A stretch of DNA of 64,000 bases, taken from the NCBI GenBank assembly GCA_947479915.1, contig CANKAU010000002.1, forward strand, positions 1-64,000, in the 5' to 3' direction. The notes beneath the pieces were generated by a model, which had not been told where the DNA came from, did not search any database, and worked only from the letters and a program-made list of their open reading frames with translations. The stretch is from Chloroflexota bacterium. Its GTDB lineage: Bacteria > Chloroflexota > Dehalococcoidia > UBA2979. The position numbers were made by a program, and so were the translations under genes. Positions 1 through 64,000 of the stretch are shown piece by piece (within the stretch, counting starts at the first letter, position 1; each line of letters starts with the position of its first letter).

Positions 1-96
1 AAGGTCGAGGCGACCTCCGAGTGCGACAACATCGTCGCGCGCTACGCCGCGAACGACGCCTCTCGCTTCGCGAACAACCCGGCGGCCCGCGCCTAA
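1..96 (+). CDS. 3' end of a gene truncated by the window edge
   Basis: Frame 1 is open from the first base and ends at a TAA at 94-96. The 31 visible residues end in NNPAARA. The piece is too short to recognise a family. The strong hairpin just downstream supports this being a genuine gene end. No function is assigned. Confidence 0.5.
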   Translation, partial: KVEATSECDNIVARYAANDASRFANNPAARA

Positions 97-125
97 CCCG
101 GGCGCCTCGGCGCGTCGAGGACAGC

Positions 126-151
126 GAGGGGCGGCCTTGCGGCCGCCCCTC
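126..151 (+). terminator. Strong hairpin, probable transcription terminator
   Basis: Perfect 11-bp stem gaggggcggcc/ggccgcccctc with a TTGC loop, 30 bases after the stop of the truncated rightward gene and just downstream of the leftward gene ending at 178. It could terminate transcription from both sides. There is no clear U-tract. Confidence 0.7.
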
Positions 152-177
152 TGCACGTCTGGCTGCGAACGCCCGCG

Positions 178-732
178 CTACGGGAGCGGGTCGGCCTCAC
201 CCGCCGGCAGCGCGACCTCGAACACGTTGAGCGTCATGCTGACGAGGCAGTAGTAGCCGACGATCCCGACGAGGTCGACGACGCCGTTCTCGCCCAGCGC
301 CGCCTTCGCGCGGTCGTAGGTGGCGTCCGACACGCGGTGCGTCTCCAGGTACTCGTTCACGAACACGTAGATCGCCTTCTGACGCTCGTCGGTCAGCGCC
401 GGCTCGGCGCCGATGCGCACGGCCTCGATGATCGCCTCCGGAACGCCAGCCTCCTTCGCCATGCGGGCGTGGGCGAAGAACTCGTACTGCGACTTCCAGA
501 ACTTCGCCGTGACGATGATCGCGAACTCGCTGAGCGTGGGCTCCAGGCTGCTGTGGTAGCGGCAGAAGTCACCGAGGTGCTGCGCGCGATCGGCGAGCTC
601 CGGGCTGCGCATCCACGGCAGGAACGGCCCGCCCGACAGTGAGATCTGCCCGCGGCTGGCGATGATCGCGTCCGCGACGCGCTTCTGATCCGGTGTGAAG
701 TTGGCGGCGTCGAGGGGCGCGAGTCGAGGCAT
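178..732 (-). CDS. Carboxymuconolactone decarboxylase (CMD/AhpD-fold) family protein
   Basis: A 184-residue, mostly helical protein with the CMD-domain pattern: a helix 'LSEFAIIVTAKFWKSQYEFFAHARMAKEAG' followed by 'VPEAIIEAVRIG'. This resembles 4-carboxymuconolactone decarboxylase-like proteins seen throughout GC-rich bacteria. It has no CxxC pair, so it is not a thiol peroxidase partner of the AhpD type. The substrate is unknown. An AGGAG motif sits 5 nt before the ATG. It is monocistronic and divergent from panD. Family assignment is good; specific activity is not inferable. Confidence 0.85.
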   Translation of the reverse strand: MPRLAPLDAANFTPDQKRVADAIIASRGQISLSGGPFLPWMRSPELADRAQHLGDFCRYHSSLEPTLSEFAIIVTAKFWKSQYEFFAHARMAKEAGVPEAIIEAVRIGAEPALTDERQKAIYVFVNEYLETHRVSDATYDRAKAALGENGVVDLVGIVGYYCLVSMTLNVFEVALPAGEADPLP

Positions 733-980
733 GGGTGCTCCTGGGTCGTGGGTGCTCGTGGTTCGGCGGCAGAATAGCCGCTCGCCCCGCGCCGTGTCGC
801 GCCCTCGCGGGCTGGGCGCCGGTTGCCCGGCGCACGGCGGGGTGATCGAGAGGCGCTCAACACGCTTGTGGACGCGTTACGGCGGCGCTGGCATCATGGC
901 GGCACACCCACCACCACTCTCGCGCAGTGCCCGGACCGCCAGCGGCCGGGACTCGGCGCGGTGAGCACGAGGAGCCCCGC

Positions 981-1406
981 GTGGCCGACGCCCCTTCCGA
1001 CGACCGCTCCGTGCTGCGATCCGTCCTGCGCGGCAAGATTCATCGCGCGCTGGTGACCGGCGCCGACCTCAACTACGAGGGTTCGATCACCCTCGACCCG
1101 GAGCTGATGGACCTGTCGGGCATCGAGGAGTGGGAGCAGGTGCACGTCCTGGACGTCACCAACGGCGCGCGGCTGGAGACGTACGCGATCCGCGGCATCC
1201 CCGGCTCGGGCGAGGTCTGCATCAACGGCGCCGCCGCTCACCTCGTGCATCCCGGCGATCTGGTGATTATCCTCGCCTTCGAGTGGATCAAGTCGGAGCA
1301 TGTCGCCGACCACCACCCGCGCATCGTCCGCGTCACGGCCGAGAACCGGCCGCTGGAGCCAACCACCACGGAGCACTCGGGCCACGGCCCGATCCGCGGG
1401 GTCTAG
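981..1406 (+). CDS. panD: Aspartate 1-decarboxylase
   Basis: PanD converts L-aspartate to beta-alanine for pantothenate and coenzyme A synthesis, using a pyruvoyl group made by self-cleavage. The sequence has the family start 'VLRGKIHRALVTGADLNYEGSITLDPELMD'. The Gly34-Ser35 bond in YEGS is the expected processing site, and 'GSGEVCINGAAAHLVHPGDLVIILAF' matches the C-terminal half. I chose GTG 981 (GAGGAG upstream); a second in-frame GTG at 1011 would give a more typical N-terminus. At about 141 residues it is slightly longer than usual. bioY follows 34 nt later, so the pair may be co-transcribed. Confidence 0.93.
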   Translation: MADAPSDDRSVLRSVLRGKIHRALVTGADLNYEGSITLDPELMDLSGIEEWEQVHVLDVTNGARLETYAIRGIPGSGEVCINGAAAHLVHPGDLVIILAFEWIKSEHVADHHPRIVRVTAENRPLEPTTTEHSGHGPIRGV

Positions 1407-1440
1407 GCCCGACCGGCCGCACTGGAAGGATCCGCGCCTC

Positions 1441-2061
1441 GTGTCGCTCACTCCCACCTTCGGCCGAACGCTGATCGCCATTCCGGACACCCGGCCGCTC
1501 GCGCGGGCCTCGTGGGCCACGCTTCTGGTGGCGTTGGGCGTCGCGTTCCTCGCGGCCACGGCGCAGGTGCGCATCCCGATCCCCGGCTCGCCCGTGCCGA
1601 TCACCGGACAGACCCTCGGCGTGCTGCTGATCGCGGCCGCGTACGGCAGCCGCCTCGGCGGCACCACGGTGGCCGCCTACCTCGCGGTGGGCATCGCCGG
1701 CGCGCCGATCTTCCAGAGCGGCGGCTTCGGCATGGCGGCCCTGCGAGGCGCGACCGGCGGCTACCTGATCGGCTTCCTCGCCGCGGCTTGGATCGTGGGT
1801 GAGCTGGCCGAGCATGGCTGGGACCGCAAGCCGTACCTCGTCGTCGCGGCGATGATCCTCGGCAACGTCGTCATCTACATGTGCGGGGTCACGCACCTCG
1901 CGAACGTGCGGCTGCCCAGCGGCGCGGCGATCGGGTGGGGCCGCGTGTGGGCGCTTGGCGTCGCGCCGTTCCTGATCGGCGATGCCATCAAGATCGCCAT
2001 CGCGGCCGGGCTGCTCCCGCTCGCGTGGCGCCTCAAGCAGCGCGGCGCGCCGCGGGGCTAA
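1441..2061 (+). CDS. bioY: BioY family biotin transporter S component
   Basis: A membrane protein of 206 residues and about six helices with the BioY pattern 'AQVRIPIPGSPVPITGQTLGVLLIAAAYGSRLGG' and 'GAPIFQSGGFGMAALRGATGGYLIGFLAAAWIVG'. It binds biotin at the cytoplasmic membrane, normally as the S component of an ECF transporter. No EcfA/EcfT genes are visible here, so it either shares a remote energising module or works alone. The GTG start at 1441 follows a GGAAGGA motif. Upstream residues of the longer track ORF are a shadow of panD. No BirA-type operator was recognised. Confidence 0.93.
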   Translation: MSLTPTFGRTLIAIPDTRPLARASWATLLVALGVAFLAATAQVRIPIPGSPVPITGQTLGVLLIAAAYGSRLGGTTVAAYLAVGIAGAPIFQSGGFGMAALRGATGGYLIGFLAAAWIVGELAEHGWDRKPYLVVAAMILGNVVIYMCGVTHLANVRLPSGAAIGWGRVWALGVAPFLIGDAIKIAIAAGLLPLAWRLKQRGAPRG

Positions 2062-2077
2062 CCGCCGGCATCGCTGA

Positions 2078-3010
2078 CTACGCCGACAGGTCGAGGCTGG
2101 AGCGGACGCTGCCCTTCAGCGCGCCCTGGTACCACGAGACCTTCTCGCGCAGCGCCTTCGTCGCCTCGGGCTTGAGATACGGCTGCGCGTCCACCTCCAC
2201 CGGCTCGGGTCGCGACGGCGGCTCCGCATGCGCGATCTCCTCGCGCGCTTCCCGCGCCTCGACCGGCACCGCGGCGAGCGCCGCCGCCGCACCGTCGAAG
2301 CGGCAGCCGAGGCCGTCGTCGTAGCCGAGTTGCGCGACCACGCGGCGCGCGAGGTGCAGCGCCTCCTCGAGCTCGCCAGAGGGCGGCTCGTGGTGGCGGC
2401 TCACGGTCGCGGCGATCTCGTCCGATACGCCCCAGAGCGTGAGGAGACGACCACCCGCTTTCGCGTGGTCCTCCCCGAAGATCGCCGCTTCGGCGCCGAG
2501 CACCATCACCTCGCTGCGCGCCTTGTCGGGGAGCGATCCGTAGACGTCCGGCATCGACGCGCCGAGGACGAGGCGGCCGACGTCGTGCAGCAGCCCCGCG
2601 GAGAACGCCACCGGGCGCAGGCGGTGCGTGGTAACGGAGGACTCGCAGATGACGGCGCTGGCCAGCGAGTGCGCCCAGAACGCGTCTTCGTCGATGCCGC
2701 AGTCCTCGAGGTTCTTGAACGCCTCGCCGACGACGGCCGCGGCTACGACGCGCTTCGTCGCCTGCAGGCCGATGCGCACGAGAGCGTCACGCGTGTCCTC
2801 GATGCGGCGACGGGACGCGGAGGCGGCGGAGTTCGCCGCACGCAGCAGCACGAGCGTCAGGCCGGGGTCGGCGCGGATCAGCCCGGCGAGGTCGTCCATG
2901 CGCACCTCGTCGTCCTGCATCATGGAGAGCGCTCCGGCGCGGGCAGCGGGCAGCATCGGCCCCGTGGGCACCGCGGCGCGCTTCACGTGCACGGACGGTT
3001 CGTCCACCAT
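2078..3010 (-). CDS. HDOD domain signalling protein
   Basis: A 310-residue protein matching the HDOD (metal-dependent-hydrolase-related output) domain. Visible blocks are 'LAGLIRADPGLTLVLLRAANSA' near the N-terminus, 'RDALVRIGLQATKRVVAAAVVGEAF', and 'FSAGLLHDVGRLVLG' with an HD pair, then 'VSRHHEPP'. HDOD proteins commonly act in signalling or in control of motility and cell cycle; the partner is unknown here. The ATG at 3010 follows GAGGGG, so I prefer it to the longer ORF. The C-terminal part is low-complexity and ends in SSLDLSA. It converges on bioY, 16 nt apart. Confidence 0.85.
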   Translation of the reverse strand: MVDEPSVHVKRAAVPTGPMLPAARAGALSMMQDDEVRMDDLAGLIRADPGLTLVLLRAANSAASASRRRIEDTRDALVRIGLQATKRVVAAAVVGEAFKNLEDCGIDEDAFWAHSLASAVICESSVTTHRLRPVAFSAGLLHDVGRLVLGASMPDVYGSLPDKARSEVMVLGAEAAIFGEDHAKAGGRLLTLWGVSDEIAATVSRHHEPPSGELEEALHLARRVVAQLGYDDGLGCRFDGAAAALAAVPVEAREAREEIAHAEPPSRPEPVEVDAQPYLKPEATKALREKVSWYQGALKGSVRSSLDLSA

Positions 3011-3172
3011 GCGTCCCCCTCGCCACCATGCACCCCCGCGCAAACCGGGCGCACGAGGCACCCCCTGCGTCCATCATCGACCGGCCGGACGCGGATCTTG
3101 ACCACCGGGGCGCGTCCGAGGCAGTCTGCCGCGCAGATGGGCAGTGAGACGCCGTGAAAGGCAGGGTGTGAC

Positions 3173-3592
3173 GTGCACATCGAGCAGAGCGTGGAGATCG
3201 CGGCGTCGCCGGAGCGCGTGTGGGAGACCACCGTGGACATCCCGCACTGGCCGGAATGGAACCCCACGGTCGACGCGGTGGAAGTGCTGACGCCGAAGCC
3301 GATGGGCATCGGATGGAGCGCACGGCTGAAGCAGCCCGGCAACCAGCCGGGCACGTGGACCGTGACGCGCTTCGAGGCGCCGCGCGTGTACGAATGGGAC
3401 ACGCGGCCGCTCGGCATGCACGTCACGGCGCTGCACGTACTGGAGCCGAGCGCGACGGGAACGCGCGTCACGCTCTCGATCGACGTCGAGGGGCCGACCG
3501 CGTTCTTCCTCGGCTGGATCGTGGCTCGCGTGTCGCGGAAGTTCCTGCCCATGGAGGCCGCGGCGCTGAAGCAGGAGTGCGAGCGCGCGTAA
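3173..3592 (+). CDS. SRPBCC (START/Bet v1-like) family protein
   Basis: A 139-residue single-domain protein beginning 'VHIEQSVEIAASPERVWETTVDIPHWPEWNPTVDAVEVL', the typical polyketide-cyclase/SRPBCC opening with the W-x-E-W-N-P loop. It ends in the long C-terminal helix 'FLPMEAAALKQECERA'. Members bind small hydrophobic ligands in a helix-grip fold; the ligand is unknown. The start is GTG, preceded by a weak AGGG. It is divergent from the HDOD gene and followed 68 nt later by a dehydrogenase on the same strand, possibly with its own promoter. Confidence 0.85.
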   Translation: MHIEQSVEIAASPERVWETTVDIPHWPEWNPTVDAVEVLTPKPMGIGWSARLKQPGNQPGTWTVTRFEAPRVYEWDTRPLGMHVTALHVLEPSATGTRVTLSIDVEGPTAFFLGWIVARVSRKFLPMEAAALKQECERA

Positions 3593-3660
3593 CACGGCGC
3601 CGGTATCCTCGGCGGAGCACTCGCGTCCTCCCGGACGCACCTCGTACCACTGGAGTCACC

Positions 3661-4671
3661 GTGACGGTTCTGCTCGCCTCCCGCGCCTTCCTCGAACGCT
3701 ACGCCGCCGACATCGAGCGCATCGGCGCGATCACCGGCCCCCGCGGCCCGCTGGAATGCGTGGCGATCCCGGAAGGCGACGGCGAACGCGTGTCGGACGA
3801 AGACATGGCGCGCATCACCGTCGGGTTCGCCTCGGGCGACATGGGCGGACGGCCCGAGGTGCCGCTGCGGCGGCGGCTCCTGGGCGCCGCGCGACGCGCG
3901 CCGAACTTCGAGTGGCTCCACGTCTCCAGCGTGGGCACCGATGACCCGATCTACCCCGAGCTGATCGAGAAGGGGATCGCCGTCTCCAACTCGCCGGGCT
4001 CGAACTCCGAGCCGATCGCCGTCACCACCCTCGGCGTGCTGCTCTCGCTCGCCCGGCGGCTCCCCTGGTACGCCGAGGCGCAGGAAGCGCACGAGTGGCG
4101 ACAGGCGATGCGCGACGAGCAGCCGCGTGACCTGCGCGGGCAGACCGTGACGATCGTCGGCCTCGGCACCATCGGCGGGTACCTCGCGCGCTTCATGCGC
4201 CCGCTGGGCGTCCACCTCATCGGCGTGCGCCGCACTCCGGCAGGCCTCGAGGACGGCGTGGACGAGTGGGTGTCCCCGGACCGCCTGGGCGAAGTGCTCC
4301 CGCGCACCGACTGGCTGATCCTCGCCGCGCCGCTCACGTCGCAGACACGCGGGATGATCGACGCGAAGGCACTCGCCGCGCTGCCGCAGGGGGCGCACGT
4401 GCTGAACGTCGGCCGCGGTGCGGTGATGGACGCAGACGCGTTCGCGGATGCGGTGCGTTCCGGGCACCTCGCGGGCGGCTACCTCGACGTGTTCGCGCAG
4501 GAGCCGCTGCCGGCTGACTCGCCGCTGTGGGATCTGCCGAACGTGATCCTCACGCCGCACGACTCCGCCGTCTCGCGTGGCAACGCGCCGCGGGCGGATG
4601 CGATGTTCATCGAGGAGCTGGAGCGCTGGCAGCGCGGCGAGCAGCCGCTGCGCAAGGTGATCGTCGAGTAG
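3661..4671 (+). CDS. D-2-hydroxyacid dehydrogenase family protein
   Basis: A 336-residue NAD(P)-dependent dehydrogenase. The nucleotide-binding loop 'VGLGTIGGYLARF' lies near residue 165. The catalytic Arg is in 'LNVGRGAVMD', the Glu in 'DVFAQEPLP' and the His in 'LTPHDSAVSRG'. These enzymes interconvert 2-keto acids and D-2-hydroxy acids (glyoxylate/hydroxypyruvate reductase-like). The N-terminal half is less conserved, so the substrate cannot be named. The GTG start follows a GGAG motif. The start also fits the end of a presumed leader with a TATCCT hexamer about 55 nt upstream. Confidence 0.9.
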   Translation: MTVLLASRAFLERYAADIERIGAITGPRGPLECVAIPEGDGERVSDEDMARITVGFASGDMGGRPEVPLRRRLLGAARRAPNFEWLHVSSVGTDDPIYPELIEKGIAVSNSPGSNSEPIAVTTLGVLLSLARRLPWYAEAQEAHEWRQAMRDEQPRDLRGQTVTIVGLGTIGGYLARFMRPLGVHLIGVRRTPAGLEDGVDEWVSPDRLGEVLPRTDWLILAAPLTSQTRGMIDAKALAALPQGAHVLNVGRGAVMDADAFADAVRSGHLAGGYLDVFAQEPLPADSPLWDLPNVILTPHDSAVSRGNAPRADAMFIEELERWQRGEQPLRKVIVE

Positions 4672-4684
4672 GGCGCGCCCGCCG

Positions 4685-5260
4685 CTAGTTCACGCGCAGG
4701 TCGCGCGGATAGTTGGCGAACAGCGCAAGGTGCGCCCGCCGTCCTCGCTGGCGGCGGAGCACCTCGACCCACATCGTCTCGGGATGCAGCGCGAACGCAT
4801 CGCCGGGCCGAGAGTCGACGACGAACCACGCTTCCTGCGCGATCTCCATCTCCAGCTGGCCGCTACCCCACCCCGCGTAGCCGACGAACAGGCGAGCCTC
4901 CTCGATCACATCGAGGCGGGCGCGGAGCATCTCGTTCGGGGCGTAGCGCAGGTCGATGAGGCCGATGTCCGGCGTCACGCGAGTCCACCAGCCGGCATCG
5001 ACGATCGAACGGTCACGGCCGAGGCCCATGACGATGTGGCGCTGCACCGGGCCGCCAGCAAAGAACACCGCCGGCTCGGCGGCGCGGGTGCCCCAGTCCG
5101 GCAGGTGTTGCGCGATCGGCTCACCGAGGGGGCGGTTCAGCACCAGGCCGTACGCGCCCTCCTCGTTGTGTGAGCAGATGAGGACGACCGTCCGCGCGAA
5201 GTTGGCGTCTTCGAGCAGCGGCGTGGCGACCAGCAGCCGACCGGCGAGCGACGCGAGCAT
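4685..5260 (-). CDS. YqgE/AlgH family protein (UPF0301)
   Basis: A 191-residue protein with the family signatures 'LAGRLLVATPLLEDANFARTVVLICSHNEEGAYGLVLNRP', 'FFAGGPVQ' and 'FVGYAGWGSGQLEMEI'. The fold is conserved across bacteria, but no biochemical role is firmly established. It lies 26 nt downstream of the alcohol dehydrogenase on the same strand and may be co-transcribed. It converges on the D-2-hydroxyacid dehydrogenase with a 13-nt gap. No strong ribosome binding site was seen before the ATG. Confidence 0.9.
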   Translation of the reverse strand: MLASLAGRLLVATPLLEDANFARTVVLICSHNEEGAYGLVLNRPLGEPIAQHLPDWGTRAAEPAVFFAGGPVQRHIVMGLGRDRSIVDAGWWTRVTPDIGLIDLRYAPNEMLRARLDVIEEARLFVGYAGWGSGQLEMEIAQEAWFVVDSRPGDAFALHPETMWVEVLRRQRGRRAHLALFANYPRDLRVN

Positions 5261-5286
5261 CGAGGCGCCGCGATCCGCGAGCGGGC

Positions 5287-6378
5287 CTAGAAGACGATGA
5301 CGCCGCGGCCGTTCTCGCCGCGGTCGAGCGCATCGAAGCCCTCGTTGATCTCCTCGAGCTTGTAGCGGCGCTGCACCAGGTCGTCGCAGTTCAGCTCGCC
5401 GCGAAGGTACAGCTCCACGATCGTGCCGAACGTCTCGTAGGGGCTCGCGCTGCCGTAATACGCACCCATGATCCGCTTCTGGCGGCGGACGAGGTCCACG
5501 AGGTCGATCGGCGCGCGGTCACCCACCGGCGCGAGGCCCGCCACCACGGCGAGCCCGTTCTTCCCGAGCGCGTCCACCGCCTGCCGCGTGGTGTCGATGC
5601 TGCCGTAGGTGTCGAACGCGAACTCCACGCCGCCGCCGGTGAGGTCGCGGATCTGCTCGACCGGGTCGCCGGCGGAGGCATCCACCCGATCCGTCGCGCC
5701 GAAGCGCGTCGCGAACTCCAGCTTCGACTCGGAGATGTCGACCGCGATGATGCGCGAGGCGTTCATGATCCGCGCCGCCTGCACCGCGTTCAGGCCCACG
5801 CCGCCGACCCCGAAAACCGCGACCGTCATGCCGGGCTTCACGCCCGGCGCGTTCACCACCGTGCCGTAGCCGGTCGGGACGGAGCAGCCCATCAGCGCGG
5901 CCACCTCCATTGGCACCTCCGCAGGGATGGGGTAGCAGGCCTGAGCGGGCGCGATGATGCGGTCGGAGAAGACGCCGATCTTCGACATCTGGAAGACTTC
6001 GCCACCGTTCGCGTCGCGCAGGCGCGTCGTGCCGTCGAACTGGCGCGCGCCGCTGATCGCGTTGGTGTCGCAGAGCTGCGGATTGCCGCTCCGGCACTGC
6101 TTGCAGTGCCCGCAGTTGGAGACGAAGGAGAGAATCACGCGGTCGCCCGGCTTCACGGAGGTGACCCCCGGCCCGACCGCCTCCACAGTCCCCGCGCCTT
6201 CGTGGCCCAGCACGCAGGGCAGCGGCACGATGGCCGTGCCGTGGATCACGTGTGCGTCGCTGGCGCAGACACCGGCGGCGCCCATGCGCACGGCCACCTC
6301 GCCGGCACGCGGCTCCTCCTGCGCGAGTTCCTCGATGACCAGGGGGCTCCGGGCAGAGCGCAGGACGGCGGCGTGCAT
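5287..6378 (-). CDS. Zinc-dependent alcohol dehydrogenase (MDR family)
   Basis: A 363-residue zinc-type medium-chain dehydrogenase close to the class III / mycothiol- or aryl-alcohol-dehydrogenase-like group. It has 'CASDAHVIHG', the catalytic-zinc 'GHEGAGTVEAVGPGV', the structural-zinc loop 'CGHCKQCRSGNPQLC' with four cysteines, and the NAD-binding 'VFGVGGVGLNAVQAARI'. It oxidises alcohols or reduces aldehydes; the substrate is unknown. An AAGGAG site is positioned 8 nt before the ATG. yqgE follows closely. Confidence 0.92.
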   Translation of the reverse strand: MHAAVLRSARSPLVIEELAQEEPRAGEVAVRMGAAGVCASDAHVIHGTAIVPLPCVLGHEGAGTVEAVGPGVTSVKPGDRVILSFVSNCGHCKQCRSGNPQLCDTNAISGARQFDGTTRLRDANGGEVFQMSKIGVFSDRIIAPAQACYPIPAEVPMEVAALMGCSVPTGYGTVVNAPGVKPGMTVAVFGVGGVGLNAVQAARIMNASRIIAVDISESKLEFATRFGATDRVDASAGDPVEQIRDLTGGGVEFAFDTYGSIDTTRQAVDALGKNGLAVVAGLAPVGDRAPIDLVDLVRRQKRIMGAYYGSASPYETFGTIVELYLRGELNCDDLVQRRYKLEEINEGFDALDRGENGRGVIVF

Positions 6379-6481
6379 GGGCGGCTCCTTCAGTGCGACA
6401 GGCGGCGTCCGGCACGGGCGCGGACGAGCATTGCGCGCATCGTACCCCGGCCGCTCGCGGTCGGCCCGCCGCTGGTCCGGG

Positions 6482-6503
6482 TGTGATCCGAGTCTGGATC
6501 ACA
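6482..6503. promoter_or_regulatory. Perfect 8-bp inverted repeat, candidate operator
   Basis: TGTGATCC-GAGTCT-GGATCACA is a perfect 8-bp inverted repeat with a 6-nt spacer. The outer TGTGA/TCACA halves look like CRP/FNR half-sites, but they are 12 nt apart instead of 6. It lies in the 253-nt divergent intergenic region before the secreted repeat protein, and a TTGACG box starts six bases downstream at 6509. It could regulate either flanking gene. The regulator is unknown. Confidence 0.4.
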
Positions 6504-6631
6504 ATTCGTTGACGCTCATTTAGACAAACTGGCGCAACTTTAGGCCTCGCAGACCCAAACGCAGTGCCCGAACGGGTCGTTCAAGAGTGCGAAACCACCG
6601 CTCGACCACCGAGCACCAGGGAGCGAACTCA

Positions 6632-7618
6632 GTGCCAGTACACAACAAGGCCCTTCGGATCGGCGCCATCACCGCAGCGGTGCTGGGGACCGTGGCCATT
6701 CCCGCGGCGGCGTTCGCGGCAACCTCGTCCGGGCACAGCGTCCTCGCCACCGCGGCGGGGATCCACGCGCAGCAGCAGGGCGGAGAAAGCGAGAACTTCG
6801 CCGGGCCCGCCGACCGCGGCCCGCGAGGCGGCGGCGCGAACTTCGAGGCGCTCGCGAAGGCGCTCAACACCACGCCGGACGCCCTCAAGGCGGCCATCAA
6901 GGCCGCGCACGAGGAGACCAAGCCCGCGACGAAGCCGTCCACGGACGCCGAGCGCGAGGCGCAGCGTGCCAAGTACGAGGCCGCGCTCGCAGCGAAGCTC
7001 AACGTCACCGTGGACGCGCTCAAGGCCGCCCTCGAGGCGAACAAGCCCGCGCACGGCCCCGGTGGGCCGGGCGGCAAGGGCGAGCACCGCGGCCCCGGTG
7101 CCGAGGGCCCCGGCATCGCGAAGCTCGCAACGGCGCTGAACACGACGCCTGACAAGCTCGAGGCGGCGATCAAGGCCGCGCACGAGGAGACCAAGCCGGC
7201 CACGAAGCCGACCACCGACGCCGAGCGAGAGGCGCAGCGCGCCAAGTTCGAGGCCGCGCTGGCCGCGAAGTTGAACGTCACCGTCGACCAGCTCAAGGCG
7301 GCCCTCGAGGCGAACAAGCCTGCGAAGCCGACCGCGACCGAGATGAAGGCGATGATCCAGCCCCGCCTCGCCCAGATGGTGAGCAAGGGCACGATCACGC
7401 AGGCGCAGGCCGACCAGATCCTCGCCGACATCGACGCCGGCAAGCCGGTGTTCGAGGTGCTGAAGCAGTTCATGCCGCAGCTCGGCGGCGACCACAAGGG
7501 CCCGGGCGGCCCGGGTGGCGACCACAAGGGCCCGGGTGGCCCGGGTGGTGAGCACGGCCGAGGCCCGGGTGGCGCAGGTGCCCCCGGCCAGCGCGGCCAG
7601 CAGGGACCGAGGGCCTAG
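6632..7618 (+). CDS. Secreted protein with two tandem alpha-helical repeats and a Gly-Pro-rich tail
   Basis: A 328-residue exported protein of unknown function. Residues 1-29 form a signal peptide ending in AAAFA. The mature part has two near-identical units of about 67 residues, each built of 'ALNTTPDxLxAAIKAAHEETKPATKP' plus 'DAEREAQRAKxEAALAAKLNVTVDxLKAALEANKPA'. A conserved helical stretch 'MIQPRLAQMVSKGTITQAQADQILADID' follows, then a tail of GGDHKGPGGPGG repeats. The helical stretch resembles DUF2680-like calcium-responsive or surface proteins, which is a weak analogy. I chose GTG 6632 because AGGGAG precedes it and it gives a clean signal peptide. There are no cysteines. Confidence 0.8.
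   Translation: MPVHNKALRIGAITAAVLGTVAIPAAAFAATSSGHSVLATAAGIHAQQQGGESENFAGPADRGPRGGGANFEALAKALNTTPDALKAAIKAAHEETKPATKPSTDAEREAQRAKYEAALAAKLNVTVDALKAALEANKPAHGPGGPGGKGEHRGPGAEGPGIAKLATALNTTPDKLEAAIKAAHEETKPATKPTTDAEREAQRAKFEAALAAKLNVTVDQLKAALEANKPAKPTATEMKAMIQPRLAQMVSKGTITQAQADQILADIDAGKPVFEVLKQFMPQLGGDHKGPGGPGGDHKGPGGPGGEHGRGPGGAGAPGQRGQQGPRA
6851..7324 (+). repeat. Two in-frame copies of a ~200-bp repeat unit
   Basis: Copies at about 6851-7052 and 7121-7324 encode 67-residue units that share most residues. A 68-nt Gly/His-rich linker separates them. A shorter DNA repeat, ggcgaccacaagggcccggg, occurs twice near 7487-7530 and encodes the tail. The copies differ mainly at synonymous sites, so the duplication is old enough to have diverged but is kept under protein-level constraint. 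Confidence 0.8.
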
Positions 7619-7659
7619 CCCCCCTCGCACAGACCGCCGGAGTTGCCCTGCCCGGCGCG

Positions 7660-7695
7660 AAGAGCCCTCTTGTGGTTGTCCACAAGAGGGCTCTT
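7660..7695 (+). terminator. Strong intrinsic terminator
   Basis: Perfect 16-bp stem aagagccctcttgtgg/ccacaagagggctctt with a 4-nt loop, followed by TTCCTTTG. It lies 42 nt after the repeat-protein stop. This is one of the clearest terminators in the window. Confidence 0.9.
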
Positions 7696-7762
7696 CCTTT
7701 GCCTCGAGCTCGATGTGCGCCGGTGCATCCAGGCTGGAACGCACGGCACATCTGCCGCGCGA

Positions 7763-7768
7763 TAGGCT
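7763..7768 (+). promoter_or_regulatory. -10 hexamer TAGGCT, leaderless start
   Basis: TAGGCT is followed by 6 nt and then the ATG at 7775, with no Shine-Dalgarno motif. Transcription would begin at or next to the start codon. Confidence 0.55.
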
Positions 7769-7774
7769 GCCGGC

Positions 7775-7975
7775 ATGAGCGACGCGGATCGACGGCTGCT
7801 GCGGGAGACGGGCATCGCGGCGGTGCTGATGGGCACGATCGCCGTGGTGGTCGCCGTGCTCTTCTGGGCCGTGACCGGCCTGTCGCCGTGGCCCTACGTC
7901 GTCATCGCGGAAATCGGGGCGGCCGGGTGGGGCACGGCGATGCTCGCGCTCTGCTCCCCGGCTCGTCGAGGCTAG
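7775..7975 (+). CDS. Small two-helix membrane protein
   Basis: A 66-residue protein with two predicted membrane segments, 'GIAAVLMGTIAVVVAVLFWAVTGL' and 'WPYVVIAEIGAAGWGTAMLALC', and charged ends. No family was recognised. It lacks a ribosome binding site but has a TANNNT hexamer 6 nt before the ATG, as do several other genes here, which supports it being real. It stops 3 nt short of the convergent hydrolase-like gene. Confidence 0.6.
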   Translation: MSDADRRLLRETGIAAVLMGTIAVVVAVLFWAVTGLSPWPYVVIAEIGAAGWGTAMLALCSPARRG

Positions 7976-7978
7976 TGG

Positions 7979-8911
7979 CTAGCGCCGCGGGGTCGCGCCC
8001 ACGTTCGAGCGCAGGAACTCCACGACCTTCGCCACGTACTCGATGGGGAACTCCTTGAGTCCGTCCCCGAGCGCAGCGCCGTGCGCGACCCACAGCGACT
8101 TCGGCTGCCCCGCGGCGTTGAAGATCGCGCGCGTCTGGTCCGTGCGGGCCTCGCTGTCCTCGATGATGAAGAGCGGGCGGCCGTTGAGCTTCGCGACCGC
8201 CTCGATCGGGGCGCGGTCGGTGATGTCCTCGGCGATGCGGCGCTTCACGAAGTACGTGGTCGCCGGACGCAGGAACGTCGGCACGGAGACGACGCGGTCG
8301 AGGGCATCCTGCAGCGCAAGCTCGAGCGACGCGTACGGCGCCTCCACCACGAGCGACGCGACGCGCGGATCCTCGGCGGCGGCCATGATGCCAACCGAAC
8401 CGCCCAGCTCGACGCCCATGATCGCGATACGCGACTGGTCGACCTCGGGGCGCTTGCTCAGGTAGTCGAGCGCGCCCAGGACGTCCTGCTTCTCGCGCTC
8501 GCCAAAGGTCACCTCGACCTTCGCGGAGTGGCCCACGCCGCGCGCGTCGAAGAAGAAGACGTGGAAGCCGGCCTTCGACAGGAAGTCGGCGTAGGGCAGC
8601 ATCACGTCACGGGTGCCGCCGTAGCCGTGCATCAGGAGCACCGTGGGCAGCGGCGCGGTGCTCGGTTGCTCGCCCTGCGGCGGCGCGGCGGCGAGGAACC
8701 AGCCTGCCAGTTCCGTCTTATCGCGCGCCTGGAACTCGACTTCCTCGACCGGGAAGGGGAACTGGTCGAGGTACGGCGTGTTCTTGGGCGGGTCCGGGCG
8801 CAGCGCTGCGTCCGCGGCGACGTACGCCACGAGGATCGACACGATGACGGCGACGACCAGCGTGCCGAGCGCCGTGATCACCATCAGCCAGCGGGACTGG
8901 GCCTTCGTCAC
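7979..8911 (-). CDS. Membrane-anchored alpha/beta-hydrolase fold protein lacking the catalytic triad
   Basis: A 310-residue protein with an N-terminal membrane anchor 'WLMVITALGTLVVAVIVSILVAYV', then an alpha/beta-hydrolase domain ('VLLMHGYGGTRDVMLPYADFL', 'FFFDARGVGHSAKVEVTFG'). The nucleophile elbow reads GVELG instead of GxSxG. The acid position reads 'EDSEART' where D is expected, and the final His is replaced in 'GAALGDGL' (usually GAGH). All three catalytic residues therefore appear lost. It probably acts as a non-enzymatic scaffold or binding protein. The GTG at 8911 overlaps the upstream methyltransferase stop (GTGA); an in-frame ATG at 8929 is the alternative. Confidence 0.82.
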   Translation of the reverse strand: MTKAQSRWLMVITALGTLVVAVIVSILVAYVAADAALRPDPPKNTPYLDQFPFPVEEVEFQARDKTELAGWFLAAAPPQGEQPSTAPLPTVLLMHGYGGTRDVMLPYADFLSKAGFHVFFFDARGVGHSAKVEVTFGEREKQDVLGALDYLSKRPEVDQSRIAIMGVELGGSVGIMAAAEDPRVASLVVEAPYASLELALQDALDRVVSVPTFLRPATTYFVKRRIAEDITDRAPIEAVAKLNGRPLFIIEDSEARTDQTRAIFNAAGQPKSLWVAHGAALGDGLKEFPIEYVAKVVEFLRSNVGATPRR

Positions 8912-9744
8912 GAGACCCGTCCGATGCATTCGATGTGGACGAACATGAAGAACGCCTCCGGGCTGTCCGCCCACGTGCGCCAGCCGGCGGAGATCGCGTC
9001 GATCTCCTCGGCAGTCGCGATGCCGTACTCGATCGCCTGCGGCTTGAAGTTGGAGTGCAGCGCCCGCTCCGCCCACGAGCGCGCCCAGTCTGCGGCCTCG
9101 TCCGGCTGCGCCATCAGTTCGACAACGCCCGTGACCTCGAGGTCGACCAGCCCCGCCTCGTTCGCCCACGACCGGAGGCGGCGACCGGCGTCCGGGTCCG
9201 CGCCGTTGCGCGCCGCGACCGCGTGGTACACCTCGAGCCAGCGGTCGATGCTCTCCTGCCGTGGCCACGCCGTCATGGTGGCGTAGTCGGCATCGCGCAC
9301 CGCGACGAGGCCGCCCGGCCGCACGACGCGGCGCATCTCGCGCAGCGCGTCCACCGGGTTCGTCAGGTGCTGCATGACCTGGTGCGCGTGCGCGACGTCG
9401 AAGCTCGCGGTCTCGTACGGCAGCTCATAGACGTTGGCCGTCTCGAAGCGCGCATTCGTTGCGCCGACCTCGGCCGCGTGGACGCGTGCGCTCTCAACCA
9501 CCTCGGCGGAGACGTCGATGCCGACGACCTCGCCCGGCGCGACGGCGCGCGCGAGACCGGTGGTGATGGTGCCGGGGCCGCATCCGACATCGAGCAGGCG
9601 CATCCCCGGCCGCAGGTGCGGCAGCAGGTACGCCGCCTCACGCTCCGCGGTACGGCGGGCATGGCGGCTGACCACGGAGGCGTGGTGACCGTGGGTGTAC
9701 CGGTCCGCGGGCACGTCCGCAGGGAGGGGCTGCTCGCTCGTCAT
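8908..9744 (-). CDS. Class I SAM-dependent methyltransferase
   Basis: A 278-residue methyltransferase of the UbiE/Methyltransf_11 type. Motif I is 'LLDVGCGPGTITTGLARAV', followed by the acidic 'VVGIDVSAEVV', 'ASFDVAHAHQVMQHLTNPVDALREMRRVVRPGG' and a C-terminal substrate domain. The substrate is unknown. The closest mental match is the actinobacterial 'ubiE-like' group. It is the first gene of a two-gene unit with the pseudo-hydrolase, sharing a GTGA overlap. A TACCCT hexamer lies 8 nt before the ATG, so its mRNA may be almost leaderless. Confidence 0.88.
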   Translation of the reverse strand: MTSEQPLPADVPADRYTHGHHASVVSRHARRTAEREAAYLLPHLRPGMRLLDVGCGPGTITTGLARAVAPGEVVGIDVSAEVVESARVHAAEVGATNARFETANVYELPYETASFDVAHAHQVMQHLTNPVDALREMRRVVRPGGLVAVRDADYATMTAWPRQESIDRWLEVYHAVAARNGADPDAGRRLRSWANEAGLVDLEVTGVVELMAQPDEAADWARSWAERALHSNFKPQAIEYGIATAEEIDAISAGWRTWADSPEAFFMFVHIECIGRVS

Positions 9745-9824
9745 GGTGTTCGAGGGTACCCCAGCCCTCGGCTATGGACGCGCGGCGCCCGGCCGGGCGG
9801 ATGCACGCCGCCGCGGCCTCGCGC

Positions 9825-9830
9825 TATCGT
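9825..9830 (+). promoter_or_regulatory. -10 hexamer TATCGT, leaderless start
   Basis: TATCGT is followed by 6 nt (ccccgc) and then the ATG at 9837, with no ribosome binding site. This supports 9837 as the start of ybaK. Confidence 0.5.
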
Positions 9831-9836
9831 CCCCGC

Positions 9837-10334
9837 ATGGCAAAGGGCAAAGAAGGTCGCGCGATGACGCCCGCCGTGGAGGCGGCACGAGCCGCGGGCG
9901 TTGCGTTCGAGATCCTCGAGTACACGCACGACCCCGCCGCCGAGGCCTACGGAGTCGAAGCCGCCGAGGCGCTCCACCTCGACCCCGGCGTGGTCTTCAA
10001 GACACTGGTCGCGAAGCTGGACGGGAAGACGCTCGCCGTGGGCATCGTCCCGGTGGCGGCGCGCCTCGACCTGAAGGCGCTCGCGGCGACGCTGGGCGCG
10101 CGCAAGGCCGAGATGGCCCCGCCCGCCGAGGCTGAGCGCGCCACCGGCTACGTGCTGGGCGGCATCTCGCCGCTGGGCCAGAAGCGCCCGCTCGCGAGCG
10201 CCCTCGACGAGTCCGCACTGCTCTACGACACGATCTATGTCAGTGCTGGCCGCCGAGGCGCAGAGATCGCGCTGGCCCCGGCCGACCTCGTGCGGCTCAC
10301 AGGCGCCACCGTCGCCGAGATCGCGCGCGGGTAG
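9837..10334 (+). CDS. ybaK: Cys-tRNA(Pro) deacylase, YbaK/EbsC family
   Basis: YbaK hydrolyses cysteine mischarged onto tRNA-Pro. The protein matches the family along its length: 'MTPAVEAARAAGVAFEILEYTHDPAAEAYGVEAAEAL', 'VFKTLVAKLDGKTLAVGIVPVAARLDLKALAATLGARKAEM', and 'RATGYVLGGISPLGQKR'. I use ATG 9837 because a TANNNT box lies 6 nt upstream, giving 165 residues. An ATG at 9864 (MTPAV) matches the E. coli N-terminus and has a weak GAAGG, so it is a real alternative. Confidence 0.92.
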   Translation: MAKGKEGRAMTPAVEAARAAGVAFEILEYTHDPAAEAYGVEAAEALHLDPGVVFKTLVAKLDGKTLAVGIVPVAARLDLKALAATLGARKAEMAPPAEAERATGYVLGGISPLGQKRPLASALDESALLYDTIYVSAGRRGAEIALAPADLVRLTGATVAEIARG

Positions 10335-10473
10335 CGGTGGAGGCGAGGCGGGGGAGCGGACAACACCCCGGATCGGATAGCGTACGGGGCGGCGCGGTTG
10401 CGCCTCCCGCGGGCGGACGACACGCTGACGCCTCGCCACGTCGACCCAGCGCCGAAGAAGGGTGCACAGCCTC

Positions 10474-11694
10474 GTGAACTCGAACCGAGTCATGATTGTC
10501 CTGATGTGCGTGCTCGCATCGCCGGGTATCGTCCTGCGGCTGTCGGGCACGCACCTGGGCACCGTCCCGGACACCGCTCTCTTCGGCCTCTCGATCATCG
10601 CCTCGGCGTTCCTGCTGAGCTGGGCGGCCGAGGCCGCCGAGATGGAAATCACGCAGGGCTTGGCCGTCGCGTTCGTGGCACTGATTGCCGTCCTGCCCGA
10701 GTACGCCGTGGACATGACGTTCGCGTGGAAGGCCGGGCAGGACCCGGTGTTCGCGCAGTACGCCGTGGCCAACATGACCGGCGGCAACCGGCTGCTCATC
10801 GGCGCGGCGTGGCCAATGCTGGTGTTCATCCTCTGGGCGCGGACCGGTGCGAAGGCGCTGGTGCTGGAGCGCAGCTACGCGATCGAAGTTGTGTCCCTCG
10901 CCGCGGTGGCGATCTACTGCCTGCACATCCCGTTCAAGGGGAGCATCCAGCTGTACGACGCCGTCGTGCTGACTGCGGCCTTCATCGTCTACATGTGGCT
11001 GGTCGCACGCGTCCCGTCCGAGGAGCCTGAGCTCGTCGGCCCCGCACGGCTCATTGGCGCGCTCCCGCGCACGCAGCGGCGGGTCACGCTGTTCGGCATG
11101 TTCGTGTACGCGGCGCTCGCGATCCTCGCCTCGGCCGAGCCGTTCGCGGAGGGCTTGATCCACAGCGGCACGCAACTCGGCATCGATGAGTTCGTGCTGG
11201 TGCAGTGGCTCGCCCCGCTGGCGTCCGAGTCACCGGAGTTCCTCGTCGCGGGCATCCTCGCCTACCGCGGCCGTGCGGGCGTGGGCATGGGCGCACTGCT
11301 GTCCTCGAAGGTGAACCAGTGGACGTTGCTCATCGGCGGCCTGCCGATCGTGTACGCGATCTCCTCCGGCGGCTTCGGCGGCCTGCACCTGGACGCTCGG
11401 CAGACCGAGGAGGTGCTCCTCACGGCGGCGCAGACGATGTTCGCCGTCGCGGTCGTCCTCAGCCTGTCGCTGAGCCTAATGGAAGCGGGAGCGCTCCTCG
11501 CGCTGTTCTCGCTGACGTTCTTCCTGCCGAGCACGGAGGTGCGCCTGTTCCTCTCCGGCGTGTATCTCGTGCTCGCCGCGGGAATCGTGGTCTGGCAACG
11601 GTCAGAGATCCCCGCGATCCTCCGCAGCTTCAAGGCCACGTTGAACAACACACCGGAAGCCGACGCCGTGCAACCGTCCGAGGGCCATCACTAG
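10474..11694 (+). CDS. Sodium/calcium exchanger (CaCA) family membrane protein
   Basis: A 406-residue membrane protein with about 10-11 hydrophobic segments and two alpha-repeat-like motifs: 'AVLPEYAVDMTFAWKAG...NMTGGNRLLIG' in the first half and 'APLASESPEFLVAGILAYRGRAGVGMGALLSSKVNQWTLLIG' in the second. Their inverted arrangement and acidic residues are typical of cation/Ca2+ exchangers. The ion is not certain. Possible starts are GTG 10462, GTG 10474 and ATG 10492; AGAAGGG lies upstream, and I prefer 10474 on spacing. The C-terminus is a soluble tail ending in GHH. Confidence 0.85.
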   Translation: MNSNRVMIVLMCVLASPGIVLRLSGTHLGTVPDTALFGLSIIASAFLLSWAAEAAEMEITQGLAVAFVALIAVLPEYAVDMTFAWKAGQDPVFAQYAVANMTGGNRLLIGAAWPMLVFILWARTGAKALVLERSYAIEVVSLAAVAIYCLHIPFKGSIQLYDAVVLTAAFIVYMWLVARVPSEEPELVGPARLIGALPRTQRRVTLFGMFVYAALAILASAEPFAEGLIHSGTQLGIDEFVLVQWLAPLASESPEFLVAGILAYRGRAGVGMGALLSSKVNQWTLLIGGLPIVYAISSGGFGGLHLDARQTEEVLLTAAQTMFAVAVVLSLSLSLMEAGALLALFSLTFFLPSTEVRLFLSGVYLVLAAGIVVWQRSEIPAILRSFKATLNNTPEADAVQPSEGHH

Positions 11695-11718
11695 CCCGCC
11701 CGCCGCGCGCAACGGCGT

Positions 11719-11758
11719 CATGCAGCAGGGGCACCCGATCGGGTGCCCCTGCTGCATG
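11719..11758. terminator. 40-nt perfect palindrome, bidirectional terminator
   Basis: catgcagcaggggcacccga and its exact reverse complement abut, with GATC at the centre. The element sits between the convergent exchanger (ends 11694) and universal stress protein (ends 11776) genes. It would fold identically in transcripts from either strand. Confidence 0.8.
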
Positions 11759-11775
11759 TCAACCGGAGACGAGGG

Positions 11776-12210
11776 CTACTCGCGGACGACGAGTACCGGG
11801 CACGGCGCGTTCCGGATCACGTGATCCGTGACGCTGCCGAGGACCGCACCCACGACGCTGGCCGCGCGGCGGCTGCTGATCACGATCATCGTCGCGCCGC
11901 GCGCTGCGGCCTCGCGCTCGATGACCTCGGCGTCGTCCTCGCCCCGTCCGGCGATCGCCACCACGCACTCCACGCGACCGGCGGGGAGCGAGGTCGCCGA
12001 GGCTTCCGCCTCGAGCGCCGCCTGCGTGCGTGCGGACACGGTGACCATCGCCGCCTCGGTCGAGGGCGCGAGGACGTCCGCCGCGTCGAGGAGCGGGTTC
12101 AGCACCTGCAGCAAGACCACGGACGCGCCGGTCTCCCGCGCGATCGAGGTCGCCTCACGCAATGCGGCGCGCGCGCCCTCGGAGCCATCGAACGCTACCA
12201 GCAGTCGCAT
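11776..12210 (-). CDS. Universal stress protein (UspA family)
   Basis: A 144-residue Usp domain: 'MRLLVAFDGSEGARAALREATSIARETGASVVLLQVLNP' at the N-terminus and 'ATMIVISSRRAASVVGAVLGSVTDHVIRNAPCPVLVVRE' at the C-terminus. The ATP-binding motif G-2x-G-9x-G(S/T) is incomplete: the first glycines are replaced (SSRRAAS), while GSVTDHV is kept. It may therefore belong to the non-ATP-binding subgroup. The GGGAGGATCCG site directly before ATG 12210 fixes the start, so the longer track ORF is not used. The family acts in stress survival in the cytoplasm. Confidence 0.9.
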   Translation of the reverse strand: MRLLVAFDGSEGARAALREATSIARETGASVVLLQVLNPLLDAADVLAPSTEAAMVTVSARTQAALEAEASATSLPAGRVECVVAIAGRGEDDAEVIEREAAARGATMIVISSRRAASVVGAVLGSVTDHVIRNAPCPVLVVRE

Positions 12211-12439
12211 CGGATCCTCCCTGCAGCGTGCCCATCGTAGCGGAGTGCCGGGGCGAGGCCGAGTGACGCGGCTGTCAGGCAGTCCGTGCGAGCGTGGACG
12301 CCTCGCCCGAACGTTGAGAGATGCGGGGAACACCGACCAGAATCGGGCGATTACGCCAATGCAATGCAAATGCGGAATCGCTAGGATGAGGCTGTCATCA
12401 GGGCGATGCGGCTGATTCGCCGCGATCCGGAGGCCTTCG

Positions 12440-12541
12440 GTGGAAGTCGTCGCGGCGGTCATTCTCACGACCCTCTTCGCGGCCGCGCTGGCGGTGATCT
12501 TCGGCGTCACCGCGATGCGGAACAACCAGCGCCTGCACTAG
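12440..12541 (+). CDS. 33-residue single-pass membrane peptide
   Basis: GTG-initiated ORF too short for the track: 'MEVVAAVILTTLFAAALAVIFGVTAMRNNQRLH' (33 residues). One hydrophobic helix is followed by a basic end. GGAGG lies 7 nt before the GTG, an excellent ribosome binding site, and a TAGGAT hexamer is about 60 nt upstream. It lies 64 nt upstream of the radical SAM gene on the same strand. No family was recognised. It could be a small membrane protein with a role tied to the next gene, or independent. Confidence 0.6.
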   Translation: MEVVAAVILTTLFAAALAVIFGVTAMRNNQRLH

Positions 12542-12605
12542 CGCGCGACCCCGGCGGGGATGCGGCAGCGGTACGATCGAGGTCAACGATCGTGCCGGAG
12601 GCGCC

Positions 12606-14141
12606 GTGCTCAAACCGCTGACCCTCAACCTCGGCCCGCTCCCCGGACGCCTCTCCGTGCCCGCGACCGCGACGGACGGTGCGCGGGTGCTGCTGGTCTC
12701 CACGTACGAGTTGGGGCACCAGCCGATCGGTCTCGCTGCACCCGCCGCCGCGCTCCGCGCCGCGGGGCACGAGGTGCGCACGCTGGATCTCGCCGTCGAC
12801 ACCGCGACGCCGGGCGTACTGCGGGACGTGAATCTCGTTGCGATCTCGATTCCCATGCACACGGCCGCGCGCATCGGCCTGGAGTTCGCCCGCGCCGTCC
12901 GCCGCGCCGTCCCCGGCGTCACGATCGCCTGTTACGGCATGTACGCCTCGCCACTGCACGCGGAGCTGACGGGCCCCGACCGCGCCGACCTCGTCATCGG
13001 CGGGGAGTACGAGGGCGGCCTGCTGGCGCTCGCTGATCGTGTCGCCGGGCGCACGCCGAACGGTGTCGTCCCGGGCGCGGGAGCGTCGCCGCTACTCATC
13101 CGCCAGCAGTACCCCGTCCCCGACCGCCGCGGCCTGCCCGTTCTCGATCGGTACGCGAAGGTGCGCCGCGCCGACGGTGAGCACCCGGCGGGCTACGTGG
13201 AGGCGACGCGCGGCTGCGCCCACGCGTGTACCCATTGCCCGATCACGCCGGTCTACGGCGGCGCGCTCCGCATCGTCCAGCGCGACACCGTCCTCGGTGA
13301 CATCGCCCAGCAGGTGCACGCGGGAGCGCGGCACATCACGTTCGGCGACCCGGACTTCCTCAACGCCGTCCCGCACGCCATCACGCTGGTGGAGGCGCTG
13401 CACGAGCGCTGGCCGGAGGTCACCTACGACGCGACGATCAAGGTGGAGCACCTGATCGAGCACGCCGCCCTGCTGCCGCGCCTGCGCGAGACGGGCTGCA
13501 TCTTCGTGACCTCGGCGTTCGAGTCATGCAACGACACCATCCTCGCGACGCTGGCGAAGGGGCATACGCGCGCGGACATGGTGCGCGCGCTCGCCGCGGC
13601 GCGGGCCGCCGGGCTGCCCGTGCGTCCGACGTGGGTCGCGTTCACCCCGTGGACCTCGATGGACGACGTGATCGCGATGCTCGACTTCATCGCCGAGCAC
13701 GGACTTGAACGCCATGTCCAGCCGGTGCAGTTCGGGCTCCGCCTGCTGCTACCGCCCGGCTCACCGCTGGTCGCGCGCCTCCAGTCCGAGCGGCGCCTGG
13801 GCCCGTTCGACCGGGAAGGGCTGACGTACACCTGGCGCGCCGAGGATCCTCGTGTGGACGCCCTGCAGGCGGAGCTGGGCGCGCTGGTAGAGGCTGCAGC
13901 CGACCCGGCGGGCGCCGCGGGCTGCGACTGCGGCGACGACGCCTGCGCGGCGGCCTCGCAGGTCGAGGATGCCGCGATCACCTTCGCCCACGTGCGGGAG
14001 GCGGCCTATGCCGCCGCCGGACGCGTCCGCCCCGACGCCGTGCCCGTCCTCGACGGGCCGCTGGTGCCGGGCCTGACGGAGTCGTGGTTCTGCTGTGCGG
14101 AGCCCACCGCCCAGCAGCTGGTCACGTTCAACCTCGGCTGA
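12606..14141 (+). CDS. CCAEP-tail radical SAM protein with B12-binding-like N-terminal domain
   Basis: A 511-residue radical SAM protein. The N-terminal 150 residues look like a cobalamin-binding Rossmann domain ('RVLLVSTYELGHQPIGLAAPAAALRAAGHEVRTLDLAV', 'GGEYEGG'). The [4Fe-4S] motif is 'RGCAHACTHCP' with Cys204, Cys208 and Cys211. A small Cys cluster 'CDCGDDAC' follows the barrel. The C-terminus is 'ESWFCCAEPTAQQLVTFNLG', placing it in the CUAEP/CCAEP-tail group known to me, where some members carry selenocysteine in the tail. Substrate and product are unknown. GGAGG 5 nt before the GTG fixes the start; TACGAT is at 12572. Confidence 0.88.
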   Translation: MLKPLTLNLGPLPGRLSVPATATDGARVLLVSTYELGHQPIGLAAPAAALRAAGHEVRTLDLAVDTATPGVLRDVNLVAISIPMHTAARIGLEFARAVRRAVPGVTIACYGMYASPLHAELTGPDRADLVIGGEYEGGLLALADRVAGRTPNGVVPGAGASPLLIRQQYPVPDRRGLPVLDRYAKVRRADGEHPAGYVEATRGCAHACTHCPITPVYGGALRIVQRDTVLGDIAQQVHAGARHITFGDPDFLNAVPHAITLVEALHERWPEVTYDATIKVEHLIEHAALLPRLRETGCIFVTSAFESCNDTILATLAKGHTRADMVRALAAARAAGLPVRPTWVAFTPWTSMDDVIAMLDFIAEHGLERHVQPVQFGLRLLLPPGSPLVARLQSERRLGPFDREGLTYTWRAEDPRVDALQAELGALVEAAADPAGAAGCDCGDDACAAASQVEDAAITFAHVREAAYAAAGRVRPDAVPVLDGPLVPGLTESWFCCAEPTAQQLVTFNLG

Positions 14142-14246
14142 ACGCTGGACGGCGACGGCGCGGGATTGTAGCGTCGGGCTCGGCTACCCTGTGTCACGCT
14201 TGGTGCTGCCATGAGGCGCGCCCGCACACCGTTCGCGGAGGAGAGC

Positions 14247-14750
14247 ATGCAGATGTTGACGATCCGGCGCGCGGCCCTGCTCGGGCTCCTCGTGCTTGGT
14301 GTGAGCGTATTCGCGGGTTGCACCGTGAACGGCGAGGCGGCCCGCCACCGCCGCGACGAAGCGCAGATGTCCATGGCCATGGAGCACGGCTTCAAGCCCG
14401 GCGAGGCTGCCCCTGCGAAGGCGGCTCCGGCCGGCGGCGCGGCGGCCGCGAACGACCCCGCGAAGCTCGGTCAGACGGTCGCGACGGCGAACGGCTGCGC
14501 GGCGTGCCACTCGATCGACGGCAAGGCCGGCGTCGGCCCGACGTGGAAGGGTCTGTTCGACTCCAACCGCGAGCTCGCCAGCGGCGGCCCGGTGAAGGCG
14601 GACGAGGCCTACCTCAAGGAGTCGATCGCCAACCCGAACGCGAAGATCGCGAAGGGCTTCGGCCCGAACGTGATGCCCGCGACCTTCGGCTCCACCCTGA
14701 AGCCGGAGCAGATCGACCAGATCGTCGCCTACATCAAGTCGCTGAAGTAA
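14247..14750 (+). CDS. Lipoprotein c-type cytochrome
   Basis: A 167-residue lipoprotein cytochrome. It has a signal sequence with lipobox 'VFAGC', a flexible Ala/Pro linker 'AAPAKAAPAGGAAAAN', then a monohaem class I cytochrome c domain: haem motif 'CAACH', 'GVGPTWKGLF', and the axial Met in 'NVMPATFG', ending 'IVAYIKSLK'. It resembles the cytochrome c domains fused to or associated with caa3-type cytochrome oxidase, and would carry electrons on the outer face of the membrane. No oxidase genes are in the window. GGAGGAG precedes ATG 14247, so the longer ORF start is rejected. Confidence 0.9.
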   Translation: MQMLTIRRAALLGLLVLGVSVFAGCTVNGEAARHRRDEAQMSMAMEHGFKPGEAAPAKAAPAGGAAAANDPAKLGQTVATANGCAACHSIDGKAGVGPTWKGLFDSNRELASGGPVKADEAYLKESIANPNAKIAKGFGPNVMPATFGSTLKPEQIDQIVAYIKSLK

Positions 14751-14783
14751 GACTCGCCGGCTCCGGCCGGCCCGCCTGAACGC

Positions 14784-14819
14784 GAGGGCGCGCACTTCCG
14801 TCGAGGGATGCGCGCCCTC
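14784..14819 (+). terminator. Hairpin terminator after cytochrome gene
   Basis: 11-bp stem gagggcgcgca/tgcgcgccctc with a 14-nt loop, 33 nt after the cytochrome stop and followed by TCTGTGT. It also lies downstream of the leftward ORF ending at 14852. Confidence 0.65.
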
Positions 14820-14851
14820 TCTGTGTCCGGCGCTCCGATCGAGGTCGCGAG

Positions 14852-15238
14852 CTACATCGAGGCGCGGCGGCGGTGAACATCGACGGCGGCCAGCACGGCG
14901 GCCGCAGCGAGGCGGGCCTCAGCGAACGCCGCCGGCACGCGCCCCAGCACGATGCCCGGTACGGGATACTCCAGCGCGGGCGCCGGCTCGATGCCGCGGA
15001 TCTCATCGACGGCGGCCTTCAGGCGGTCGAGCGCCTCTTCCCCGACCGGGGTGCCTCGGCGTGGGCTCTTGTTGAGCGAGCGCAGCAGCTCGGCGACGGT
15101 GATCGCCGCGAGCAGTTCAGAGGGCAACACCGCCGCCATCGCAGAGAGGCGCCGACAGTGCGCCCCGTACGCCTCGACGTAGCGCTTCCACCACGCCTCG
15201 GCCTCCACGATCGCCGCGTCGAACTCCGCGCCGCGCAC
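14852..15238 (-). CDS. Hypothetical protein, possibly the 3' remnant of a broken gene
   Basis: A 128-residue helical ORF ('FDAAIVEAEAWWKRYVEAYGAHCRRLSAMAAVLPSELLAAITVAELLRSLN'). The frame stays protein-like upstream of the GTG at 15238 ('REREALLPRLHPLGYF') up to about 15284. There it meets, out of frame, the truncated transporter gene, and a TGA blocks the frame a few codons further. This suggests a gene that lost its 5' end by deletion. A start at GTG 15238 with GGGG upstream is possible, so it may still be expressed. No family was recognised. Confidence 0.45.
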   Translation of the reverse strand: MRGAEFDAAIVEAEAWWKRYVEAYGAHCRRLSAMAAVLPSELLAAITVAELLRSLNKSPRRGTPVGEEALDRLKAAVDEIRGIEPAPALEYPVPGIVLGRVPAAFAEARLAAAAVLAAVDVHRRRASM

Positions 15239-15284
15239 GAAGTACCCCAGGGGGTGCAGGCGCGGCAGCAGCGCCTCGCGTTCG

Positions 15285-15617
15285 CGGGCGGATGGTGTAG
15301 GTCAGACCGTCCTCGGACACGCCCTTGTTGTCGCGGGTGGGCACCTCGACGGCCATGTCGGGGACGAGTTTGAGGTTCGCGTCGAACTTCAGCGGGCCGC
15401 GGAAGAGCTGATCGATCACGGTGATCTCGGTGGCAAATGACGCGCGCGACGGGTCGAGGGTTCCCGGCTCCCCGCTGAGGTTCAGCCGGACGCTCTGCTC
15501 CGCCGCGAGATCCGCACCCGCGCCCGTGATCGCCGGTGTCGGCCGGCCGGTGCAGCCGAGGAGGACGATGCTGCCGACCAGCAGCGCACCGAGAACGATC
15601 CGAGACGCCCTGTGCAT
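15285..15617 (-). pseudogene. Truncated ABC transporter substrate-binding protein (family 5), 5' fragment
   Basis: ATG 15617 with GGGAGC upstream opens a lipoprotein signal 'VLGALLVGSIVLLGC', then 'SVRLNLSGEPGTLDPSRASFATEITVIDQLFRGPLKFDANLKLVPDMAVEVPTRDNKGVSEDGLTYTIRP'. This is the first ~110 residues of a peptide/oligopeptide-binding SBP_bac_5 protein, normally 500-600 residues. Similarity stops at about 15285; the frame then reads through shadow sequence to a stop at 15117. The remaining four-fifths of the gene and its permease partners are absent. It is most simply a deletion scar. Confidence 0.75.
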
Positions 15618-15730
15618 ACGTGAAGCTCCCATCTGGAGACGCATCATAGGGCGAAGACTGCCCCGCTGTGCTCGCGCGCGCGTCCGCGACTACCCTGCCT
15701 GCACGGCCCGCGACAACAGAGGTTCGACGG

Positions 15731-16369
15731 ATGAATGACCGTTCGATATTGCCCGGCAATCTCAATGAGACCGAGTTTCTGCACGCATATGCGGCCACGG
15801 CGCTGCGCAAGCCGCAGGTGGTCGCAGACAACGTGCTGACGGGGATCTTCCTGACAGACGCGACGTATCGCGGCGCCCTCACGGCGCTACTCGTGCAGGA
15901 GGCCGTCGAGGCTGCGCGCCGCCTTGCGGCGGTGTGGGGCGCGCTGTCGGATCGCTCGATGCCCGTGGCACGACGGCTGGTCGACCCCCTGCCCGGGGCG
16001 GAGGCGTGGCTGCACTTCGCCGACGCGGTCGCCGAGGCCGCGCGTGCAGAGCATCCCGCCGCGTTGCTGCGTGCGATGGCGATCGACGACAGCGCGCTGC
16101 AGAGCGCACAGGAGTTGTGTGCCTTCGATGGCCTCGCGCGGTTCGAGGTGCCTCTGCGGGTCTACGAGCCGGGGCCGCCCGTGGTCGCTGTCCTCGGTGG
16201 CGGGCCGTCGGGCACCCTGCTGCTCACCAACTCCACGCCAGCCGGCGAGAACCTGGTGACGCGCATGACGCTGGCGGATGAGCAGATCGTCGCGCTGGGC
16301 GACGCGGCGGGTGACTTCGCGACGTGGGCCGCCGACTTCCTCGGCGCCTACATCGAGGGGCGCGGCTAG
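15731..16369 (+). CDS. Hypothetical protein
   Basis: A 212-residue, probably cytosolic protein starting 'MNDRSILPGNLNETEFLHAYAATALRKPQVVADNVLTGIFLTDATYRGALTALLVQEAVEAARRLAAVW'. The N-terminal half is helical and the C-terminal half contains beta-like segments ('PPVVAVLGGGPSGTLLLTNS'). No transmembrane segment or known motif was recognised. AGAGG lies 8 nt before the ATG and a TACCCT hexamer is 34 nt upstream of that start. Its stop overlaps the stop of the convergent rlmB-like gene (shared ctag). Confidence 0.75.
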   Translation: MNDRSILPGNLNETEFLHAYAATALRKPQVVADNVLTGIFLTDATYRGALTALLVQEAVEAARRLAAVWGALSDRSMPVARRLVDPLPGAEAWLHFADAVAEAARAEHPAALLRAMAIDDSALQSAQELCAFDGLARFEVPLRVYEPGPPVVAVLGGGPSGTLLLTNSTPAGENLVTRMTLADEQIVALGDAAGDFATWAADFLGAYIEGRG

Positions 16370-17088
16370 CGCGACAGCGTGGCGATGAGGATGCCCGCGG
16401 CAACGGAGACGTTGAGCGAGGTCACGTCCTCGGCCTTCGGGGCGATCTGGCAGACCTCGTCGCAGGTCTCGAGCGTGAGGCGGCGCAGGCCCTCCTCCTC
16501 GTTGCCCAGCACCAGCAGCCACGGGCGGTCGCGCGGAATGTCCTCGATGTTCTTCGTCGCGTGCTCGGAGGAGCCGAGGATCCACAGGCCCGCCGCCTTC
16601 GCCGCCTCCAGGGCGCGACGCAGGTTGGTCTCCACGGCGAACGGCACCGCCTCTACGCCGCCACTCGCCACGTCGTAGACGACGGCGGAGAGCGGGGCGG
16701 CACGGTCCGAGGTCATCACGATCCCGCGCACGCCAAAGAACGCCGCGCTGCGGAAGATCGAGCCAACGTTGTGGGGGTCCTGCAGCGAGTCGAGCGCGAG
16801 CCACAGGCCGCCCGAGGTGCCCTCGTGCCGGTACAGGGCGTCGAGGGCAATCGGGGCGCGCTCCTTCACGGAGGCCTCCGGCCCAGCCCGGCCCCCCTCG
16901 CGTTCGCGGCGACGCGGATCCGCGCGCTCGCTCTCCACGATCGGGGTGTCCCACTGCTTCGCCGCTGCCGCGACGCGCTCCCAGCCACCGGGGGCGCGGC
17001 CACCGGGCAGGCGCACGCTGAACACGTCCGCAGGGCGCGACTGGAAGGCGGCGAGGACGGCGTGGGGGTTGCGAAGCGCGAGCGTCAT
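16366..17088 (-). CDS. rlmB: TrmH/SpoU family rRNA 2'-O-methyltransferase (RlmB-like)
   Basis: A 240-residue SPOUT methyltransferase. Motif 1 is 'LDSLQDPHNVGSIFRSAAFFGVRGIVM'. Motifs 2 and 3 are 'LLVLGNEEEGLRRLTLETCDEVCQI' and 'SLNVSVAAGILIATL', with the deep trefoil-knot SAM site. An N-terminal substrate-binding domain is present ('NPHAVLAAFQ'). These proteins methylate ribose in 23S rRNA or tRNA; RlmB (G2251) is the best guess. The ATG at 17088 has a TACCGT hexamer 7 nt upstream and no ribosome binding site, so I use it over the longer ORF. Confidence 0.88.
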   Translation of the reverse strand: MTLALRNPHAVLAAFQSRPADVFSVRLPGGRAPGGWERVAAAAKQWDTPIVESERADPRRREREGGRAGPEASVKERAPIALDALYRHEGTSGGLWLALDSLQDPHNVGSIFRSAAFFGVRGIVMTSDRAAPLSAVVYDVASGGVEAVPFAVETNLRRALEAAKAAGLWILGSSEHATKNIEDIPRDRPWLLVLGNEEEGLRRLTLETCDEVCQIAPKAEDVTSLNVSVAAGILIATLSR

Positions 17089-17095
17089 GCCTCGC

Positions 17096-17101
17096 ACGGT
17101 A
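17096..17101 (-). promoter_or_regulatory. -10 hexamer TACCGT, leaderless start
   Basis: On the minus strand TACCGT is followed by 7 nt and the ATG at 17088, with no Shine-Dalgarno motif. Confidence 0.5.
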
Positions 17102-17218
17102 CAGGGCGCCTCGACGAGGCGCACCGGGCGGGCGAACGGGGCGCCGAGGGCGTCCCGGGATTCGTGCGGCGCACCACGTACACTCGATAGGCCAGCAGGA
17201 TCGTCCACTGGAGCAGCA

Positions 17219-18457
17219 ATGCACCGACTCAGCCTCGCGTTCGCGTCCGTCATGCTTGCCGCATTCGCCGCGGTCGCCCTCGTGCGCCCCACGACCGCAG
17301 CGGAGCCGGACGCGACGGCGACCGCTCCCGCTGTCTGCACGGGCAACGGGGCAACCGACGCCGCCGTGCCCGCCTGCGGGGTGCGACTGGCCGCCGCCAC
17401 CACCACCCTGACGTGGGTCAACGACCTCGCGCCGATCGAGGCGGTCCTCGCGGCGCCGCGCCTCGCGTTCCGGGGCGCGCCGCCCCGCGCCGAGGCCCGC
17501 CCGCTCGACTACCTGACGGTCTGGCAACGCGATGCAACCACCGGCGCGTGGCGCTCGTGGTCATCGAGGGGTGACGGGCCATTCGCAACGCTGCGGACCT
17601 TCGAGCCGGGCGGCACCTACACGATCGCCGCGACCGCGGAGCTCGACCTGAGTCTCGCGCCGCTGCGCGCGTCCGTGTTCGCGAAGACGCGCGTTGTCTC
17701 CATCTACGGCCACCCGGGCGTGCCGACGATGGGCGCGCTGGGCACCTACCCCTCCGCCGAGGCCGCCGCCACCGCCGTTGATGACCTCGTGCGGCAGTAC
17801 CAGGCGCTCGACGTGGCGGCGGGGCGCGACACGCGCGACATCGGCGCGCTGCACCTCATCGTCTCGGTCGCGCAGGCGGATGCGGGGTGGGACGGCACGT
17901 ATCTGGGGCGGATGACGCTCACTGAGATCCGCCCGTGGGTCGAGGTGACGCGCGCGCACGGGCAGCTGCTGTTCCTCGACGTGCAGGTCGGCTGGGCCGA
18001 CCCCGTGGCCGAGGTACAGCGCCTCGAACCACTGCTGCGCGAGGCGCACGTCCACGTGGCCCTCGACCCGGAGTTCGCGACGCGCGCCAAGGGTTGGGCG
18101 CCGGGCGAGGCGATCGGCTTCCTCACATCGACCGAGGTGAACGCGGTGCAGCGCTACCTCCTCGACCTGTCGGTGCGGGCCGCGACGACCTCGAAGGTGC
18201 TGGTGCTGCACCAGTTCCGCACCGACATGCTGTTCGAGCCCGAGCGCATCGACCGCATCGAGGGCGTGGACGTGGTGATCGACATGGACGGCTGGGGCCC
18301 GCCGGGACAGAAGCTGGACGGCTACAACGCCTTCGCGCTGGCCCCCTACTCCGAGTACGCGGCGTTCAAGCTCTTCTATCACTGGGACGTGCCCCTGCTC
18401 ACGCCCGCGCAGGTGATGGCTCTGCGGCACCCGCCCGACTACCTGATCTACCAGTGA
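17219..18457 (+). CDS. Secreted protein of unknown function, paralogue A
   Basis: A 412-residue exported protein: signal peptide 'LSLAFASVMLAAFAAVALVRPTTAAEP', an N-terminal domain of about 130 residues with a Cys pair and beta character ('DYLTVWQRDATTGAWRSW'), then a domain shared with the product at 41775. Shared blocks are 'VVSIYGHPGVPTMGALG', 'LFLDVQVGWADPVAEVQRLEPLLRE', 'ALDPEFATRAKG', 'KVLVLHQFRTDML', 'VDVVIDMDGWGPP', 'AFKLFYHWDVPLLTPAQV' and 'HPPDYLIYQ'. Alternating strands and helices with conserved acidic residues suggest a TIM-barrel-like fold, possibly glycan-active; this is inference. GGAG precedes the ATG; TACACT is at 17179. Confidence 0.8.
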   Translation: MHRLSLAFASVMLAAFAAVALVRPTTAAEPDATATAPAVCTGNGATDAAVPACGVRLAAATTTLTWVNDLAPIEAVLAAPRLAFRGAPPRAEARPLDYLTVWQRDATTGAWRSWSSRGDGPFATLRTFEPGGTYTIAATAELDLSLAPLRASVFAKTRVVSIYGHPGVPTMGALGTYPSAEAAATAVDDLVRQYQALDVAAGRDTRDIGALHLIVSVAQADAGWDGTYLGRMTLTEIRPWVEVTRAHGQLLFLDVQVGWADPVAEVQRLEPLLREAHVHVALDPEFATRAKGWAPGEAIGFLTSTEVNAVQRYLLDLSVRAATTSKVLVLHQFRTDMLFEPERIDRIEGVDVVIDMDGWGPPGQKLDGYNAFALAPYSEYAAFKLFYHWDVPLLTPAQVMALRHPPDYLIYQ

Positions 18458-19749
18458 CCGACGCGCGACGCGTGATGTCCGTGGAAACGGCGCTGGCGCC
18501 GCTGCGCGACGGCATGCGCGTGTACCTGCACGGTGGCGCGGCGACGCCTACCCCGCTGATCGAGGGCCTCGTGGCGCGTGCTGCAGATCTGCGCGACATC
18601 GAGACGGTGTCGCTGCACCTCGAAGGCCCGGCGCCACACGTCGCACCCGCAATGGCGGGGCACATCCGCCACAACGCGCTGTTCATCAGCGCGAACGTCC
18701 GGGAGGCGGTGAACAGCGGCCGCGCGGACTTCACCCCGGTCTTCCTGCATGACGTGCCCGCGCTGTTCGCGGACGGCACGCTGCCGCTGGACGTGGCGCT
18801 GCTGCAGGTGTCCCCGCCCAACGAGGACGGCCTGTGCAGCCTCGGCGTGGCGGTCGATGTCGCGCGTCCCGCGGCGGCGGCAGCCCGCTACGTAGTCGCG
18901 GAGGTCAACGCGCGCATGCCGTTCACCCACGGCGCGTCCACGATCGCCCTCGACGCGATCGACGCGTGGGTGGAGACCGACCGGCCACTGCACGAGGTGC
19001 CTCGCACGCCGATCACGGACGAGCAGCGCGCGATCGGTGCGCACGTCGCGAGCCTCGTCGAAGACGGCGCAACGCTGCAGATCGGCATCGGCGCGATCCC
19101 GGAGGCCGTGCTGACGTGCCTCAGCGGGCATCGCGACCTGGGCGTGCACACGGAGATGTTCGCGGACGGCGTGGTGGACCTCGTCGAGGCAGGTGTGATC
19201 ACGGGCGCGCGGAAGCGCATGCACCCGGGCGTGATCGTGTCGTCGTTCGTGCTGGGGACGGAGCGGCTGTACCGCTTCGTCGACCGCAACCCCAGCGTCG
19301 AGATGTACGACTCGTCCTACACGAACGACCCGCGTGTGATCGCGGCGCACGAGGAGATGGTCGCGGTGAACTCCGCGATCGAGGTCGACCTGACCGGCCA
19401 GGTCTGTGCTGACTCGATCGGCCCGCAGTTCTGGAGCGGCATCGGCGGGCAGATCGATTTCATCCGGGGCGCCGCGCGTGCGCCGCGTGGTCGCCCGATC
19501 ATCGCACTGCCCTCGACAGCGCTCGGCGGGACACGTTCGAGGCTGGTGTCGCAGCTCGCGCCGGGCGCGGGCGTGGTGACGACGCGCGGTGACGTCTACT
19601 TCGTGGTGACGGAGTTCGGCGTCGCCGCCCTGCACGGGCGCTCCGCGCGCGAACGCGCGCAGGCGCTCCTCGACATCGCGCACCCCGCGTTCCGCGAGGA
19701 CCTCGCGCGGGAGTCGCTCGCGCTGCACGGGTTCAAGCTGCGGTTCTAG
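18454..19749 (+). CDS. Acetyl-CoA hydrolase / 4-hydroxybutyrate CoA-transferase family protein
   Basis: A 431-residue family I CoA-transferase. It has 'MRVYLHGGAATPTPLIEGL', 'LLQVSPPNEDGLCSLGVAVD', 'LQIGIGAIPEAVL', the catalytic Glu in 'VHTEMFADGVVDLVEAGVITG', and 'GIGGQIDFIRGAARAPRGRPIIALPST'. It moves CoA between acyl-CoA and acetate or 4-hydroxybutyrate-like acids. The GTG at 18454 overlaps the TGA of the secreted-protein gene (GTGA), so the two are translationally coupled; ATG 18475 is an alternative start. The pairing of a secreted protein with a cytosolic CoA-transferase is odd and may only reflect read-through expression. Confidence 0.88.
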   Translation: MTDARRVMSVETALAPLRDGMRVYLHGGAATPTPLIEGLVARAADLRDIETVSLHLEGPAPHVAPAMAGHIRHNALFISANVREAVNSGRADFTPVFLHDVPALFADGTLPLDVALLQVSPPNEDGLCSLGVAVDVARPAAAAARYVVAEVNARMPFTHGASTIALDAIDAWVETDRPLHEVPRTPITDEQRAIGAHVASLVEDGATLQIGIGAIPEAVLTCLSGHRDLGVHTEMFADGVVDLVEAGVITGARKRMHPGVIVSSFVLGTERLYRFVDRNPSVEMYDSSYTNDPRVIAAHEEMVAVNSAIEVDLTGQVCADSIGPQFWSGIGGQIDFIRGAARAPRGRPIIALPSTALGGTRSRLVSQLAPGAGVVTTRGDVYFVVTEFGVAALHGRSARERAQALLDIAHPAFREDLARESLALHGFKLRF

Positions 19750-19752
19750 CGA

Positions 19753-20247
19753 CTACTTCCCGTCGAAGGCGCGCTGCAACTCCGCGATATCCAGCTTCTT
19801 CATCTGGAACATCGCCGCGGTGGCCCGCGCGACCTTCTCCGGGTCGGGGTCGTTCAGCATTGCCTCCCAGCCGCGCGGCACGACCTGCCACGAGACGCCG
19901 AACTTGTCCTTCAGCCAGCCGCAGGCCTGCGCATCCGGGTCACCGCCCTCGGACAGGCGGTCCCAGTAGTAGTCGATCTCCGACTGATCGTCGCAGGGGA
20001 TCTCGAATGAGATCGCCTCGGTGAACTTGAACAGCGGGCCACCGTTGAGTCCGATGAACGACTGGCCGAGGAGTTCGAACTCCACGGTCATCACCGAACC
20101 GGGCTCGTGTCCGTGCTGCTCCCGGCCGACCTCCGTGAAGCGCGTCACTCCGCCCATCCGCGAGTCCTTGAAGACCGACGTGTAGAAGCGGGCGGCTTCC
20201 TCGGCGTTGTCGTCGAACCACAGGTTGGGGCGAAGCGTGAAGGCCAT
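19753..20247 (-). CDS. VOC superfamily protein, PhnB-like
   Basis: A 164-residue protein of the PhnB / '3-demethylubiquinone-9 3-methyltransferase-like' glyoxalase fold: 'LRPNLWFDDNAEEAARFYTSVFKDSRMGGVTRF', 'VMTVEFELLGQSFIGLNGGPLFKFTEAISFEI', 'YYWDRLSEGGDPDAQACGWLKDKFGVSWQVVP', and a C-terminal 'AAMFQMKKLDIAELQRAF'. The biochemical role is unknown despite the family name. A GAGAGGA motif lies upstream of ATG 20247. It converges on the CoA-transferase with a 3-nt gap. Confidence 0.9.
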   Translation of the reverse strand: MAFTLRPNLWFDDNAEEAARFYTSVFKDSRMGGVTRFTEVGREQHGHEPGSVMTVEFELLGQSFIGLNGGPLFKFTEAISFEIPCDDQSEIDYYWDRLSEGGDPDAQACGWLKDKFGVSWQVVPRGWEAMLNDPDPEKVARATAAMFQMKKLDIAELQRAFDGK

Positions 20248-20337
20248 CGAGGTGCGTCCTCTCGGTACGACGAGGGGTGGTCACATCGCAGGATAGCGGG
20301 CTGCGCTGGCGAGACCGCAACCGACCCCGGCACGCAA

Positions 20338-20364
20338 CAGGGGCAGCCGGATCGGCTGCCCCTG
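20338..20364 (-). terminator. Hairpin terminator downstream of the aldo/keto reductase
   Basis: Perfect 12-bp stem caggggcagccg/cggctgcccctg with a 3-nt loop, 44 nt past the stop of the leftward gene ending at 20408. Confidence 0.75.
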
Positions 20365-20407
20365 TGCGACGTCCGCGATGCGCTGACGGCTCGTTCGAGG
20401 AAGGCAG

Positions 20408-21349
20408 CTAGGCCTTCGTGATCTCGTCGACTTCCTTCATCTCCTCGGCGGTGAGGCGCCACTCGGCGGCAGCGGCGTTCGCGCGCACCTGCTCGGGCTT
20501 CGTCGCACCGGCGATCACACTGGCGACGTACGGCTTCGTGGCGAGCCACGAGAACGCGAGTTCCAGCAGCGTGTGGCCGTGCGCCGTCGCGAACTCATCG
20601 AGCTTCTGCGCGATGTCGAGGTTGCGCTCGGTGAAGAACTTGTCGGTCTGCATGCCCGGCGCGGCGAGGCGCGTGCCGGCGGGGGCCTCCTGGCCCGGGC
20701 GGTACTTGCCGGTGAGCATGCCGCTGGCCAGCGGGTAGTACGGGAGCAGGCTCTGCCCGTAGCGCTGGACCGCCGGGATGTGCTCCTTCTCCACGTCGCG
20801 GTTCAGCAGGCTGTACTCCACCTGCGAGGACACGAACGAGACGAAGTGGCTCGCGCGCGAGGTGAGCTCCGCCTCCGCGAGCTGCCAGCCGGCGTAGTTC
20901 GAGGAGCCGATGTAGCGCACCTTGCCGGACGACACCAGGTCGTCCAGCGCGCGCAGCGTCTCGTCGATCGGCGTGCGGGGGTCCGGGCGGTGCATCTGGT
21001 ACAGGTCGATGTAGTCCGTCTGGAGACGGCGCAGCGAGTCCTCGACGGCCTGCATGATGTAGCGGCGCGATCCGCCGGAGCGCATGGGCCCGTCGCCCAT
21101 GGGGTTGCCGAACTTCGTGGCAATCACGGCCTCGTGGCGGCGGCCCTTCAGCGCTGCGCCGAAGAACTCCTCCGACTTGCCGCGGCCGCCGTAGACGTCC
21201 GCCTCGTCGAAGAGGTTGATGCCGAGGTCGAGGGCCTCGTTCACCACGAGCTTCGTGGCGTCCGCGTCCATGCGGCCACCGAAGTTGTTCGTGCCGATGC
21301 CGACGATCGAGACCTGCAGGCCGGAGCGGCCGAGGTAGCGGTATTCCAT
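20408..21349 (-). CDS. Aldo/keto reductase
   Basis: A 313-residue NADPH-dependent reductase of the YdhF/AKR11-like group: 'MEYRYLGRSGLQVSIVGIGTNNFGG', catalytic Asp and Tyr in 'NLFDEADVYGGRGKSEEFFG', Lys in 'ATKFGN', His in 'YQMHRPD', and the cofactor loop 'SVIAGATKPEQVRANAAA'. It reduces aldehydes or ketones; the substrate is unknown. I start at ATG 21349 because the upstream part of the longer ORF is not conserved-looking; the upstream AAGGGGACTC gives a ribosome binding site. It is likely monocistronic, between two terminators. Confidence 0.92.
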   Translation of the reverse strand: MEYRYLGRSGLQVSIVGIGTNNFGGRMDADATKLVVNEALDLGINLFDEADVYGGRGKSEEFFGAALKGRRHEAVIATKFGNPMGDGPMRSGGSRRYIMQAVEDSLRRLQTDYIDLYQMHRPDPRTPIDETLRALDDLVSSGKVRYIGSSNYAGWQLAEAELTSRASHFVSFVSSQVEYSLLNRDVEKEHIPAVQRYGQSLLPYYPLASGMLTGKYRPGQEAPAGTRLAAPGMQTDKFFTERNLDIAQKLDEFATAHGHTLLELAFSWLATKPYVASVIAGATKPEQVRANAAAAEWRLTAEEMKEVDEITKA

Positions 21350-21468
21350 GAGAGTCCCCTTCTGCGGTGCGTGTGCGGGCGAGCCACCATCAGGCGGCTC
21401 TGCCGAGCGCAGGTGCACCGGTGCGTGCTGTCTTGGGCGCGCCGAGTATACCCCCGCCCGACAGCAGA

Positions 21469-21492
21469 AAGCCCCGCCTTTCGGCGGGGCTT
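21469..21492 (-). terminator. Hairpin terminator downstream of the FmdB-type gene
   Basis: 10-bp stem aagccccgcc/ggcggggctt with a TTTC loop, 47 nt past the leftward gene ending at 21539. On the minus strand the stem is followed by TCTGC, so the U-tract is poor. Confidence 0.7.
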
Positions 21493-21538
21493 CACGTCTG
21501 CATCAGCACTGCCGAGGCGGGAGCGCCGCCCGAGGGGG

Positions 21539-22045
21539 CTAGTCGTTGTTGAGCTTCTTCTTGGCCATCTCGCGCTCGGCCTTGAACGCGGTCTGCTTCG
21601 CGCGTTCCTCCGTGCGGGAGCCGCGGGTAGTCGCCATGCGCTTCTTGATGTCCTGCTCCTTGCGGACGGTGTCATCGATCACGCGCGCGCGGATCTCCGG
21701 GTCGACGTGCTTCTTCGCCTCCTGCAGGAGCTCGTAGGTCTCGATGTCCTCGATGCTCGGGCGCTCGGTCGGCTCGGGCGGGTTGAGCTCCGGGTGGCTG
21801 AAACCGTCGCTCGGCCCGGAGATCGGCGCGGATACGCGCTTGCCGAAGTGGTAGAACGACCCATCGTCCGGGATCCGGCGCGGGTACCCATCGCGGTACG
21901 TGAACATCGCGAATTCGCGCGAGACGATGCGCTTCGCGTCCTCGTCGCACTCGGGGCACGGCTGATCCATCGACGCCTGCTTCGCGGGGCGCAGCAGCTC
22001 GAAGACGCCGTTGCAGTCAGCGCAGTAGTACTCGTAAAGCGGCAT
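21539..22045 (-). CDS. FmdB family zinc-ribbon protein
   Basis: A 168-residue protein with an N-terminal FmdB/CxxC_CxxC zinc ribbon: 'MPLYEYYCADCNGVFELLRPAKQASMDQPCPECDEDAKRIVSREFAMF'. A charged tail of about 110 residues is rich in Lys/Arg/Glu ('RARVIDDTVRKEQDIKKRMATTRGSRTEERAKQ') and probably helical. The ribbon likely binds Zn and may contact nucleic acid; the function is not established. GGAGGGA sits 7 nt before the ATG. The tail is longer than in the usual ~70-110-residue members. Confidence 0.88.
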   Translation of the reverse strand: MPLYEYYCADCNGVFELLRPAKQASMDQPCPECDEDAKRIVSREFAMFTYRDGYPRRIPDDGSFYHFGKRVSAPISGPSDGFSHPELNPPEPTERPSIEDIETYELLQEAKKHVDPEIRARVIDDTVRKEQDIKKRMATTRGSRTEERAKQTAFKAEREMAKKKLNND

Positions 22046-22075
22046 AGGTGGTCCCTCCCCCTGTGAACCGTCAGT

Positions 22076-22627
22076 CTACCTGACCGCTGCGTCCCCGGGG
22101 GCGCCCAACGCCGTCCGGTACGCCTCGTAGGTTCCGGCGTCGAAGCACGCGAACACCACACGGCGCGGGAGCGCCTCCACGGCCAGGTGGCCGCGCACCT
22201 CGCGCAGCACGATCGGCAGCGCGCGCTCCAGCGGGAATCCGTACGCCCCCGTGGCGATCGAGGGGAACGCGACGCTTTCCGCGCCCAGCGCCCGTGCGTG
22301 CATGAGCGAGTGCCGATAGCACGAGGCGAGCGTCACGTCCTCGCCTCGGCGGCCGCCGTTCCAGATGGGGCCGACGGTGTGGATCACCCACCGCGCGGGC
22401 AGGTCGTACCCGGCGGTCACCTTCGCCTCGCCGGGCTCGCAGCCCCCCAGCAGGCGGCACTCCGCCAGCAGCCGTGGCCCCGCGGCGCGGTGGATCGCGC
22501 CGTCCACGCCGCCCCCGCCCAGCAACGAGGCGTTCGCCGCGTTCACCACCGCGTCCACCTGCAGCGTCACGATGTCGGCCTGTACGACCTCGATGCGATC
22601 CTGCCAGCGTTCCGCTTCGATGCTCAC
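22076..22627 (-). CDS. Macrodomain protein (O-acetyl-ADP-ribose deacetylase-like)
   Basis: A 183-residue protein that is essentially one macrodomain: '[46 protein letters not shown]', '[13 protein letters not shown]', and '[17 protein letters not shown]'. These are the ADP-ribose-binding loops of the MacroD/YmdB type. It probably removes ADP-ribose or acetyl from O-acetyl-ADP-ribose. The GTG start at 22627 is preceded by GGAGG with 5-nt spacing. It is divergent from the small DUF2795-like gene. Confidence 0.92.
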
Positions 22628-22731
22628 CTGGACCTCCGACTCAATGTTATGTCTTACTGAGCGGATCGCGGAAGACGGCAGACGCGCGCGTATCCGGCGA
22701 TCTCGGTAGGATGCGCTCGGAGGTACCGACC

Positions 22732-22968
22732 GTGAAGCCACACGCTGCCAAGGGCGACTACGAAGCCGCGTTCAAGGGGTTCACCTACCCGATCTCTCGC
22801 GCCGCCGTCTTCAACCGCGGGCGCGACAAGGGCGGCATCGACCGCGAGGTCGGCTACGTGCTCTCCCTGCTCCCCGAGGGGAAGTTCGCGAACGAGGACC
22901 AGCTGAAGGAAGCCGTGCGCAACGTCTACCGCGCACAGGGCGTCGAGGACGCCGCACTGCCGCTCTAG
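22732..22968 (+). CDS. Small DUF2795-like protein
   Basis: A 78-residue protein: '[64 protein letters not shown]'. The pattern of a short helix, 'FPISR', '[15 protein letters not shown]' and a final helix resembles DUF2795, a small domain common in GC-rich bacteria; the match is tentative. GGAGGT at 22719 precedes the GTG by about 8 nt, and TAGGAT lies at 22706. The ATG at 22711 is an alternative. A strong terminator follows. Confidence 0.7.
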
Positions 22969-22999
22969 CCGCCTCGACTTCCTCGAACACACGCAAATG

Positions 23000-23029
23000 A
23001 GAAGGGGCTCCCTCGCGGGAGCCCCTTCT
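23000..23029. terminator. Strong hairpin, bidirectional terminator
   Basis: Perfect 13-bp stem agaaggggctccc/gggagccccttct with a TCGC loop, between the convergent genes ending at 22968 and 23052. The outer ACGCA/TGCGT bases may extend pairing. Confidence 0.85.
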
Positions 23030-23051
23030 GCGTGCTGGCCGAGCCTCGACG

Positions 23052-23636
23052 CTACGAGTCGATGGAGACGAGCTGGACCTCAAAGTTCAGCGCCTTGCCG
23101 GCGAGCTCGTGGTTCGCGTCCACGGTGACGCCGTCCGCGGTGATCTTGGTGACGGTGGCGGGGCGGCCGCCCAGCGACACCCTCGAGCCGACCTGCAGGC
23201 CCTGCGGGGCCTGCGCGGCCGGGACGGTCACCACGAGGTCCTCGCGCCGCTCGCCGTAGGCGTCCTTCGGCTCGATGTGCACCTTGCGGCTCTCGCCGAC
23301 CTTGAGGCCGGTGACGGCCTGGTCGAAGCCGGCGATCACGTCGCCGGCGCCCACGGTGAACTGCAGCGGTTCGCGCCCCTTCGAGGAGTCGAACTGCTTA
23401 CCGTCGTCCAGCGTGCCCGTGTAATGCACGGACACCTTGTCCCCTGCCTTGGCCACACGGCCCTCCTGTCCCGCTTTCGCCACCGGCTTCGCGCCCGCGG
23501 CCTGTTCGGTCGCCGTTTCGGCGGGCGTGGAGGGGGCGCGGTTGCACCCCGCCAGCAGCGCGAGCGCCATCAGCGCCCACACCAGCATGGCCGCCCGGCC
23601 CGTCCCGGCGAGTCTCCCGACCACCAAGTTTTTCAT
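23052..23636 (-). CDS. FKBP-type peptidyl-prolyl isomerase, lipoprotein
   Basis: A 194-residue exported isomerase. It has a signal with lipobox 'LLAGC', a linker, then an FKBP domain: 'GDKVSVHYTGTLDDGKQFDSSKGREPLQFTVGAGDVIAGFDQAVTGLKVGESRKVHIEPKDAYG'. A SlyD-like insert-in-flap region follows ('VVTVPAAQAPQGLQVGSRVSLGGRPATVTKITADGVTVDANHELAGKAL'). It would assist folding on the outer membrane face. There is no ribosome binding site before ATG 23636, but TACCGT lies 6 nt upstream. It is divergent from orn, 89 nt apart. Confidence 0.9.
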   Translation of the reverse strand: MKNLVVGRLAGTGRAAMLVWALMALALLAGCNRAPSTPAETATEQAAGAKPVAKAGQEGRVAKAGDKVSVHYTGTLDDGKQFDSSKGREPLQFTVGAGDVIAGFDQAVTGLKVGESRKVHIEPKDAYGERREDLVVTVPAAQAPQGLQVGSRVSLGGRPATVTKITADGVTVDANHELAGKALNFEVQLVSIDS

Positions 23637-23642
23637 CAGTCC

Positions 23643-23648
23643 ACGGTA
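23643..23648 (-). promoter_or_regulatory. -10 hexamer TACCGT, leaderless start
   Basis: On the minus strand TACCGT is followed by 6 nt (ggactg) and the ATG at 23636, with no ribosome binding site. Confidence 0.5.
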
Positions 23649-23713
23649 CCGCAGGGGGGCCGCATCGTCCCCTCTCATCCGAGCGCCTGATGACGGCGGG
23701 GCGGGGAGACGCG

Positions 23714-23719
23714 TAGGCT
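23714..23719 (+). promoter_or_regulatory. -10 hexamer TAGGCT, leaderless start
   Basis: TAGGCT is followed by 6 nt (cacggc) and the ATG at 23726. Together with the opposing TACCGT box this makes a divergent pair of leaderless promoters in under 90 nt. Confidence 0.55.
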
Positions 23720-23725
23720 CACGGC

Positions 23726-24322
23726 ATGGCAATCGATCCGCTGAACCTCGTCTGGCTCGACCTGGAGATGACCGGCCTGGAGCCGGATCGGCACGTGATC
23801 ATCGAGATCGCCTCGCTGGTGACGGACGCCAATCTCGAGGTGCTCGCGGAGGGCCCGGTCTTCGCGATCCGCCGCACCGAGGAACAGTTGTCGCTGATGG
23901 ACGCGTGGAACCGCGGCACCCACGGCGCCTCGGGCCTCCTCAAGCGCATCGCGGAGGACAGCGTGGAGATCGAGGAAGCCGAGCGCGCGACGCTGGCCTT
24001 CATGCGCAAATGGGTGCTGAAGGGTCAGTCGCCCCTCGCCGGCAACTCCATCGCGCAAGACCGCCGGTTCCTTCGCCGCGAGATGCCGAAGGTGGACGCG
24101 TTCCTGCACTACCGGAACGTGGACGTGAGCACGATCAAAGAGCTGGTGCGTCGCTGGTACCCGACGGTGAAGCCGCCCGAGAAGAAGCAGGCGCACCAGG
24201 CGCTCGACGACATCCGCGAGAGCGTCGAGGAACTCCGGTGGTACCGGGAGCACATCTTCCTTCCGCCGGGCGCGATCGCCCCGCCGCCCGCTGACGGTTC
24301 GGGCGCCCCCGCCGCCAAGTAG
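23726..24322 (+). CDS. orn: Oligoribonuclease
   Basis: Orn degrades 2-5-nt RNAs, including pGpG from cyclic-di-GMP turnover, to mononucleotides. It is a DEDDh exonuclease: 'LVWLDLEMTGLEPDRHVIIEIASLVTD' gives the first D and E, 'LAGNSIAQDRRFLRREMP' the second D, and 'AHQALDDIRESVEELRWYR' the His and last D. At 198 residues it is slightly longer than E. coli Orn, with a Pro/Ala-rich tail. It is leaderless by the upstream hexamer. Identification is firm. Confidence 0.96.
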   Translation: MAIDPLNLVWLDLEMTGLEPDRHVIIEIASLVTDANLEVLAEGPVFAIRRTEEQLSLMDAWNRGTHGASGLLKRIAEDSVEIEEAERATLAFMRKWVLKGQSPLAGNSIAQDRRFLRREMPKVDAFLHYRNVDVSTIKELVRRWYPTVKPPEKKQAHQALDDIRESVEELRWYREHIFLPPGAIAPPPADGSGAPAAK

Positions 24323-24446
24323 CGCCGCACGCTGCCGCCGCTGTGGAACCGGCCGCCACGTGCCGATACTTCCGGCAAGGCGGCCTGCCGGTCGTCACGC
24401 ACCTCGGGCGCGGCCGATCACGACTCCGCCCGGACTGGGCACGGTC

Positions 24447-24941
24447 ATGAGCGCGCACCGAGACCTCGTTCCGGGCGAGATCCCCGTCTCGCCCGCCTAC
24501 GCGGGTGGTCCCCCCGCCCACGTCACGGTCGCCGCGCTCATGTCCCGCTCACTGATCACGATCTCGCCCGATGCTCACCTCTGGCAGGCGCGCGCCACGA
24601 TGTCTTCGCACGGCGTGCATCACCTGGTCGTGCGCGACCGCGGGAAGATCGTGGGCATCGTCTCCGACCGCGACATCGCCCACCGGCTGAGTCCGGCCAC
24701 CGCCCGCGGCGTGGCGACGCGCCACGAGGAGGAGGCGATGCAGCGCCGCGTGCTGCAGGTCGCCCATTTCGATGTCGTGACGATCCCTGGTACGGCGACC
24801 GTTGAGGACGCCGCAGCACTGATCCTCGAGCGGAACATCTCCGCGCTGCCCGTGGTGGACGAGTCCGGCGAGTACGTGGGCATTGTCACGTCGCGTGACC
24901 TGCTGCGCGGGCTCCTCGCCTGCGTGCTGCCCGCCGCCTGA
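24447..24941 (+). CDS. CBS-domain pair protein
   Basis: A 164-residue protein consisting of two CBS domains: 'TVAALMSRSLITISPDAHLWQARATMSSHGVHHLVVRDRGKIVGIVSDRDIAHRL' and 'QVAHFDVVTIPGTATVEDAAALILERNISALPVVDESGEYVGIVTSRDLLRGL'. Such stand-alone pairs bind adenine nucleotides and act as energy or stress sensors; the partner is unknown. The ATG at 24447 is used. No strong ribosome binding site was seen upstream. It stands alone between orn and the CoA-transferase gene. Confidence 0.88.
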   Translation: MSAHRDLVPGEIPVSPAYAGGPPAHVTVAALMSRSLITISPDAHLWQARATMSSHGVHHLVVRDRGKIVGIVSDRDIAHRLSPATARGVATRHEEEAMQRRVLQVAHFDVVTIPGTATVEDAAALILERNISALPVVDESGEYVGIVTSRDLLRGLLACVLPAA

Positions 24942-25024
24942 CCCTCTCGCTCCGGGGCGAGCCCCCGATTTGGCGCGCACCCCTCCCGTCCGCTAGGCTT
25001 CGGCGCGCCGAGGGAGGCATGTCG

Positions 25025-26320
25025 ATGACGAGCGCACCGGGCCCGGTTGGAGCACTCGCGGGGATCCGCGTGCTGGAGTTCTCGCAGATCGTCGCCGCGC
25101 CCTTTGGCGGCGTGGTGCTGAGCGACTTCGGCGCGGACGTCGTGAAGGTGGAGCCACTCGACGGCGAGTCCTACCGCGCCTCAGGCGCGATCGTGCCGGG
25201 CGAGGGCAAGCGCTTCCAGTCGCTGAACCGCGGCAAGCGCTCGTTCGCCGTCGACCTGCAGACGCCCGAGGGGCAGGCGCTGATCCACCGGATCATCCCG
25301 CAGTTCGATGCGGTGCTGATCAACTACCGCCCCGGCGTGCCGGAGCGCCTGCACATCGACTACGACACGCTCTCCGCGATCCACCCCGGCCTCATCTATG
25401 CCTCGATCACCGGCTTCGGCGAGAAGGGCCCACTGGCAGGCAAGGGCGCGACCGACCTCGCGGCCGGCGCGTACACCGGGCTGATCGCGGGCGACGAAAA
25501 GATCGGCGACGACGACGCCCCCGAACAGATGACCCCGGCGATCTCCGACTACGTCACGGGCCTGATCTGCGCGATGTCGATCACGGCGGCGCTCTACCAC
25601 CGCCAGCAGTCCGGCAAGGGCCAGCGCATCGATGCGTCGCTGCTGAACTCGGCGCTGGCGATCCAGGACTTCTACGTGATGCGCCAGGACGTGACGGACG
25701 CCGTGCTGCGCGACCCGATGATCGAGCGGCTGAACCAGATGCGCCGCGAGGGCGCGAACTTCGGTCAGCTCGTGCGCGCGCGACGCGACTACCGCTGGGC
25801 CGGCGCCGGTCCGCCGAGGCTGTACTACGCCGGCTACAACGCGAAGGACGGTGCGCTCGTCCTCGGCTGCCTCACGAAGCCAACACGTGCGGGCGCGCGC
25901 AAGGTGCTCGCGATGCACCACGAGACGACCGACGACGAGGCGTTCGACCTGACGAACGCCGAGGACCAGGCGCGCGTCACCATGTGGAAGGACGAAATCG
26001 CCGCGAAGATGATGACCCGCACCGTCGCGGAGTGGGTCGCGGACTTCGAGGCCGAAGGCGTCCCGGTCGCCCCGGTGCAGTTCCCCGAGGAGATGTCGGA
26101 CGACCCGCAGGTGATCGGCATGGACGTGATGGTGGAGTTCGACCATCCCGTCACCGGCCACCAGAAGGTCGTCGGCCCCATGGTGCGCATGTCCGAAACG
26201 CCGACGAAGGCCTATCGCCCCGCACCGCCATTGGCTGCCCACACGATCGAGGTGCTCCTCGAGTGCGGCGTCAGCACGGAGGAGGCGGAGCGGCTGCGCG
26301 AAGCCGGGATCATCCGCTAA
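25025..26320 (+). CDS. CaiB/BaiF (family III) CoA-transferase
   Basis: A 431-residue CoA-transferase: 'LAGIRVLEFSQIVAAPFGGVVLSDFGADVVKVEPLDGE', 'LNRGKRSFAVDLQTPEGQ', the catalytic Asp in 'GKGATDLAAGAYTGL', 'YHRQQSGKGQRIDASLLNSAL', and a C-terminal 'VPVAPVQFPEEMSDDPQVIGMDVMVEF'. It transfers CoA between carboxylic acids. GGGAGG lies 7 nt before ATG 25025 but only 1 nt before ATG 25019, so I prefer 25025. TAGGCT at 24994 is a likely -10. A NIPSNAP protein follows in 31 nt, suggesting a small catabolic operon. Confidence 0.92.
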   Translation: MTSAPGPVGALAGIRVLEFSQIVAAPFGGVVLSDFGADVVKVEPLDGESYRASGAIVPGEGKRFQSLNRGKRSFAVDLQTPEGQALIHRIIPQFDAVLINYRPGVPERLHIDYDTLSAIHPGLIYASITGFGEKGPLAGKGATDLAAGAYTGLIAGDEKIGDDDAPEQMTPAISDYVTGLICAMSITAALYHRQQSGKGQRIDASLLNSALAIQDFYVMRQDVTDAVLRDPMIERLNQMRREGANFGQLVRARRDYRWAGAGPPRLYYAGYNAKDGALVLGCLTKPTRAGARKVLAMHHETTDDEAFDLTNAEDQARVTMWKDEIAAKMMTRTVAEWVADFEAEGVPVAPVQFPEEMSDDPQVIGMDVMVEFDHPVTGHQKVVGPMVRMSETPTKAYRPAPPLAAHTIEVLLECGVSTEEAERLREAGIIR

Positions 26321-26351
26321 CGTCACACGAACCACGACTGAGGAGGACACG

Positions 26352-26672
26352 ATGCTGATCGAACTGCGCGAGTACACGGTGTATCCCGGCAAGCGGGACG
26401 AGTGGGTCAAGATGATGGAAGAGGAGATCATCCCCTTCCAGATCCAGAACGGCATCGCCGTCCTCGGCTCGTTCGTCTGCGAGGACAACGAGGGCATCTA
26501 CGTGTGGATGCGCCGCTTTGAGTCCGAGGAGGACCGCGTGGCGAAGTACGCCGCGGTCTACGAAAGCGACCACTGGAAGAACGTGCTGCTGCCGAAGGTG
26601 CTCGGCCTCGTCGACCGCGAGAAGCACCGCATCACGCGTCTGGTCCCCACGCACCTCTCGCCGATCCGCTAG
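26352..26672 (+). CDS. NIPSNAP family protein
   Basis: A 106-residue NIPSNAP domain (dimeric alpha/beta-barrel): 'MLIELREYTVYPGKRDEWVKMMEEEIIPFQIQNGIAVLGSFVCEDNEGIYVWMRRFESEEDRVAKYAAVYESDHWKN'. The molecular role is unknown; bacterial members often sit beside CoA-transferase or hydroxylase genes. GAGGAGG lies about 6 nt before the ATG. It is in an apparent operon with the CaiB-type gene. Confidence 0.9.
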   Translation: MLIELREYTVYPGKRDEWVKMMEEEIIPFQIQNGIAVLGSFVCEDNEGIYVWMRRFESEEDRVAKYAAVYESDHWKNVLLPKVLGLVDREKHRITRLVPTHLSPIR

Positions 26673-26698
26673 CGTCCGCCAGCACGATGCACACCCGC

Positions 26699-26720
26699 CC
26701 GGCGCCCGAGAGGGCGCCGG
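26699..26720 (+). terminator. Short hairpin between NIPSNAP and hydrolase genes
   Basis: 8-bp stem ccggcgcc/ggcgccgg with a 6-nt loop, 26 nt after the NIPSNAP stop and without a U-tract. It may attenuate rather than fully stop transcription. Confidence 0.4.
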
Positions 26721-26739
26721 TGCTGTCTCCGGAGTCGCC

Positions 26740-27375
26740 ATGACGCAGGAGTCGATTGCGATCCCGACCGATCGAGGTGACGTCGCCGCCCGCTTCACTC
26801 CGGCGGCCGACGAGACGAACTCGCGCGCCATGCTCCTCGTCGGCGGCGCGGACGGCGGTTTCGACGGGCCGGCCGAGGCGCTCTACCCCACGCTCGCAGA
26901 CGACTTCGCCGCGCTCGGCATCGGCACGCTGCGTGTGGACTTCCGGCTGCACCGCTTCCCGAACGATGTCGAGGAAGGCGTGCACGATCTGCTCGCGGGC
27001 CTCGCGTGGCTGGGGGCGCGAGGAGCGGCGCGCGTCGTGATCGTCGGTCACTCGTTCGGGGGTGCCGTGGTGATCGAGGGCGGCGTGCGCGCCTCGGAGG
27101 CGACGGGGATCGTCGCCGGGGTCGTCACGCTGGCCACGCAGACCGCGGGTGCGCAGCGTGTGGCGCTGCTATCGCCTCGCCCGATCCTGCTCATCCACGG
27201 ACGCGCCGACGACCGCCTGTCGCCGATCTGCTCGCAGATGCTGTACGACGCCGCGGGCGTGCCGCGCGAGCTCGTGATCATCGACGGCGCGACGCACAGC
27301 CTGCGACAGGCGCGCGAGGAGGTACGGCAGCGCGTCCGCGCGTTCGCGTGCACCGCGCTGGGGGTGGCGAGCTAG
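26740..27375 (+). CDS. Alpha/beta hydrolase, dienelactone-hydrolase-like
   Basis: A 211-residue small alpha/beta hydrolase. The oxyanion strand is 'MLLVGGADGGFDG', the nucleophile Ser is in 'VIVGHSFGGAVVIEGG', the Asp in 'LLIHGRADDRLSP' and the His in 'IIDGATHSL', so the triad is complete. The substrate is unknown. GGAG 5 nt before ATG 26740 sets the start. It is the last gene of the CaiB-NIPSNAP unit, although a hairpin intervenes. Its stop overlaps the stop of the convergent receiver-domain gene. Confidence 0.87.
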   Translation: MTQESIAIPTDRGDVAARFTPAADETNSRAMLLVGGADGGFDGPAEALYPTLADDFAALGIGTLRVDFRLHRFPNDVEEGVHDLLAGLAWLGARGAARVVIVGHSFGGAVVIEGGVRASEATGIVAGVVTLATQTAGAQRVALLSPRPILLIHGRADDRLSPICSQMLYDAAGVPRELVIIDGATHSLRQAREEVRQRVRAFACTALGVAS

Positions 27376-27776
27376 ATCCGCGCGAGCTCCCGCTCGCCGA
27401 GCAGCGCGCCGACGGACTGCCGCCAGTCGGACCGGCAGCAGGGCTTGGCCAGCACGCCGTCCGCACCGATCGAATGCGCGTCGAGCGCCTGCACCTCGTT
27501 GTTCGCGTCGAACATCGCGACGACCGCCAGATCGAGGCGCTCGGCACGCCAGGCGAGCGCCCGGCGAATGGTGGCGCCATCGGCGGCGGTCACGTCCGCG
27601 AAGACGGCGACGGGAGACGGCGCAGTCGCGAGCCACTGCTCGGCGGCCTCGAGGTCATCGAACTTCTCGATGGTGAGCGCGGGCTGGTCGGTCGCGGCGA
27701 GCGCAGCCAGCAGGCGCGCGTACTCCGGTCGACGGTCGAGGATGACGATGGCGTGGGGTGTAAACGGAAGGGTCAT
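27372..27776 (-). CDS. Stand-alone receiver-like domain protein
   Basis: A 134-residue single domain resembling a response-regulator receiver: 'HAIVILDRRPEYARLLAALAATDQPALTIEKFDDLEAAEQWLA', a possible phospho-acceptor Asp in 'VAVFADVTAADGATI', and 'GADGVLAKPCCRSDW' with the conserved Lys-Pro. The acidic pair at strand 1 is reduced to a single Asp, so phosphorylation is uncertain. It has no output domain and no kinase neighbour. AAGGA precedes the ATG. An alternative is a phosphorylation-independent REC-fold protein. Confidence 0.7.
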   Translation of the reverse strand: MTLPFTPHAIVILDRRPEYARLLAALAATDQPALTIEKFDDLEAAEQWLATAPSPVAVFADVTAADGATIRRALAWRAERLDLAVVAMFDANNEVQALDAHSIGADGVLAKPCCRSDWRQSVGALLGERELARI

Positions 27777-27899
27777 GCGGGGCGTCCTTGCTGCGGCGAG
27801 GCGTCTCGCGCCTCAACTCACGTCTCAGGTTATGTACCCACCATGACAGCCCCGGGGGGAGCCGGGGTGAAGATGACGTAAAGGCGCACGCAGGGGCGG

Positions 27900-28817
27900 T
27901 TAAACGCCGCCGAAAGCCTTCCGCAGGTGCGCGGCAGCCGTTTCCACCGCCCGCATCCCCTCCGGGAAGGCGTGCGCGTTCACGAAGAACGTGTGGATCT
28001 GCCCCGCGAAGCACTCCGAGTCCACCTCGACGCCGGCGGCGCGCAGGGCCTCGGCGTACGCGTTGCCCTCGTCGCGCAGAGGGTCGCACTCGGCGGTGAC
28101 GAGGTAGGCGGGGGGCAGCCCCGCGAGCGTCCCGCGGAGCGGGGAGATGTACGGATCGGTGCGGTCGGTGCCCGCCGGGAGGTAGTGATCCCAGAACCAG
28201 GCCATCGCCTCCGGCGTGAGGCCGAAGGTGCGGTTCACGCGGAACGATTCGGTGTTCATCGCGGCGTCGCAGACCGGGTAGATCAGCACCTGGAACGCGA
28301 GGCTGATCCCGGCGCGGTCGCGCGCCATCGCGGCGACCACCGTCGCGAGGGTGCCTCCGGCGGAGTCGCCGCCGACCGCGATCCTGGTGGAGTCGCCGCC
28401 GAAGCGCTTCGCGTTCTGGTATGCCCACACCAGCGCGGCGTAGGAGTCATCGCGCCCCGCGGGGTACTGGTGCTCCGGCGCGAGTCGGTAGTCAACGGAG
28501 ATGACGATGCACTGCCCGAGGCTCGCGAGCCGTCGCGCGGTCGAGTCGGCGAGGTCGAGCGTGCCGATGACCCAGCCGCCGCCGTGGTACCAGAGCAGGA
28601 TCGGCAGGTTGGTCTCAGCGCTGGGCCAGTAAATGCGCACCGGGACGGGGCCGTCCGGGCCAGCGATCTCCATGTCCTCCACACGATGCACCTCGGGCCC
28701 GGCGGGCCCGGGCTTCCGCGTCGCGCGGACCGCCTCGGGAGTGCTTTCCTGCATCGGTGGGAGGCCGGCGGCGGCGAGCGTGTCGAGCCACTGCTGCGCG
28801 ATCGGGTCAATGGCCAT
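27900..28817 (-). CDS. HSL-family (family IV) esterase/lipase
   Basis: A 305-residue hormone-sensitive-lipase-type esterase. The oxyanion motif is 'LLWYHGGGWVIGTLD', then 'VDYRLAPEHQYPAGRDD', the nucleophile Ser in 'VGGDSAGGTLATVVAA', the Asp in 'AECDPLRDEGNAYAEAL' and the His in 'GQIHTFFVNAHAFPEG'. It hydrolyses short-chain esters. GGAGGGGG lies 5 nt before ATG 28817. No signal peptide is present, so it is cytosolic. It is monocistronic; the 123-nt gap downstream of it holds no recognised element. Confidence 0.93.
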   Translation of the reverse strand: MAIDPIAQQWLDTLAAAGLPPMQESTPEAVRATRKPGPAGPEVHRVEDMEIAGPDGPVPVRIYWPSAETNLPILLWYHGGGWVIGTLDLADSTARRLASLGQCIVISVDYRLAPEHQYPAGRDDSYAALVWAYQNAKRFGGDSTRIAVGGDSAGGTLATVVAAMARDRAGISLAFQVLIYPVCDAAMNTESFRVNRTFGLTPEAMAWFWDHYLPAGTDRTDPYISPLRGTLAGLPPAYLVTAECDPLRDEGNAYAEALRAAGVEVDSECFAGQIHTFFVNAHAFPEGMRAVETAAAHLRKAFGGV

Positions 28818-28900
28818 GCGTCCCCCTCCGAGGTGCGTGTGCGGTGCCCCGGACGATACCCGCGCGCACCTCGCGCTGTCACGTGCTGTGTCCGAGGGCG

Positions 28901-29449
28901 CTAGACGCGGTCGAGCGGCTCGTGCGGCGGCGCGGGGAGTTCGACGCGGATCACGTCTCCGGGGCGCACCCAGCCATCGGCGATCACAACGCTCATGACG
29001 CCGGCCTTGCGGATCAGGCGCCCCTGGTCGTCGCGGTCAAGGACAGCGGCCATCAGCCCCGGCTGGAGATCCTCGAGCTGCGTGCACGGGTTGCGGAGGC
29101 CGGTCACCTCGATGACGGCGGAGTCGCCAATCAGCAGGCGCGCGCCGCGCGGAAGGTCGAGGAGTGCGAGATCGCGCGTGGTGATGTTCTCGCCCATCAC
29201 GCCGGGAGCGACGTGGAACCCGGCCGCCCGGAGCGCCTCGATCAGTTCGAGGTGGATGAGGTGAACCTGCCGGAGATTCGGCTGGCTGGGGTCCTGGGCG
29301 GCACGCGAGCGGTGCTGCACCGTCGCGCCCGCGTGCGCGTCGCCCTCGACCCCGTGCCCGGCTATGAGGCGGATCGCGTCCTGCTCCGGCTTCGACATCG
29401 TGTGTGCCGGGCTGAGATGCACCGAGTCGACCAAGCCCTCGTCCGTCAT
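28901..29449 (-). CDS. MOSC domain protein (YiiM-like)
   Basis: A 182-residue MOSC domain, the fold that terminates Moco sulfurases and also occurs in YiiM/YuaD proteins: 'GHGVEGDAHAGATVQHRSRAAQDPSQPNLRQVHLIHLELIEALRAAG', 'PGVMGENITTRDLALLDLPRGARLLIGDSAVIEVTGLRNPCTQLEDLQPGLM', and 'IADGWVRPGDVIRVELP'. The invariant Cys in 'RNPCTQLE' is present. It may handle sulfur for or bind molybdenum cofactor, or act in N-hydroxylated-substrate detoxification; this is not resolvable here. GGAG precedes the ATG. Confidence 0.88.
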   Translation of the reverse strand: MTDEGLVDSVHLSPAHTMSKPEQDAIRLIAGHGVEGDAHAGATVQHRSRAAQDPSQPNLRQVHLIHLELIEALRAAGFHVAPGVMGENITTRDLALLDLPRGARLLIGDSAVIEVTGLRNPCTQLEDLQPGLMAAVLDRDDQGRLIRKAGVMSVVIADGWVRPGDVIRVELPAPPHEPLDRV

Positions 29450-29499
29450 GTGCGTCTCCGTCCACCGCCATCATGCCACGAGAGCCTCGACGCGCGGCG

Positions 29500-29505
29500 T
29501 ACGCT
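29500..29505 (+). promoter_or_regulatory. -10 hexamer TACGCT, leaderless start
   Basis: TACGCT is followed by 7 nt (ggatcgc) and the ATG at 29513, with no ribosome binding site. Confidence 0.5.
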
Positions 29506-29512
29506 GGATCGC

Positions 29513-32500
29513 ATGGCGGAGAACAGCGGCAGCGTCGAGGCGGGCGCGTACCCGGGTGCGTTCCACCCGGCTGTTCGCACGTGGTTCGAGCGGCGCTTCG
29601 GCGCGCCGACCGACGCGCAGGCGGCGGGCTGGCCGCACATCGCGGCACATGAGGACACACTCCTCGCCGCGCCCACCGGCTCCGGCAAGACGCTTGCGGC
29701 GTTCCTCGTCGGCATCGACTCGCTGATCCGGCAGGCCGAGGCGGGGATGGGGCACCCGGGCACCTCGATCGTGTACGTGTCGCCGCTGAAGGCGCTGTCG
29801 AACGACATCCAGCGCAACCTGCAGCAGCCGCTCGAAGAGATCCGCGCGGTCGCCGAGGAACTCGGCTTCGACCTGCCGCCGATCACCGTCGGGCTGCGCA
29901 CCGGCGATACGCCGGCCAGCGAACGGCAGGCGCTGGTCCGCCGTCCCCCGCACATCCTGGTCACCACGCCGGAGTCGCTGTACCTGATGGTCACCGCGGA
30001 GCGCGCGCGGGCCACGCTGACCGGCGTCCGCACCGTAATCGTGGACGAGATCCACGCGCTTGCCCGCGACCGTCGAGGCTCCCACCTCGCGCTGACACTG
30101 GCCCGCCTCGACCACGTGGTGACGGGCGCGGGGATGTCGCGCCCCGCGCGCGTGGGGCTGTCCGCGACGCAGCGACCGATGACGGAGATCGCACGCTTCC
30201 TCGTCGGCACGGCAAACGGCGCCGAGCGGCCGTGCGAGGTCGTGGACCTCGGCCACCAGCGTGACCTGGAGCTGCACGTCGAGGTGCCGCCGAGCGACCT
30301 CGAGGCGGTGATGCCAAAGGAGCAGTGGGCGGACGTCTACAACCGGCTAGCCGCGCTCGTCATGGAGCACCGCACCACGCTGATCTTCGTCAACACGCGC
30401 ACCCACTCCGAGAAGATCGCGCACGAACTGGCCGAGCGGCTCGGCGAGGACGCCGTAAGCGCGCACCACGGTTCGCTGTCACGCGAACGCCGACAGCGCG
30501 TCGAGGAGCGACTGAAGTCGGGCGACCTGCGAGCGCTGGTCGCAACGGCCTCGCTGGAGCTGGGCATCGATATCGGTGCGATCGATCTCGTGTGCCAGGT
30601 CGGCTCGCCGAGGAGCATCGCGACGTTCCTGCAGCGCATCGGCCGGTCGGGGCACGCGCTCGGGCTGCGGCCGCACGGGCGCCTGTTTCCGACGACGCGC
30701 GACGAGCTGATCGAGTGCGCCGCGCTGGTACGCGGCGTGCGCGCAGGACACCTCGACCGCGTGGTGCAGCCGATCGCGCCGCTCGATGTCCTCGCGCAGC
30801 AGATCGTCGCCGAGGTGGCGTGCGAGGACTGGCGCGAGGACACCCTGTACGACCTCGTGCGTGGCGCGGCGCCGTTCGCGGCGCTCTCGCGCGAGACGTT
30901 CGACGAGGTCGTGGAGATGCAGGCAACGGGTGTCGGCGACGGCGCGGGGCGATCGCCAGCGCTGCTGCATCGCGACCGCGTCCACGGCATAGTCCGCCCG
31001 AGGCGCGCGGCGCGGCTCACCGCGATCACCAACGGCGGCACCATCCCCGAGCTTGGCGACTACCGCGTCGTCACGGAGCCCGAAGGCATCTTCGTCGGCA
31101 CGCTGAATGAGGACTTCGCGATGGAGTCGCGCGGCGGCGACATCTTCACGCTCGGCACCACGTCGTGGCGGATCGCGCGGGTGGAGCCCTCGACGGTGAG
31201 GGTGACGGATGCGCACGGCGCGCCGCCGACGATCCCGTTCTGGCTGGGCGAGGCGCCCGGCCGCACCCGCGAGCTGTCCGAGGAAGTCGGGCTGTTGCGC
31301 CGCGACATCGCGGCGGGCCTCGGCGACCGACCGGCCCTCGACGCGCGGCTCATGGCGGAGTGCGCGCTGCCGCTGGCCGGAGCGCAGCAGATGGCGGACT
31401 ACATCCGCGCGACGCGAGACGGCCTGGGCGTCGTGCCCAGCGACACGGACGTGGTCTTCGAGCGGTTCTTCGACGAATCGGGTGGGATGCAGCTCGTGGT
31501 GCATGCGCCGTTCGGTATGCGCGTGAACCGCGCGTGGGGGCTGGCGCTGCGCAAGCGCTTCTGCGTCGCCTTCGACTTCGAGCTGCAGGCGGCGGCGAAT
31601 GACGACGCGATCCTGCTCTCCACCGGCATGGCCCACGCGTGGCCCCTCGAAGAGGCGTTCGACTGGGTCACGTCCCGCAACGCCGAGGAGTCCGTGCGCC
31701 AGTCAGTGTTCTACGTGCCGCTGTTCCCCACGCGCTGGCGCTGGAACATCACGCGCGCCCTCGCACTGTCCAGACAGCGCGGCGGCAAGCGCGTGCCGCC
31801 GTTCATCCAGCGGATGCGCGCCGATGATCTGATGGCGGCGGTGTTCCCGGAGCAGATCGGCTGCCAGGAGAATCTGGACGGTCCGCTGACGCTGCCGGAC
31901 CACCCGCTGATGCGCCAGACGATGGAGGACTGCCTGCGCGAGGCGATGGATGTCGATGGCCTCGTGGATGTCCTGGCGGGCGTCGACGCCGCACGCATCC
32001 ACTACCACGCGCGCGACACCGTGGAGCCCAGTCCCATGGCGCACGAGATCGTCACCGGCAAGCCATACACCTACCTCGACAACGCACCGATCGAGGAGCG
32101 GCGCACTCGCGCCGTCTCGCTGCGGCGCACGCTGCCCGCCGACGCGCGCGACCTCGCTGCGCTCGACCCGGAGGCGATCGCCCGCGTCGCCGACGAAGCG
32201 TGGCCGGAAGCCCGCAACGCCGAGGAAGTGCACGACGCGCTGCTCGGCTTCGTCGCGATCGCGGAGCCGTTCGTCCGCGACTGGCGCGACCACCTGCACG
32301 CCCTTGCCGCCGAAGATCGCGCGGCCTCGTTCGTCCTCGACGGCACGCGCTACTGGTTCCCGGTCGAGCACCTCGACGCGGTGCGGCTGCTGTACACCAA
32401 CGCCGCGGCCGAGGCGCACGTCCCCGCCGCAGCGCTGCTCCCCGTCGAGCATCGCGAGGCGGCGCGCATCCTGCTGCTGCGCGGCCACGCGGAGTGCCTC

Positions 32501-33823
32501 GGGGTCACGAGCGCGGCGGACCTCGCCGCGCGCACGGGCCTCGACGTCACGGACGTCGAGCATGGACTGACGATGACGGAGGCGCAGGGCTTCGTGCTGC
32601 GCGGGCATTACACGCCGGGCGTGGAGGGCGAGGAATGGTGTGATCGCCGCCTGCTCGCGCGCATCCATCGCTACACACTCGACCGGTTGCGGCGCGAGAT
32701 CGACCCGGTGTCGCGACAGGACTACATGCGCTTCCTGCTGCGCTGGCAGCGCCTCTCGCCGAAGCATCGTGCCGAGGGCCGCGGCGGGCTGCGCGAGGTG
32801 CTCGCGCGCCTCGAAGGGTTCGAGGCGCCCGCGTCGGCGTGGGAGTCCGACCTGCTGCGCGCGCGCATGGCGGAGTACCACGCCTCGTGGCTGGATGAAC
32901 TGTGCCTCGCCGGCGAGGCCGCGTGGGCCCGTCTGACACCTCGACGCGCGCCGACCGAGGAAGGCGCGACCGGGATCACGGCCGGCACGGCGGCGACGCG
33001 CGCCACACCCGTGACCGTCGCGCTGCGCGCCGACCTCGGCCCGCTGCTCGCCGCGACGCGCGCCTACCTCCCGACGCCGGGCACGCCCGACACCGGCGCA
33101 GCGGCGGAGATCCTCGAACTGCTGCAGGCACGCGGAGCGCTCTTCTTCGACGAGATCGTGAGCGGCACGCGACGGCTCGCGACCGACGTGGAACAGGGGC
33201 TGCGCGAGCTGATCGGCGGCGGCTGGGTCGCCTCGGACGGCTTCCAGGGACTGCGCGAGATCGCGGGCGGTCGTCGAGGCGGCCGGAGCGTGCCTCGACG
33301 GGCCGGGCGCTACGCCCGCGGCGGTTTCTTCGCGGGCGGCGCCTTCGGTGCGGGCGGGCCACCCGGCCGCTGGTCCGTGCTGCGCGTGCCGATCATCGAG
33401 CGCGGCACAGAGGAGGACCTCGCGGAGTCGATCGCCGGTGTGCTGCTGCGACGCTACGGCGTGCTGTTCCGCGACCTCGTCGCGCGAGAGAGCATCGCGA
33501 TGCCGTGGCGTGCGATTGCTCAGGCGCTCCGTCGCTTCGAGGCGCGCGGCATGGTGCGCGGCGGGCGCTTCGTGCAGGGCGTCGCAGGCGAACAGTACGC
33601 ACTGCCGGAGGCGGTCACCGCGCTGCGCGAGACGCGCCGCGATCCGCTGGACGGCGAGCGCATCGTGGTGAGCGCCGTGGATCCGGTGAACCTCACCGGC
33701 CAGTTCCTGCCCGGCGCGCGAATCCCCGCCCAGCGGGGGAGCACGATCGAGTTCGTGGACGGACTGCCCGCCGAGGTCTTCCCCGCCGCCCGCCGCGAGC
33801 GGACACCTGCCTCGTCGATCTAG
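29513..33823 (+). CDS. lhr: Lhr family ATP-dependent DNA helicase
   Basis: A 1436-residue superfamily-2 helicase, the largest gene here. Walker A is 'LLAAPTGSGKTLAAFL' (near residue 55), motif II 'VDEIHALARDRRGSHLA', motif III 'LSATQRP', motif IV 'TLIFVNTRTHSEKIAHELAERL' and motif VI 'QRIGRSGHALG'. A winged helix and the Lhr-core region follow, then a long C-terminal half ('DEAD/H-associated' and Lhr-CTD type) as in full-length mycobacterial Lhr (about 1500 residues). Lhr unwinds RNA:DNA hybrids in DNA repair. The track ORF begins far upstream; ATG 29513 fits the family start and has a -10 box 7 nt upstream. Confidence 0.95.
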   Translation: MAENSGSVEAGAYPGAFHPAVRTWFERRFGAPTDAQAAGWPHIAAHEDTLLAAPTGSGKTLAAFLVGIDSLIRQAEAGMGHPGTSIVYVSPLKALSNDIQRNLQQPLEEIRAVAEELGFDLPPITVGLRTGDTPASERQALVRRPPHILVTTPESLYLMVTAERARATLTGVRTVIVDEIHALARDRRGSHLALTLARLDHVVTGAGMSRPARVGLSATQRPMTEIARFLVGTANGAERPCEVVDLGHQRDLELHVEVPPSDLEAVMPKEQWADVYNRLAALVMEHRTTLIFVNTRTHSEKIAHELAERLGEDAVSAHHGSLSRERRQRVEERLKSGDLRALVATASLELGIDIGAIDLVCQVGSPRSIATFLQRIGRSGHALGLRPHGRLFPTTRDELIECAALVRGVRAGHLDRVVQPIAPLDVLAQQIVAEVACEDWREDTLYDLVRGAAPFAALSRETFDEVVEMQATGVGDGAGRSPALLHRDRVHGIVRPRRAARLTAITNGGTIPELGDYRVVTEPEGIFVGTLNEDFAMESRGGDIFTLGTTSWRIARVEPSTVRVTDAHGAPPTIPFWLGEAPGRTRELSEEVGLLRRDIAAGLGDRPALDARLMAECALPLAGAQQMADYIRATRDGLGVVPSDTDVVFERFFDESGGMQLVVHAPFGMRVNRAWGLALRKRFCVAFDFELQAAANDDAILLSTGMAHAWPLEEAFDWVTSRNAEESVRQSVFYVPLFPTRWRWNITRALALSRQRGGKRVPPFIQRMRADDLMAAVFPEQIGCQENLDGPLTLPDHPLMRQTMEDCLREAMDVDGLVDVLAGVDAARIHYHARDTVEPSPMAHEIVTGKPYTYLDNAPIEERRTRAVSLRRTLPADARDLAALDPEAIARVADEAWPEARNAEEVHDALLGFVAIAEPFVRDWRDHLHALAAEDRAASFVLDGTRYWFPVEHLDAVRLLYTNAAAEAHVPAAALLPVEHREAARILLLRGHAECLGVTSAADLAARTGLDVTDVEHGLTMTEAQGFVLRGHYTPGVEGEEWCDRRLLARIHRYTLDRLRREIDPVSRQDYMRFLLRWQRLSPKHRAEGRGGLREVLARLEGFEAPASAWESDLLRARMAEYHASWLDELCLAGEAAWARLTPRRAPTEEGATGITAGTAATRATPVTVALRADLGPLLAATRAYLPTPGTPDTGAAAEILELLQARGALFFDEIVSGTRRLATDVEQGLRELIGGGWVASDGFQGLREIAGGRRGGRSVPRRAGRYARGGFFAGGAFGAGGPPGRWSVLRVPIIERGTEEDLAESIAGVLLRRYGVLFRDLVARESIAMPWRAIAQALRRFEARGMVRGGRFVQGVAGEQYALPEAVTALRETRRDPLDGERIVVSAVDPVNLTGQFLPGARIPAQRGSTIEFVDGLPAEVFPAARRERTPASSI

Positions 33824-33827
33824 CGCG

Positions 33828-34592
33828 CTAGATCATCGGCCACGGCACGCAGCGGTAGTCCTCGTACATCTCGGGGAGCACGGGATCCTCGAGGATCGCC
33901 GCGCAGCGCCGGAGCAGCGCTGCGATCTCGCGCGAGGCAATCCGGATGCGGAACGCCTCGGTGGTGTCGTCTTCAGCCTCGATCAGCGCGCAGACGCGGC
34001 GGATGTCGTCCAGCCATGCGTGGGGGATGCCGGTGCCCGCGTAGTCCCACACGACCGTGCGTAGCTTCCGCTGAGCGTGGAAGCACAGCCCATGGTCGAT
34101 CCCCCACACGTGCCCGGTCGGGTCGAGGATCAGGTGGCCGCCCTTGCGGTCGGCGTTGTTGGCGATCAGGTCGAACAGCGCGAACCGCACGAACTGCTCG
34201 TCCAGGGCGTCTCGATCGCGCAGCTCGAAGTAATGCTCGTTCGGGTCGTGGTCGATGAACAGCTGCATCGACCCCACGCCGTGCGGGCCGAGGCGCTCCA
34301 CCGTGGGCGGCACGAGATCCCAGCCCAGCAGCCGCGACAGTTCGAACGCCGCGATCTCGCGCTCGTACAGCCCGTCGGGGAAGTCGTGCAGCGGCTGCTC
34401 GCCTCGACGCGGCTTGTACACGCCCGTGCCCGCGCCGAGGACGGGGTGATCGAGGTCAGTGAGGAAGACGTAGTTCGAGGAGTTGTAGACGAGCTGCAGG
34501 TCGCCGAGCGTCGCCTCGCGCATTGCCTCCTCGACGCGCGGATCGTGGGGATCCCATGTCGGGAACGGGGCGTCGTCCTCGTCGGTCGTCAT
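33828..34592 (-). CDS. SCO1664 family protein (PI3/4-kinase-like fold)
   Basis: A 254-residue protein matching the actinobacterial SCO1664 family: 'LQLVYNSSNYVFLTDL', a Lys in 'GTGVYKPRRGEQPLHDFPDGLYEREIAAFELSRLLGWDLVPPTVERLGPHGVGSMQLFID', the catalytic-like 'FDLIANNADRKGGHLIL' (DxxxNxD-like), and 'GIDHGLCFH'. The kinase-like residues appear intact, so it may be a phosphotransferase. Function is unknown; in actinobacteria it commonly lies near mycothiol or DUF3090 genes, none of which are here. TACAAT lies 6 nt before the ATG, so it appears leaderless. Confidence 0.87.
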   Translation of the reverse strand: MTTDEDDAPFPTWDPHDPRVEEAMREATLGDLQLVYNSSNYVFLTDLDHPVLGAGTGVYKPRRGEQPLHDFPDGLYEREIAAFELSRLLGWDLVPPTVERLGPHGVGSMQLFIDHDPNEHYFELRDRDALDEQFVRFALFDLIANNADRKGGHLILDPTGHVWGIDHGLCFHAQRKLRTVVWDYAGTGIPHAWLDDIRRVCALIEAEDDTTEAFRIRIASREIAALLRRCAAILEDPVLPEMYEDYRCVPWPMI

Positions 34593-34598
34593 GAATCG

Positions 34599-34604
34599 AT
34601 TGTA
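34599..34604 (-). promoter_or_regulatory. -10 hexamer TACAAT, leaderless start
   Basis: On the minus strand TACAAT is followed by 6 nt (cgattc) and the ATG at 34592, with no ribosome binding site. Confidence 0.55.
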
Positions 34605-34651
34605 GGCGTCGCGGCGAGCCGTCGAGGTCGCGCCGGAACGTCGCCCGCGCT

Positions 34652-35497
34652 CTAGCCCGTCACGACCTCGCGGGTGCGGTCGCCGAGGCCAACGCGCATC
34701 GCCTCGGCGTGCATCATCATCGTCGCCATCGCGGGGAGCGCCGCGTCCAGCGTCTGCCGTGCCGCCTCGATCGCGGCCTCAGACAGTCCGGCGGCGCGGA
34801 GCGCGTCCGGGTTCGCCCGCACGGGCTGCGCGAGGAAGCGCGCACCGGAGCGCGCGTAGAAGTAGAGCGCGCGGCCGCGACGTCGGAAGTCGGGGTACGC
34901 GCCCAGGTGCTGCAGCTCCTCCCACGCGACCTGCAGGTACCCCGGCCAGGCGGCGACGGCGCGATAGAGGTCGGGCGGCGCGTCCGCGCCGAGCGCCCCG
35001 GCCACCTCGGGCAGCGGCGGCGCCTCTGGCGACGCGAGGCGCACCGGCAGCGCGAGGTGACCGCGCTCCCGGTCGGTCAGGTCGCGGGGGTCGGGGCGGC
35101 CCTGCCCACCGACCTCGACATGGTCGAACGCCTCCGCGAGCGCGGCGAGCACGAGCAGCAACTGCGGCTGGGTGTAGTGGAAGAGGTCGATCGTGCTGCC
35201 GAGGTCCTCGACGTCCCGAAGCGAGAGGCCGGCGTCGAGGATCGTGGCACGCGACAGCTCCGGCTCGTACACGGCCTCGACCGCGTCGAGCGCCATGTCG
35301 GCCATGTAGCGCGCGCTGCCGAGGAAGCCGGCCGTCGCGACGGACGCCGCGATCTGCGGCCACACGAAGGGCAGGTAGCCTTCGACCTCCGCGAGGCGCG
35401 CGAGCGGCGCAGGGGTGAACGGGAGCCGCAGCGCGGCGCGCATCTCGCCGAGGACGCCGCTCGCTGCTCCCGCGGGTGCGCCGGGCTGGTGAGTCAT
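34652..35497 (-). CDS. DehI-like halocarboxylic acid dehalogenase family protein
   Basis: A 281-residue helical protein related to group I 2-haloacid dehalogenase (DehI): 'LRLPFTPAPLARLAEVEGYLPFVWPQIAASVATAGFLGSARYMADMALDAVEAVYEP', 'IDLFHYTQPQLLLVLAALAEAF', then the second repeat 'DLYRAVAAWPGYLQVAWEELQHLGAYPDFRRRGRALYFYARSGARFLA'. Classical DehI hydrolyses 2-chloroacids, but many homologues have no proven activity. Its ATG overlaps the upstream phosphatase stop (ATGA), so it is the last gene of a three-gene overlapping operon. Confidence 0.82.
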   Translation of the reverse strand: MTHQPGAPAGAASGVLGEMRAALRLPFTPAPLARLAEVEGYLPFVWPQIAASVATAGFLGSARYMADMALDAVEAVYEPELSRATILDAGLSLRDVEDLGSTIDLFHYTQPQLLLVLAALAEAFDHVEVGGQGRPDPRDLTDRERGHLALPVRLASPEAPPLPEVAGALGADAPPDLYRAVAAWPGYLQVAWEELQHLGAYPDFRRRGRALYFYARSGARFLAQPVRANPDALRAAGLSEAAIEAARQTLDAALPAMATMMMHAEAMRVGLGDRTREVVTG

Positions 35498-36474
35498 CGG
35501 CCCAGTCGGAGCACGCTCCGGACGCTGCGCCTCGCGCGATCGAGGGCGGCGACCAGCGGCCCCGGTGGACGGGTGCGCTCGCGGATCAGCGCGCACGCGT
35601 CGGCGGTGCCGATGAGCACGGGCTGTCGCCAGTCGCGCAGCGTCGGCTCGCGCGGCGGGTCGCCGTCCTCCGACGGTGTACGGCGCCGCTCGGAGCGTGG
35701 GGAGCGCGCGGGCGCCTCGAACCGCTCGAAGCGCCGCCAGCCGCCCTCTCGCCGCACCCAGACCTCGCGACCCGCAGCCTGCACCAGCAGCGCACCGGCC
35801 GCGACGTCCCAGATGCGCGGCCCCCAGAACACGGCCGAGGTGAACACGCCCGCCGCCACCAGTGCCGCCTCGATCGCGATCGAGCCGGTGACGCGGTGCT
35901 CCCATTCCTTCGTGCCGCCGGACGAGCCACCGGGCGCGGCCGCCAGCGCGCGCTTCACCACGGTCTCGCGCGCGGGCACCTCGACACCGTCGAGGTGCAG
36001 CGTCCCGGCCGCGTGCGCGTGGTAGACGCCGGGTCCGAGGAGGTGTGTGGAGGCGCACCAGATCGCCGCAGCGACCGGGACGCCGCGATGCAGCACGCCC
36101 ACCGAGACAGCGAACAGCGGGAAGCCGTTGACGAAGTTCGCGGTGCCGTCGATCGGGTCGATGACCCATGCGACCTCGGCGGCAGTGTCCGGGTGGGTGT
36201 CGACCTCCTCGCCGATCACAGCGTGCGAGGGGAACCGGTCAGCCACGCGCTCACGGACGAGTGCCTCGACGGCGCGGTCGACCTCGGAGACGGGGTCGTT
36301 CGTGCTCTCCTTGCCCTGAGCATCGGGCTTGTACTCCACGGTGAGCCGGCCATGCAGCGCCTCGCGCGCCGTCTCGCCGGCCTCGCGGGCAAGCGCGATC
36401 GCGAGCGCCTCGATCGCGGCGAGCTCGTCGGCGTCGAGGTGGCCCGCGGCGTCGGGAGTGGCGTCAGAGGTCAT
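35494..36474 (-). CDS. Inositol monophosphatase family protein
   Basis: A 326-residue phosphatase of the IMPase/FBPase fold. Metal-site residues are visible in 'STNDPVSEVDRAVEALV', 'VIGEEVD', 'WVIDPIDGTANFVNGFPLFAVSVGV' and 'WGPRIWDVAAGALLVQAAGREVWV'. It dephosphorylates sugar or inositol phosphates or nucleotide 3'-phosphates. It carries about 50 extra C-terminal residues rich in Arg/Pro. The ATG overlaps the upstream NIPSNAP-like gene stop, and its own stop overlaps the DehI-like start. Confidence 0.9.
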   Translation of the reverse strand: MTSDATPDAAGHLDADELAAIEALAIALAREAGETAREALHGRLTVEYKPDAQGKESTNDPVSEVDRAVEALVRERVADRFPSHAVIGEEVDTHPDTAAEVAWVIDPIDGTANFVNGFPLFAVSVGVLHRGVPVAAAIWCASTHLLGPGVYHAHAAGTLHLDGVEVPARETVVKRALAAAPGGSSGGTKEWEHRVTGSIAIEAALVAAGVFTSAVFWGPRIWDVAAGALLVQAAGREVWVRREGGWRRFERFEAPARSPRSERRRTPSEDGDPPREPTLRDWRQPVLIGTADACALIRERTRPPGPLVAALDRARRSVRSVLRLGR

Positions 36475-37214
36475 GACGCCTTCGCGCCCCAGTCAGTGCC
36501 GATGATCAGCAGCCGGCCGCGCTGCGCCTCGACGAGGTTCGCGCGGGCGGTGTACGCCTCCGCGACGTGCAGGGGCGCGTGCGCGGACTGCGGGCGGGCG
36601 AAGCGGTACCACTCCTGCAGCGAGGAGAACGCGAACCACGTCGTCACCTCGTCCGAGGAGCCCATGAGGTCGTTGCCGAGCCCGATCGCGCGGCCACCCT
36701 GCTCCTCGAGCCACGGCCACACGATCTCCGCGGTCAGTCGGCGGAACTCGGCCTTCTTCCCCGCCGCGATGCTGAGGGTGCGCTCCGAGATCACCGATCC
36801 CGCGCCGAACGTGGGCGGCAGCTCCGCCAGCTGCTGGCCCGCGCGACGGGAGAACGCACGAGGACGGGACAGCGAGTCGTCGAGCTCGATCAGCCGCGCC
36901 GCCGACGACTGCACGAGGCGATCGCGATCCACGTACTTCGCACGCAGATCCTTCGTCTCCTCAAGCATCGCGGGGTCGGTGTAATACGCACCGGTGCCCT
37001 GCCGTGTGGCGGTCCAGTGCTCCAGGCTCTCGTACACGTGATGCGTGACGACGACGTCATCCGGGCCGCCGAAGCCCCACGTGCCGTAGGCGATCATCGG
37101 CACACCGAAGTGCAGGAACGCGGGCCACATGCCCTCGCGGCTCTGCTCCTCGAAGGCGGCCCGATCGGAGGGAGCGACGCGCGACTCCCGTTGCACCATG
37201 ATCATGCGCGACAC
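36471..37214 (-). CDS. Two-domain NIPSNAP-like (dimeric alpha/beta-barrel) protein
   Basis: A 247-residue protein that looks like two ABM/NIPSNAP-type ferredoxin-fold halves: 'MIMVQRESRVAPSDRAAFEEQSREGMWPAFLHFGVPMIAYGTWGFGGPDDVVVTHHVYESLEHWTATRQG' and 'SVISERTLSIAAGKKAEFRRLTAEIVWPWLEEQGGRAIGLGNDLMGSSDEVTTWFAFSSLQEWYRFARPQ'. The assignment rests on the pattern of strand-helix-strand with a late aromatic residue. It heads the overlapping operon with the inositol phosphatase and DehI-like genes. GGAGG lies 8 nt before the ATG. Confidence 0.75.
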   Translation of the reverse strand: MSRMIMVQRESRVAPSDRAAFEEQSREGMWPAFLHFGVPMIAYGTWGFGGPDDVVVTHHVYESLEHWTATRQGTGAYYTDPAMLEETKDLRAKYVDRDRLVQSSAARLIELDDSLSRPRAFSRRAGQQLAELPPTFGAGSVISERTLSIAAGKKAEFRRLTAEIVWPWLEEQGGRAIGLGNDLMGSSDEVTTWFAFSSLQEWYRFARPQSAHAPLHVAEAYTARANLVEAQRGRLLIIGTDWGAKAS

Positions 37215-37301
37215 CTCCGAGGATTCACGGGTCTGCGATCCAGCATATCGCCGCGTCAGTCGCCCCGCGCTAGGCTGCGATCACCACGCGAGGGAGCACC
37301 C

Positions 37302-37511
37302 ATGAGCCGGCTACCGACGCCCGATCCCGGCTGGGAGACCTCGACCGAGGGCGACCTAGACGACGACCTGACCGAGGAGGCCGGGTCCGACCTCGACGAC
37401 TGGGCGCACGAGGATCGCTCTTGGTGGTCGGGTGCCGGGGTGCGTGTGGTCGCAGCGCTGCTGCTGTTCGCGATCCTCGGCGCGGCCGTGGCGCAGGTGG
37501 TCCTGCGCTAG
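37302..37511 (+). CDS. Small acidic single-pass membrane protein
   Basis: A 69-residue protein with an acidic N-terminal half ('EGDLDDDLTEEAGSDLDDWAHEDRSWW') and one C-terminal helix 'GVRVVAALLLFAILGAAVAQVVL'. GAGGGAG lies about 6 nt before ATG 37302 and TAGGCT is at 37272, so expression is plausible. No family was recognised. It converges on the small Cys-rich gene at 37528. Confidence 0.65.
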   Translation: MSRLPTPDPGWETSTEGDLDDDLTEEAGSDLDDWAHEDRSWWSGAGVRVVAALLLFAILGAAVAQVVLR

Positions 37512-37527
37512 ACGCGGCTGGACGCCG

Positions 37528-37710
37528 CTAGGCGCCGGGTGCCGGCGCGAGGCAGGTCTTGTGGCCGCACTGGCACGCGGTGGAGCCGGTCGAGCAGCCG
37601 CAGGACGCGCTGCACTCGCCAATACCGAGGAGACCGAGGCGCTTCAGCAGCCCCAGCACCATGCCCGCCGCAATCGCGACGAACGCCAGACGACGCAGTG
37701 ACTTGCCCAT
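37528..37710 (-). CDS. Small Cys-rich membrane-anchored protein
   Basis: A 60-residue protein: basic start 'MGKSLRRL', one hydrophobic helix 'AFVAIAAGMVLGLLKRLGLLGIG', then a Cys-dense tail 'ECSASCGCSTGSTACQCGHKTC' with six cysteines and one His. The tail could bind a metal such as copper or zinc or an iron-sulfur centre; this is inference. AAGGGGG lies 5 nt before the ATG. It is 48 nt downstream of the ABC exporter stop on the same strand. No family was recognised. Confidence 0.65.
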   Translation of the reverse strand: MGKSLRRLAFVAIAAGMVLGLLKRLGLLGIGECSASCGCSTGSTACQCGHKTCLAPAPGA

Positions 37711-37758
37711 GCTGCCCCCTTCGCGCGCCGAGGTGGTGGCCTCGACGATCTGATTGTG

Positions 37759-39576
37759 TCAGCGGACCGCCACCCCTGTCATCCCGCGAGCCTCGTCACT
37801 GAACTGCTCCCCGTACAACGCCGCGTAGAGTCCGTCGCGCGCGAGGAGTTCGGCGTGCCGTCCGCGCTCCACGATCTCGCCGCGGTCGAAGACGAGGATC
37901 TGGTCCGCCGCCATCACCGTGGACAGCCGGTGCGCGATGACAATCGTGGTGCGCCCTCGTGCGAGCACCGCCGTCGCCTCGCGGATCTCCCGTTCGAGGC
38001 GCGAGTCCAGCGAGGACGTCGCCTCGTCGAGGATCAGCACGGGCGGATCCTTGAGGATGGCGCGCGCGATCGCCACGCGCTGCTTCTCGCCGCCGGACAG
38101 GCGGTAGCCGCGCTCCCCGACCGTGGTCTCCAGCCCGTCCGGGAGCCGCTCGATCAGCCCGGCGAGGCCGGCTGCCACCGCCGCCGCGTGCACCTCGGCG
38201 TCCGTGCCGTCGAGGCGCCCGTAACGGATGTTGTCGGCGAGCGATGAGTGGAACAGGTGCGTCTCCTGCATCACTGTCCCGATCGTCGCGCTGATGGAGT
38301 CCAGCGTGAGGTCGCGCAGGTCGTGGCCGTCGAGGCGGACGATGCCGCGCTGCGGGTCGTAGTAGCGCTGCATCAGGTAGGTGACGGTCGTCTTGCCCGC
38401 GCCCGAGGGGCCGACGAGTGCCACCATCTGCCCTGCCTCGATGTGGAACGAGACGTCGTCGATCGCCTCGATCGGGTGGGTCGCGTGCGACTGGTACGAG
38501 AACGACACGTGGTCGAACTCCACCTCGCCGCGCGACTGCGTGAGGCGCACCGCGTTCGGACGCTCCTCCACCTCCACCGGCATGTCGAGGTACTCGAAGA
38601 TGCGTTCGAACACGGCGAGCGATGAGAGCAGCGTGGTGTTGATGCGGGCGATCCCGGCGAACGGCCCGAAGACACGCTGCGAGAGCAGCGCGAACGAGAC
38701 GACCGTGCCCACGCTCAGCGTGCCGCCCAGCACCGCACGCCCACCGAACCAGTAGACCAGCCCCGGCAGCAGCGCGCCGAACAGCGTGGTCGCCATGTTG
38801 AACCAGCGACCCGTCATCAGGCGCTTGATCGACAGGTCGCGCAGCGCGTCGTTCGAGGCGCCGAAGCGGCCCGCTTCGTGCTCCTGCCGCCCGAACGTCT
38901 TCACGAGCATCGAGCCGGAGACGGACAGCGTCTCCTCCAGGTGCGCGGACATGCGCGCGGTCTCCTCGTGCCAGGCGCGGCGCAGATCGCGGAGCCGCGT
39001 GCCCACGCGCATCGTCGGGTACACCCACAGCGGCAGCACGACGAGCGTGGCGAGGGCGAGCCGCCAGTCGAGGCGGAACATGAACACGAACGCGACGATG
39101 AGCGTGAGGGCGTTGGTGAGGAAGTCGGTGAACGTGCCGCTCAGTGCGTCCTGCACGCCGTTCACGTCCGTGGATATCCTCGACAGGATCTCGCCGGTGC
39201 GCGTGGAGCTGTAGAAGCGCAGCGACAATCGCTGCAGGTGATCGTGCAGGTCGGAGCGCAGGCGGTGCATGACGCCCTGCGCGATGAGCTGGTTCACCCA
39301 CGACTCACCGACGCCGAGCAGCGCGGATCCGAGCACCATCGCGACGTACAGCACGATCAGGCCGTCGAGCGCGCCCAGCGTCGTGCCGGAGGACATCCCG
39401 TCCACCATCGAACCAAGCACCAGCACCGCGCGCAGGTCGAGGACGACGCCGAGCGACAGCACCCCGACGAGGACGAGCATCCACATCGCGTATGGGCGGA
39501 ACAACCCGGCGACGCGGCGGCCCAGCACGCGTTTCGGCACGCTCAACTTCGTGGAGGCCATGCGCCGAGCCATCAT
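37759..39576 (-). CDS. ABC transporter, fused permease and ATPase (MsbA/exporter type)
   Basis: A 605-residue half-transporter. The N-terminal ~320 residues form a six-helix ABC_membrane domain ('RSDLHDHLQRLSLRFYSSTRTGEILSRISTDVNGVQDALSGTFTDFLTNALTLIVAFVFMF'). The ATPase has Walker A 'VALVGPSGAGKTTVTYL', signature 'YRLSGGEKQRVAIARAIL', Walker B 'PPVLILDEATSSLD' and the H-loop 'TIVIAHRLSTV'. It probably homodimerises and exports lipids, peptides or drugs. The substrate is not predictable. The ATG is preceded by GGAG; ATG at codon 6 is a possible alternative. Confidence 0.94.
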   Translation of the reverse strand: MMARRMASTKLSVPKRVLGRRVAGLFRPYAMWMLVLVGVLSLGVVLDLRAVLVLGSMVDGMSSGTTLGALDGLIVLYVAMVLGSALLGVGESWVNQLIAQGVMHRLRSDLHDHLQRLSLRFYSSTRTGEILSRISTDVNGVQDALSGTFTDFLTNALTLIVAFVFMFRLDWRLALATLVVLPLWVYPTMRVGTRLRDLRRAWHEETARMSAHLEETLSVSGSMLVKTFGRQEHEAGRFGASNDALRDLSIKRLMTGRWFNMATTLFGALLPGLVYWFGGRAVLGGTLSVGTVVSFALLSQRVFGPFAGIARINTTLLSSLAVFERIFEYLDMPVEVEERPNAVRLTQSRGEVEFDHVSFSYQSHATHPIEAIDDVSFHIEAGQMVALVGPSGAGKTTVTYLMQRYYDPQRGIVRLDGHDLRDLTLDSISATIGTVMQETHLFHSSLADNIRYGRLDGTDAEVHAAAVAAGLAGLIERLPDGLETTVGERGYRLSGGEKQRVAIARAILKDPPVLILDEATSSLDSRLEREIREATAVLARGRTTIVIAHRLSTVMAADQILVFDRGEIVERGRHAELLARDGLYAALYGEQFSDEARGMTGVAVR

Positions 39577-39690
39577 CTGCGGAGACTCCCGTCTGCGGCT
39601 CGATCATAGTCCCGCCCCGTCCGGTAGGCGGCGCGCGGGTGATCGAGGATGATGGGCCGCGAACACGCGACCCGGAAGGAACGAACCCAC

Positions 39691-40599
39691 ATGACCAGCG
39701 AGCGCCCCACCGTCGGATTCATCGGCCTCGGCATCATGGGACTGCCGATGACCGCCAACCTGCTGAAGGCGGGCTTCCCAGTGGTGGCGTGGAACCGCTC
39801 CTCCGGGCGCATCGACGAGGCGGTCGCGCTGGGCGCGGTGGCCGGTGCCACCCCCGCGGACGTCGCGGCGCGCGCGGATGTGACGATCGTCTGTGTCACC
39901 GCTTCGGCGGACGTGGAGGCGGTGGTCCTCGGCGAGCACGGGGCAATCGAGGGCGTGCGCTCCGGCTCGGTGCTCATCGACATGTCATCGATCTCGCCCG
40001 ACGTCACGCGCGATATCGCCGCGCAGCTGAAGGCGAAGGGCGTCGAGATGATCGACGCGCCGGTCTCCGGCGGGCAGTGGGGCGCGATCAACGGGACGCT
40101 GTCGATCATGGCCGGCGGCGATGCCGCGGTGCTCGAGCGTGTCCGTCCCGTGTTGGAGGCAATGGGCCAGAAGATCACGCACTGCGGCCCGGTCGGCGCA
40201 GGACAGACCGTGAAGCTCTGCAACCAGATCGTCGTCTGCGTGAACGCGCTGGCGATGTCCGAGGGGCTGGTGTTCTGCCAGAAGAGCGGCGTCGACCCCG
40301 CAGTGATGCTGGAGGCGATCGGCGGCGGCGCGGCCGGGTCGTGGCAGCTCAACACGCTCGGCCCGAAGATCGTCGCCCGCGACTTCGCGCCGGGGTTCAA
40401 GGTGTCCCTGCAGCAGAAGGACCTGCGCATCGCGCTCGAGGCCGCCGAGACGATCGGTGTGCCGCTTGCCGGTGTCTCGCTGGTGCACCAGCTCTACTCC
40501 GTCGTCGAGCAGCGCGAGGGCGGCGACCTGGGCACGCAGGCCCTCGTGCGCGCGCTCGAGATCCTGACCGGTGTCGAGGTCGGCGTACCCGAGGCGTAG
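39691..40599 (+). CDS. NAD(P)-dependent beta-hydroxyacid dehydrogenase (tartronate-semialdehyde-reductase-like)
   Basis: A 302-residue HIBADH-family enzyme. The NAD loop is 'VGFIGLGIMGLPMTANLLKAGFPVVAWNRSSGR', the substrate loop 'MIDAPVSGGQWGAINGTLSIMAGG', and the catalytic Lys is in 'GPVGAGQTVKLCNQIVVCVNALAMSEG'. It reduces or oxidises a 3-hydroxyacid. The exact substrate (tartronate semialdehyde, 3-hydroxyisobutyrate or succinic semialdehyde) cannot be fixed. GGAAGGAAC precedes ATG 39691. It is divergent from the ABC exporter and convergent with the HD-GYP-like gene, 9 nt apart. Confidence 0.92.
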   Translation: MTSERPTVGFIGLGIMGLPMTANLLKAGFPVVAWNRSSGRIDEAVALGAVAGATPADVAARADVTIVCVTASADVEAVVLGEHGAIEGVRSGSVLIDMSSISPDVTRDIAAQLKAKGVEMIDAPVSGGQWGAINGTLSIMAGGDAAVLERVRPVLEAMGQKITHCGPVGAGQTVKLCNQIVVCVNALAMSEGLVFCQKSGVDPAVMLEAIGGGAAGSWQLNTLGPKIVARDFAPGFKVSLQQKDLRIALEAAETIGVPLAGVSLVHQLYSVVEQREGGDLGTQALVRALEILTGVEVGVPEA

Positions 40600-40608
40600 C
40601 CCGCGACG

Positions 40609-41574
40609 CTACGCGGCCTCGCCGGCACGGCCGCCGTCCGCCAGCAGGTGGACGAGCAGCCGCAGCAGCGCGGGGTCGAACTGCCCCGTGGAGCCTGCCA
40701 TCTCGCGCAGCGCATCCCCGCGCCCGAGCCTCGGCTGCCCGCGCCGCGCCACCGTGAGCGCGGAGTACGCGTCCGCGATACCGAGGTACCGCGCCTCCAG
40801 CGGGATCGCACGCCCGACGAGGCGCGCCGGGTAGCCCGTGCCGTCCCAGCGCTCGTGGTGATGACCCACCGCGCGCGATGCGTCGGGCGTTACGAGGCCG
40901 TAGGCCTTCATCCGGCGCTGCGAGAGGTCGGGATGGCGGCGGATCGCTTGCCAGTCCATCGGTGAGAGCACCTCCCGCTCTCGCACCTCGCGCGGGAGGT
41001 CGAGCAGCCCGACGTCGGCGACCGCGGCCGCGCTCGCCAGCGTCGTGAGCGCGGCGACCGAGCGCTGCCCGTCCGCGAGCGCGAGCGACACCGCCCCGAT
41101 CGCCGTCTCCACACCGTGCACCACTGGCGTGTGCGGCGCGTCCACGCGCAACGAGCGGAACAGCGCGTCCGGCTGGAAGTTGGCGACCAGGAAGCCGGCC
41201 AGCGCGCGGCAGGCCTCGATCAGGCCGTTCGCGCGCAGATCACCGCCCGCCATCAGCAGCGCCAGCTCGTGCAGCAGCGCGCGATGCACCGCCCACGACC
41301 GGTCCACCAGCGGCACGGCCCGCGTGCCGAGGATGTCGCGGAGATGCGTCCGCAGGTACACCCGGAACGCCGGGGCGTCGGATGGCGGGAACCACACTCG
41401 CTCCCCCGCGCAGTCGTCCAGCCAGCGCACGTCCACCTCGACGCGATCGTCGATGGCGTCGAAGAGCGGAAACGCGGGGCGGCGGTGCGGCGCGAAGAGG
41501 CCCGCAGGGACAGTGGGACGGCGGGGCGGATGCGGGGGTGTCGAGGCGGATCGAGCGGGTTCGTTCGGTGGCAT
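40609..41574 (-). CDS. Degenerate HD-GYP-like signalling protein
   Basis: A 321-residue protein. The last ~190 residues resemble an HD-GYP cyclic-di-GMP phosphodiesterase: 'VREREVLSPMDWQAIRRHPDLSQRRM', the GYP motif 'VGHHHERWDGTGYPARLVGRAIPLEARYLGIADAYSALT' and 'STGQFDPALLRLL'. The usual HDIGK is replaced by 'VADVGLLDLP': the His is Ala and the Lys is Leu. The metal site is therefore incomplete. The N-terminal domain is unidentified. I start at ATG 41574; the longer ORF is unsupported. A promoter is visible at 41690-41718. Confidence 0.75.
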   Translation of the reverse strand: MPPNEPARSASTPPHPPRRPTVPAGLFAPHRRPAFPLFDAIDDRVEVDVRWLDDCAGERVWFPPSDAPAFRVYLRTHLRDILGTRAVPLVDRSWAVHRALLHELALLMAGGDLRANGLIEACRALAGFLVANFQPDALFRSLRVDAPHTPVVHGVETAIGAVSLALADGQRSVAALTTLASAAAVADVGLLDLPREVREREVLSPMDWQAIRRHPDLSQRRMKAYGLVTPDASRAVGHHHERWDGTGYPARLVGRAIPLEARYLGIADAYSALTVARRGQPRLGRGDALREMAGSTGQFDPALLRLLVHLLADGGRAGEAA

Positions 41575-41689
41575 ACGGGATCGTCGGCCGCGCGGGCTGG
41601 GCGGCCTCGTGCGGTGCTGACGGGACGCTGCGGTGGAGTTGAGGCGAGGCGCGCGGCGTGCTGACGAAATCAACAACAGCCAGAGTGTG

Positions 41690-41718
41690 GATAAAGAAAT
41701 GAGAAAGGGTTTACTCAA
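41690..41718 (-). promoter_or_regulatory. Sigma-70-like promoter for the HD-GYP-like gene
   Basis: On the minus strand TTGAGT (41718-41713), a 17-nt spacer and TTTATC (41695-41690) lie in the most A/T-rich patch of the region, about 115 nt before the ATG. The 200-nt gap to the divergent secreted-protein gene otherwise shows nothing recognisable. Confidence 0.45.
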
Positions 41719-41774
41719 GTGCCTGTTTCCGGTACCTTCTGCGAGCGGGGGCCGGTGCGTGACGGGGTACAGCG

Positions 41775-42785
41775 TTGCGGAGAACGGCACGAGGCCTCGG
41801 CCTCTTCCTCATCCCAATCGCGGTGCTCGTCGTGATGACACTCCCCGGAACGACGAGCGCGTCGTCCGCACCGGCCTCACTTCCCGGCGCTCCCCGCACC
41901 GAGCTCGCCCCCGAAGGCCTCGACGCCCCGATCCTGCTCGAGGTCTCCCTGCCGGACCTGCTGCGCGCCGCGGTCCCCGAGGCGTACGCCTTTGCCACCG
42001 GTGCCCCCGGCCTCTCACCCTTCGACCGGGCGCAGATCGTGTCCGTCTACGGCTACCCCGGCATCTGCTCCATGGGCGAGCTCGGCTGCCATGCGTCGCC
42101 CTCGGCGGTCGTCGCACGGGCGCGTGAGCTGGCGCGGGACCTCGATGCGGCGAACGGCGACCGAGGAGTGCGCGCCGCCGTCCACCTGATCGTCGCCGTC
42201 GCGCAGCCGCACCCGGGCCCGGACGGGACGTACCTGCAGCGCATGCCACGCGAGACGATCGACGAGTGGGTAGAGGCCGCGCGCCGGGAGAGCGTGCTGC
42301 TGTTCCTGGACGTGCAGATCGGCTGGTCCGACCCCCTGCGCGAGATGCGCCGGCTGGAGCCGCTGCTGCGCGAGCCGTTCGTCCACCTCGCGCTCGACCC
42401 GGAGTTCGCCACCCGCGCGAAGGCGCTGCCGCCCGGCGACGCGATCGGCACCATGAGCGCGACGCAGGTGAACGAGGTGCAGGCATACCTCGGCGGCCTC
42501 GTGCGGGAGCGGTCCTTGCCGCCGAAGGTGCTGGTGCTGCACCAGTTCAAGCCGGGGATGCTGACCGACAAGCCGCTCTACGCCGACTACCCGGAGGTCG
42601 AGGTCACCATCGACATGGACGGCTTCGGGACGCCGGAGGCGAAGCTGTCGGGGTACGACGCCTACGCGCGCGTCGGCTCCGATCGCGCGGCGTTCAAGCT
42701 GTTCTTCCACTGGGACGTGCCGATGCTGACGCCCGCGCAGCTGGCGGCGCTGCCACACCCACCGGACTACCTCATCTATCAGTAA
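41775..42785 (+). CDS. Secreted protein of unknown function, paralogue B
   Basis: A 336-residue exported protein paralogous to the product at 17219 but without the ~90-residue N-terminal region that precedes the shared domain there. The signal 'LGLFLIPIAVLVVMTLPGTTSASS' is followed by 'IVSVYGYPGICSMGELGC', 'LLFLDVQIGWSDPLREMRRLEPLLRE', 'ALDPEFATRAKA', 'KVLVLHQFKPGML', 'VEVTIDMDGFGTP', 'AFKLFFHWDVPMLTPAQLAALPHPPDYLIYQ'. The start must be TTG 41775, because a TGA lies five codons upstream in frame and no other codon keeps the signal peptide. The CSMGELGC pair may form a disulfide. Confidence 0.78.
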   Translation: MRRTARGLGLFLIPIAVLVVMTLPGTTSASSAPASLPGAPRTELAPEGLDAPILLEVSLPDLLRAAVPEAYAFATGAPGLSPFDRAQIVSVYGYPGICSMGELGCHASPSAVVARARELARDLDAANGDRGVRAAVHLIVAVAQPHPGPDGTYLQRMPRETIDEWVEAARRESVLLFLDVQIGWSDPLREMRRLEPLLREPFVHLALDPEFATRAKALPPGDAIGTMSATQVNEVQAYLGGLVRERSLPPKVLVLHQFKPGMLTDKPLYADYPEVEVTIDMDGFGTPEAKLSGYDAYARVGSDRAAFKLFFHWDVPMLTPAQLAALPHPPDYLIYQ

Positions 42786-42807
42786 CCGCCCCGCGGGGTG
42801 GGGGCGG
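42786..42807 (+). terminator. Possible hairpin terminator
   Basis: 7-bp stem ccgcccc/ggggcgg with an 8-nt loop starting right after the paralogue B stop. It is short and lacks a U-tract, so the call is weak. Confidence 0.35.
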
Positions 42808-42883
42808 AGGGGCCCTCACCCTGCCACATCGATCGGTCGTCGTGGGCGTGAAGGCGCATCGAGGATGCCTCGACGGCGGGAGG

Positions 42884-43534
42884 CTAGTCGGCGCGGGCGC
42901 GCTGCCGCAGCTTCAGGTGATAGGTCATGCTCTGGAGGAAGAGCACGGGGTTGATGTGCTTCAACTCGATGCCCGTCGGCACCTGCACGCGCGCCGGGGT
43001 GTAGTTGAGGATCGCACGCACGCCGCCGCGCACCAGCGTGTCCGCCACGTCCTGCGCGGCCTCCGCCGTCACCGCGACGATTCCGATGTCCACCGGCGTC
43101 CGGCGCAGGTCCGCCTCGAGGTTCGCCGCGTCGAGGATGGTGTTGCCGTCCAGCAGCGTGCCGATGACGCTCGGACCCGAGTCGTAGCGGCCAACGATGT
43201 CGAAGCCCTGGCCCTCGAACCCCGGGTAAGACGAGATCGCCCGTCCGAGGCGGCCGATGCCGACGACAACGACGCGCCAGCGACGGTCGAGGCCCAGGAT
43301 GAAGCGCAGCTCTTCGGCGAGACGGGCCACGGAGTACCCGCGCCCCTGCTTCCCAAAGCGTCCGAAGTAGGAGAGATCCTTGCGGATCTGCGCGGGCGTG
43401 ACGCCCAGCTCCTCGCCGAGTTCCTGCGAGGAGATGACGGCGCGACCCTCTCGTTCCAGCCGCGACAGCAGCCGGTAGTAGAGGGGCAAGCGGTCGATGA
43501 CGACGTCAGGGATCTCGATCGGCAATAGGGTCAC
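42884..43534 (-). CDS. rex: Redox-sensing transcriptional repressor Rex
   Basis: A 216-residue Rex: winged helix 'DRLPLYYRLLSRLEREGRAVISSQELGEELGVTPAQIRKDLSYFGRFGKQGRGYSVARL', then the Rossmann domain 'RVVVVGIGRLGRAISSYPGFEGQGFDIVGRYD' and a C-terminal helix 'LFLQSMTYHLKLRQRAR'. Rex senses the NADH/NAD+ ratio and represses respiratory and fermentative genes. The start is GTG 43534. No TTGTGA-N6-TCACAA operator was recognised within this window, so its targets appear to lie elsewhere. Confidence 0.95.
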   Translation of the reverse strand: MTLLPIEIPDVVIDRLPLYYRLLSRLEREGRAVISSQELGEELGVTPAQIRKDLSYFGRFGKQGRGYSVARLAEELRFILGLDRRWRVVVVGIGRLGRAISSYPGFEGQGFDIVGRYDSGPSVIGTLLDGNTILDAANLEADLRRTPVDIGIVAVTAEAAQDVADTLVRGGVRAILNYTPARVQVPTGIELKHINPVLFLQSMTYHLKLRQRARAD

Positions 43535-43685
43535 CCGGCCTGGTCCCGCACCCGGGGGCGCTCGCGCCCCGCTGAGGTCGCGAACACCCGGATCATACCC
43601 TTCGCGGGGGTGGGCGCAATTTGGTCGGGCCTCCCGTTATCACCTGCCTTCCCGGGCAAAGTCGCGCGCTGCGCCTCCCTCTCGG

Positions 43686-43691
43686 TACGAT
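43686..43691 (+). promoter_or_regulatory. -10 hexamer TACGAT, leaderless start
   Basis: TACGAT is followed by 7 nt (cgcggtc) and the ATG at 43699, with no ribosome binding site. Confidence 0.55.
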
Positions 43692-43698
43692 CGCGGTC

Positions 43699-44493
43699 AT
43701 GACGAATGCCGCGCCGAATACCGAGCCCACCACCGACGAACGCATCGGGCGGCTGCTCCGGGAGGGGCCGTCGGCAACGCCGTTCATCGACCTGCCGGGG
43801 GGTGTCTTCGAGATGGGCTCCCACGGCCGTCCCGACGAGCTGCCGCTCCGTGCCGTCCGCGTCCGCCCGTTCTCGGTGGCGCTGGTGCCTGTCACCAACG
43901 TCGAGTTCGCCGCGTTCCTGGAGGCCACCGGGCACGAGCCGCCGCGGTACTGGGATGACCCGCACTTCCGTCGCCCGGAGTGCCCCGTCATCGGCGTCTC
44001 GTGGTTCGACGCCGTCGACTACTGCACGTGGCTGAGCGAGATCCTCGGTCGCGAGTGCCGACTGCCGACCGAGGCGGAACGCGAGTACGCGGCGCGCGGC
44101 CCGGAGCCTCAAGGCGTCTACGACTGGGGCGACGAGCCGTGGTCCACGGGCGTCCACGCCTTCGGCGCAGCGGGTGGCGACCGGCCGCACCCGGTCGGCA
44201 GCGCGCCGCCCAACGGCTTCGGCCTGTACCACATGAGCGACAACGTCCACGAATGGTGCAGCGACTGGTACGCACCCGACGGCTACAGCCGCGAGGTCGC
44301 GAGCGACGACGAGCCCGTCGAGGATCCTCGGGGGCCGCAGGAAGAGCAGCCGCGTCGCGCCTCTCGCGGGGGATCGTGGCGGCATCGGATCAAGGTCGCG
44401 CGGATCGCCGCGCGGTCCTCGCTCGCCCCGGACCGACGCTACAACGACTACGGGATGCGCGTGTACGCGGAGCCGATCGCGCCTCGCGTCTAG
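43699..44493 (+). CDS. SUMF1/FGE-fold protein without the active-site cysteines
   Basis: A 264-residue formylglycine-generating-enzyme-sulfatase domain: 'FIDLPGGVFEMGSHGRPDELPLRAVRVRPFSVALVPVTNVEFAAFLEATG', 'CPVIGVSWFDAVDYCTWLSEILGRECRLPTEAEREYAARG', 'GLYHMSDNVHEWCSDWY', 'RASRGGSWRHRIKVARIAARSSLAPDRRYNDYGMRV'. In true FGE the segment after RGGSW carries the copper-binding Cys pair; here it reads RHRIKVARIAARSS with no Cys. It is therefore probably a different SUMF1-fold oxidase or a non-enzymatic relative. No sulfatase is nearby. It is leaderless and its stop overlaps VanZ's stop. Confidence 0.83.
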   Translation: MTNAAPNTEPTTDERIGRLLREGPSATPFIDLPGGVFEMGSHGRPDELPLRAVRVRPFSVALVPVTNVEFAAFLEATGHEPPRYWDDPHFRRPECPVIGVSWFDAVDYCTWLSEILGRECRLPTEAEREYAARGPEPQGVYDWGDEPWSTGVHAFGAAGGDRPHPVGSAPPNGFGLYHMSDNVHEWCSDWYAPDGYSREVASDDEPVEDPRGPQEEQPRRASRGGSWRHRIKVARIAARSSLAPDRRYNDYGMRVYAEPIAPRV

Positions 44494-44975
44494 CGCGGCC
44501 CGCCAGGGCGCACTATCCGCGTGAGCAGCAGCCGCCACGCCAGCCCGCCGCCGAGGAACCCGAGGAACGCCCCGAACACATCGAACGCGAGGTCGAGCAA
44601 CTCTGGCGCGCGCGTCGGAGTGAACGCCTGCAGCGCCTCGCTGATCCCCGCGAACAGCCAGAGCGCGACCATGGTCATGAGCAGCGTGCGTTGGGGCGAG
44701 CGACGCGCGGCGCCGCTGGTGGCGTACCACAACGCCGATGCGGCCCCGAGGGCAGCGAACATCAGCGCGTGCCCGACGGACTCTTCCTCTTCCGGTGTCC
44801 AGCCCGGCGGCGGGGCGAGCTGCGGGGCGCGGCCACCAGCCGTGTTCCCGGGGAACTCACTGGGCATGACGCTGCCCCAGTGCGGCGGCTCCGGGGCGAG
44901 CGTGATGTAGAGGATCACGACCGCGAGCAGCACCAGGGCCGCCAGGGAGATTCGGTTCAGGACGTGCGCGCTCAT
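44490..44975 (-). CDS. VanZ-like membrane protein
   Basis: A 161-residue protein with about four membrane helices. The VanZ pattern includes 'ISLAALVLLAVVILYITLAPEPP', 'VGHALMFAALGAASALWYAT', 'LLMTMVALWLFAGISEALQAFTPTRAPELLDLAFDVFGAFLGFLGG' with conserved E-x-x-Q-x-F and D-x-x-x-D. Its function is not known outside teicoplanin resistance clusters; none is present here. TAACCT lies 6 nt before the ATG, giving a leaderless start divergent from pabB. Confidence 0.87.
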   Translation of the reverse strand: MSAHVLNRISLAALVLLAVVILYITLAPEPPHWGSVMPSEFPGNTAGGRAPQLAPPPGWTPEEEESVGHALMFAALGAASALWYATSGAARRSPQRTLLMTMVALWLFAGISEALQAFTPTRAPELLDLAFDVFGAFLGFLGGGLAWRLLLTRIVRPGGPR

Positions 44976-44981
44976 CGGTCG

Positions 44982-44987
44982 AGGTTA
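44982..44987 (-). promoter_or_regulatory. -10 hexamer TAACCT, leaderless start
   Basis: On the minus strand TAACCT is followed by 6 nt (cgaccg) and the ATG at 44975. Confidence 0.5.
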
Positions 44988-45040
44988 CAGGCGCGGTCCG
45001 CGGGGAGCGAGGCGGGCGCTGCCCGCCTGAGCGTGCCCGG

Positions 45041-45046
45041 TACAAT
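45041..45046 (+). promoter_or_regulatory. -10 hexamer TACAAT, leaderless start
   Basis: TACAAT is followed by 6 nt (cgaggc) and the ATG at 45053. It faces the opposing box at 44982-44987, 54 nt away. Confidence 0.6.
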
Positions 45047-45052
45047 CGAGGC

Positions 45053-46516
45053 ATGAGCCGCTTCCCGCACACAGCCCGCGTGGTGATCGAGCCGTGGCGC
45101 GGTGTGGGCCCGGCGGCCGCTGCCGCCGCTCTCCACGACCGCCCCCGTCTCGCGTGGCTGGACTCCTCGATGTCGCACGCGCGCCTCGGACGCTGGTCGA
45201 TCGTCGCGAGCGATCCGCGGTGGGCGATCACGGCGTACGCCGGCGACGTGGTGCTGGAGACCGCCGCTGGACCGCGGCGCCTCGATCCCGGCGCGCTGCA
45301 CGCCTTCGCCGCAGCCGTCGAAGCGGAACCGCTTGCCGCGCTGTCCGACGCGGACGTTGATGCGCACGGGCTCCCGTTTCTCGGTGGGGCGATCGGCGTC
45401 CTCGGCTTCGAGCTGGGGCGCGAGGTCGAACGGCTCCCCGCGACCACGCGCGACGACGTCGGTGCGCCCGACCTCGCGTTCGGCTGGTACGACGCGGCGC
45501 TCGTCTGGGACGGGGCGCGCGAGGCGGGCTGGCTTGTGGGGCGGCCCGAGGCCGTGCACGCGCTGCGCGGCCGCCTCGATCGCTTCGCTCGCGGCGCGAC
45601 CGAGGCGATCGAGGCGGCGAGCGCCGGGGTGCTGCGGCCGAACATGACGCGCACGGCCTATCTCCGTGCGGTGCAGCGTGCGCGCGAGTACATCGCGGCG
45701 GGCGACATCTACCAGGTGAACTTCGCGCAGCGCTTCTCCGCGCCCTACGGCGGTCGAGGCTTCGACCTGTACCGCCGTCTGCGCAGCGTCAGTCCCGCGC
45801 CCTTCGCGGCGTACCTCGACCTGCGCGGAGACTTCGGCGGCGTCGAGGTGCTCTCGTCGTCGCCGGAGCGCTTCCTGCTCGCGGAGGGCGACCGCGTGGA
45901 GACGCGCCCGATCAAAGGCACCCGCCCGCGCGGGACGACGCCTGACGAGGACAACCGACACGCCGCGGCACTCCGGGCGAGCGCGAAGGATCGTGCCGAG
46001 CACCTGATGATCGTGGACCTCGAGCGGAACGATCTCGGTCGCGTCGCCGCGACGGGGAGCGTGCGCGTCCCGGAGTTCGCTGCGCTGGAGACCTACGCGC
46101 AGGTGCACCATCTCACCTCGACTGTCGAGGCGACGCGGCGCGCGGACGTGGGTCTGGAGGCACTGCTGCGCGCCACGTTCCCCGGCGGATCCATCTCCGG
46201 TGCGCCGAAGATCCGCGCGCTGGAGATCATCGACGAACTGGAACCCACGGTGCGCGGCGTTTACACGGGCGCGATCGGGTACGTCTCCGCGCGCACCGAC
46301 GACGAGGCCTGGCGGCTCGACCTCAACATCGCGATCCGCACGATCACGCTTGCGGACGGCGTGGCCCACCTGCACGTCGGCGGCGCGATCGTCCACGACT
46401 CCGACCCGGAGGCCGAGTACGCCGAAACGCTGGACAAGGCCCGCGGCATGGCGCGCGCGCTGGGCGTGACGCTTCCCGACGAGGTCGCCGCGCCCGCCTC
46501 GCCCGCGCACCGATGA
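45053..46516 (+). CDS. pabB: Aminodeoxychorismate synthase component I
   Basis: A 487-residue chorismate-binding enzyme that makes 4-amino-4-deoxychorismate for folate. It has the PabB-type lysine motif 'ETRPIKGTRPRGTTPDEDNRHA' (near residue 285), 'EHLMIVDLERNDLGRVAATGSVRVPEFAALETYAQVHHLTSTVEA', 'ATFPGGSISGAPKIRALEIIDELEP' and 'GAIGYVS'. PIKGT rather than PIAGT separates it from TrpE. pabC overlaps its end by 4 nt, which supports the assignment. The PabA amidotransferase is not in the window. The gene is leaderless by the TACAAT box. Confidence 0.93.
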   Translation: MSRFPHTARVVIEPWRGVGPAAAAAALHDRPRLAWLDSSMSHARLGRWSIVASDPRWAITAYAGDVVLETAAGPRRLDPGALHAFAAAVEAEPLAALSDADVDAHGLPFLGGAIGVLGFELGREVERLPATTRDDVGAPDLAFGWYDAALVWDGAREAGWLVGRPEAVHALRGRLDRFARGATEAIEAASAGVLRPNMTRTAYLRAVQRAREYIAAGDIYQVNFAQRFSAPYGGRGFDLYRRLRSVSPAPFAAYLDLRGDFGGVEVLSSSPERFLLAEGDRVETRPIKGTRPRGTTPDEDNRHAAALRASAKDRAEHLMIVDLERNDLGRVAATGSVRVPEFAALETYAQVHHLTSTVEATRRADVGLEALLRATFPGGSISGAPKIRALEIIDELEPTVRGVYTGAIGYVSARTDDEAWRLDLNIAIRTITLADGVAHLHVGGAIVHDSDPEAEYAETLDKARGMARALGVTLPDEVAAPASPAHR

Positions 46517-47397
46517 CCGGCTTCGCGTGGGTCGACGGCGCGGTCGTGACTCGCGAGGAGGCGAGCGTCTCGATCGACGACTTCGCGGTGCGCTACGGCG
46601 CGGCCTGCTTCGAGACGATGCTCGCGCGGAACGGCCGCGTGTTCCGGCTGGGCGCGCACCTCGACCGCCTCGACGCCGGGCTGCGCGCGATGGGCGTCGA
46701 GGCGCCCGCGCACGCCCTGCTGGAACGCGCCGTGCGCGAGACGCTGGACGCGAACGCGCTCACCGAGGCCAGCGTGCGTCTCACCGTCACCGCCGGCAGC
46801 GGCCACGCACCCGAGCTCGCCCGTGCCGTCGCGCCCGCCATCCTCGTCACCGCGGACGCGCTGCCGCCGCCACACGCGCCGCCGCGACTCCGCGTGGTCG
46901 CGACGAGGATTGACGCGCGCCGCCCGCTGGCCGCAGCGAAGACCGCGCAGTTCCTGCCGTACCTCCTTGCGCGCGCCGAGGCACGAGCCGCCGGCGCGGA
47001 CGAAGCGCTGCTGCTGAACCACGACGGCGCGATCGTGGAGGCGGCGACCGCGAACGTGTTTCTACTCCGGGCCGGAGGTCTGGACACGCCGCCGCTTGCC
47101 GACGGACCGCTGCCCGGCGTCACGCGCGACGTAGTGATCGAGATCGCGCGCGGCCTCGGCATGCCCGTCGTGGAGCGGCGCCTCACGCTCGCCGACCTTG
47201 CGCTGGCGGAGGCGGTGCTGCTGAGCAGCAGCATCGCCGGCATCGTCACGGCCGCCTCCGTGCAGGCGAGCCGCCCCGAGGCACCGGGCAACCTCGACTG
47301 GCGCGCGCGCGATCCTCAGCCGGAGGCGGTCGAGCGGCTGCTGAGCGCGTACGACGCTGTTGTCAGGGTTTCCACCGAGGGCAATTCCCCCCGCTAA
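46513..47397 (+). CDS. pabC: Aminodeoxychorismate lyase / class IV aminotransferase
   Basis: A 294-residue PLP enzyme of fold type IV: 'GAVVTREEASVSIDDFAVRYGAACFETMLARNGRVFRLGAHLDRLDAGLRAMGV', the PLP Lys in 'RRPLAAAKTAQFLPYLLARAEARAAGADEALLLNHDGAIVEAATANVFLL', and 'GPLPGVTRDVVIEIARGLG'. Next to pabB (ATGA overlap) it most likely releases pyruvate from aminodeoxychorismate to yield p-aminobenzoate. A branched-chain or D-amino-acid aminotransferase is less likely. Confidence 0.9.
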   Translation: MTGFAWVDGAVVTREEASVSIDDFAVRYGAACFETMLARNGRVFRLGAHLDRLDAGLRAMGVEAPAHALLERAVRETLDANALTEASVRLTVTAGSGHAPELARAVAPAILVTADALPPPHAPPRLRVVATRIDARRPLAAAKTAQFLPYLLARAEARAAGADEALLLNHDGAIVEAATANVFLLRAGGLDTPPLADGPLPGVTRDVVIEIARGLGMPVVERRLTLADLALAEAVLLSSSIAGIVTAASVQASRPEAPGNLDWRARDPQPEAVERLLSAYDAVVRVSTEGNSPR

Positions 47398-47488
47398 CAC
47401 AGACAATCTGACGGCGGTAATCAGATTCGCATTCCTGACGAAGATCTGAATGTGACGATCTGACGGAACTGATGAGCCTGACGCGATC

Positions 47489-47515
47489 TTCACGCCATCC
47501 TCACGCTGCGGTCAT
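47489..47515 (+). promoter_or_regulatory. Three 11-bp-spaced direct repeats, candidate OmpR/PhoB-type box
   Basis: TTCAC (47489), CTCAC (47500) and GTCAT (47511) start exactly 11 bp apart, one helical turn, as in binding sites of tandem winged-helix response regulators. The element lies about 135 nt upstream of the OmpR-type regulator gene, with a TAGGTT hexamer at about 47537, so it fits autoregulation. The rest of this 253-nt gap contains several ATCTGA/TCAGAT words of unknown meaning. Confidence 0.5.
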
Positions 47516-47650
47516 CTTCGGAGGCTGCGCAGCGCGGTAGGTTCAGATCACGCCAGACGTCCGTCATCCCTCGAACAGGGACGGCCGGGCGAGGCAGCAT
47601 CCGGTCAGGATCGTCGCGGCGGCGGAAGCCCCGCAGGTTGAGGACGAGTG

Positions 47651-48430
47651 ATGACGACCCAGTTCCAGCCGACACACCAACCCACGTTCCGCGCACCCGT
47701 CCGCGCCGTGCCGTCCGGCACCACGTGGACGCGCGAACCCGCCACCGAGGCCCCTGCGCAGATCCTCGTCGTGGACGATGAGCCGATCGTCCGCGAGACG
47801 CTGCTGCTGGCCCTCCAGTCGAGCGGTGACCAGGTGCTTGCCGTGGACTCCGGGGAATCCGCGCTCGCGATCCTCGGCAGCGGTGTCTTCGATCTCGTGA
47901 TCCTCGATGTGGGGCTGCCGGGCATCTCCGGCTTCGAGACGCTGCGCCAGATCCGCGCGCGGAGCGACGTCCCCGTGATGATGGTGACCGCCGCCGGGAC
48001 GCTGACCGAACGCGTCGCGGGCTTCGACCTCGGTGCGGACGACTACCTCGTCAAGCCGCTGGAGATCCCCGAGATGAGCCGCCGCGTGCGCGCGATCCTG
48101 CGCCGCAGCCGTGGCGCCGTCGGGCGTGTGGAGGATCAGCTGATCGGCCCGGACGGCATCGTGATGCGGCTGCGGTCGCACTCCGTGTCCGTCGGCACAG
48201 AAGACGTGACCCTCACGCCGAAGGAGTTCGCCGTGCTGCGCCTCCTGTTGGAGCGCCGCGGCGAGGTGATCAACCCGGACGAGCTGTCCGTGAAGATCTG
48301 GGGCTACGAGACGTTCGGGTCGCGCAACTTCGTGGAGGCGCACGTGTCGCGGCTGCGCTCGAAGCTGTCGAAGGCGGGCGCGGGCGACGTGGTCACGACC
48401 ATGCGCGGCGTCGGCTACATGATCCGCTAG
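47651..48430 (+). CDS. OmpR/PhoB-family response regulator
   Basis: A 259-residue regulator with an unusual ~37-residue N-terminal extension ('QFQPTHQPTFRAPVRAVPSGTTWTREPATEAPA'). The receiver domain has acidic pair 'ILVVDDEPIVRETL', phospho-acceptor 'DLVILDVGLPGISGFETLRQIR', Thr in 'VMMVTAAG' and Lys in 'DYLVKPLEIPEM'. The winged helix is 'LTPKEFAVLRLLLERRGEVINPDELSVKIWGYETFGSRNFVEAHVSRLRSKL...VVTTMRGVGYMIR'. No histidine kinase is adjacent, so it is an orphan. GAGG precedes ATG 47651; GTG 47648 is possible. Confidence 0.92.
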   Translation: MTTQFQPTHQPTFRAPVRAVPSGTTWTREPATEAPAQILVVDDEPIVRETLLLALQSSGDQVLAVDSGESALAILGSGVFDLVILDVGLPGISGFETLRQIRARSDVPVMMVTAAGTLTERVAGFDLGADDYLVKPLEIPEMSRRVRAILRRSRGAVGRVEDQLIGPDGIVMRLRSHSVSVGTEDVTLTPKEFAVLRLLLERRGEVINPDELSVKIWGYETFGSRNFVEAHVSRLRSKLSKAGAGDVVTTMRGVGYMIR

Positions 48431-48442
48431 CGAGTCGAGACG

Positions 48443-49372
48443 CTAGCCCTGGGAGGCGTCGATCTCCTCGGGCATCCGGAACTCCACCGTCTCCTCCGCC
48501 ACGATCACCGGCTCCACGCGCGTGACGCCGCGCGTGCGCAGGTCCGCGATGATCGGCGCGAGGAGCGTGTCCGGCACGGACGCGCCCGCGGTCAGCCCCA
48601 CGATCCCGACGCCCTCGTACCAGGCCGGGTCGATCTCCTCGATGCCGTCGACCCGATAGGCGGGCGTGCCGGTGGCCGCGGCGACCTCGCGCAGTCGAAC
48701 CGAGTTGCTGGAGTTCTGCGAGCCGATCACGATCACCAGGTCGGCGCGCTCCGCGATCACCTTCACGGCGGCCTGTCGGTTCGTCGTCGCGTAGCAGATG
48801 TCGTTGCGCACTTCGGCCTGCGGGTAGCGCGCGCGGATCGCGTCGATGGTCGCGGCCGTGTCGTCCACGGAAAGCGTGGTCTGCGTCACCACGAAGATCG
48901 GTCGGTTGCCCTCGGCGAGCGCCTGCACGTCGCCCGGCGTGTCTACCACGCGCGTGCGATCGGGCGCCTCGCCCTTCGTCCCCTCGACCTCGTCGTGGCC
49001 CTCGTGGCCGACGAGGAGCACGTCGAAGCCGTCGCGCGCAGCCTTCTTCGTCTCCAGGTGCACCTTCGTCACCAGCGGGCACGTCGCGTCGATGATGCGG
49101 AGGCCGCGGTCGCGGGCCTCCTGCACCACTGACGGCGCGATGCCGTGCGCCGAGAAGACGATCCGGGCACCGGCGGGCACCTCGCTCACTTGCTCGACGA
49201 AGATCGCGCCGCGCTGGCGGAAGTCGTCCACCACGTAGCGGTTGTGCACGATCTCGTGGAATGCGTAGACGGGCTCGGTGGACCCGTCGAGCACCTGATC
49301 CAGCACGTTGATCGCGCGGACGACGCCCGCGCAGAAGCCTCGAGGCTCCGCCAGCAGCACGGTGTGGGGCAT
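48443..49372 (-). CDS. ispH: 4-hydroxy-3-methylbut-2-enyl diphosphate reductase
   Basis: IspH (LytB) catalyses the last step of the MEP isoprenoid pathway with a [4Fe-4S] cluster. The three cluster cysteines are in 'EPRGFCAGVVRAI', 'IIDATCPLVTKVH' and 'NDICYATTNRQAAV'. Substrate residues are seen in 'YAFHEIVHNRYVV', 'FSAHGIAP', 'VGHEGHDEV' and 'GSQNSSNSVRLREVA'. The length of 309 residues is normal. An AAAGG motif precedes the ATG, with TACGAT further upstream, so this gene has a short leader. Confidence 0.96.
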   Translation of the reverse strand: MPHTVLLAEPRGFCAGVVRAINVLDQVLDGSTEPVYAFHEIVHNRYVVDDFRQRGAIFVEQVSEVPAGARIVFSAHGIAPSVVQEARDRGLRIIDATCPLVTKVHLETKKAARDGFDVLLVGHEGHDEVEGTKGEAPDRTRVVDTPGDVQALAEGNRPIFVVTQTTLSVDDTAATIDAIRARYPQAEVRNDICYATTNRQAAVKVIAERADLVIVIGSQNSSNSVRLREVAAATGTPAYRVDGIEEIDPAWYEGVGIVGLTAGASVPDTLLAPIIADLRTRGVTRVEPVIVAEETVEFRMPEEIDASQG

Positions 49373-49432
49373 TGAGTGGCCTTTCGCCCCTCGATCGTAC
49401 CAGCGGCGCTCGCCGTGCGCGGCGTGTCGCCG

Positions 49433-51535
49433 CTAGTCGCGCGGTCCGCGACGGATCGAGGCGACGCGCTGAGCCGCGGCGCCGCCGAGGAGCCCTGCGC
49501 CCAGCGACAGCAGCACGACCCAGGTGCCGAGCGCCCCGGCGACGCCCTCGACGGTCGCGGACTGTGCCACCTGCGGTGGCGTCGAGGCAGTGGAGGGCTG
49601 CGCGGCACGAGGCCGACCCGGCGTCGGCTGCTCGACGATGCGCGCGTCACGGAACGTGCCGTCCGGCGCAAAGAGGCGCTCGATCGCGCGGCCCGTGCCG
49701 GGGACGGGGATGCGCGGCCCGGCGAGGTACGTGGTGTCCTCGCCGTACGAAAATGCATCGACCTGTCGCCCGTCCGCCGCGGCGAGGACGAGCCGGTCGC
49801 CGGAATTGCCGAGGCCGTTCCCGATCGTCTGCGGAAGCCGGAAGGCCGTCACCCCGGGAACCTCGGCAAGGCGTGAGGCGACCACGAGCGACCCGCCCGC
49901 GGGGACGACGAGCGCCGGCAGCGCGACCGACCCGCTGTTGTCGCGCAGCGTCATGCCCTCCACCGACGCAGCCACCGCACCGAGGTTGGAGATTTCCACC
50001 CATTCGTACTCCGAGTCGCGGCCCGGGTTCGGCGGATCGGGCAGGAGTTGCGTCACGCGGAAGGCGCGCTGCGCGTCGGCGACTCCCGGTGTCGTCACGT
50101 CCTCGACGCGCAGACCCGACGTTGAGAGTGCGGGCGTCGGCGTTGCGCCGGCACGCGCGGTGGGCGCGGCGGCGGGACGTGGTGTCGCGGACGGGCGCGG
50201 CAGCGCGGCACGCGGCGTCGACGCTCCGGCCGCCGTGGAGGGCGTGCCGGTCGCACGCGCGCCAGGTGTCGAGGTGACGCGTGCGCGGGGGAAGGCACCC
50301 CGCATGACCGCAGGCGGCTCCTCCGGCGCGGGTGTCGGCATGACCGCGGGGCGCGCCTCGGCCGGGGCGATTGCCCCACTGGGATCCGCTGTCGCGCCGA
50401 AGACGACGTTGTCGATGATGAGCGAGGCGGTCGTGCTGGCGCGCAGCATGAACCGCACCGTCACGCTGCTCGCGAACAGCGGCGCCTGGATCGCGCGCGT
50501 CCCGACGACCTGGTAACGCGGCGCGGCGGACAGCTCCCGCCCCTCGGTGATGCCGATGGCGAGGGAGTCATCGTTGCCCAGCGTGCGCCCGCTGCCGTCC
50601 GGGCCGTCGTGCCACGCGACGCGCAGCCAGCCGCTGTCTACCTCGCCGGTCGTGGCGAGGAGCGCGCTCGCGCCGTACCACGCGCCGGGCTGCACGCCGT
50701 TCAGGGTCTGCTCCGCCCAGACGGTCCCCGCGCTGTCCGTGTGCAGGACGAGCGACGGGCCGGCGCCCGGAATCCACGTGTCCGTCCACGCGCGCCCCTG
50801 CACCACGTTCCAGCCCGCGAGCCCGGTGTCGAACGTGCCGTTCGCGAGCGCGAGCGCCCGAGGTGCGGGCGTTGGGGTCGCGCTCGGCAGGCGGATGGGG
50901 CTGCTGCGCGCGATCGGCGTGGCGGCGGGCGGGACGGGCGGAGCCTCCTCGCCCACCGTGATCGGCTCGGGGGGTGGTGGGGGCGGCGGCGGCGGGATGA
51001 CCTCGGTGATGACGAGGTCGTCGACCGAGAAGCGTGCCCCTGCCGCGGTGGCCGCGCCGGTAATGACGACCAGCGCGTGCTCGGTGCCGGCGGGCGCGGT
51101 CACGGAGGTCGTGGTGATCGTGACGTAGCCAACCGTCGGCCCCGCCTGCACCTTCGCGTTCGACACGAGCACGGCACCGGCCGCGGTGACGAGGTCGAGG
51201 CGCGCGGTGACCGAGGTGATGGTGGCGGCAGGGATGCGCACGGCGAGCGAGAGCGTGTACTGCCTCGTCGCGACGGCGGGAGTGAGCCAGTACTGGGTGC
51301 GGATGGTGACGGGCGCGGCGGCGACCGATTGCACGTGGCCGGCGGCCGCGCCGCCGTTCACCGGCTGGCCCGCGCCCACGGTCAGCGTGCCGCTGTCCGC
51401 AGGGGCCCAGCCCGTCGAGCCCGCCTCGAAGTCGCCGTTCGCAGGGCCGATGACCGCGGCATGTGCGGGCGCGATCGTGGCGACCGAAAAGGCCACGCCC
51501 CCGAAGAACCCGACCGCGAGCAGCCCCCAACGCAC
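49433..51535 (-). CDS. Large secreted/surface protein with lamin-tail domain and C-terminal anchor
   Basis: A 700-residue exported protein. Signal peptide 'LLAVGFFGGVAFSVATIAPAHAA' is followed by two carbohydrate-binding-like beta-sandwich regions ('GDFEAGSTGWAPADSGTLTVG' and 'NGTFDTGLAGWNVVQGRAWTD'). These are separated by a run of prolines (PPPPPPPPEP) and followed by a Pro/Thr/Ala linker. A lamin-tail domain comes next ('FRVTQLLPDPPNPGRDSEYEWVEISNLGAVAASVEGMTLRDNSG'), then a C-terminal helix 'VAGALGTWVVLLSLGAGLLGGAAA' before Arg-rich residues. It is probably a surface-anchored adhesive protein. GTG 51535 follows AGGAGGGG. Confidence 0.85.
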   Translation of the reverse strand: MRWGLLAVGFFGGVAFSVATIAPAHAAVIGPANGDFEAGSTGWAPADSGTLTVGAGQPVNGGAAAGHVQSVAAAPVTIRTQYWLTPAVATRQYTLSLAVRIPAATITSVTARLDLVTAAGAVLVSNAKVQAGPTVGYVTITTTSVTAPAGTEHALVVITGAATAAGARFSVDDLVITEVIPPPPPPPPPEPITVGEEAPPVPPAATPIARSSPIRLPSATPTPAPRALALANGTFDTGLAGWNVVQGRAWTDTWIPGAGPSLVLHTDSAGTVWAEQTLNGVQPGAWYGASALLATTGEVDSGWLRVAWHDGPDGSGRTLGNDDSLAIGITEGRELSAAPRYQVVGTRAIQAPLFASSVTVRFMLRASTTASLIIDNVVFGATADPSGAIAPAEARPAVMPTPAPEEPPAVMRGAFPRARVTSTPGARATGTPSTAAGASTPRAALPRPSATPRPAAAPTARAGATPTPALSTSGLRVEDVTTPGVADAQRAFRVTQLLPDPPNPGRDSEYEWVEISNLGAVAASVEGMTLRDNSGSVALPALVVPAGGSLVVASRLAEVPGVTAFRLPQTIGNGLGNSGDRLVLAAADGRQVDAFSYGEDTTYLAGPRIPVPGTGRAIERLFAPDGTFRDARIVEQPTPGRPRAAQPSTASTPPQVAQSATVEGVAGALGTWVVLLSLGAGLLGGAAAQRVASIRRGPRD

Positions 51536-51630
51536 GGTGCGTGCCCCTCCTGCCTGACCTCAGGCGGGGGGACGGTAGCACGTTTGCGCGAGCGTAATAT
51601 CGCGCCGCGATGACCTCGGACTGCGGGAGG

Positions 51631-52287
51631 TTAGACGGCGGTTCCCGCGCCGGGGAGCTGCAGCACGCGCTTCAGCCACTCGCTCAGGTCGGTCAGGCTC
51701 TGGCGGCTGATCTCGTGCTGCATCGGGTACTCGAGGTACTGCGGCAGCGCGCCGATCGTCTGCAGCAGGTCTCGCGAGGCGTGCGCGCGGTCGATGGCGA
51801 TCATCTGGTCGTGCGTCCCGTGCTGGACGAGCAGGGGCACCTCGGCGACGGTCTCGCGATCGACGCGGCCGGCGACGTCCTCCGGGAAGTACGTGGAGAG
51901 CGCGGCGATGCCGGCCCACCGGCGCGGCTCCGCGAGGCCGAGGCGGTACGCCAGCGTGCCGCCCTGCGAGAAGCCCAGCACCACCGTCCGCGCGGCGTCG
52001 CCGCCGCAGCGCGGGACCATCTCCTCGATGAACGCACGGAGCGAGCTGGCCACGCGCTCGAACTCCTCGACCGTCCGCTGGGCGTCGCCGTCGCGGTGGA
52101 ACCACGTGTAGGAGCCCGGCCCGACGGGGAACTCGGCCTGCGGGCAGAGCATCATCACCTGGCCCTCCGCGAGGTGCGGCGCGAGGCCGAGCAGATCCTG
52201 CCCGTGGGCGCCATGCCCGTGCAGCGCGACCACGGTCGGTGCTGGCTCCGGCGTGCCGGGATGCCATGTGGCGTAGGCGAAGGTCAT
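51631..52287 (-). CDS. Phospholipase/carboxylesterase (YpfH-like alpha/beta hydrolase)
   Basis: A 218-residue esterase of the Abhydrolase_2 family: 'PTVVALHGHGAHGQDLLGLAPHL', nucleophile Ser in 'TVVLGFSQGGTLAYRLGLAEP', Asp in 'LLVQHGTHDQMIAIDRA', His in 'YLEYPMQHEISRQSLTDLSEWL'. The triad is complete. The likely substrates are carboxylic esters or lysophospholipids. ATG 52287 with GAGGGAG upstream is used. It is divergent from the copper chaperone gene. Confidence 0.9.
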   Translation of the reverse strand: MTFAYATWHPGTPEPAPTVVALHGHGAHGQDLLGLAPHLAEGQVMMLCPQAEFPVGPGSYTWFHRDGDAQRTVEEFERVASSLRAFIEEMVPRCGGDAARTVVLGFSQGGTLAYRLGLAEPRRWAGIAALSTYFPEDVAGRVDRETVAEVPLLVQHGTHDQMIAIDRAHASRDLLQTIGALPQYLEYPMQHEISRQSLTDLSEWLKRVLQLPGAGTAV

Positions 52288-52348
52288 CGTTCGGACTCCC
52301 TCGAGGGTGCGACGAACAGGGTAGCGCGGGGTGCCTGGCGCATGACCC

Positions 52349-52379
52349 ATACCCCCCGGGTAGGGGTCTATGGTACGAT
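52349..52379 (+). promoter_or_regulatory. CsoR-type operator overlapping a promoter
   Basis: ATACCCCCCGGGTAGGGGTCTAT (52349-52371) has the C-tract/G-tract layout flanked by AT that is typical of CsoR/RcnR-family operators. It is followed directly by a TACGAT -10 hexamer (52374-52379), 39 nt before the chaperone ATG. csoR is the next-but-one gene. Repressor binding here would block RNA polymerase until Cu(I) is bound. Confidence 0.65.
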
Positions 52380-52417
52380 TCCGCCGTCCTCATCGAAATG
52401 CTTCCAGGAGTTCCCGC

Positions 52418-52999
52418 ATGCCTCAGATGACTCTCTTCGCGCCCGACATCACCTGCGAGCACTGCATCGCGACGATCAGCAAGGCCGTGGCCACGGTCGA
52501 GGGTGCGCGCTTCATCGCCGGCGATCCGGAGAGCCGCACCTTCGCGGTCGAGGTCGCCAGCGGCGCCGTCCTCGATCGCGTCGCAGAGACGCTGACCGCC
52601 GAGGGCTACCCCCTCGGCGAGGCGCCCGCGCCCGGTGCTGCCCCGGCCGCCGGCCGCATGACCGGCCTGCCAATGGCGGGCGGCGCGCCGATGGCCGGGA
52701 TGCAGCACCAGCAGCAGGCCGGCTTCAAGCCGCAGTACCTGAAGATCGAGAAGACGGACGCGGGCGCGGACGTCACGTACTCCTGCCCCTGCGGCAGCAC
52801 GACCGAGGTCTTCCACCTCGACCGCTCGCGGGCGGACCAAGAGCCGCACTCCTGCTGCGGCCACCACACGCTGGTCGGCGTGAACGCCGCCGCTCGCCTG
52901 CGTGCGCGCCTCGGCGACGGGTACGAGATCGACGTGCAGACGGTGACGATGCCGTGGGGCCAGCCGCTCGAGGCCGCACAGGCCGTCGCGAAGGGATAG
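52418..52999 (+). CDS. Copper chaperone: HMA domain plus Cys/His-rich C-terminal domain
   Basis: A 193-residue protein. Residues 1-70 are a heavy-metal-associated domain with Cys13 and Cys16 in 'APDITCEHCIATISKAVATVEGARFI'. A Met/Gly/Gln-rich linker follows ('GRMTGLPMAGGAPMAGMQHQQQ'). A second domain has 'YSCPCGSTTEVFHLDRSRADQEPHSCCGHHTLVGVNAAARLRARLGDGYEIDVQTV', with CPC and CCGHH clusters that look metal-binding. Classical CopZ is only ~70 residues, so the C-terminal domain is an addition of unknown role. AGGAG precedes the ATG. It leads the operon chaperone-csoR-copA. Confidence 0.85.
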   Translation: MPQMTLFAPDITCEHCIATISKAVATVEGARFIAGDPESRTFAVEVASGAVLDRVAETLTAEGYPLGEAPAPGAAPAAGRMTGLPMAGGAPMAGMQHQQQAGFKPQYLKIEKTDAGADVTYSCPCGSTTEVFHLDRSRADQEPHSCCGHHTLVGVNAAARLRARLGDGYEIDVQTVTMPWGQPLEAAQAVAKG

Positions 53000-53003
53000 C
53001 GCC

Positions 53004-53270
53004 GTGGACGACGCCAGCCGCGCCGACGTCCTCAAACGGCTGTCCTACATCGAAGGCCACCTCGCCGGGGTGCGCCGGATGATCGACGAGGACACCTACT
53101 GCGTGGACGTGATGAAGCAGACGTTCGCCATCCGGCGTGCCATCGAGAAGATGGAGACGAAGATGCTGGAAGGCCACCTCCAACACTGCGTGATGGACGC
53201 GATCCGCGAGGGCCGCTCGGAGGAGTCGTTCACCGAGCTGATCGAGCTCTACAAGGTCGCCAACAAGTAG
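53004..53270 (+). CDS. csoR: CsoR-family copper-sensing repressor
   Basis: An 88-residue all-helical repressor: 'VLKRLSYIEGHLAGVRRMIDEDTYCVDVMKQTFAIRRAIEKMETKMLEGHLQHCVMDAIREG'. The Cu(I) ligands are Cys33, His58 and Cys62, with the same spacing (25 and 29 residues) as the C-H-C set of Mycobacterium CsoR. It derepresses copper-resistance genes on Cu(I) binding. The GTG start is 4 nt after the chaperone stop; copA follows 21 nt later. The operator-like site at 52349 is the expected target. Confidence 0.92.
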   Translation: MDDASRADVLKRLSYIEGHLAGVRRMIDEDTYCVDVMKQTFAIRRAIEKMETKMLEGHLQHCVMDAIREGRSEESFTELIELYKVANK

Positions 53271-53291
53271 TCCGGGTTCGAGAGACATCCC

Positions 53292-55691
53292 ATGACCACC
53301 GACACGCAATCCCCCGTCCCCGCGCTGGAACACCTGCGCTTCGATGTGCGCGGCATGACGTGCGCCTCGTGCGTGCGTCGCGTCGAGAAAGCCCTCGGCG
53401 CGGTCGAGGGCGTCGAGCGCGCCTCGGTGAACCTCGCCACGGAGCAGGCCACCGTCGAGCTCGGCGCGAACGTGGACGTGCAGGCGCTGCGCGCCGCCGT
53501 GGACCGCGCGGGCTACGACCTGCGGCTGCCCGAGGCCGGCGAGGACGAGGACACCGCGCGCGACGCGATGGAGCAGGAGCGCCGCAAGGAATTCCGCGCG
53601 CTCGCTCTGCGCACTACGGTCGCCCTCTTCGTCGCCGCGGCGCAGATGGGGTGGATGTTCCTCCACCTCTACGGATTCGCGTGGTTCGGGTGGATGTGGG
53701 TGCATGAGGTCGGGCACTCGTGGTGGATGAACCCGCTGTTGTTCTCCAGCGCGCTGGTCGTGCAGGTGTGGGCGGGCGCGCAGTTCTACTCAGGCGCGTG
53801 GCGCGTCGGCAGGCACGGCTCCACGGACATGAACACACTGATCGCGCTCGGCACGTCCGTCGCGTTCATCTACTCGACGATTGTGACGTTCGCGCCCGAG
53901 TTGCTGGCGAGCGGCGGCCAGTTCGACCTCACCGCCACATACGACACGGCGACGGCAATCATCGGCCTCGTGCTCCTCGGGCGGCTGCTCGAGGCGCGCG
54001 CGAAGGGGCAGACGTCCGACGCCGTGCGTGCGCTGATCGCGCTGCGCCCGCAGACCGCGCGCGTGTTCGAGGACGGCCAGGAGTTCGAGATCCCGGTGCG
54101 CGCGGTGCAGGCGGGCGACGTGGTGATCGTGCGCCCCAGCGAGCGCGTCCCCGTCGACGGCGAAGTAGTCGAGGGCGCGGCCGCCATCGACGAGTCGATG
54201 CTCACCGGGGAGTCCCTGCCGGTGGAGAAGCACCCCGGCGACGTGGTCTTCGGCGCAACCATGAACACCAACGGCATGCTGCGCATCCGCGCGACCGCCG
54301 TGGGTGCCGACTCCGCGCTCGCTCGCATCATCCGGCTGGTCGAAGAAGCGCAGGGCTCGAAGGCGCCGATCCAGGCGCTGGCCGACCGCATCGCTGCGAT
54401 TTTCGTGCCGATCGTCATCGGTATCTCGCTCCTCACGCTCGGCGCGTGGTGGCTGCTGGGGCCGGAGCCGCGCGGCACGCTGGCGCTACTGAACGCCGTG
54501 AGCGTGCTGATCATCGCGTGCCCGTGCGCGCTGGGCCTCGCCACGCCGACCGCGATCATGGTCGGCATGGGACGCGCCGCGAGCCTCGGCGTGCTGATCC
54601 GCGATGCCGAGGCGCTCGAGGCCGCGCGACGCATCGACACCGTGGTCCTCGACAAGACCGGCACGATCACGGAGGGACGCCCCGAGGTGACCCGGGTCGC
54701 AATCGGCCCGGACGCGCCGCCCAGCGGCGCGCTGGACGAGGCGACGCTGCTCCGCCTCGTCGCCTCGGCGGAGCGCGGCTCGGAGCACCCCTACGCGGCG
54801 GCGATGGAACGCGCCGCCGAGCGGCGCTCGCTCGCCCTCGACTGGCCCATTACGTTCCGGGCACTGCCCGGCCTCGGCATCGAGGCAACCGTCGCCCTCG
54901 ACGGCGTGACGCGCGCGCTGCTCGTCGGCAACGCGGACTTCATGGGCGCGCAGGGCATCGACGGAACGACGCGCGGGGGCATGCGGCTGGCATTCGAGGC
55001 GGATCGCGCGACGCAGGACGGGGAGACCGCGCTGCTCGTCGCGGTCGATGGCGTCCCCGCCGGGATGATCGCCGTCGCCGATCGCGTCCGCCCGACCGCC
55101 CTCGACGGCGTCGCGGCGCTACAGGTGCGGGGTGTGCAGGTGGTCATGCTCACGGGAGACGGCGAGGCGACGGCGCGCGCCGTCGCAAAGCAGGTGGGCA
55201 TCGACCAGGTCGAGGGCAACGTGAAGCCGGAGGGCAAGGCGGCGATCGTGCAGCAACTGCGCGCACAGGGCCGCGTGGTCGCGATGGTCGGTGACGGCAT
55301 CAACGACGCGCCCGCCCTCGCGGCCGCGGATATCGGCATCGCAATTGGTGGCGGCACGGACATCGCGATCGAGACGGCGCCCGTCACGCTGATGCGCGCG
55401 GACCTGGGCGGCGTCGCGCAGGCGATGGCGATCAGCGCGGCGACGATGCGCACGATGTGGCAGAACCTCGGCTGGGCGTTCGGCTACAACGTCGCGCTGA
55501 TCCCGATCGCTGCGGGCGCGGGCTACCTGCTGTTCAACGTCGTGCTGAACGTCGAGGTGCCCACGATCCTCACACCGATCTTCGGGACGCGCGGCTTCCT
55601 CAACCCGATCGCCGCCGCGGGGGCGATGGCGTTCTCCAGCGTCAGCGTGATGACGAACAGCCTGCGGCTGCGGAACGTCCGCCTGCGGTAG
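53292..55691 (+). CDS. copA: P1B-type copper-translocating ATPase
   Basis: A 799-residue Cu(I) exporter. A single N-terminal HMA domain has Cys24/Cys27 in '[22 protein letters not shown]'. Eight membrane helices include the transport motif '[24 protein letters not shown]' (CPC near residue 408). The actuator has '[11 protein letters not shown]'; the P-domain has '[19 protein letters not shown]'; the N-domain has 'SEHPYAAAM'; the hinge is '[39 protein letters not shown]'. All catalytic motifs are intact. It is the last gene of the copper operon and is followed by a hairpin. Confidence 0.96.
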
Positions 55692-55731
55692 TTCCGGCCG
55701 CGGCCAACGGGCCGCCGAGGGAACCCACCCC

Positions 55732-55760
55732 CGGCCCCTCCCGCCGAGCGAGAGGGGCCG
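55732..55760. terminator. Hairpin between copA and the convergent SDR gene
   Basis: 9-bp stem cggcccctc/gaggggccg with an 11-nt loop, 40 nt after the copA stop and 37 nt past the SDR stop. It can serve both strands. No U-tract is present. Confidence 0.55.
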
Positions 55761-55796
55761 CGATCGTTCAGTCGGAGCGCATCGAGTGGCCCAGCG

Positions 55797-56600
55797 CTAG
55801 TAGTAGATCGCGCGCGGGGCGCCGCCGCCGGCCGCGACCGCGTCGCCCGTAATGGCGACCGAGCGCGGGGACGCGAGGAACGTGACCACCGCTGCGATGT
55901 CCTCGGCGTCCACGAAGCGCCGGATGACGTTCGCCTCCGCCATCTGCTTCTCGACTTCCGCCTCGGAGCGGCCGGTCGTCTCGGCGCGCCACTTGATGAC
56001 GCCCGGGGTCGCCTCCGTGCGGGTCAGGCCCGGGTGCACCACGGTGACGTTGATGCCGTGCGGGCCAAGCTGGTCGGCGAGGTTCTTCGTCAGCGCGGCG
56101 ACGGACACGTTGCGCATGCTGGTGAGCAGCGAGCCCGCCTGCCGCGCGCCCAGGCCGCTGACGTTGATGATCCGGCCCCAGCCCTGCGCGATCATCGTGG
56201 GCGCGAGCTCGCGCGCGGTGCGCAGGTAGCCCAGCACCTTCACGTTCATGTCGCCCCAGTAGTTGTCGTCCGTGATCTCGGCGAGCGACGGCGGCGCCGC
56301 CTGCCCGCTGGCCGTGGCCGCGCAGTTCACGAGGATGTCGACGCCCCCGCCGAGCGCCGCGACAGCGTCACGCATGGCGGCCTTCACCGACTCGTCGTTG
56401 CTGGTGTCGCAGACGATCGGGGTGATCGTGCGGCCCGTCTCGGACGCGAGCTCGGCGGCGGCGGCGCGCAGGGTCTCCTCGGTGCGCGCGATGAGCACCA
56501 CGTCGCAGCCCTCGCGCGCGAGTTCGCGGGCGCACGCCTTGCCGATACCGCGGCTGCCGCCGGTGACGATCGCGCGCTTGCCGGTGAGTTGAAGGTCCAT
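55797..56600 (-). CDS. SDR-family oxidoreductase with atypical active site
   Basis: A 267-residue short-chain dehydrogenase-fold protein. The cofactor loop is 'AIVTGGSRGIGKACARELAREG', then 'DILVNCAATA' and 'GRIINVSGLGARQAGSLLTSMRNVSVAALTKNLADQLGPHGINVTVVHPGLTRTEAT'. The usual YxxxK is replaced by T-SMR-N at the aligned positions, so the catalytic Tyr and Lys are absent. Either the reaction uses other residues or the protein is not a dehydrogenase. AGGAG precedes the ATG. It is monocistronic. Confidence 0.85.
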   Translation of the reverse strand: MDLQLTGKRAIVTGGSRGIGKACARELAREGCDVVLIARTEETLRAAAAELASETGRTITPIVCDTSNDESVKAAMRDAVAALGGGVDILVNCAATASGQAAPPSLAEITDDNYWGDMNVKVLGYLRTARELAPTMIAQGWGRIINVSGLGARQAGSLLTSMRNVSVAALTKNLADQLGPHGINVTVVHPGLTRTEATPGVIKWRAETTGRSEAEVEKQMAEANVIRRFVDAEDIAAVVTFLASPRSVAITGDAVAAGGGAPRAIYY

Positions 56601-56703
56601 GCGAGGTGCTCCTGTGCTGGGCGGGTGTCGTGGCTGACGTGGCCGTTCCGGCCCGGTGCGGGCCGCCGCAGACGATAGCGCACGAGGCTCCGCCGTGCCC
56701 GCT

Positions 56704-56709
56704 TATGCT
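56704..56709 (+). promoter_or_regulatory. -10 hexamer TATGCT, leaderless start
   Basis: TATGCT is followed by 6 nt (ggcgcc) and the ATG at 56716, with no ribosome binding site. Confidence 0.55.
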
Positions 56710-56715
56710 GGCGCC

Positions 56716-57402
56716 ATGGGCGAGTGGTTCGCAGTCGCGGCAGTGGCGTTCTTCGTGGGGTTGAGCGGCGCGCTCAGCCCGGGGCCGCTCACGATCCTCG
56801 CCATCCGCGAGGGCGCTCGGCGCGGCTGGTGGGCCGGCCCGTTCGCGACGGCGGGCCACGCGGTCGCTGAGGGCGTCACGGTCGCGTTGCTCGCGCTCGG
56901 CCTCTCGGCGTACGTCGGCGCGGACAGCCCCGTCACCACCGCCATCTCGATCCTCGGCGGGCTCGCGCTCGTATGGATGGCGTGGGGCACCGCACGCTCG
57001 CTCCCCACCGCATCGCTCGCCGCGCGCGTCGCCGAGGCGGCGCCCGGCCTGACCTCCGCACCGCGCCGAGGCGCATCGTTTGAGGCGTTCCGCGCGGTGG
57101 CGCCGCTCGGTATCGCGGTGAGCGTGGCGAACCCGTACTGGCTGATCTGGTGGGCGACCGTCGGCACCAAGCTCACGGTCGACTCGCTGCGCATCGGGTG
57201 GACGGGACCGGGCGCGGTGTTCCTGGGGCACATCGTCAGCGATCTGCTGTGGCTGACATTCGTTGCGACGCTCGTGGGCTCGGGCTCGCGGTGGCTGGGC
57301 GACCGCGCGTACCGCGGGCTGCTCGGCGCGTGCGCTGTGTTCCTCCTGGTGCTCGGGCTCGTCTTCGTGGTGAGCGGCGCGCGGAGTGCCATCGGCGTGT
57401 GA
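56716..57402 (+). CDS. LysE family transporter
   Basis: A 228-residue membrane protein with about six helices and the LysE/RhtB opening 'FFVGLSGALSPGPLTILAIREGARRGWWAGPFATAGHAVAEGVTVALLALGL'. The second half contains 'GIAVSVANPYWLIWWATVGTKL'. The family exports amino acids or other small metabolites; the substrate is unknown. The start is fixed by the leaderless promoter signature. The VOC gene follows 94 nt later with a separate TACACT hexamer near 57424. Confidence 0.87.
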   Translation: MGEWFAVAAVAFFVGLSGALSPGPLTILAIREGARRGWWAGPFATAGHAVAEGVTVALLALGLSAYVGADSPVTTAISILGGLALVWMAWGTARSLPTASLAARVAEAAPGLTSAPRRGASFEAFRAVAPLGIAVSVANPYWLIWWATVGTKLTVDSLRIGWTGPGAVFLGHIVSDLLWLTFVATLVGSGSRWLGDRAYRGLLGACAVFLLVLGLVFVVSGARSAIGV

Positions 57403-57496
57403 GGCCGAGCCGAGGTGCCTCGCTACACTGGTACGTGGTGCGCCCGGCGCACCGTTAGCCAACCCCGACGACGCGCCGCACCGAGAAAGGTCCGCC

Positions 57497-57892
57497 ATGA
57501 ACCCCATCGTCCACTTCGAGATCCTCGCCGGCCCGAACGATGACAAGAAGGCGCTGCAGGCCTTCTACCGCGACACGTTCAAGTGGGACATCGACGCGAA
57601 CAACCCGATGGACTACGGCATGGTCATCCCGGACGACGAGGATGACGGCATCGGCGGCGCCGTGGACGCGGCCGAGGACCACGCGAAGGTGCTGGTCTAC
57701 ATGGCCGTGGACGACATCCAGTACTACCTGGAGAAGGTGAAGCGCGCCGGCGGCACCGTGGTGAAGGACATCACCGTGATCCCCGACATGGTCACCTACG
57801 CGATCTTCAAGGACCCCGCCGGCAACGAGATCGGCATCGTGCTGGACGACGGCTCGATGGACGAGGATGACGAGGACGACGACGAGGACTAG
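57497..57892 (+). CDS. VOC (glyoxalase/bleomycin-resistance fold) protein with acidic tail
   Basis: A 131-residue single VOC domain: 'IVHFEILAGPNDDKKALQAFYRDTFKWDIDANNPMDYGMVIPDDEDDGIGGAV', 'VLVYMAVDDIQYYLEKVKRAGGTVVKDITVIPDMVTYAIFKDPAGNEIGIV'. It then has a run of acidic residues, DEDDEDDDED, at the C-terminus. The function is unknown; members range from metalloenzymes to antibiotic-binding proteins. AGAAAGG precedes the ATG. The acidic tail is not typical of the family. Confidence 0.88.
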   Translation: MNPIVHFEILAGPNDDKKALQAFYRDTFKWDIDANNPMDYGMVIPDDEDDGIGGAVDAAEDHAKVLVYMAVDDIQYYLEKVKRAGGTVVKDITVIPDMVTYAIFKDPAGNEIGIVLDDGSMDEDDEDDDED

Positions 57893-57931
57893 CCCCTCGG
57901 CGCGGGCGGTTCGCTGGCGCTCCCCGGAGCG

Positions 57932-58975
57932 CTAGCGGATCGCCGTCACCATCGACTCGCCCGGCTGCTGCGCCGCCGCCTCCCCGAGCGCGCGCGTGAC
58001 GGTGGCGAAGTGCGGCGCGAGCGCCTCGGCCTCGCCCCGCGCGATCAGCTGCCGCCCCACCATCCGCGCGAGGTCGCCCGTGTGCACCGTCGCGCGCACC
58101 TCGCGGAAGCCCGCGCCCCGCAGCGCCTCGACCAGCCACTCCGTCGTCCAGCGGCGCAGCTCCACGACAAGCGAGGCCCGCGCGAGCGGCGCGAGTCGTT
58201 CGAGCAGCGGCACTCCCAGCGGCGATGCCGCGTCCACCAACGTCTCCCCGTAGGCGCGCCGCGCGTCTGCCGACGCGACCAGCGCCTCCGTGTGCAGCCG
58301 GGCTGCCTCGCCATCCGGGGGCAGCACGAGGACGTAGCGCCGCTCCCGCGGCGGGTTCTGCGTGCGCACGGCGTAGGTGAACACAAGGCAGTCCACGCCG
58401 CCCACGAGCGTGATCGTCTCGAAGCGCGGCACCGGCAGTCGCCACACCTGGTACGAGGCGCGCAGCACGCCGCCGGGGCGCAGCACGCGCGCGATCTCCG
58501 CGAACGCTGCCTCCGGCTCACGCACTTCCTCGAGCGACGCGGCCGCCGTCACGAGATCGATCGAGGCGTCCCGCACCGGGAGCGCTGCACCGTCCCCCAC
58601 CACAAACGCTGCGTTCGTGATGCCGAGGCGCGCGCCGTTGCGTCGGCACACCTCGGCGCGCAGCGGGGCGGGGTCGACGCCGAGTACCTGCGCGTGTGGC
58701 AGCGCGGCAGCGAGCGGCAGCGACGGCCAGCCGTCGCCCGGACCGAAGTCGAGGACGCGCGCGCCGCCTGCGGGCAGCGCGGCGGCATAGTCCGCGACGC
58801 GCGCGGCGTCCGCCCAGTGCGCCTCGCGGCGAGCGTCGTAGGGGTCGTCGACGAAGGCGAGGTTGCCGCTGCGCTGTCGCGGCATCCACGCGTAGAGCGC
58901 ACGCGCGGAGTCGACCACCTGCGGCGGCGCGACCACGTGCCAGCGCGCCTCGATGCTCGTGCGGTCGTCGGTCAT
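57932..58975 (-). CDS. Class I SAM-dependent methyltransferase
   Basis: A 347-residue methyltransferase. Motif I is 'ARVLDFGPGDGWPSLPLAAALP', then 'VLGVDPAPLRAEVCRRNG', 'ASIDLVTAAASLEEVREPEAAFAEIARVLRPGGVLRASYQVWRLPV'. About 150 C-terminal residues form an accessory region of unknown fold. The substrate is unknown. ATG 58975 is used; it is 10 nt after the YibE/F stop, so this is the last gene of the leftward operon. Confidence 0.85.
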   Translation of the reverse strand: MTDDRTSIEARWHVVAPPQVVDSARALYAWMPRQRSGNLAFVDDPYDARREAHWADAARVADYAAALPAGGARVLDFGPGDGWPSLPLAAALPHAQVLGVDPAPLRAEVCRRNGARLGITNAAFVVGDGAALPVRDASIDLVTAAASLEEVREPEAAFAEIARVLRPGGVLRASYQVWRLPVPRFETITLVGGVDCLVFTYAVRTQNPPRERRYVLVLPPDGEAARLHTEALVASADARRAYGETLVDAASPLGVPLLERLAPLARASLVVELRRWTTEWLVEALRGAGFREVRATVHTGDLARMVGRQLIARGEAEALAPHFATVTRALGEAAAQQPGESMVTAIR

Positions 58976-58985
58976 GCGTCCCGGC

Positions 58986-60188
58986 TCATTCGTCGGGCGT
59001 GGCGGGCGCGGGCGGCGGCAGCACCGCGGCGACCGGCGCCTGCCCACCCGCGAACATCGCGGCGATCGCCGTGGTCAGCGGCACCGCCGCGACGATCCCG
59101 ATGCTGCCGACGAGCGTGCGCACGATCTCGGACGCGAGGAACTCGCGGTTGAGCAGCGTGCCGAGGCCCTCGGTCTGGCTCGCGAGGATCACGAGCAGCG
59201 GCATGGACGCGCCCGCGTACGCCAGCACCAGCGTGTTCACGATCGAGGCGATGTGGTCGCGCCCGATGCGCATCCCACGCTCGTACAGCCCCCGAGGTTG
59301 CAGCGACGGGTTGGCATCGTGCAGTTCGAAGACGGCGGAGGCCTGCGTCATCGTCACGTCGTCCAGTGCGCCGAGCGCGCCGATCAGGATGCCGCTCAGC
59401 AAGAGTCCACGCGCGTCGATCGCGCCGCCGAAGAGCACGAAGACGGTGGATGCCTCGTCGTTGCCCACGAGGCCCGTGAGCTTCGCAGCCACGATGGCCG
59501 CCTGCGACAGCGCGACGATGAGCACCAGCGCGAGCGCCGTACCACCGATCGCCGCGCTGCTCTTCCGGTCGATACCGTGCGCGAGCGCGAGCGTCGACGC
59601 CATGATGCCGACGCCACCGATGAGCGAGATCACCAGCGGGCTGTACCCGCTCAGCACGCCGGGGACGATGAAGCGCATCAGGATCAGGTACGTCACCGCC
59701 AGCCCCAGCAGGGACCGCACCCCGTACCAGCGCCCCACGAACAGCACGAGCGCGACGAACAGCGCGCCGAAGATCCACAGCGTGCGCGATCGCCCCTGGT
59801 CCGTGATGTAGTAGATCTCGCCGCCAGTGGGCGCGGTGGTGTGTTCCACGAGGACCGCGTCGCCGGGCTGCGGCGGCACCAGTGCCACCTCGCCCGCCGT
59901 CGTCGTCTCCTCGATCGGCACGACCTTGCCGTCCACGGCGACCTCGAGGGTGCGCGTGCGCTGGAGGCCGCGTTCGGTCTGCTGTTCGTGCTGGTCGACC
60001 ACCCGCACGACCATGCCGTGCAGGGTGACGCCGGAGGCGGGCACTCGCGTCGCCGGGTGGAACGCCCGCGGTGCGATCCCCACGAGCGCCACGAGGATTG
60101 CGAACACGATCACGAACGCGGCCACCTCGCCGCGGAACGCTGACGGGACGGACAGCGCGGACGGGCGCGCTCCACCCGGATCAGGCAT
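58986..60188 (-). CDS. YibE/F family membrane protein
   Basis: A 400-residue protein: one N-terminal helix, a ~90-residue outside domain ('GVTLHGMVVRVVDQHEQQTERGLQRTRTLEVAVDGKVVPIEETTTAGEVALVPPQPGDAVLVEHT'), then about seven helices including 'LIGGVGIMASTLALAHGIDRKSSAAIGGTALALVLIVALSQAAIVAAKLTGL', 'GILIGALGALDDVTMTQASAVFEL' and 'GRDHIASIVNTLVLAYAGASMPLLVIL'. These match the YibE/F family, whose function is unknown. Its ATG overlaps the L,D-transpeptidase stop by 8 nt. Confidence 0.9.
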   Translation of the reverse strand: MPDPGGARPSALSVPSAFRGEVAAFVIVFAILVALVGIAPRAFHPATRVPASGVTLHGMVVRVVDQHEQQTERGLQRTRTLEVAVDGKVVPIEETTTAGEVALVPPQPGDAVLVEHTTAPTGGEIYYITDQGRSRTLWIFGALFVALVLFVGRWYGVRSLLGLAVTYLILMRFIVPGVLSGYSPLVISLIGGVGIMASTLALAHGIDRKSSAAIGGTALALVLIVALSQAAIVAAKLTGLVGNDEASTVFVLFGGAIDARGLLLSGILIGALGALDDVTMTQASAVFELHDANPSLQPRGLYERGMRIGRDHIASIVNTLVLAYAGASMPLLVILASQTEGLGTLLNREFLASEIVRTLVGSIGIVAAVPLTTAIAAMFAGGQAPVAAVLPPPAPATPDE

Positions 60189-60804
60189 GCACGAAGACCG
60201 GCATGTTCACCTCGGCGAACTTGAAGATCTCCTCGGCGGCGCCGGTGCGAATGCAGCCGTTGGAGATCCGCCCGGTCGCGCCATCCACGACCTTGCCCTC
60301 CTTGTCCTGGAGGAAGGAGTGGAAGCCGTTGTCCTTCTGCGGGTCGAAGCCCACCCACCATTCGATGTAGGTGTTGTACGGCGCGTCGAAGGTGCGCGGT
60401 GCGGTCTTGTTGTAGACGTGGAAGAGGCCCGTCTGCGTGGACTCGTACGCACCGGTGTCCACCTCCTTGCCGACGGCGACCGGGCCGATCTCCTTCGTGA
60501 CCTGCTTGCCGTCCATCAGCCGGACGACGAACCGCGTCACATCGACATCGATCCAGCGGCCCGCCTCGGGCGCCTTCGGCGGCACGACTGCGGCGCGAGG
60601 GGTGGCGGTCGGCGTGGCGGTCGGGTCAGCCGTGCGGGCCGGCGTCGGCGTGGCGGTCGGCGAGGGCGTCGAGGTCCGGAAGACCACCTCGGACGTCGGC
60701 GCGGGCGCGGGCTTCGGCGTGGTGCAGCCGGCGCTCAACGCGCCGAGGACGACGAGCGTACTGAGGGCGAGCGGCGCGAGCGCGCGCGGCAGGGGGAGAC
60801 GCAT
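60181..60804 (-). CDS. L,D-transpeptidase (YkuD domain) lipoprotein
   Basis: A 207-residue cell-envelope enzyme. It has a signal with lipobox 'LGALSAGC', a Thr/Pro-rich linker 'TSTPSPTATPTPARTADPTATPTATPR', and then a YkuD domain: 'GRWIDVDVTRFVVRLMDGKQVTKEIGPVAVG', 'HSFLQDKEGKVVDGATGRISNGCIRT'. The catalytic Cys lies in SNGC, where HGC is more usual. It forms 3-3 peptidoglycan crosslinks or attaches proteins to murein. ATG 60804 gives the best signal; ATG 60813 is possible. Confidence 0.88.
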   Translation of the reverse strand: MRLPLPRALAPLALSTLVVLGALSAGCTTPKPAPAPTSEVVFRTSTPSPTATPTPARTADPTATPTATPRAAVVPPKAPEAGRWIDVDVTRFVVRLMDGKQVTKEIGPVAVGKEVDTGAYESTQTGLFHVYNKTAPRTFDAPYNTYIEWWVGFDPQKDNGFHSFLQDKEGKVVDGATGRISNGCIRTGAAEEIFKFAEVNMPVFVHA

Positions 60805-60869
60805 GTGCGGCATCCGTTCACGATTCGCACCCCCGCGCGCATCGTTGGACCTCGAACCGACGGCGACGC

Positions 60870-60983
60870 CTAGAACAGAACGCCGAGGCGAATGAACCGC
60901 TCGATCGCATACACGACCAGCAGGCCACCGCCGATGGCGAACCACTTCCAGTAGTACTTGCCGGGGTCTTCCAGCGGTCCCAT
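60870..60983 (-). CDS. 37-residue single-pass membrane protein
   Basis: An ORF too short for the track: 'MGPLEDPGKYYWKWFAIGGGLLVVYAIERFIRLGVLF' (37 residues) with one central hydrophobic helix and aromatic/basic flanks. Its ATG is 5 nt after the stop of the FAD oxidoreductase gene, and AGGGCGC lies just upstream. It therefore sits inside the leftward operon, 65 nt before the L,D-transpeptidase. No family was recognised. Confidence 0.65.
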   Translation of the reverse strand: MGPLEDPGKYYWKWFAIGGGLLVVYAIERFIRLGVLF

Positions 60984-60988
60984 GCGCC

Positions 60989-62158
60989 CTAGCGTAGCGC
61001 GGTCGCAACCTCATCCGCGAGCGGGAGACTCGCGGTGAGCCCGGGCGATTCGATGCCGCCGAGGTGCACGTACCCGCGGTCGTGCCACAGCAGGAAGTCG
61101 ACCAGTCCCTGGTCGGGACGCTGGATCTTCGGGCGGTAGCCCACCTGCCCCGGCGCGATCTGGTCATCGCGCAGCCCGGGGAGGAAGCGCTGCCCACCGG
61201 CGAGGAACTTCGCGCGCCACTCCGCCGTCTCGACGTGGCGGTAGTCCATCGGGTCGTCCTCGGCGATCCACTCCGTCGACGGGCCGAGGTGGACGCCGCC
61301 TTCGGGGTCGACGGTGAGGTGCACGCCCAGGCCGCCCGACTGGTGCTCCGGCAGGGGGTACACCGGCCGCGTGACGAGCCGCGCGGCCGCCGGGTCCACG
61401 ATGTCGTAATAGCGTCCGGCGTTCGCCCGCTGCCGCATCACCGGCACCTCGACGCCCTCGTGCGCGCCTCCGTCGAGGGGGTAGCCGAGCATTGCCGCGA
61501 CGTCCGCGGCTCGATGGCCCGCGCTATTCACCAGCGCGGCACAGCGCAAGGTCGAGGCGGCGCCGTCGGCATCCCGCACGCCGATCGCGAAGCCACCCGG
61601 GACCCGCTCGATCGAGGTGACCTCGTGCCGGTACGCGACGAGGGCGCCGTGCGCGACCGCCTCGGCCTCGTAAGAGCGCGCGAGGGCGTAGTTGTCGACG
61701 ACGCCCGTGCTGGGCGACCAGATCGCTTCGACCGTCGGGATGTGCGGCTCCAGTTCACGGGCCCGAGCGCCGGTGATCCGCTCCACGCCGCGGACGGCGT
61801 TCGCCACCGCCTGCTGGTACACCTCGTCGAGGCCCCCGCGCTCGTCCTCGGACAGCGCGACGATGATCTTGCCGGTGCGCCGGACGGGGACGGCGTGTGC
61901 CTCCGCCCACTCGTAGATGCGGGGGTTGCCCTCCCAGCACAAGCGGTGCTTCAGCGATCCGGTCTCGTAGTAGATGGACGCGTGCACTACGCCGCTGTTG
62001 TGCGACGACGTCTCCCGCGCCATGCCTTCGTGCCGCTCGAGGACGAGCACGGAGCGTCCGTCCCGCGCGAGGCGCTGCGCGACCGCGAGGCCGACCGCCC
62101 CCGCGCCGATGATCACGACCTCGGCGTCGAGATCCCCCGGCGTCGGCGCGCCCGTCAT
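60989..62158 (-). CDS. lhgO: FAD-dependent oxidoreductase, L-2-hydroxyglutarate oxidase-like
   Basis: A 389-residue DAO-family flavoprotein. It has 'DAEVVIIGAGAVGLAVAQRLARDGRSVLVLERHEGMARETSSHNSGVVHASIYYETGSLKHRLCWEGN', 'RTGKIIVALSEDE', 'AALVNSAGHRAADVAAM', 'HLTVDPEGGVHLGPSTEWI', and the C-terminal FAD loop 'YVHLGGIESPGLTASLPLADEVA'. The HNSGVVHAGIYY-type motif is characteristic of L-2-hydroxyglutarate dehydrogenase/oxidase. Its ATG overlaps the nucleotidyltransferase stop (ATGA), and the 37-aa gene follows. Confidence 0.87.
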   Translation of the reverse strand: MTGAPTPGDLDAEVVIIGAGAVGLAVAQRLARDGRSVLVLERHEGMARETSSHNSGVVHASIYYETGSLKHRLCWEGNPRIYEWAEAHAVPVRRTGKIIVALSEDERGGLDEVYQQAVANAVRGVERITGARARELEPHIPTVEAIWSPSTGVVDNYALARSYEAEAVAHGALVAYRHEVTSIERVPGGFAIGVRDADGAASTLRCAALVNSAGHRAADVAAMLGYPLDGGAHEGVEVPVMRQRANAGRYYDIVDPAAARLVTRPVYPLPEHQSGGLGVHLTVDPEGGVHLGPSTEWIAEDDPMDYRHVETAEWRAKFLAGGQRFLPGLRDDQIAPGQVGYRPKIQRPDQGLVDFLLWHDRGYVHLGGIESPGLTASLPLADEVATALR

Positions 62159-63069
62159 GCGGACGTCACCTGCCCGTCGCCGGTCACGACGACGTGCGAT
62201 GCCTCGACGCCCTCGAGGTGTGCGCCCGGCGCGACGAGCGCGTGCGAGAGCGTGGAGCGGCGCACCACCGCGCCCGCCCCCACGACCACGTTCGGCCCGA
62301 GGTGCGAGTCCTCGACCGTCGCATTCGCGGCAACGAGGCTCGAGGTCTCGCCGAGCAGCGCGCCCTGCGTGCCGACGAGCGCCGCCAGCGTGCCGGCGTC
62401 CAGCCAGTCCCCCGCGAAGACGCTGCCCCCCATCGGTCGGCCCTGCTCGTGCAGCACGGAGAGCGTGCCGGACAGTTCCACCTCGCCGCGCGGCGACACC
62501 ATGGGGTGCGCGCGCATCTCCGCGACCACGTCCGGTGCGACCATCCAGATGCCGACCAGCGCGAGGTTGGAACGCGGCTCCGCGGGCTTCTCCTCCAGGT
62601 GCATCACCCGGTCGCCCTCCAGCACCACGATGCCCATGTCCTTCGGACGGTCGGTCTCGTGCAGCACGAACCACGCGTCGTAGCCGGACGCCATAAACGC
62701 GTCCACGTGGGGGCGCAGGTCGCCCCGCAAGATCGTGTCCACGGCGGCGACCACCACGTGCCGCCCGTCGAGGGCGTCCCCGACGCTGGTCATCGCGTCT
62801 CCGGAGCCCTTCGGCTCGTGCTGCACCGCAACGGTGACGGTGACGCCCGGCGGGGCCGCCTCGATCGCCGCGGGGCCGGTGCGGTCATCGCTCGGCCCCA
62901 CCACCACGACGATCTCGCGCAGGCCTGCCTCGGCCAGCAGCTCCATCGAGTACGCGATCAGCGGCCGGTTGAGGAGCGGGATGAGCGACTTCGGCAGTTC
63001 CTCGGACAGCGGGCGCAGGCGCGTGGCGCGGCCGCCGGTGAGGATGACGCCGAGGGGAGGCTGGGCCAC
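62155..63069 (-). CDS. NDP-sugar pyrophosphorylase-type nucleotidyltransferase
   Basis: A 304-residue sugar-nucleotide transferase: 'GVILTGGRATRLRPLSEELPKSLIPLLNRPLIAYSMELLAEAGLREIVVVVG', 'VVVAAVDTILRGDL', 'VMHLEEKPAEPRSNLALVGIWMVAPDVVAEM', and a short left-handed helix-like end 'ATVEDSHLGPNVVVGAGAVVRRSTLSHALVAPGAHLEG'. It makes an NDP-sugar for glycan synthesis; the sugar is unknown. GTG 63069 follows GGAGCGAATC and is preferred over GTG 63093. It leads the six-gene leftward operon. Confidence 0.88.
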   Translation of the reverse strand: MAQPPLGVILTGGRATRLRPLSEELPKSLIPLLNRPLIAYSMELLAEAGLREIVVVVGPSDDRTGPAAIEAAPPGVTVTVAVQHEPKGSGDAMTSVGDALDGRHVVVAAVDTILRGDLRPHVDAFMASGYDAWFVLHETDRPKDMGIVVLEGDRVMHLEEKPAEPRSNLALVGIWMVAPDVVAEMRAHPMVSPRGEVELSGTLSVLHEQGRPMGGSVFAGDWLDAGTLAALVGTQGALLGETSSLVAANATVEDSHLGPNVVVGAGAVVRRSTLSHALVAPGAHLEGVEASHVVVTGDGQVTSA

Positions 63070-63175
63070 GATTCGCTCCGATGCTGGCCGCACGCGCGGG
63101 CGCGGCGGTGTCTTGAATGCTCGCGACGATCATGCGCGATCGAAGCGCCTCGCGGAACGCCCGCGGGCCGATGCC

Positions 63176-63181
63176 TACAAT
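63176..63181 (+). promoter_or_regulatory. -10 hexamer TACAAT, leaderless start
   Basis: TACAAT is followed by 6 nt (gtgtgg) and the GTG at 63188, with no ribosome binding site. Confidence 0.55.
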
Positions 63182-63187
63182 GTGTGG

Positions 63188-63565
63188 GTGTTCCTCACCT
63201 CGTCACCCCTTGCCACCACGCGCCCCGTCCGGCCACCCACGCCCGTCGTCTTCCCGGCGCAGGTCGAGGAGCCGGAGCAGCAGGCGGCGCGTCTCTGGCG
63301 CCTCGTCCTGATCGATGACGATGACCACTCCTACGAATACGTCATCGAGATGCTCGGCGCGGTGTTCGGGTATGGGCGCGAGAAGTCGTTCGCCCTCGCG
63401 CGGATCGTGGACACGCAGGGCCGCGTCACGCTGATGACCGGGGAGAAGGACGCCTGCGAGGCGAAGCAGGGGCAGGTGCACGCTTACGGCGCCGACCCGC
63501 GCATCCCGCATTGCAAGGGCTCCATGTCCGCGATCGTCGAGGAAGCCGACATGCCCTTCGCGTGA
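63188..63565 (+). CDS. clpS: ClpS-like adaptor protein with altered recognition pocket
   Basis: A 125-residue protein whose core aligns with ClpS: 'LWRLVLIDDDDHSYEYVIEMLGAVFGYGREKSFALARIVDTQGRVTLMTGEKDACEAKQGQVHAYGADPRI'. ClpS delivers N-degron substrates to ClpAP/ClpCP. Compared with E. coli VNDDYTPMEFV, the pocket Asn is Asp (IDDDD) and the Met gate is Tyr. The His of 'AVHYQGKA' is Asp in 'IVDTQGRV'. It may therefore recognise different ends or have another role. GTG 63188 is chosen for the leaderless signature; GTG 63182 is in frame too. No clpA/clpC is nearby. Confidence 0.8.
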   Translation: MFLTSSPLATTRPVRPPTPVVFPAQVEEPEQQAARLWRLVLIDDDDHSYEYVIEMLGAVFGYGREKSFALARIVDTQGRVTLMTGEKDACEAKQGQVHAYGADPRIPHCKGSMSAIVEEADMPFA

Positions 63566-63607
63566 CCCGCGTGCGGCCGAGATCGGGAACCGCAGACCCT
63601 CACCCCA

Positions 63608-63634
63608 TCCCTCTCCCACTGCGTCGGAGAGGGA
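63608..63634. repeat. Inverted repeat within a 'CCCTCACCCC..CTCTCCC' type element
   Basis: tccctctcc/ggagaggga (9-bp stem, 9-nt loop) preceded by ACCCTCACCCCA. This looks like the REP-like 'accctcacccc...ctctccc...gggagaggg' words scattered in many GC-rich genomes. It lies between the convergent ClpS-like and metallophosphoesterase genes and could also act as a terminator. Confidence 0.5.
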
Positions 63635-63680
63635 GCCACAACACGCCAGGCTGTGACTGACGCCTCGACTCCGCGGGGTG

Positions 63681-64000
63681 CTACGCCTCCGGGAAGATCG
63701 CGGGGAGCGGCAGCATCTCGCCGTTGAGCGAGTGCGCCACGATGCGGCGCTCGTGCAGTTCGAGGTGGCGCGGCACGGTGGGGTTCGGGGAGCCCTCGGT
63801 GTGGCCGAGGGAGATGATCTCGGCGTGCAGGCGGCTCGGCGTGAGGTCGAGGAGCGCGACCGTGCCCAGACGGAACTCCTTGTGGTGCGGCAGCGTCGGG
63901 CTGCCGGAGTTGATGACGACCACGCCGTCCCGGTACTCCAGCCGCTCCACGTGTGTGTCCCCGCCGATGAGCACGTCCACATGCTCGCCGCCGAGCGCGC
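63681..64000 (-). CDS. Metallophosphoesterase, C-terminal part (runs off the window)
   Basis: The last ~106 residues of a calcineurin-like phosphoesterase of the YfcE/MJ0936 type. The frame is open to the window edge ('ALGGEHVDVLIGGDTHVERLEYRDGVVVINSGSPTLPHHKEFRLGTVALLDL'). The GGDTH and NSGS motifs supply metal ligands of the C-terminal half. The N-terminal D-x-H and GNCD motifs would lie beyond base 64000. It probably hydrolyses phosphodiesters; the substrate is unknown. Confidence 0.85.
   Translation of the reverse strand, partial: ALGGEHVDVLIGGDTHVERLEYRDGVVVINSGSPTLPHHKEFRLGTVALLDLTPSRLHAEIISLGHTEGSPNPTVPRHLELHERRIVAHSLNGEMLPLPAIFPEA

Follow-up and report, generated by a model that had tools for sequence, protein, structure and literature searches.

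The closest described relative of the protein analysed here is ArsL, of arsinothricin biosynthesis. Its gene cluster and the transfer of an ACP group to As(III) have been reported (PMC8552651), and enzyme work on this transfer is attributed to Yao et al. 2024 in a paper that cites it (PMC12159101). ArsL has a two-domain fold, a CxxxCxxC motif and a C-terminal Cys-Cys pair, and all three are shared by a 511-residue radical SAM protein encoded in the window analysed here (the whole stretch of 64,000 nucleotides). Profile searches leave little doubt about the family of this protein. The NCBIfam model NF040546 matches the protein with 571.2 bits, against a curated cut-off of 500, over positions 1-466 of its 468, and the protein is thus near certainly a Cys-form member of the named, uncharacterised CUAEP/CCAEP family, as an earlier note on this DNA had proposed. 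That note also regarded the function as undescribed. This stands for the function, of which the literature that we searched gives no account (our searches for CUAEP, CCAEP and RCCLKC found no paper, and substrate and product are unreported, as the note had said), but not for the family, which NCBI had already named.

The family is widespread. Orthologues in the same genus are 76-85% identical, relatives occur in 99 of the 400 genomes surveyed from the phylum, and a second set comprises at least 558 confirmed CUAEP loci, one of the two search patterns behind this set having contained the tail motif itself. The best 80 of these loci belong to MAGs and genomes whose labels include Chloroflexi, Acidobacteria, Nitrospirae, Poribacteria and Nitrospinae. 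Cultured carriers include Thermomicrobium roseum and Ktedonobacter racemifer, and the phage collection that we searched gave no match. Relative to the rest of the family, the source protein is the Cys form and carries a non-conserved loop, CDCGDDAC; its gene lies beside an antiporter gene, away from the neighbourhood of ligase and NfuA-like genes, and in part of the source genus a small ORF stands upstream of it (Table 1).

Table 1. Features of the locus within the window, with residue numbers referring to the 511-residue protein.
Feature	Position	Strand	Basis
Na+/Ca2+-exchanger-type antiporter	10462..11694	+	PF01699
Universal stress protein; start codon not fixed within the stretch	11776..12300	-	Usp 9.1e-26 (Pfam)
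Shine-Dalgarno GGAGG of the small ORF	12429..12433	+	sequence
Gene of 33-residue single-span membrane peptide, GTG start, 33 codons	12440..12541	+	present in 4/6 genus genomes
Shine-Dalgarno GGAGG of the radical SAM gene	12597..12601	+	sequence
CUAEP/CCAEP-tail radical SAM protein, Cys form, 511 aa, GTG start	12606..14141	+	NF040546
N-terminal B12-binding-like (Rossmann) domain, residues 29-142	12690..13031	+	PF02310 and fold matches
Radical SAM core, residues 199-344	13200..13637	+	PF04055, E 7e-12
CxxxCxxC, residues 204/208/211	13215..13238	+	invariant in aligned members and ArsL
CDCGDDAC, residues 440-447, non-conserved	13923..13946	+	Cys in 5-6/75 members; weakly predicted loop
Tail WFCCAEP, residues 494-500, with C497 at the Cys/Sec position	14085..14105	+	invariance and alignment
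c-type cytochrome, signal-like/lipoprotein-like N-terminus	14211..14750	+	Cytochrom_C 4.8e-13 (Pfam)

After NF040546, the family that best matches the protein is ArsL itself (NF040542, 277.9 bits), far ahead of the third at 59 bits and below the ArsL cut-off of 450 bits. The reciprocal search agrees: two ArsL proteins reach 364 and 336 bits against NF040546, and 78 and 57 against the next best model. The two profiles align over 404 columns with 30% identity and an E-value of 1.7e-87, about 40 of the nearly invariant CUAEP positions carry the same residue in each of the six ArsL sequences aligned, and the CC of the ArsL tail RCCLKC falls on the CC or CU of the CUAEP tail. Judged from these comparisons, the CUAEP/CCAEP family is almost certainly a sister of ArsL and not ArsL itself. 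The two differ in the tail, where only the CC pair is common and the C-C-A-E-P of the CUAEP proteins comes with a longer linker. They also differ at a set of positions (MHT for LFD at 84-86, R89, H210, P212, P249, E281, H320 and 381-383) that may line the active site or the substrate pocket, so the CUAEP reaction may differ from that of ArsL.

The architecture of the protein is otherwise as the earlier note had read it. The B12-like N-terminal domain matches PF02310 with 35.7 bits (cut-off 32.1) and the core matches PF04055 with 46.3 bits (cut-off 29.5); by family and by the predicted fold, the former is B12-binding-like. The three Cys of CxxxCxxC, which the note had placed at 204-211, are invariant across the aligned members and are the predicted ligands of the SAM-binding [4Fe-4S] cluster. 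An AlphaFold model (pLDDT 92, pTM 0.91, with lower confidence in the tail than in the core) has AprD4, OxsB, TsrM and MgmA as its closest solved folds in the PDB. AprD4 has the same B12-type fold and is not known to use cobalamin. These folds, the B12-binding domain and the active-site differences from ArsL would all suit an enzyme of another kind, either a radical SAM methylase that depends on cobalamin or one that, like AprD4, generates a 5'-deoxyadenosyl radical; ArsL would then be a cousin with changed chemistry. We regard this as improbable. The four structures resemble our protein in overall fold, with TM-scores of 0.5-0.63 when normalised by query length, but they share only 14-19% identity with it, have another tail and score far lower at the level of families, all methylase families standing far below ArsL (the best at 59 bits); moreover, we know of no methylase family with a Cys pair in its tail, which also speaks against this reading.

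The most conserved part of the family is its end. The tail W-[FY]-C-[C/U]-A-E-P is nearly invariant across phyla, and C496, C497, A498, E499 and P500 are, with the three cluster Cys, invariant in all 75 near-full-length members aligned. The earlier note had seen WFCCAEP 11 residues from the C-terminus, where it indeed lies, and orthologues hold on to it: the tail is present at 78 of the best 80 loci of the second set, the exceptions being one truncated contig and one protein ending in WFC-TGA-SEP. This last homologue, from a Rokubacteria MAG (L229), has these codons at the end of its ORF, and may have either a modified tail, CUSEP, or a sequence naturally cut short at the TGA. The extra Cys cluster CDCGDDAC fared otherwise, as it falls in a variable loop predicted at low confidence, with Cys in only five to six of the 75 members, and was dropped as a second cluster site. 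The five invariant Cys of the family are thus the three of CxxxCxxC and the pair in the tail.

The second residue of this pair is exchanged freely between two chalcogens. Of 136 distinct relatives, 75 have Sec at position 497, encoded by an in-frame TGA, and the remaining 61 have Cys, which bears out the earlier remark that CC stands where relatives carry Cys-Sec. We counted 21 changes between the two on the tree of the 136, and well-supported branches force at least 14 of these. Because only S or Se is tolerated at this position, the chalcogen itself probably does the work there. In the source gene the codon is TGT, not TGA. Matches to tRNA-Sec (71.9 bits) and, above the cut-off, to SelB are present in the genome, SelB counts being loose since the model also matches other translation GTPases. 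Loss of Sec decoding as the cause of Cys at 497 is unsupported in this genome.

What the pair does may be read in several ways. The earlier idea that it binds a second metal, or has a part in catalysis, gains strength from the sister enzyme ArsL, which acts on As(III) and also ends in Cys-Cys; a tail that clamps a metalloid or another soft acceptor is accordingly a possible role, to which we give somewhat less than an even chance. Mammalian thioredoxin reductase has a C-terminal Cys-Sec redox pair, and the CUAEP tail could likewise be a shuttle that passes electrons to the substrate or to a cluster intermediate and holds no acceptor. The vicinal Cys-Sec near the C-terminus past a variable linker, the lower confidence of the tail in the model, and an interchange of Sec and Cys that suits redox catalysis as well as ligation would all fit. 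Yet the invariant AEP after the pair and E492 and W494 before it point to a fixed docking site rather than a mobile arm, and ArsL, whose RCCLKC contains this pair too, acts on As(III), so that we consider a redox shuttle unlikely. Alternatively, the tail might ligate an auxiliary Fe-S cluster, or tune the first one, in an enzyme given to sulfur insertion or other auxiliary-cluster chemistry, as in LipA and MiaB. The frequent presence of NfuA-like and IscA-like carriers and of YggX next to CUAEP genes would be expected of such an enzyme. There is also a precedent: Dph2 belongs to a radical SAM enzyme that forms ACP, and its tandem Cys are candidate Fe-S ligands (PMC11048331). Against this, the two invariant Cys left outside CxxxCxxC are few for a cluster and those of the variable loop are no help; an auxiliary cluster thus seems to us a rather poor bet. 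For the clamp that we prefer, the neighbourhoods of the genes say something about the acceptor.

ArsL loci contain ars genes, whereas CUAEP loci lack typical genes of ars operons. Homologues of ArsR, ArsQ and ArsN1 were absent near about 157 CUAEP loci, those of aquaporin and ArsI were likewise absent near CUAEP genes, and matches to ArsM, ArsC and ArsB were few and either weak or sporadic, those to ArsM being weak matches of class I methyltransferases. Arsenic is therefore disfavoured as the usual substrate, and the neighbourhoods lend no support to an arsenic operon. One neighbour is nevertheless common to both families, an ATP-grasp ligase, found at five of the six ArsL plasmid loci examined. 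The one beside ArsL in Alicyclobacillus has ATP-grasp_4 and LAL_C2 domains, the latter just below the cut-off. Plasmids of Pantoea, Klebsiella and Alicyclobacillus that encode ArsL have arsM clustered with genes for the ATP-grasp ligase, for an MFS transporter and for a GTP-binding protein, an arrangement that suggests a peptide-linked arsinothricin as the product. Our literature search joining arsinothricin and ATP-grasp found no paper, and no relative of ArsL was confirmed in viral contigs.

Within the CUAEP family, the same type of ligase is the most frequent partner. Among 101 distinct, well-flanked loci (3 kb on both sides), an ATP-grasp gene occurs at 56, NfuA-like or IscA-like genes at 33 and YggX at 24, in shuffled order and orientation, and about 45% of these loci have no adjacent ligase. 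The partner ligase combines ATP-grasp_4 and LAL_C2 (Pfam), as the L-amino-acid ligases BacD and DdaF do; its domain architecture resembles theirs, but it scores far below the cut-offs of both, and its place is outside the window. The two genes are also inherited together: among 44 genomes of the taxonomic family, 27 have both, three only the radical SAM gene, one only the ligase and 13 neither (Fisher p 1.4e-7). As these genomes are related and incomplete, the count by genus (13/0/0/4 in the same order, p 4e-4) is the safer figure. We consider it likely that the radical SAM enzyme and the ATP-grasp ligase act in one pathway. The earlier note had named neither ArsL nor these partners.

Two further genes recur in the same 101 loci. 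At 17 of them there is a protein that we take, from its sequence, to be DUF169; a DUF169-like protein with several Cys was seen at 1599-2316 from the radical SAM start in one locus (L200) and at 22 others. A gene resembling methionyl-tRNA formyltransferase, divergent or downstream, occurs at 18 (including L111, L112, L115-L117, L120, L121, L124, L149 and L150), hinting at an N-formylated product or intermediate.

In the source genus the enzyme gene has been relocated from these partners. It lies in this clade behind the antiporter gene (the antiporter is upstream and on the same strand in all 15 loci with this cluster), and the ligase is elsewhere, with RecQ, an IscA-like gene and usually an NfuA-like gene. 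The c-type cytochrome follows the radical SAM gene in the source genus and at several related loci, including in genomes without the 33-residue ORF. Searches for the ligase and the NfuA-like gene in the source genome gave no match. There, the end of one contig (C43) carries RecQ and the IscA-like gene in the expected order and stops 46 nt past the IscA-like stop codon; in a congener (G661) the ligase starts about 160 nt past that stop. The absence of the ligase is best read as an assembly gap, and its loss from the genome is unsupported, as the contig ends where the ligase should begin. The end of this contig is GC-rich just past the IscA-like gene, and the contigs of several relatives also end near this locus, which may be hard to assemble. 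Another genome (G695) has two CUAEP-family genes, L074 and L075, both of the Cys form, one in the antiporter context and one between an NfuA-like gene and an ATP-grasp ligase. The source clade may thus be a relocated or duplicated lineage, or the pair may result from mixing in the MAG.

The earlier note had also drawn attention to a 33-codon ORF for a membrane peptide (MEVVAAVILTTLFAAALAVIFGVTAMRNNQRLH), with its own GGAGG, just upstream of the radical SAM gene. The ORF is there as described. As 111 ORFs of at least 25 residues overlap 9 kb here, one of this length is expected by chance, and only its conservation makes it real. In the four genus genomes that carry it, dN is 0.03-0.10 and dS 0.29-0.74 (dN/dS about 0.1), with most changes at third codon positions, and it always precedes the radical SAM gene, even in G661, where the genes further upstream differ. 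This pattern of substitution marks it as a genuine genus-level gene under protein-coding selection. Its pairing with the enzyme did not extend further: it is present in four of the six genus genomes, which are four of the 44 family genomes, and was found neither in the other two nor in any other family genome. The ORF is thus kept upstream of orthologues inside one genus only. By the refuting condition that the earlier note had set, the peptide does not belong to the enzyme's system. That it adjoins the radical SAM gene and has a ribosome site of its own, that it persists there in G661 and that its coding sequence is under selection might all be expected of a RiPP-like substrate, or of an obligate membrane partner of the enzyme. 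We find this very improbable, as the peptide is missing in two genomes of the same genus and in all other family genomes that carry the enzyme, and it is a single hydrophobic span that contains neither Cys nor anything resembling a core region. A family partner or RiPP precursor was rejected, since a precursor would be expected beside the maturase across the family, where this ORF is not kept. The peptide has no match in NCBIfam and only a sub-threshold one in Pfam (DUF4190); it would be an unrelated or accessory small membrane protein of the genus.

Overall, we propose that the protein is an ArsL-like enzyme transferring ACP to a soft acceptor held by the tail, to give a non-protein amino acid that is then conjugated by the ligase; as a whole, this proposal falls a little short of an even chance, and for the ACP-type chemistry taken on its own the chances are about even. 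In such a reaction, the ACP group of SAM would pass to a metalloid, a chalcogen or a similar atom, which need not be arsenic, bound at the conserved pair of Cys-Cys or Cys-Sec near the C-terminus. This would give an amino acid with a new group, to which the co-inherited ATP-grasp ligase would join a second amino acid, while the NfuA-like, IscA-like and YggX proteins would service the Fe-S cluster. A broader version, in which the CUAEP/CCAEP enzyme acts with the ligase and the NfuA-like protein in a widespread and often Se-dependent pathway of Chloroflexota, Acidobacteriota, Nitrospirota and others, turning the chemistry of ArsL to a new element or acceptor held in the clamp and capping the ACP product as a dipeptide, strikes us as conceivable but on the unlikely side.

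The source gene is thus an ordinary member of a named family, and this family spans many phyla with a function unreported in the literature that we searched. Its sisterhood with ArsL and its co-inheritance with the ligase turn "function unknown" into a specific test, namely whether the enzyme forms methylthioadenosine and an ACP adduct, and whether the ligase uses the latter.
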